From NCBI GenBank assembly GCA_946479535.1, contig CAMLGP010000068.1:1-9096 (forward strand): a stretch of 9,096 nt of DNA, written 5' to 3'. The stretch comes from an uncultured Bacteroidota bacterium (GTDB lineage Bacteria; Bacteroidota; Bacteroidia; Chitinophagales; Chitinophagaceae). The translations under genes were made by a program, and so were the position numbers. Under the pieces are notes generated by a model, which saw only the letters and a program-made list of their open reading frames with translations, was not told the DNA's origin and searched no databases. Of the stretch, positions 1 to 9,096 are shown piece after piece; within the stretch, counting starts at the first letter, position 1, and each line of letters starts with the position of its first letter.

Positions 1-638
1 CCCTGGCCGGGTAACCAGTTGCTGTAGTCTTTAATCTTCAGTTTTCGTTTGTACCAGGAGGCAGAAAGGTCTCCACAAGCTGAAGCAAAGCCAGTGAACA
101 GGCCAAAAAGGGCCGCCTCGCTGATATTTACTTTTATCCAGGATCCCCCACGAAGGGCAGCAACAATGCAAAAGATCCAGCCTCCTGCAAGGCCTTCTAT
201 TGTCTTTGCTGGGCTAACTGAAGGCGCCAATTGATGTTTACCCCATAATTGCCCCGTGATCTGGCAAAAAGCATCAAATATAAATACCTGAAAGTATACA
301 AAGAGAAGGAAGGGCCACGCAAATACCCTGGAATAAAGTAAAAAACCGGTAGCGATAATTATAAATACAATAAAAGACAGCAGCGTTTGAAGCGCTCTGG
401 AATTGTCCCTGCTATTTATAACCAGCTCCACTAATGAGGCCATAGTAATTATCAGTGAGATCCAGAAGAAAAAATTGAATCCGATAGAAGTTAAAATAAT
501 TATCGTGATAAGGATATACACGAAATATTTTAGCCATCGTTTCCCGCTGATCGCTTTTGTTGCCTTACGGTTGCCAATAGCCATGCCTATTGCTCCAATA
601 ATTGCAAAAAATAAAGCATAATAAACAATAGGATGCAT
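1..638 (-). CDS. cdsA: Phosphatidate cytidylyltransferase (CdsA family), 3' end outside window
   Basis: Membrane enzyme that converts phosphatidic acid and CTP to CDP-diacylglycerol, the precursor of phospholipid head-group synthesis. My translation from the ATG at 638 gives 212 codons before the edge. It has many hydrophobic segments, then a CdsA core: D122-A-F-C-Q-I-T-G, followed by G133-K and S142-P-A-K-T-I-E-G149. The C-terminal family signature begins at S194 (S-W-Y-K-R, four residues, K203-D204, then S206 and L209-P210). Where the signature normally has H-G-G, this protein has Q212 followed by a codon starting GG, so the usual histidine is replaced. The ATG overlaps the TAA of the upstream phosphatidyltransferase by one base (TAATG), which suggests translational coupling. 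Family assignment is firm; substrate could be a related phosphatidate-like lipid. Confidence 0.88.
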   Translation of the reverse strand, partial: MHPIVYYALFFAIIGAIGMAIGNRKATKAISGKRWLKYFVYILITIIILTSIGFNFFFWISLIITMASLVELVINSRDNSRALQTLLSFIVFIIIATGFLLYSRVFAWPFLLFVYFQVFIFDAFCQITGQLWGKHQLAPSVSPAKTIEGLAGGWIFCIVAALRGGSWIKVNISEAALFGLFTGFASACGDLSASWYKRKLKIKDYSNWLPGQ

Positions 639-1210
639 TACTGGTGATTTTCTTTCATAATCCAATAAAGTCCTTTTACATTCTCTCTCGGTTTATCAAG
701 CATAGCTATTATTACTATTTCCTCTAAACAGGCAAGTGTTCCTGTTCCCAGGCCTATATAAAACAGTACAGGATAAAAATCAAACAGGAAAAGGCACATA
801 ATAAAGGCTCCCTGCAGGTACCCGGTAATCTTGAACAGATAGGTATGCAATCCAATTAAACCCCTGAATTTAGCAAACACTACGATATAAGAAAGAGCCC
901 AAACCAGGAAGAAAGTCCACCATAACCATTCATGAGGTTTAATAAACTCCCACTTGAAAAGCCATATAGCGAGAAAGGAGCAGATAAATGTTCCTGTGTC
1001 TGCCCAGGAATCAAGCCGGGCACCAATTTTTGTCTGCATATTAAATACACGGGCGATTATACCATCCAGCAGATCCGTTACCAGGCTAATGGCAATGAAC
1101 ACTGCGAACAGGTCCTGCTTTCCTGTAATAATCAGCCACATTATAAATGGAAATATAATAAGCCTGTAAAGAGAAAGTGTATTAGGGATATTCCAGAAAC
1201 GTTCTTTCAA
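638..1210 (-). CDS. CDP-alcohol phosphatidyltransferase
   Basis: Integral membrane enzyme that transfers a phosphatidyl (or similar) group from a CDP-lipid to an alcohol, or the reverse. The full class signature D-x2-D-G-x2-A-R-x8-G-x3-D-x3-D is present. Numbered from the farthest possible start (TTG at 1294), it is D74, D77-G78, A81-R82, G91, D95 and D99. Several transmembrane segments surround it. I chose the TTG at 1210 because it puts the family-typical N-terminus (M-K-E-R-F-W-N-I-P-N-T-L) at the start, giving 190 residues. The longer form from 1294 would overlap the divergent kinase gene and adds residues with no family match. No clear ribosome binding site supports either. Its stop overlaps the cdsA start, so the CDP-lipid maker and user are co-transcribed. 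The acceptor alcohol cannot be told from sequence. Confidence 0.85.
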   Translation of the reverse strand: MKERFWNIPNTLSLYRLIIFPFIMWLIITGKQDLFAVFIAISLVTDLLDGIIARVFNMQTKIGARLDSWADTGTFICSFLAIWLFKWEFIKPHEWLWWTFFLVWALSYIVVFAKFRGLIGLHTYLFKITGYLQGAFIMCLFLFDFYPVLFYIGLGTGTLACLEEIVIIAMLDKPRENVKGLYWIMKENHQ

Positions 1211-1282
1211 ATAAGCGCAGGTTTGTTTTCCTGGCTTGCAATATAATAAGTAATTTATCCTCCCAAAAACAACGGCTAATTT

Positions 1283-1945
1283 GTGAATCCCCAACTGCTG
1301 GCCCTACTCATATTTCTTGGAATATTGCTGGTACTAATTGGTATTTCAGAGCTTATATACCGGTTCTTTAGATTGCCAGCAGAAACATCTCGCAAATTCC
1401 TGCATGTAAGCGGTGGGCTTACCTGTCTTCTTCTGCCGGGATTTTTTAGTTCTCCCTGGTGGATACTTGCTCTGACCTCATCCGCCTTTCTCCTGCTATT
1501 TGCCACCTTTTTAATGAAAATGCTGAATTCGGTTCATAAGACTAAAAGAAACTCTATTGGAAGTGTTATTTTTCCTATTCCTGTATATTTCTGTTTTCTT
1601 GCAGCAGATATACTACACAATAATTTACTCTTCTATCTCCCTGTGTCATTGCTTGCCATATCAGATACTTCCGCTGAAATAGCGGGCACCAGATGGGGCC
1701 ATTTGACTAAACAATTCTTCAATGGACAGAAAACGCTGGCTGGTACAATGGCCTTTTTCGTAACCGCATTAATAATTTGTATAAGCTGGCTTTCCTATTT
1801 TCATCTTCCCATTCAGAGTATAATCATTGGAACACTTGTCATATCTATTGGCGCGGCTTTGGCGGAGCTGGTAACGCTTAAAGGATGGGATAATCTTACC
1901 ATTCCCGTTATCGCCGGAACTTTTATCTGGTTCTTTATAAAATAA
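1283..1945 (+). CDS. Lipid kinase of the SEC59/DGK1/VTE5 family (dolichol/phytol/diacylglycerol kinase-like)
   Basis: Polytopic membrane protein of 220 residues. Members of this family phosphorylate polyprenols, phytol or diacylglycerol, usually with CTP, and are distantly related to CdsA. Seen motifs: R37-K-F-L-H-V-S-G-G45 after the first membrane segment, S91-I-G-S-V-I-F-P-I-P, I126-S-D-T-S-A-E-I-A-G-T-R-W-G139, K150-T-L-A-G-T, and the C-terminal A194-E-L-V-T-L-K-G-W-D-N-L-T-I-P-V. The GTG at 1283 lies one codon after an in-frame stop (1277-1279), so it is close to the only start that keeps the first membrane segment; no Shine-Dalgarno is visible. The gene diverges from the phosphatidyltransferase/cdsA pair. 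Together they could make a lipid phosphate, activate it as a CDP-lipid and transfer it. The actual substrate is unknown. Confidence 0.8.
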   Translation: MNPQLLALLIFLGILLVLIGISELIYRFFRLPAETSRKFLHVSGGLTCLLLPGFFSSPWWILALTSSAFLLLFATFLMKMLNSVHKTKRNSIGSVIFPIPVYFCFLAADILHNNLLFYLPVSLLAISDTSAEIAGTRWGHLTKQFFNGQKTLAGTMAFFVTALIICISWLSYFHLPIQSIIIGTLVISIGAALAELVTLKGWDNLTIPVIAGTFIWFFIK

Positions 1946-1981
1946 AAAGAGGCAGTCTCATAAGTCCGAGATAGCCTCTTT
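1946..1981. terminator. Bidirectional hairpin terminator between convergent genes
   Basis: Stem AAAGAGGC (1946-1953) pairs with GCCTCTTT (1974-1981), and an inner TCTC/GAGA stem (1956-1959 with 1968-1971) extends it. It begins right after the kinase stop. On the minus strand it is followed by a T-rich run (complement of 1933-1948), so it can also end the rtcB transcript arriving from the right. Confidence 0.8.
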
Positions 1982-2031
1982 GCCATTACAAATCCTATTT
2001 GTGGAATTCAGCGGATCCTCTCCCGGTATCA

Positions 2032-3477
2032 TTATTCACCCGGCACATCATCTCTTTTCTTCCAGGTCTTATGCTTTGCTCCATCCATCTTAACGATCTT
2101 CGGAGTAAACTTTCCAACGATATCCACCAGCTGGTGCTGACTTTTCATGACAACCTCGATATCCTTGTAAGCAAAAGGAGATTCATCCAGTCCACCACCA
2201 AGCAATTTTACTCCATGCTTTTGTAGTTCGTCCTTCATTTGCTTATCAGTTACCGACTGCATCGCCCTGGTACGACTCATTTTTCTACCCGCACCATGGG
2301 AAGCAGAGTTAACAGCGGCTGATTCACCTTTTCCTTTTACAATGAACCCGGGAGCTGTCATAGATCCGGGAATAACCCCCAATACATCCTTGCCGGCAGG
2401 AGTTGCCCCTTTACGATGAACAATTACATCCTTTCCTTCCCATTTTTCTTTCCATGCAAAATTGTGATGGTTTTCAACCATCTTTACTGGTTTACGACCT
2501 AACTGTTTTGCAATTTTAGCATGAATGATGTGGTGGCAGGCAGAAGCGTAATCACCTGCAAGGTTCATAGCCAGCCAGTATTCCATTCCTTCTTCCTCAT
2601 CTAAAGTAAGCCATGCCAGGTTCTTCGCATCTTGTGGCAAACGTCTCTTGCTGATCGCCAGCTTAGTATAATAGTTGGCAATATTTGCACCCAATGCCCT
2701 GGAACCAGAATGAGACAACAGTCCTGTATACTTTCCGGCCTCAATACCTAATTTCTCATCTTTTTCAGCAATCTCTACCATACCAAATTCCACAAAGTGA
2801 TTACCCGAACCGGATGAACCTAATTGTTTCCAGGCACGGCCGTGCAGTCCTTTCAGTAAAGGCAATTGTTTAAACAACTCGCTTTCCATTACTTCATCAT
2901 CTTCCGCCTGTTTGAACAGAGCACCACTACCGAAAAGTGTTGCCTCATTGATCTCTCTGGCAAAATAACCTTCCTTTTGGATCAGCTCTTTTGGATCAAT
3001 ATCAAAAAGGCTCAAACACATTCTACAACCAATATCCACTCCAACACCATAAGGAATAACGGCATTTTCAGTGGCCAGTACACCACCAATAGGTAGACCA
3101 TACCCACTATGGGCATCCGGCATTAATGCACCGGCCACACTAATAGGCAACTTAGCCGCCTGGTACATCTGGTGCATGGCGCCCTCTTCTATATGCTCCT
3201 GTCCAAATACATTGAATTGAATTCCTGATTGGTTCAACGAAATGTTCTGTCCCTCCAGTTCTTCTTTTGGAATCAACTGTTTTGCAATCAAACCCAGGGC
3301 TTCATCATTGGCATAGTCGTCAGGAGCCTGTAGAACTCCTTTCAGGATAGCAAGTGCTTCTTCCTTTGAGTGATGCTTAAAATTCTTCTCCATTACATTC
3401 ATGGCAATGCTAATCACCGGTCCTTCAGGGAACCCGATAGCTCTTAGCTCTTTTCCTTCTATTTTTAATTTACTCAT
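2032..3477 (-). CDS. rtcB: RNA-splicing ligase RtcB
   Basis: GTP- and Mn-dependent RNA ligase that joins 2',3'-cyclic phosphate or 3'-phosphate ends to 5'-OH ends, as in tRNA splicing and repair of endonuclease-cleaved RNA. The protein has 481 residues, a normal length. Active-site motifs are all present: M119-P-D-A-H-S-G-Y-G, G145-V-D-I-G-C151 (metal ligands D148 and C151), G225-N-H227-F-V-E, L254-S-H256-S-G-S-R, V334-E-N-H-H-N, H354-R-K-G-A-T-P-A-G, and S393-H394-G-A-G-R, whose histidine is the one guanylylated in the family. It should therefore be active. The ATG at 3477 has only a weak AAAGGA just before it. An intrinsic terminator separates it from the slipin gene upstream, so it may depend on read-through or on its own promoter. 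No archease gene is visible in the window. Confidence 0.97.
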   Translation of the reverse strand: MSKLKIEGKELRAIGFPEGPVISIAMNVMEKNFKHHSKEEALAILKGVLQAPDDYANDEALGLIAKQLIPKEELEGQNISLNQSGIQFNVFGQEHIEEGAMHQMYQAAKLPISVAGALMPDAHSGYGLPIGGVLATENAVIPYGVGVDIGCRMCLSLFDIDPKELIQKEGYFAREINEATLFGSGALFKQAEDDEVMESELFKQLPLLKGLHGRAWKQLGSSGSGNHFVEFGMVEIAEKDEKLGIEAGKYTGLLSHSGSRALGANIANYYTKLAISKRRLPQDAKNLAWLTLDEEEGMEYWLAMNLAGDYASACHHIIHAKIAKQLGRKPVKMVENHHNFAWKEKWEGKDVIVHRKGATPAGKDVLGVIPGSMTAPGFIVKGKGESAAVNSASHGAGRKMSRTRAMQSVTDKQMKDELQKHGVKLLGGGLDESPFAYKDIEVVMKSQHQLVDIVGKFTPKIVKMDGAKHKTWKKRDDVPGE

Positions 3478-3515
3478 TCCTTTCGTTTTAAATCAGATTC
3501 ACTAATTAAAGATCC

Positions 3516-3549
3516 TAAAAACATCCGGTACCGGATAGATACCGGATGT
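3516..3549 (-). terminator. Intrinsic terminator between slipin and rtcB
   Basis: A perfect 10-bp stem, ACATCCGGTA (3521-3530) with TACCGGATGT (3540-3549), is followed on the minus strand by a run of five to six T (complement of 3516-3521). It starts a few bases after the slipin stop codon and lies about 40 bases upstream of the rtcB start. It should end most transcripts from the upstream genes or act as an attenuator for rtcB. Confidence 0.85.
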
Positions 3550-3553
3550 CTGG

Positions 3554-4654
3554 TTATTTCTGAGCTACAAATATTTGTTTCAACTGCTCAATCAGCATGC
3601 CGTTACCACTTACGCTAATGTTGTTGATCTTCTCTGCAATCTTTTCAACATATTCCATTTCCTTCAGTTTCCAAAGCATTGCATTTTCTTCCATCAGTTT
3701 GGCAGTATTCAGCAAACTACGGGTGCTGGCAGTTTCCTCACGACGCATGATAGTGTTTGCCTGAGCTTTTTTCTCGGCAATCAGTACCTGATTCATGATC
3801 TCTTTCACATCACCCGGCAGGATGATATCACGGATACCGAAGTCCTTCACTTCCACACCCAGGGCCTCGGCCTTGTCTTTCACGCTCTGCAATACGTATG
3901 GAACAATGTGCTCCTTCTTTTCCAGTAATTCATCAAAATTGTAGCCGGCTACATACTGGCGCAATGCCAGCTGAAAAGCCACATAAAGCTGCTTATCATA
4001 CTCTTTATTCTGCAAAACCGCCTTTTCAATGTCAGCAACACGGTATTGTGCCCAGGCATTGATACGCAGTCCAGCCTTGTCTCTGGTCAGAATTTCCTGA
4101 CCATTAATTTCCAGCTGCTGCTGACGCATGTCAACTCTCGCTACGTGAACAGCAATATTGTTCTTCCACCAGTAGTATACACCACTTTCCAGCACTCTTT
4201 CATATTTACCATCGATGAACAATACTGCCTTTTCATAATTCTCAACACTCACGCTGCGAACAAACGGAGCTACAAGCTTATTCATCAGGGTTGCACGGTC
4301 CAGCTTTTCAGTGATTTCCAGCTTGCTGATATCAGCCCGTACAAATTCATGCTGTATAATGCTTTTCCAGAAAGCATAACGGCCTGCAGTCAAAACCTCT
4401 TTCAGCAAACCATTTTCGTAATGAAGCACAATTTCATTGTCCTTCACTTCCACAACATGCAGGATATCAGCCAGGGCTTTATCCTGAAGCAGGATGTTGA
4501 GTTCAACTGGTGCAACAAATGGTTTAGTGATATCAAATCCCCAAACTTTTGCATTTTTCCAGAACCAGTATTTTCCTGCCATCAGCATACGCTGATATTC
4601 GCCATTTTTAAATACCAGACCAACCTGGTAGGCGTTAATTTTTACAATTCTCAT
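3554..4654 (-). CDS. SPFH/band 7 domain (slipin-like) protein with triplicated N-terminal module
   Basis: A 366-residue protein. The C-terminal two thirds look like an SPFH/band 7 domain: V172-A-R-V-D-M-R, an I186/L189-T-R-D-K-A-G-L-R-I-N-A-W-A-Q-Y-R-V stretch, V268/G273-I-R-D-I-I-L-P, then a charged helix with A293-E-K-K-A-Q-A-N typical of slipins and stomatins. Such proteins oligomerise into scaffolds. Unlike classical slipins it has no N-terminal membrane segment. Instead a module with pattern G-x-Y-x-R-x-L-x-x-G-x-Y-x-x-W-K occurs three times (about 11-34, 74-98 and 142-165). The start is well supported: AGGAGG lies four bases before the ATG. Slipin genes beside rtcB are, to my knowledge, a recurring arrangement. 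I infer a scaffold for RNA repair; there is no catalytic motif. Confidence 0.85.
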   Translation of the reverse strand: MRIVKINAYQVGLVFKNGEYQRMLMAGKYWFWKNAKVWGFDITKPFVAPVELNILLQDKALADILHVVEVKDNEIVLHYENGLLKEVLTAGRYAFWKSIIQHEFVRADISKLEITEKLDRATLMNKLVAPFVRSVSVENYEKAVLFIDGKYERVLESGVYYWWKNNIAVHVARVDMRQQQLEINGQEILTRDKAGLRINAWAQYRVADIEKAVLQNKEYDKQLYVAFQLALRQYVAGYNFDELLEKKEHIVPYVLQSVKDKAEALGVEVKDFGIRDIILPGDVKEIMNQVLIAEKKAQANTIMRREETASTRSLLNTAKLMEENAMLWKLKEMEYVEKIAEKINNISVSGNGMLIEQLKQIFVAQK

Positions 4655-4683
4655 ATTTCCTCCTTCTTTCCTTTTGCGGAAAG
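4655..4683 (-). promoter_or_regulatory. Strong Shine-Dalgarno with adjacent hairpin before slipin
   Basis: Minus-strand AGGAGG (complement of 4659-4664) is four bases from the slipin ATG. A perfect 6-bp hairpin, CTTTCC (4666-4671) with GGAAAG (4678-4683), sits directly upstream. Strong Shine-Dalgarno sites are uncommon in Bacteroidota, so this one may be under special translational control. Confidence 0.65.
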
Positions 4684-4949
4684 CTTTAGCGTTTAAATAA
4701 TTTAATGAATAAAGCCAGTTTTATACACCATCTGCTAGTAACGGAGTCTGATTTTCAATAATGTTCGCCAGATCAGTTCATCAGTCTCTCCCTCATTACA
4801 TTTTGTAATGACATCTGACTACTGAAGTGAATAACTTCCACTATTTGAGATCAGTCTTCAGGTTAGTACCGGATTGCTGCCTGTTCTGTCCTGAGACATT
4901 CAAGCAGCCGGTAATAAACCTGGCTTTATTTTCTGGTCACCATTTTTTA
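4684..4949 (-). other. Gene-free, structured leader between permuted tRNAs and slipin
   Basis: No credible ORF. Two clear hairpins are present: TCATTAC/GTAATGA (4793-4799 with 4805-4811) and GAAGT/ACTTC (4824-4828 with 4834-4838), each with a five-base loop. Neither is followed by a T run, so they are not terminators. I see no confident promoter. The stretch may be the structured 5' leader of the slipin mRNA, or a processing spacer after the permuted tRNAs. Confidence 0.45.
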
Positions 4950-4965
4950 GGAAGCGGTGGACTTC

Positions 4966-5048
4966 AACCTCTACATTATCAGTGTAGTGCTCTACCGTTG
5001 AGCTATCCAGTAGATCCTTACGGAATCTGGAGCGGGAGTTGAACCCGC
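4966..5048 (-). tRNA. Circularly permuted tRNA-Ile(GAU)-like gene
   Basis: On the minus strand the 3' half comes first: T stem GCGGG (5048-5044), loop TTCAACT, CCCGC, then acceptor TCCAG (5031-5027). A short spacer capped by TCC-GTAA-GGA follows. Then comes the 5' half: acceptor CTGGA (5010-5006), TA, D arm GCTC-AACGGTA-GAGC, anticodon arm CTACA-CTGATAA-TGTAG with anticodon GAU (4980-4978), and variable loop AGGTT (4970-4966). Joining the outer ends in the variable loop gives a cloverleaf, although the acceptor stem has only 5 clear base pairs. Read in the normal direction, the 5' half lacks any proper T arm. The outer flanks can pair (ACTT 5052-5049 with AAGT 4964-4961; AAGC 5056-5053 with GCTT 4955-4952), which could bring the ends together. 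It may also be a decoy or regulatory RNA rather than a working tRNA. Confidence 0.7.
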
Positions 5049-5049
5049 A

Positions 5050-5122
5050 AGTGCTTTGCTCTACCACTGAGCTACCGGGCTAATGCCCGGACGGGAGTTG
5101 AACCCATGACCCAAGCGTTATG
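5050..5122 (-). tRNA. Circularly permuted tRNA gene with CAU anticodon (Met or Ile2 type)
   Basis: On the minus strand the 3' half comes first: CATAA (5122-5118), anticodon stem CGCTT, variable loop GGGTC, T arm ATGGG-TTCAACT-CCCGT (5107-5091), acceptor CCGGGC (5090-5085). After ATTA the 5' half follows: acceptor GCCCGG (5080-5075), TA, D arm GCTC-AGTGGTA-GAGC, A, then AAGCACT (5056-5050). Joining ...ACT to CAT... rebuilds the classic anticodon loop CTCATAA closed by AAGC/GCTT. The acceptor is a perfect 6-bp stem with a 4-base loop; position 1/72 would be A/A. Read as a normal gene, the 5' half runs into a T arm with no anticodon arm and a non-complementary acceptor. CCGC (5126-5123) and GCGG (5048-5045) outside the ends can pair. 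The break lies in the anticodon loop, as in a nuclease-nicked tRNA. Confidence 0.75.
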
Positions 5123-5171
5123 GCGGACATGTCCCTGCGAGAACAATAGCATACAGATAGCAACTGCTTCT

Positions 5172-5246
5172 GCACTGCCGTGCTTCTTTGAAACACTGAC
5201 CTGGTTTGTATTTCACAGATCCACATCCGTCTTGCCGTTAAGCAAG
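5172..5246 (-). ncRNA. Run of contiguous hairpins, possible degenerate tRNA-like RNA
   Basis: In the 180-bp gap after the PcfJ gene, three perfect or G-U stems lie end to end with no spacer. They are CTTGC/GCAAG (5231-5235 with 5242-5246), ACGGAT/ATCTGT on the minus strand (5225-5230 with 5215-5220), and GAAATAC/GTGTTTC (5208-5214 with 5190-5196). A fourth, GCAC/GTGC (5172-5175 with 5180-5183), follows. The order resembles D, anticodon and T arms without an acceptor stem, and the first loop holds an AACGG like a D loop. There is no TTCRA T loop, so a tRNA call is not justified. A GGACATGTCC palindrome (5125-5134) separates this from the permuted tRNA. Confidence 0.35.
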
Positions 5247-5302
5247 CTCTTTATTGATATTTCTACCTAAGTAATTCGTATAAATCCATTCATAGGCATT
5301 CC

Positions 5303-6556
5303 TTATAAATACGGGTTAACTGACAAATCATTCTTCTTTGCCCATAACTCAAGATGTTTTTTAACTTCATCTGATATTTTCCCATTCATTCTGCTCTTGG
5401 CCTGAACTATTCTTTTTGAAAAAAGATTTACCTCAACTGTTGCCATTCGTTCCATTAATACCCCTTGGATATATCTGCGGAAAGAAAAGATCGCAGAGCG
5501 TCCGGTAAAGCAATAATGAATATAGGTTCCTACACAATGTTTCATGACTCTACCTTCGTCTGCAAGCAGCCTGGACCCTGTTAATTCCTCCAATTGTATA
5601 TATTCATCCTTCTTTTCCACTCTGTACTCTTTTATTCCGCAGGAATTCCACGATTGATTTCCTTTCATTAGAACGACCTGTTTATGCCATTCGTCACTCT
5701 GCCTTAACAGAGATTGTAAGGTCCTTCCTTTCAAAGAATACTCGGGATTCACTCGTTTGGAGTCCCTCACGTGATCAATCAGTTGCGTTACGTGTTCATG
5801 GCTAAACATTTCCCCATTGATCAGAATTCGTATAAATGCTTCCCAAAAATCTTCCTGCTCGTAAGGCTTTGATCCAATCCAGGAATACGCTATTCTCTCA
5901 GCCAACCGATTGTCCCCATTCATACCTTTTACCTGTGCCCAGCGTAATGCTTCACTGATATTGAATACAGCGGGAGCCTGCAAAAAGTAATGAGCCATTT
6001 TCTGGGTAAACGGCAGAGGCATATTTGGAAGCTCTCTTGCCTTCTTACCTGTTCCAATATGAATAAACCAGAGTATATATTCAGATTTATCCTTTTCATA
6101 AAATGCCTTATACAGAAACTCCGGTACTTTATATTGACAAAAGAGATAAAGAGCCAGTTCATGAACCTGTGTAACGCCTCTCTTTGAAACTGGTTCCCAG
6201 CAAAAAATATCTTTTATCCATTGCTTCCTTAACTTAAACATATTGAATACAGCCTGGATATAATCTTCTCCTGACATCACTGATGAATATCTGTATAAAT
6301 ACAGGAACACATTCTTCAGCACTGCTCTTTCCTCCCCCTTAACTGGCTTGCCTGAAAAGCATTCATTTATTTTCCAAATCCTGCGGTCACAGAAATAAGA
6401 GCTTAAATCCTTTTCCAGGTATAACTGGAGTATGATCTCATCAAATTTCTTGAACCGCTTTCTGGAAAATTTTAATGCATTAGTAATGATCTCCTCCTTT
6501 TCCTGAGCTGCCAGCAATTGTTCGTGTTTTATAGCTTTACGTGTCTTCATAATCAT
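5303..6556 (-). CDS. PcfJ-domain protein
   Basis: A 417-residue protein, probably cytoplasmic, with no signal peptide or membrane segment. The first 300 residues are helical, lysine- and aromatic-rich, and I recognise no domain there. The C-terminal part matches the PcfJ-like family: L322-E-E-L, L330/L331-A-D-E-G335-R-V-M338-K-H340-C341-V-G-T-Y, then S354-A-I-F-S-F-R, M371-A-T-V-E-V and I383-V-Q-A-K-S-R-M-N391. PcfJ was named from an enterococcal conjugative plasmid; its biochemical role is, to my knowledge, unsettled. Two starts are possible, ATG 6556 and ATG 6550; the second gives M-K-T-R-K. Neither has a Shine-Dalgarno. It sits 98 bases downstream of the YkuK-like gene on the same strand, so co-transcription is likely. 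The invariant-looking H-C-V motif could be catalytic or metal-binding, but this is a guess. Confidence 0.75.
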   Translation of the reverse strand: MIMKTRKAIKHEQLLAAQEKEEIITNALKFSRKRFKKFDEIILQLYLEKDLSSYFCDRRIWKINECFSGKPVKGEERAVLKNVFLYLYRYSSVMSGEDYIQAVFNMFKLRKQWIKDIFCWEPVSKRGVTQVHELALYLFCQYKVPEFLYKAFYEKDKSEYILWFIHIGTGKKARELPNMPLPFTQKMAHYFLQAPAVFNISEALRWAQVKGMNGDNRLAERIAYSWIGSKPYEQEDFWEAFIRILINGEMFSHEHVTQLIDHVRDSKRVNPEYSLKGRTLQSLLRQSDEWHKQVVLMKGNQSWNSCGIKEYRVEKKDEYIQLEELTGSRLLADEGRVMKHCVGTYIHYCFTGRSAIFSFRRYIQGVLMERMATVEVNLFSKRIVQAKSRMNGKISDEVKKHLELWAKKNDLSVNPYL

Positions 6557-6654
6557 TCTGCTTACGCGAGAAATAAAATATCCCTCTACTGTGGTAAAAT
6601 CCGTTTACCTGCCTTGCATTTTGGATGATCTTATTCATTGATTTCATTTAAAAA

Positions 6655-7143
6655 TTATTGAACTACTTTATTTGCACAACTGGAACTGGCAAAGGCCTCT
6701 GGTTTGGCTTTGAAAGCAAACCCCATCCCAACTATATACCCCATTGCTTCTTTCAAAGCATCATTGCTTTTGAAACTGGGGTTAGTGTTAATGTCAGCGT
6801 GCACTTCTAAGTCTACAGCGTACCGTGAAAAGGTATTGCTTAAGGCATAAGCCACTTCAATACTTTTTCCAACTTCCGTCAGCATCCGCTGTTTGATACT
6901 CATCTTTTGCCGGGTAATTTCATTGTGTATGTACATGAATCCCCCTTTTCCCTTCCGGATGAATACAATAACAGTAGCGAACTCAGTGACCTTTCCTTTA
7001 ACCTGGCTATCGGTACCGATGCACACTTTCAAATCATGGCCCATTTCTCTTTCACGAGCCAATACGCTATCTACTTCATCGACAATAGATCCTTTGACAC
7101 ATTCACCAGATAATTTTCTCCAATTCTGCTGTTCTTGTTCCAT
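6655..7143 (-). CDS. YkuK-type ribonuclease H-like protein (DUF458)
   Basis: A 162-residue protein, the usual size for this family. It has the RNase H-like layout: a first strand with C41-I-G-T-D45-S-Q, strands F55-A-T-V-I-V-F-I and G68-F-M-Y-I-H-N-E, a helix with L88-T-E90-V, then L112-E-V-H-A-D117-I-N-T, and a C-terminal block A133-M-G-Y-I-V-G-M-G-F-A-F-K-A-K-P-E-A-F-A. D45, E90 and D117 are the likely metal-binding acids. The last motif reads S-S-C-A-N158-K, and an aspartate might be expected where N158 stands, so activity is uncertain. The ATG at 7143 is only 36 bases from the 3' end of the tRNA-Phe gene, so the message probably starts within or before the tRNA array and is released by tRNA processing. 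No Shine-Dalgarno; the leader is AT-rich. Confidence 0.8.
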   Translation of the reverse strand: MEQEQQNWRKLSGECVKGSIVDEVDSVLAREREMGHDLKVCIGTDSQVKGKVTEFATVIVFIRKGKGGFMYIHNEITRQKMSIKQRMLTEVGKSIEVAYALSNTFSRYAVDLEVHADINTNPSFKSNDALKEAMGYIVGMGFAFKAKPEAFASSSCANKVVQ

Positions 7144-7179
7144 TGTTTAAGTTTTAAACATTTAATTTTTGTCCTTGAG

Positions 7180-7252
7180 TGGTGCCCCGTGGAATCGAAC
7201 CACGATTCTCGGGATTTCACCCCGATGCTTAAATCCATTCAGCCAAAGCACC
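7180..7252 (-). tRNA. tRNA-Phe(GAA)
   Basis: Acceptor GGTGCTT pairs with GGGCACC (7181-7187), with discriminator A and no encoded CCA. D arm GCTG...AAGC, anticodon arm TCGGG-GTGAAAT-CCCGA with anticodon GAA, T arm CGTGG-TTCGATT-CCACG. Position 32 is G rather than a pyrimidine and the variable loop has four bases, both unusual. It is the last tRNA of the array, 36 bases before the YkuK-like gene. Confidence 0.85.
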
Positions 7253-7268
7253 ATTTGTTATACATCGG

Positions 7269-7358
7269 CGGAGAGTAAAGGAGTCGAACCTTTGTATCCG
7301 CCGAAGGCGGGCAGCCATAGCTTAGCAAGCCAGCACATTACCACTCTGTCAACTCTCC
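7269..7358 (-). tRNA. tRNA-Ser(GCT)
   Basis: Class II tRNA of 90 bases. Acceptor GGAGAGT/ACTCTCC, anticodon loop TTGCTAA (GCT), a long variable arm with the strong stem CCGCC-TTC-GGCGG, T arm AAAGG-TTCGACT-CCTTT, discriminator G. The first anticodon-stem pair (C27/T43) does not form. No encoded CCA. Confidence 0.9.
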
Positions 7359-7365
7359 CAATATG

Positions 7366-7408
7366 TTTCTTCATCTTCGTAGCACTCACATCTTTGCGGA
7401 TGAAGAAA
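7366..7408. repeat. 10-bp inverted repeat across the Ser-Asn tRNA spacer
   Basis: TTTCTTCATC (7366-7375) is the exact inverse of GATGAAGAAA (7399-7408). The second arm includes the acceptor and T-stem base of tRNA-Asn. In the transcript the spacer can therefore pair with the 3' strand of that acceptor in competition with its normal 5' strand. It may be a remnant of another tRNA 5' half. Confidence 0.6.
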
Positions 7409-7468
7409 GATTCGAACTTTCAGCCCTCCCCTTAACAAAGGGACGCTCTGCCGTTGAGCTATTCATCC
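7397..7468 (-). tRNA. tRNA-Asn(GTT)
   Basis: Canonical cloverleaf: acceptor GGATGAA/TTCATCC, TA, D arm GCTC-AACGGCA-GAGC, anticodon arm TCCCT-TTGTTAA-GGGGA (GTT), variable GGGCT, T arm GAAAG-TTCGAAT-CTTTC, discriminator G. Its acceptor and T arm are nearly identical to those of tRNA-Arg(TCT) at 7555-7627. Confidence 0.93.
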
Positions 7469-7471
7469 TGG

Positions 7472-7545
7472 TTGGCCCGGAGAGACTCGAACTCTCAACT
7501 CCCGGTGTAAAAGACCGGTACTCTCGCCAATTGAGTTACGAACCA
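7472..7545 (-). tRNA. tRNA-Lys(TTT)
   Basis: Acceptor TGGTTCG/CGGGCCA, TA, D stem ACTC/GAGT, anticodon arm CCGGT-CTTTTAC-ACCGG (TTT), variable GAGTT, T arm GAGAG-TTCGAGT-CTCTC, discriminator A. The first acceptor pair is U-A and the loop ends in C38. Only three bases separate it from tRNA-Asn. Confidence 0.9.
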
Positions 7546-7554
7546 ATTAACTGG

Positions 7555-7627
7555 CAGATGAAGAAAGATTCGAACTCTCAATCTTCCCGGTAGAAGCGGG
7601 ATGTTTTCTCCATTAAACTATTCATCT
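7555..7627 (-). tRNA. tRNA-Arg(TCT)
   Basis: Acceptor AGATGAA/TTCATCT, D arm GTTT...AAAC, anticodon arm TCCCG-CTTCTAC-CGGGA (TCT), variable AGATT, T arm GAGAG-TTCGAAT-CTTTC with one G-U pair, discriminator G. The acceptor starts with A-U, which is uncommon. No encoded CCA. Confidence 0.9.
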
Positions 7628-7632
7628 GTATG

Positions 7633-7705
7633 CAGGCTTAACAGGATTTGAACCTATATCTCTTCATTCGTAGTGAAGTATTCTCATCCATTGAACTATA
7701 AGCCT
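7633..7705 (-). tRNA. tRNA-Arg(ACG)
   Basis: Acceptor AGGCTTA/TAAGCCT, TA, D stem GTTC/GAAT with a nine-base loop, anticodon arm CTTCA-CTACGAA-TGAAG (ACG, normally edited to ICG by TadA), four-base variable loop, T arm ATAGG-TTCAAAT-CCTGT, discriminator G. Confidence 0.9.
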
Positions 7706-7719
7706 TCCTTATCATCACG

Positions 7720-7791
7720 GTTGACTCCGGGAATCGAACCCTGTTATCCACAGTCACAATGTGACGCTTTACCAAATAAGCTAAAGCCAAC
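7720..7791 (-). tRNA. tRNA-His(GTG)
   Basis: 5' G of GTTGGCT (7791) can pair with C73 (7720), the G-1:C73 pair typical of tRNA-His. D stem GCTT/AAGC, anticodon arm TCACA-TTGTGAC-TGTGG (GTG), T loop TTCGATT with stem CAGGG/CCCGG (one A-G mismatch, or a shorter stem if G66 belongs to the acceptor). Confidence 0.88.
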
Positions 7792-7796
7792 AATTG

Positions 7797-7867
7797 ATAT
7801 TGGAGTTGGATTCGAACCAACATCTTCAGAGTCAGATTCTGAAATGCTACCATTGCACCATCCAACA
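7797..7867 (-). tRNA. tRNA-Gln(CTG)
   Basis: Acceptor TGTTGGA/TCCAATA with U1-A72 and one G-U pair, D arm GTGC-AATGGTA-GCAT, anticodon arm TCAGA-ATCTGAC-TCTGA (CTG), four-base variable loop, T arm GTTGG-TTCGAAT-CCAAC. The discriminator is U, whereas tRNA-Gln usually has G. One base separates it from tRNA-Glu. Confidence 0.87.
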
Positions 7868-7868
7868 G

Positions 7869-7941
7869 TAATCTGTACGGTACTCGAACTCATATTTCAA
7901 GAATGAAAATCTTACGTCCTTGCCGGTTAGACGAACAGACT
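7869..7941 (-). tRNA. tRNA-Glu(TTC) with degenerate T stem
   Basis: Acceptor AGTCTGT/ACAGATT, typical Glu D arm GTCT-AACCGGCA-(A)GGAC, anticodon arm TAAGA-TTTTCAT-TCTTG (TTC). The T arm ATGAG-TTCGAGT-ACCGT has mismatches G53-A61 and A52-C62 next to the loop, so the nearly universal G53-C61 pair is lost. It may be a decaying or non-translational tRNA. Confidence 0.75.
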
Positions 7942-7944
7942 ATG

Positions 7945-8017
7945 TATAGCAGGCAGGACTCGAACCTGCATCCTCTCCGTTCCAGGCGGAGTATCCAGCC
8001 AATTGGAATGCTGCTAT
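7945..8017 (-). tRNA. tRNA-Pro(TGG)-like, first gene of the array
   Basis: Acceptor ATAGCAG/CTGCTAT, D stem with three good pairs (TCC/GGA), anticodon arm CTCCG-CCTGGAA-CGGAG, variable AGGAT, T arm GCAGG-TTCGAGT-CCTGC, discriminator A. The loop gives anticodon TGG but with C33 instead of the near-invariant U33, and position 8 is C instead of U. Function in translation is doubtful. Confidence 0.75.
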
Positions 8018-8021
8018 AGGT

Positions 8022-8039
8022 GGTGGTATTGCTACCACC
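8022..8039. other. 7-bp hairpin just upstream of the tRNA array
   Basis: GGTGGTA (8022-8028) pairs with TACCACC (8033-8039) around a four-base loop, five bases before the tRNA-Pro 5' end. A T run follows only on the plus strand, where no gene precedes it. On the minus strand it could be a processing or leader hairpin. Confidence 0.5.
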
Positions 8040-8074
8040 TTTTCATATTTGGGTTTAATGGTCATTCATTTTGG

Positions 8075-8102
8075 AAAAGCATCCGCCTTTCGGCGGAATG
8101 CT
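8075..8102 (-). terminator. Probable intrinsic terminator after the 43-codon ORF
   Basis: Minus-strand stem AGCATtCCGCC-GAAA-GGCGGATGCT (8078-8102) with a GAAA tetraloop and one bulged base is followed by TTTT (complement of 8075-8078). A Shine-Dalgarno-like AAAGGAGG (complement of 8108-8115) precedes it, with no ORF behind it. It lies between the small ORF and the tRNA array, so the array may have its own promoter, which I could not identify. Confidence 0.6.
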
Positions 8103-8133
8103 TGTTTCCTCCTTTCTGCACCTAATGCTTTGT

Positions 8134-8265
8134 TTATCTCAGTGAGAATTCAACGGGTATACGAACATTACCATTATTCTCAAACTTGTACACGTTGGGT
8201 TTTATTTTAATGCTGATTATTTCATTTACAAAATGAATAGCCAGTACGATTATCAAAAAATTCAT
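8134..8265 (-). CDS. Small hypothetical membrane peptide (43 aa)
   Basis: ATG at 8265 preceded by the strong minus-strand Shine-Dalgarno AAAAAGGAGG, six bases away. The peptide starts M-N-F-L-I-I-V-L-A-I-H-F-V, a short hydrophobic segment, and continues with a charged and polar tail ending in V-E-F-S-L-R. I do not recognise it. It lies between two intrinsic terminators (8319-8348 upstream, 8075-8102 downstream), so it forms its own short unit on the same strand as the tRNA array. It could be a small membrane protein, a leader peptide, or a chance ORF behind a Shine-Dalgarno site; the ribosome binding site is the main support. Confidence 0.5.
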   Translation of the reverse strand: MNFLIIVLAIHFVNEIISIKIKPNVYKFENNGNVRIPVEFSLR

Positions 8266-8289
8266 AGCTACCTCCTTTTTGGTAGAGCT
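8266..8289 (-). promoter_or_regulatory. Shine-Dalgarno partly enclosed in a hairpin
   Basis: AGCTACC (8266-8272) can pair with GGTAGAGCT (8281-8289), seven pairs with a two-base bulge. This holds the Shine-Dalgarno (complement of 8271-8276) at the loop edge and brings the stem to one base before the start codon. Such an element could make translation of the small ORF conditional. Confidence 0.4.
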
Positions 8290-8318
8290 TCGTTTAAGAA
8301 TTACTCTCATTCAATTCA

Positions 8319-8348
8319 TAAAAAAACCCGGTCGTTTTGCGACCGGGT
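8319..8348 (-). terminator. Strong intrinsic terminator of the first small-RNA unit
   Basis: Perfect 9-bp stem ACCCGGTCG (8326-8334) with CGACCGGGT (8340-8348), followed on the minus strand by a run of seven or more T (complement of 8320-8326). Textbook Rho-independent terminator. Confidence 0.93.
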
Positions 8349-8545
8349 CTCTCACTAATCCGCCTGTGGCGAACTATGTAAAAAGATAACACGGTCGATC
8401 TGATTTAGTATCATTCACACTACCCATGGGCACAATACTCCAATACTCCTGCGCATACCTATGGCATTGGGTCGTGAATAGTTCATTACCATTCTGTTGA
8501 ACAGGCGATGTTCTAAATCGTATACGTTGTAATCGTTTGAGCATT
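8326..8545 (-). ncRNA. Candidate structured small RNA (or 56-codon ORF) ending at the terminator
   Basis: Between two terminators the minus strand folds well. An outer stem GATTTAG/CTAAATC (8513-8519 with 8402-8408) encloses a hairpin GAACA-TGTTC and a long arm made of ATTCAC/GTGAAT (8474-8479 with 8413-8418) and ACCCA/TGGGT (8468-8472 with 8422-8426). The 5' end is not defined. The same region also holds an ORF from ATG 8544 to TAG 8374, 56 codons, beginning M-L-K-R-L-Q-R-I-R-F-R-T-S, without a Shine-Dalgarno. I cannot decide between RNA and peptide; long-range pairing favours RNA. Confidence 0.4.
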
Positions 8546-8587
8546 CACTTTATCGTTTATAAATCATTTATCGTCAATGTCATGAAA

Positions 8588-8615
8588 CAAAAAACCCCAC
8601 AATCTCTTGCGGGGT
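8588..8615 (-). terminator. Strong intrinsic terminator of the second small-RNA unit
   Basis: Minus-strand stem ACCCCGCAA with TTGTGGGGT (8607-8615 with 8594-8602; one G-U pair), loop GAGA, followed by a run of seven T (complement of 8588-8594). Ends the unit that starts near 8750. Confidence 0.92.
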
Positions 8616-8750
8616 CTGTATTTAATTGAATTCGTTGTAAACTCATTCTGTAGCACTACATGCCCCGCAAACTGTATAGCCCATCATGGGACTAAACCTG
8701 TTCGATGTTTCAATATGTAATTTTAGTCTGCGTTGCATATTCATGTTTTG
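8594..8750 (-). ncRNA. Candidate structured small RNA (or 33-codon ORF), about 155 nt
   Basis: A promoter match upstream and a strong terminator define the unit. The RNA can form an outer stem CGCAAAAC/GTTTGCG (8745-8752 with 8666-8672), GACTAAA/TTTAGTC (8722-8728 with 8690-8696) and a small CCCA/TGGG hairpin (8680-8690). An ORF from ATG 8744 to TGA 8643 (33 codons, starting M-N-M-Q-R-R-L-K-L) would be almost leaderless. No known RNA family is recognised. Confidence 0.45.
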
Positions 8751-8755
8751 CGATG

Positions 8756-8787
8756 CAAAGATTGAAATAATTTTTTGATGCTGCCAA
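8756..8787 (-). promoter_or_regulatory. Bacteroidota-type promoter for the second small-RNA unit
   Basis: Minus-strand TTG (8787-8785), 21-base spacer, then AATCTTTG (8763-8756), against the consensus TTG/TAnnTTTG. Expected start near 8750. One mismatch in the -7 element. Confidence 0.55.
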
Positions 8788-8799
8788 TTTTTCAATAAG

Positions 8800-8814
8800 A
8801 TATTTTCAAAATAT
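8800..8814. promoter_or_regulatory. AT-rich palindrome upstream of the promoter
   Basis: ATATTTT-c-AAAATAT is a perfect 7-bp inverted repeat centred about 57 bases upstream of the predicted start near 8750. It could be an operator, but AT-rich palindromes also arise by chance. Confidence 0.3.
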
Positions 8815-9096
8815 TTTTTTCTATACAGTAATTATTACACATTGCTGTGCTTCTTCCAATCATTGCTATTGATACTAAGGACATTATTCAATCTTAAAGA
8901 TAGTTGCCTACCGCAATCAGCCCCAGGAATTGATTTTATATAGCCCTACCAAAAAATGTGAAGAATGCGGAGGAAATAAATCTATTTCATAGTTAACTAT
9001 TTTGATTGATTACCGGAATAATTATAACTATTGGCACAAGTTGATAATGCAAGACAGAATCTATTGTTACTTCTAAAGGAGTAATTGTCTCCTATT
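8815..9096. other. No convincing gene
   Basis: AT-rich sequence with stops in all frames. Only short ORF fragments are present, the longest about 30-40 codons without ribosome binding sites. A GGAG/CTCC inverted repeat lies near 9079-9093. It probably belongs to the upstream region of a gene outside the window. Confidence 0.5.

Follow-up and report, generated by a model that had tools for sequence, protein, structure and literature searches.

The 9,096-nt stretch of DNA analysed here (the window) carries on its minus strand, at positions 5050..5122, a circularly permuted tRNA fold that comparative sequence analysis shows to be real. This fold, module 1, is the first of two tandem tRNA-like modules within a predicted structured RNA of ~540 nt (4708..5247, minus strand), whose ends are predictions and whose extent follows conserved blocks and helices P1 to P9. 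The minus-strand order is ten tRNA genes, an RNase H-like gene, a PcfJ-like gene, the structured RNA, a slipin gene and the gene for the RNA ligase RtcB. We tentatively take the element to be a structured non-coding RNA whose permuted modules would act in trans as tRNA mimics, bringing tRNA-handling enzymes to the slipin and working with it and the neighbouring RtcB, a reading that in our judgement falls a little short of probable.

The permuted fold of module 1

Read along the minus strand, module 1 has the form CATAAC-GCTT-GGGTC-(T arm)-CCGGGC-ATTA-GCCCGG-TA-(D arm)-A-AAGC-ACT, i.e., the 3' strand of the anticodon stem (5113-5116), the V region (5108-5112), the T arm (5091-5107), an acceptor hairpin with loop ATTA (5075-5090), the D arm (5058-5072) and the 5' strand of the anticodon stem (5053-5056). 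The original prediction, of a tRNA(CAU) gene with its halves in reverse order, had the parts right: a 6-bp acceptor stem, a 5-bp T stem, a 4-bp D stem and the pairing AAGC/GCTT are all present, and joining the outer ends in the window gives a CTCATAA loop with both stems restored. It had also held that the anticodon arm is missing in normal order, and the tRNA model RF00005 gives just 24.4 bits here (cut-off 29) with no anticodon arm aligned. ARAGORN calls no tRNA at module 1, although it detects nine elsewhere in the window; on these two results a linear tRNA at this place was rejected. Our covariance model of module 1 (R1) scores the window copy at 76.2 bits.

Relatives were the best 80 of 142 stretches encoding a slipin relative, making 81 regions with the window. 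A pattern parser, for which T, acceptor and D pairing were obligatory, detected permuted modules upstream of the slipin in 75 of the 81 (two modules in 43, three in one, one in 31, none in six), and R1 later detected module 1 in three of the six regions without a parsed module. The acceptor stems of the 120 parsed modules had 7 bp in 47 cases, 6 bp in 46, 5 bp in 17 and 4 bp in 10, and acceptor loops measured 3-6 nt in 106. Pairing between the outer ends was tested in 59 of the 75 first modules, the other 16, with a local anticodon arm of at least 5 bp, having been set aside. The case that could have spoken against the permuted fold was retention of the halves with loss of their cross-pairing; we found instead that an anticodon stem closes the module from outside in 57 of the 59, through 20 pair combinations, some of which differ by just one added pair (examples are ACAG/CTGT, ATAGA/TCTAT, ACAAC/GTTGT, ACGTA/TACGT and, in the window, AAGC/GCTT). 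The partner-swap control gave a mean of 26.2 and a maximum of 37 in 2000 swaps, a high baseline because ACAG/CTGT is common. Swap controls, here and below, leave relatedness in, and their baselines are high since some motifs are common; neither this test nor those of the pseudoknot and of helix P9 made any selection on the pairing tested.

In alignment A1, comprising 59 first modules chosen for outside pairing (a set overlapping the 59 of the swap test without being identical to it), the covariation score was 0.648 (shuffled, 0.213; slid, no more than 0.172), and each of the five pairs of the anticodon stem varies on both sides. Pairing is seen in 92.6% of its cells, a figure biased by selection, since the parser accepted only modules paired in the T, acceptor and D stems and A1 only those paired from outside. 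Unguided RNAalifold recovered 19 of the 21 pairs of module 1. The compensatory changes for which the original prediction had looked to relatives are seen in the acceptor and the anticodon stem alike.

The claims about the ends and the identity of the gene fared less well. Circular permutation stands, with the opening of the fold in the anticodon stem, but the suggestion that the gene's ends mimic a nicked tRNA conflicts with conserved RNA extending ~125 nt upstream and ~340 nt downstream of module 1. Only 13 of 57 relatives have CAT as the joined triplet and 16 of 57 a U at position 33, which speaks against a tRNA(CAU) gene; so does the acceptor stem, which has 7 bp only in the 47 of 120 modules given above and 6 bp in module 1 of the window. 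CAT is the commonest joined triplet, apparently as part of a recurrent CCATAA motif.

That the locus is a circularly permuted tRNA(CAU) gene, processed into a decoding tRNA, is thus extremely improbable. The reversed halves, the restoration of both stems and the joined CTCATAA of the window would suit such a gene, whereas the unconserved loop, acceptor stems ranging from 4 to 7 bp, flanks that are conserved structured RNA and not leader or trailer, and a second module in tandem would not. Module 1 resembles the permuted tRNA genes of algae and archaea, as described in the part of PMC3978253 cited here, in its 3'-half-first order, adjacent acceptor strands and short intervening sequence; unlike them it has short acceptor stems, structured flanks and no conserved anticodon. 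Module 1 is not a tRNA gene, because its joined "CAU" loop is not conserved, and nothing suggests its maturation to a tRNA; we conclude, as far as sequence comparison carries, that it imitates a tRNA body and has no decoding loop.

Barely credible is the reading of module 1 as a remnant of the neighbouring tRNA array, made of the 3' half of one tRNA and, after it, the 5' half of the adjoining one. Tandem linear tRNAs do reach 68.7 bits with R1 and the array lies ~2 kb upstream, and we may speculate that permuted tRNA mimics could have arisen from tandem tRNA genes by such a route. As an account of the present sequence, however, it is ruled out by the swap control (57/59 against a maximum of 37), and it does not sit with acceptor and anticodon strands that covary with each other, with the 3-6 nt acceptor loops of 106 of the 120 modules or with the conservation of the surrounding structure.

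Module 2 and the domains around the modules

Directly after module 1 comes a second permuted module (4971..5048, minus strand), recognised by an RF00005 match, by the parser and by RNAalifold. It consists of a T arm (5032-5048), an acceptor hairpin (5006-5031), a D arm (4989-5003) and a complete anticodon arm with loop CTGATAA (4971-4987); the chain enters and leaves it at the variable region. The RF00005 match (4949-5006, 34.3 bits, cut-off 29) is partial and omits the acceptor stem. Local anticodon hairpins, taken almost all from the last module of a region, had a 7-nt loop in 51 of 55 cases (6-8 nt were allowed), and in these 51 loops position 32 is a pyrimidine in 48, position 33 is U in 38, position 37 is a purine in 50 and position 38 is A in 47, with 22 different triplets. 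In one relative (L039:2999-3190) three modules stand in tandem; two are of the outside-closed form, and the last carries a complete anticodon arm. A different D arm (TGGCGAAACTGGTAGACGC), which we take to be Leu/Ser-like, was seen in module 2 of L008, L014, L020 and L038; copies may mimic different tRNA classes.

A kept loop signature with a varying triplet could mean that the modules, and in particular module 2 with its intact anticodon arm, are a decoy that absorbs an anticodon nuclease and spares the real tRNAs. RtcB and the tRNA array as neighbours would accord with this, and Salmonella YrlA, a bacterial Y RNA taken up below, has been suggested as a competitive inhibitor of an anticodon nuclease, although, in the part of that paper cited here, it was not cut by the nuclease studied (PMC7790460). 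The varied triplets point to no single nuclease, a decoy would need a high copy number, and the elaborate 5' and 3' domains would be unnecessary to it; we regard this explanation as quite unlikely.

Those two domains enlarge the RNA well beyond the modules, and a whole-region alignment of relatives shows conservation on both sides of module 1. The 5' domain begins with hairpin P1 (5231..5247, minus strand; GCUUGC..GCAAG), found by RNAalifold of 31 sequences and in the minimum free energy (MFE) structure of the window. P2 is a long-range helix between 5222..5229 (CGGATGTG) and 5124..5131 (CATGTCCG) of the minus strand, present in the window MFE and covarying in alignment A2 (columns 59-66 with 160-168). 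It encloses P3 (5180..5196, minus strand; GUGUUUC-AAA-GAAGCAC; RNAalifold of A2 and window MFE) and P4 (5148..5179, minus strand; GGCAGUGCAG..CUGUAUGCU), which the region alignment and RNAalifold make the most conserved part of the domain. A2 runs from P1 to the pseudoknot hairpin in 31 of 35 passing sequences (L043, L052, L063 and L064 were left out); RNAalifold predicts 72 pairs for it, 55 with compensatory changes, in a fold that contains P1, P2 with P3 and P4 inside, both modules and the hairpin after the modules. The window segment 4850-5257 has a more stable predicted fold than each of its 100 shuffles (z -4.9), and the anticodon stem of module 1 is not part of its MFE structure.

The hairpin after the modules takes part in a predicted H-type pseudoknot (4938..4965, minus strand), in which stem GAAG/CTTC is combined with pairing of loop CACC to GGTG, as read by eye from the window. 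Its loop pairs with a downstream segment in 49 of 56 relatives, the window not among them, against a swap mean of 25.8 and maximum of 33, and several of the seven unpaired cases look like wrong hairpins. The combinations include CACC/GGTG, CATC/GATG, CAGC/GCTG, CGCC/GGCG, CTTC/GAAG and others. Regions without a parsed hairpin were dropped, leaving 56 of 81 for this test and 52 of 81 for P9, and alignment A4 of the pseudoknot (49/52 sequences), which is ungapped, was left out of the counts as spacer lengths differ.

Helix P9 forms between the segment that follows the pseudoknot and another lying 25-120 nt before the slipin. In the window it has 11 bp, between 4920..4930 (AATAAAGCCAG) and 4708..4718 (CTGGCTTTATT) of the minus strand, the latter, found by a helix search between segments, ending 53 nt ahead of the slipin start; it lengthens to 19 bp in L004 and 22 bp in L018. 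In 48 of 52 loci, the window included, the best helix reaches a score of 9 or more, against a mean of 25.7 and a maximum of 32 in 40 swaps, where the score is that of the best helix between two segments and not of a single register. A fixed register appears in alignment A5 (columns 41-47 with 341-350), which holds 30 of 36 sequences and yields 35 predicted pairs, 29 of them compensatory. These include a long interrupted helix inside P9, several pairs of which are broken in a quarter of the sequences; the window fold and A5 also place a hairpin within the 3' domain (4876..4908, minus strand; GCTGCTTG..CAGGCAGC). As predicted structures, both modules, with the outside-closed stem of the first and the anticodon arm of the second, have been conserved with compensatory changes, and so have the 5' domain, the pseudoknot and the long-range 3' helix.

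Gene neighbourhood and proposed role

Module 1 sits in the gap between the stop of the PcfJ-like gene (5303) and the start of the slipin gene (4654). All the annotated genes of the locus lie on the minus strand: the slipin (SPFH/Band 7; 3554..4654, 366 aa; PF01145, 106.7 bits), RtcB (2032..3477, 481 aa; PF01139, 271.1 bits), the PcfJ-like protein (5303..6556, 417 aa; PF14284, 37.5 bits), the RNase H-like protein (6655..7143, 162 aa; PF04308, 127.9 bits) and the array of ten ordinary tRNA genes (7179..8017), nine of them called by ARAGORN and the tenth (7945-8017) by RF00005 with 48.4 bits. The array reads Phe, Ser, Asn, Lys, Arg, Arg, His, Gln and Glu, plus the tenth, which is seen by Rfam only. 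The nearest relatives of the slipin in a protein scan are from Chitinophagaceae metagenome-assembled genomes (MAGs), at 83% identity, and the window is accordingly taken to derive from a Chitinophagaceae-like bacterium.

The slipin is the constant neighbour in relatives, but the 80 loci had been retrieved with slipin as the query. Where the upstream sequence extends 6.5 kb or more (63 related loci), at least three same-strand tRNA genes occur in 33 and the RNase H-like gene in 41; RtcB follows in 40 of the 72 that extend 5.5 kb or more downstream. In many of the loci counted, RtcB and the array were not found beside the slipin. The tRNA sets of the related loci resemble that of the window, number up to 13 genes and often comprise Pro, Asp, Gln, His, Arg(acg), Ile, Met, Lys, Asn and Phe, and several tRNAs of such arrays are classic targets of anticodon nucleases. 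These optional neighbours (tRNA genes, RNase H-like protein and RtcB) are compatible with a role in tRNA repair.

The gene preceding the RNA is PcfJ-like in the window, L016, L038 and L042. Many of 20 loci inspected have an AAA ATPase in its place, between the RNase H-like gene and the RNA; in the two run on Pfam it is PF00004 (L004:5267-6343 and L036:5066-6223). PcfJ-like proteins adjoin both module kinds, slipin-linked in the window, L016, L038 and L042 and Ro60-linked in L124 (2043-3314; PF14284, 58.5 bits). Just before the RNA, upstream of P1, some loci (e.g., L001, L037 and L038) have the motif AGTTCTTTA(A/G)AATATTG, which presumably resembles the boxA of rRNA antitermination. The pattern [CT]TCTTT[AG] occurs in 21 of 74 regions before the RNA, against 2.5 (maximum 7) in mononucleotide shuffles; the boxA-like motif was not seen in the window.

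Upstream of the slipin and on its strand, R1 gives at least 54 bits in 76 of the 81 sources, 59 of which are its training sequences. In L067 the best R1 match (53.1 bits, 91 nt) falls on a pair of linear tRNAs, and L071, L080, L072 and L066 reach 42.2, 34.3, 25.2 and 20.9 bits. At E 0.001, R1 matches in all 296 of 296 Bacteroidota genomes, and since it also picks up linear tRNAs in tandem (reaching 68.7 bits, mostly at 90-125 nt) it is unfit for a census. We give as a sample 20 places, chosen among the R1 matches listed mostly by short length and inspected over ~10-16 kb each; other short matches (e.g., in G199, G074 and G120) fall outside it. Ten of the 20 lie upstream of a slipin on the same strand (L125, L127 and L133-L140), nine beside Ro60 (L121-L124, L126 and L129-L132), none beside both, and the last, L128, is a tandem tRNA-Thr pair with an R1 match of 83 nt. 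By eye, the distant slipin-linked copies mostly retain a related 5' domain, the second module and the pseudoknot. A covariance model of the 5' domain (R2) matches in four of the 296 genomes, always beside slipin; it is too narrow, because it recognises two of the ten distant slipin-linked loci and misses eight. Viral contigs held no exact match to the 5'-domain consensus pattern. Several Bacteroidota lineages thus have the RNA in this position, ahead of slipin and on its strand.

This strict position speaks for our main rival explanation, a cis-acting leader of the slipin (and RtcB) mRNA, in which an enzyme or nuclease binding or cutting the tRNA mimics would report tRNA damage and alter downstream translation or stability. 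In the cases counted (the 76 R1 sources and 10 of 10 distant slipin-linked places) the RNA is always upstream on the same strand, and its predicted 3' end falls just 25-120 nt before the slipin start. The promoter motif TAnnTTTG is missing between RNA and slipin (0/75; 4.7 in mononucleotide shuffles), as it is from the 165 nt before the RNA (0/74; 4.2 in such shuffles), and a sigma-70 scan of 4600-5400 gave no promoter-like sites; two terminator-like sites in the same interval are both on the other strand. With no such motif before the RNA or before the slipin, a free RNA would need processing or another promoter. A leader explains the strict position and the missing promoter motifs as well as a free RNA or better. 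Against it, an architecture of 540 nt, closed by a long-range helix of its own, has the look of a free-standing RNA, and the same kind of module acts in trans in the published YrlA. On balance we consider the leader unlikely, though a serious contender.

The trans-acting tRNA mimic is a conjecture from a module shared with YrlA and an exchanged neighbour, slipin where YrlA has Ro60. It supposes that the RNA would be made and stable; that its tRNA-like modules would be read as tRNA and bind tRNA-handling proteins; that its own 5' and 3' domains would stand in for the Y stem and hold, instead of Ro60, the slipin or a factor bound to it; and that the locus would serve tRNA replacement and repair under stress. 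The second step has its parallel in YrlA, for which PNPase is the published partner and DusA and TruB are the modifying enzymes.

Comparison with YrlA and other known RNAs

Permutation of this kind was thought in the original prediction to be unprecedented in bacteria, which it is not: the module is of the YrlA type, and Rfam YrlA (RF02553) matches at 5139-5028 with 47.5 bits (E 2.4e-8; cut-off 69). YrlA is a bacterial Y RNA of 90-150 nt whose basal stem holds the Ro60 homologue Rsr, and its tRNA-like domain with D, T and acceptor arms has already been published (PMC8394870, in the part cited here); the permuted tRNA-like fold is not new in bacteria because YrlA has it. According to the passages cited here, YrlA is encoded near rtcB in Salmonella and others (PMC7790460, PMC8394870), and the Salmonella operon holding both responds to tRNA damage (PMC7790460). 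What the window RNA shares with YrlA is the permuted module: it has D, T and acceptor arms, and the chain comes in on the anticodon side. It differs in having two tandem modules, a 5' domain, a pseudoknot and a 3' domain in place of a supported Y stem, in its predicted length of ~540 nt and in its neighbour, slipin as opposed to Ro60.

The Y stem lacks support in that the Rfam alignment of the window includes three non-standard stem pairs and borrows the T stem of module 2, and the A2 consensus of 31 relatives pairs the would-be Y-stem segments otherwise, in P2 and T arm 2. The best YrlA matches of slipin-linked relatives are partial in 13 of 19, falling within about positions 17-92 of the model, and whole in six; their scores range from 31.1 to 47.4 bits, with none for L144 at E 0.01. 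The score itself does not separate the two kinds, because most of the Ro60-linked loci scanned also stay below 69 bits: across six, just two matches reach it, both in L121, the bests of L126, L129, L130 and L131 being 62.8, 37.4, 37.7 and 36.6, with none in L124 at E 0.001.

Ro60 (TROVE) was found in none of the seven window proteins scanned and went undetected in 28 of the 36 genomes of slipin loci; 33 of these 36 have module 1 at 54 bits or more, 26 without TROVE and seven with it. It was likewise undetected in 10 of 11 further genomes with the slipin-linked RNA and detected in 9 of 9 with the Ro60-linked kind, although many of the genomes are MAGs, which leaves the absence of Ro60 less than certain. 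R2 matches none of the nine Ro60-linked loci. Five of the eight Ro60 loci in the slipin-set genomes carry an R1 match of their own (29.9-70.2 bits), and in G093, the one of the 11 with TROVE, an R1 match lies 0.8 kb from Ro60; genomes with both partners thus tend to have separate RNAs. Upstream of the slipin in L067 (5960-6240) there are Ro60-like TROVE fragments, which may be the remains of a Ro60 gene or mark a change of partner.

A Y RNA of the ordinary YrlA kind, belonging to a Ro60 particle, would have the module topology seen here and could give the RF02553 score and E-value above, and RtcB occurs near slipin- and Ro60-linked kinds alike. It would not be expected to lack Ro60 in the window and in most of the genomes just counted, to measure ~540 nt with an unsupported Y stem, a second module, a pseudoknot and a 3' domain, or to leave Ro60 with its own R1 match in five of eight loci. 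Plain YrlA was rejected on the mostly undetected TROVE and the 0/9 result of R2, and we hold this reading to be very improbable. Taken as a whole, the RNA fails the features of a Y RNA: Ro60 link, Y stem, length and Rfam score.

A bolder form of the trans-acting tRNA mimic, possible in our view but held more loosely, is that the ~540-nt RNA founds a new class of large bacterial ribonucleoprotein, in which tandem permuted mimics, a pseudoknot and long-range closed 5' and 3' domains would dock tRNA-processing enzymes on a slipin membrane cage as a Y RNA docks PNPase on the Ro60 ring, running a tRNA-replacement and repair locus of Bacteroidota. In the accounts cited here, bacterial permuted tRNA mimics have been described with Ro60 only. 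A larger, slipin-tied form would show the mimic to be an exchangeable module, would give slipins a possible RNA partner, and would bring a reserve array of tRNA genes together with an RNA ligase and a membrane scaffold in a single testable locus.

Part of this setting has a counterpart in Anabaena, where a single repressor, TrcR, silences a 26-tRNA array together with rtcB, i.e., a reserve array and RtcB under one control, and where the paper's table includes a slipin gene with a fold change of 42.5; the term 'tRNA-like' is absent from its main text (PMC10272220, as far as cited here). A slipin-linked tRNA-mimic RNA had no description that we found in the open-licence literature, as judged by listings. 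In the window and the loci scanned, Rfam 15 gave just tRNA, YrlA, sub-threshold tmRNA and a group-II intron at 17.8 bits (cut-off 49). The candidate tmRNA (RF00023) was rejected at 8.4 and 11.9 bits in the window and 8.4-18.9 bits for the best overall (cut-off 47). The window RNA is like tmRNA in joining a tRNA-like part and a pseudoknot within one large RNA; it departs from tmRNA in that the tRNA-like parts are permuted and lie inside the RNA. As with the window RNA, covariation defines OLE and other large ornate bacterial RNAs, which are found beside a membrane-protein gene; they have no Rfam match at the window RNA. Set beside these systems, what looks new is the large RNA built around the module, and not the permuted module itself.
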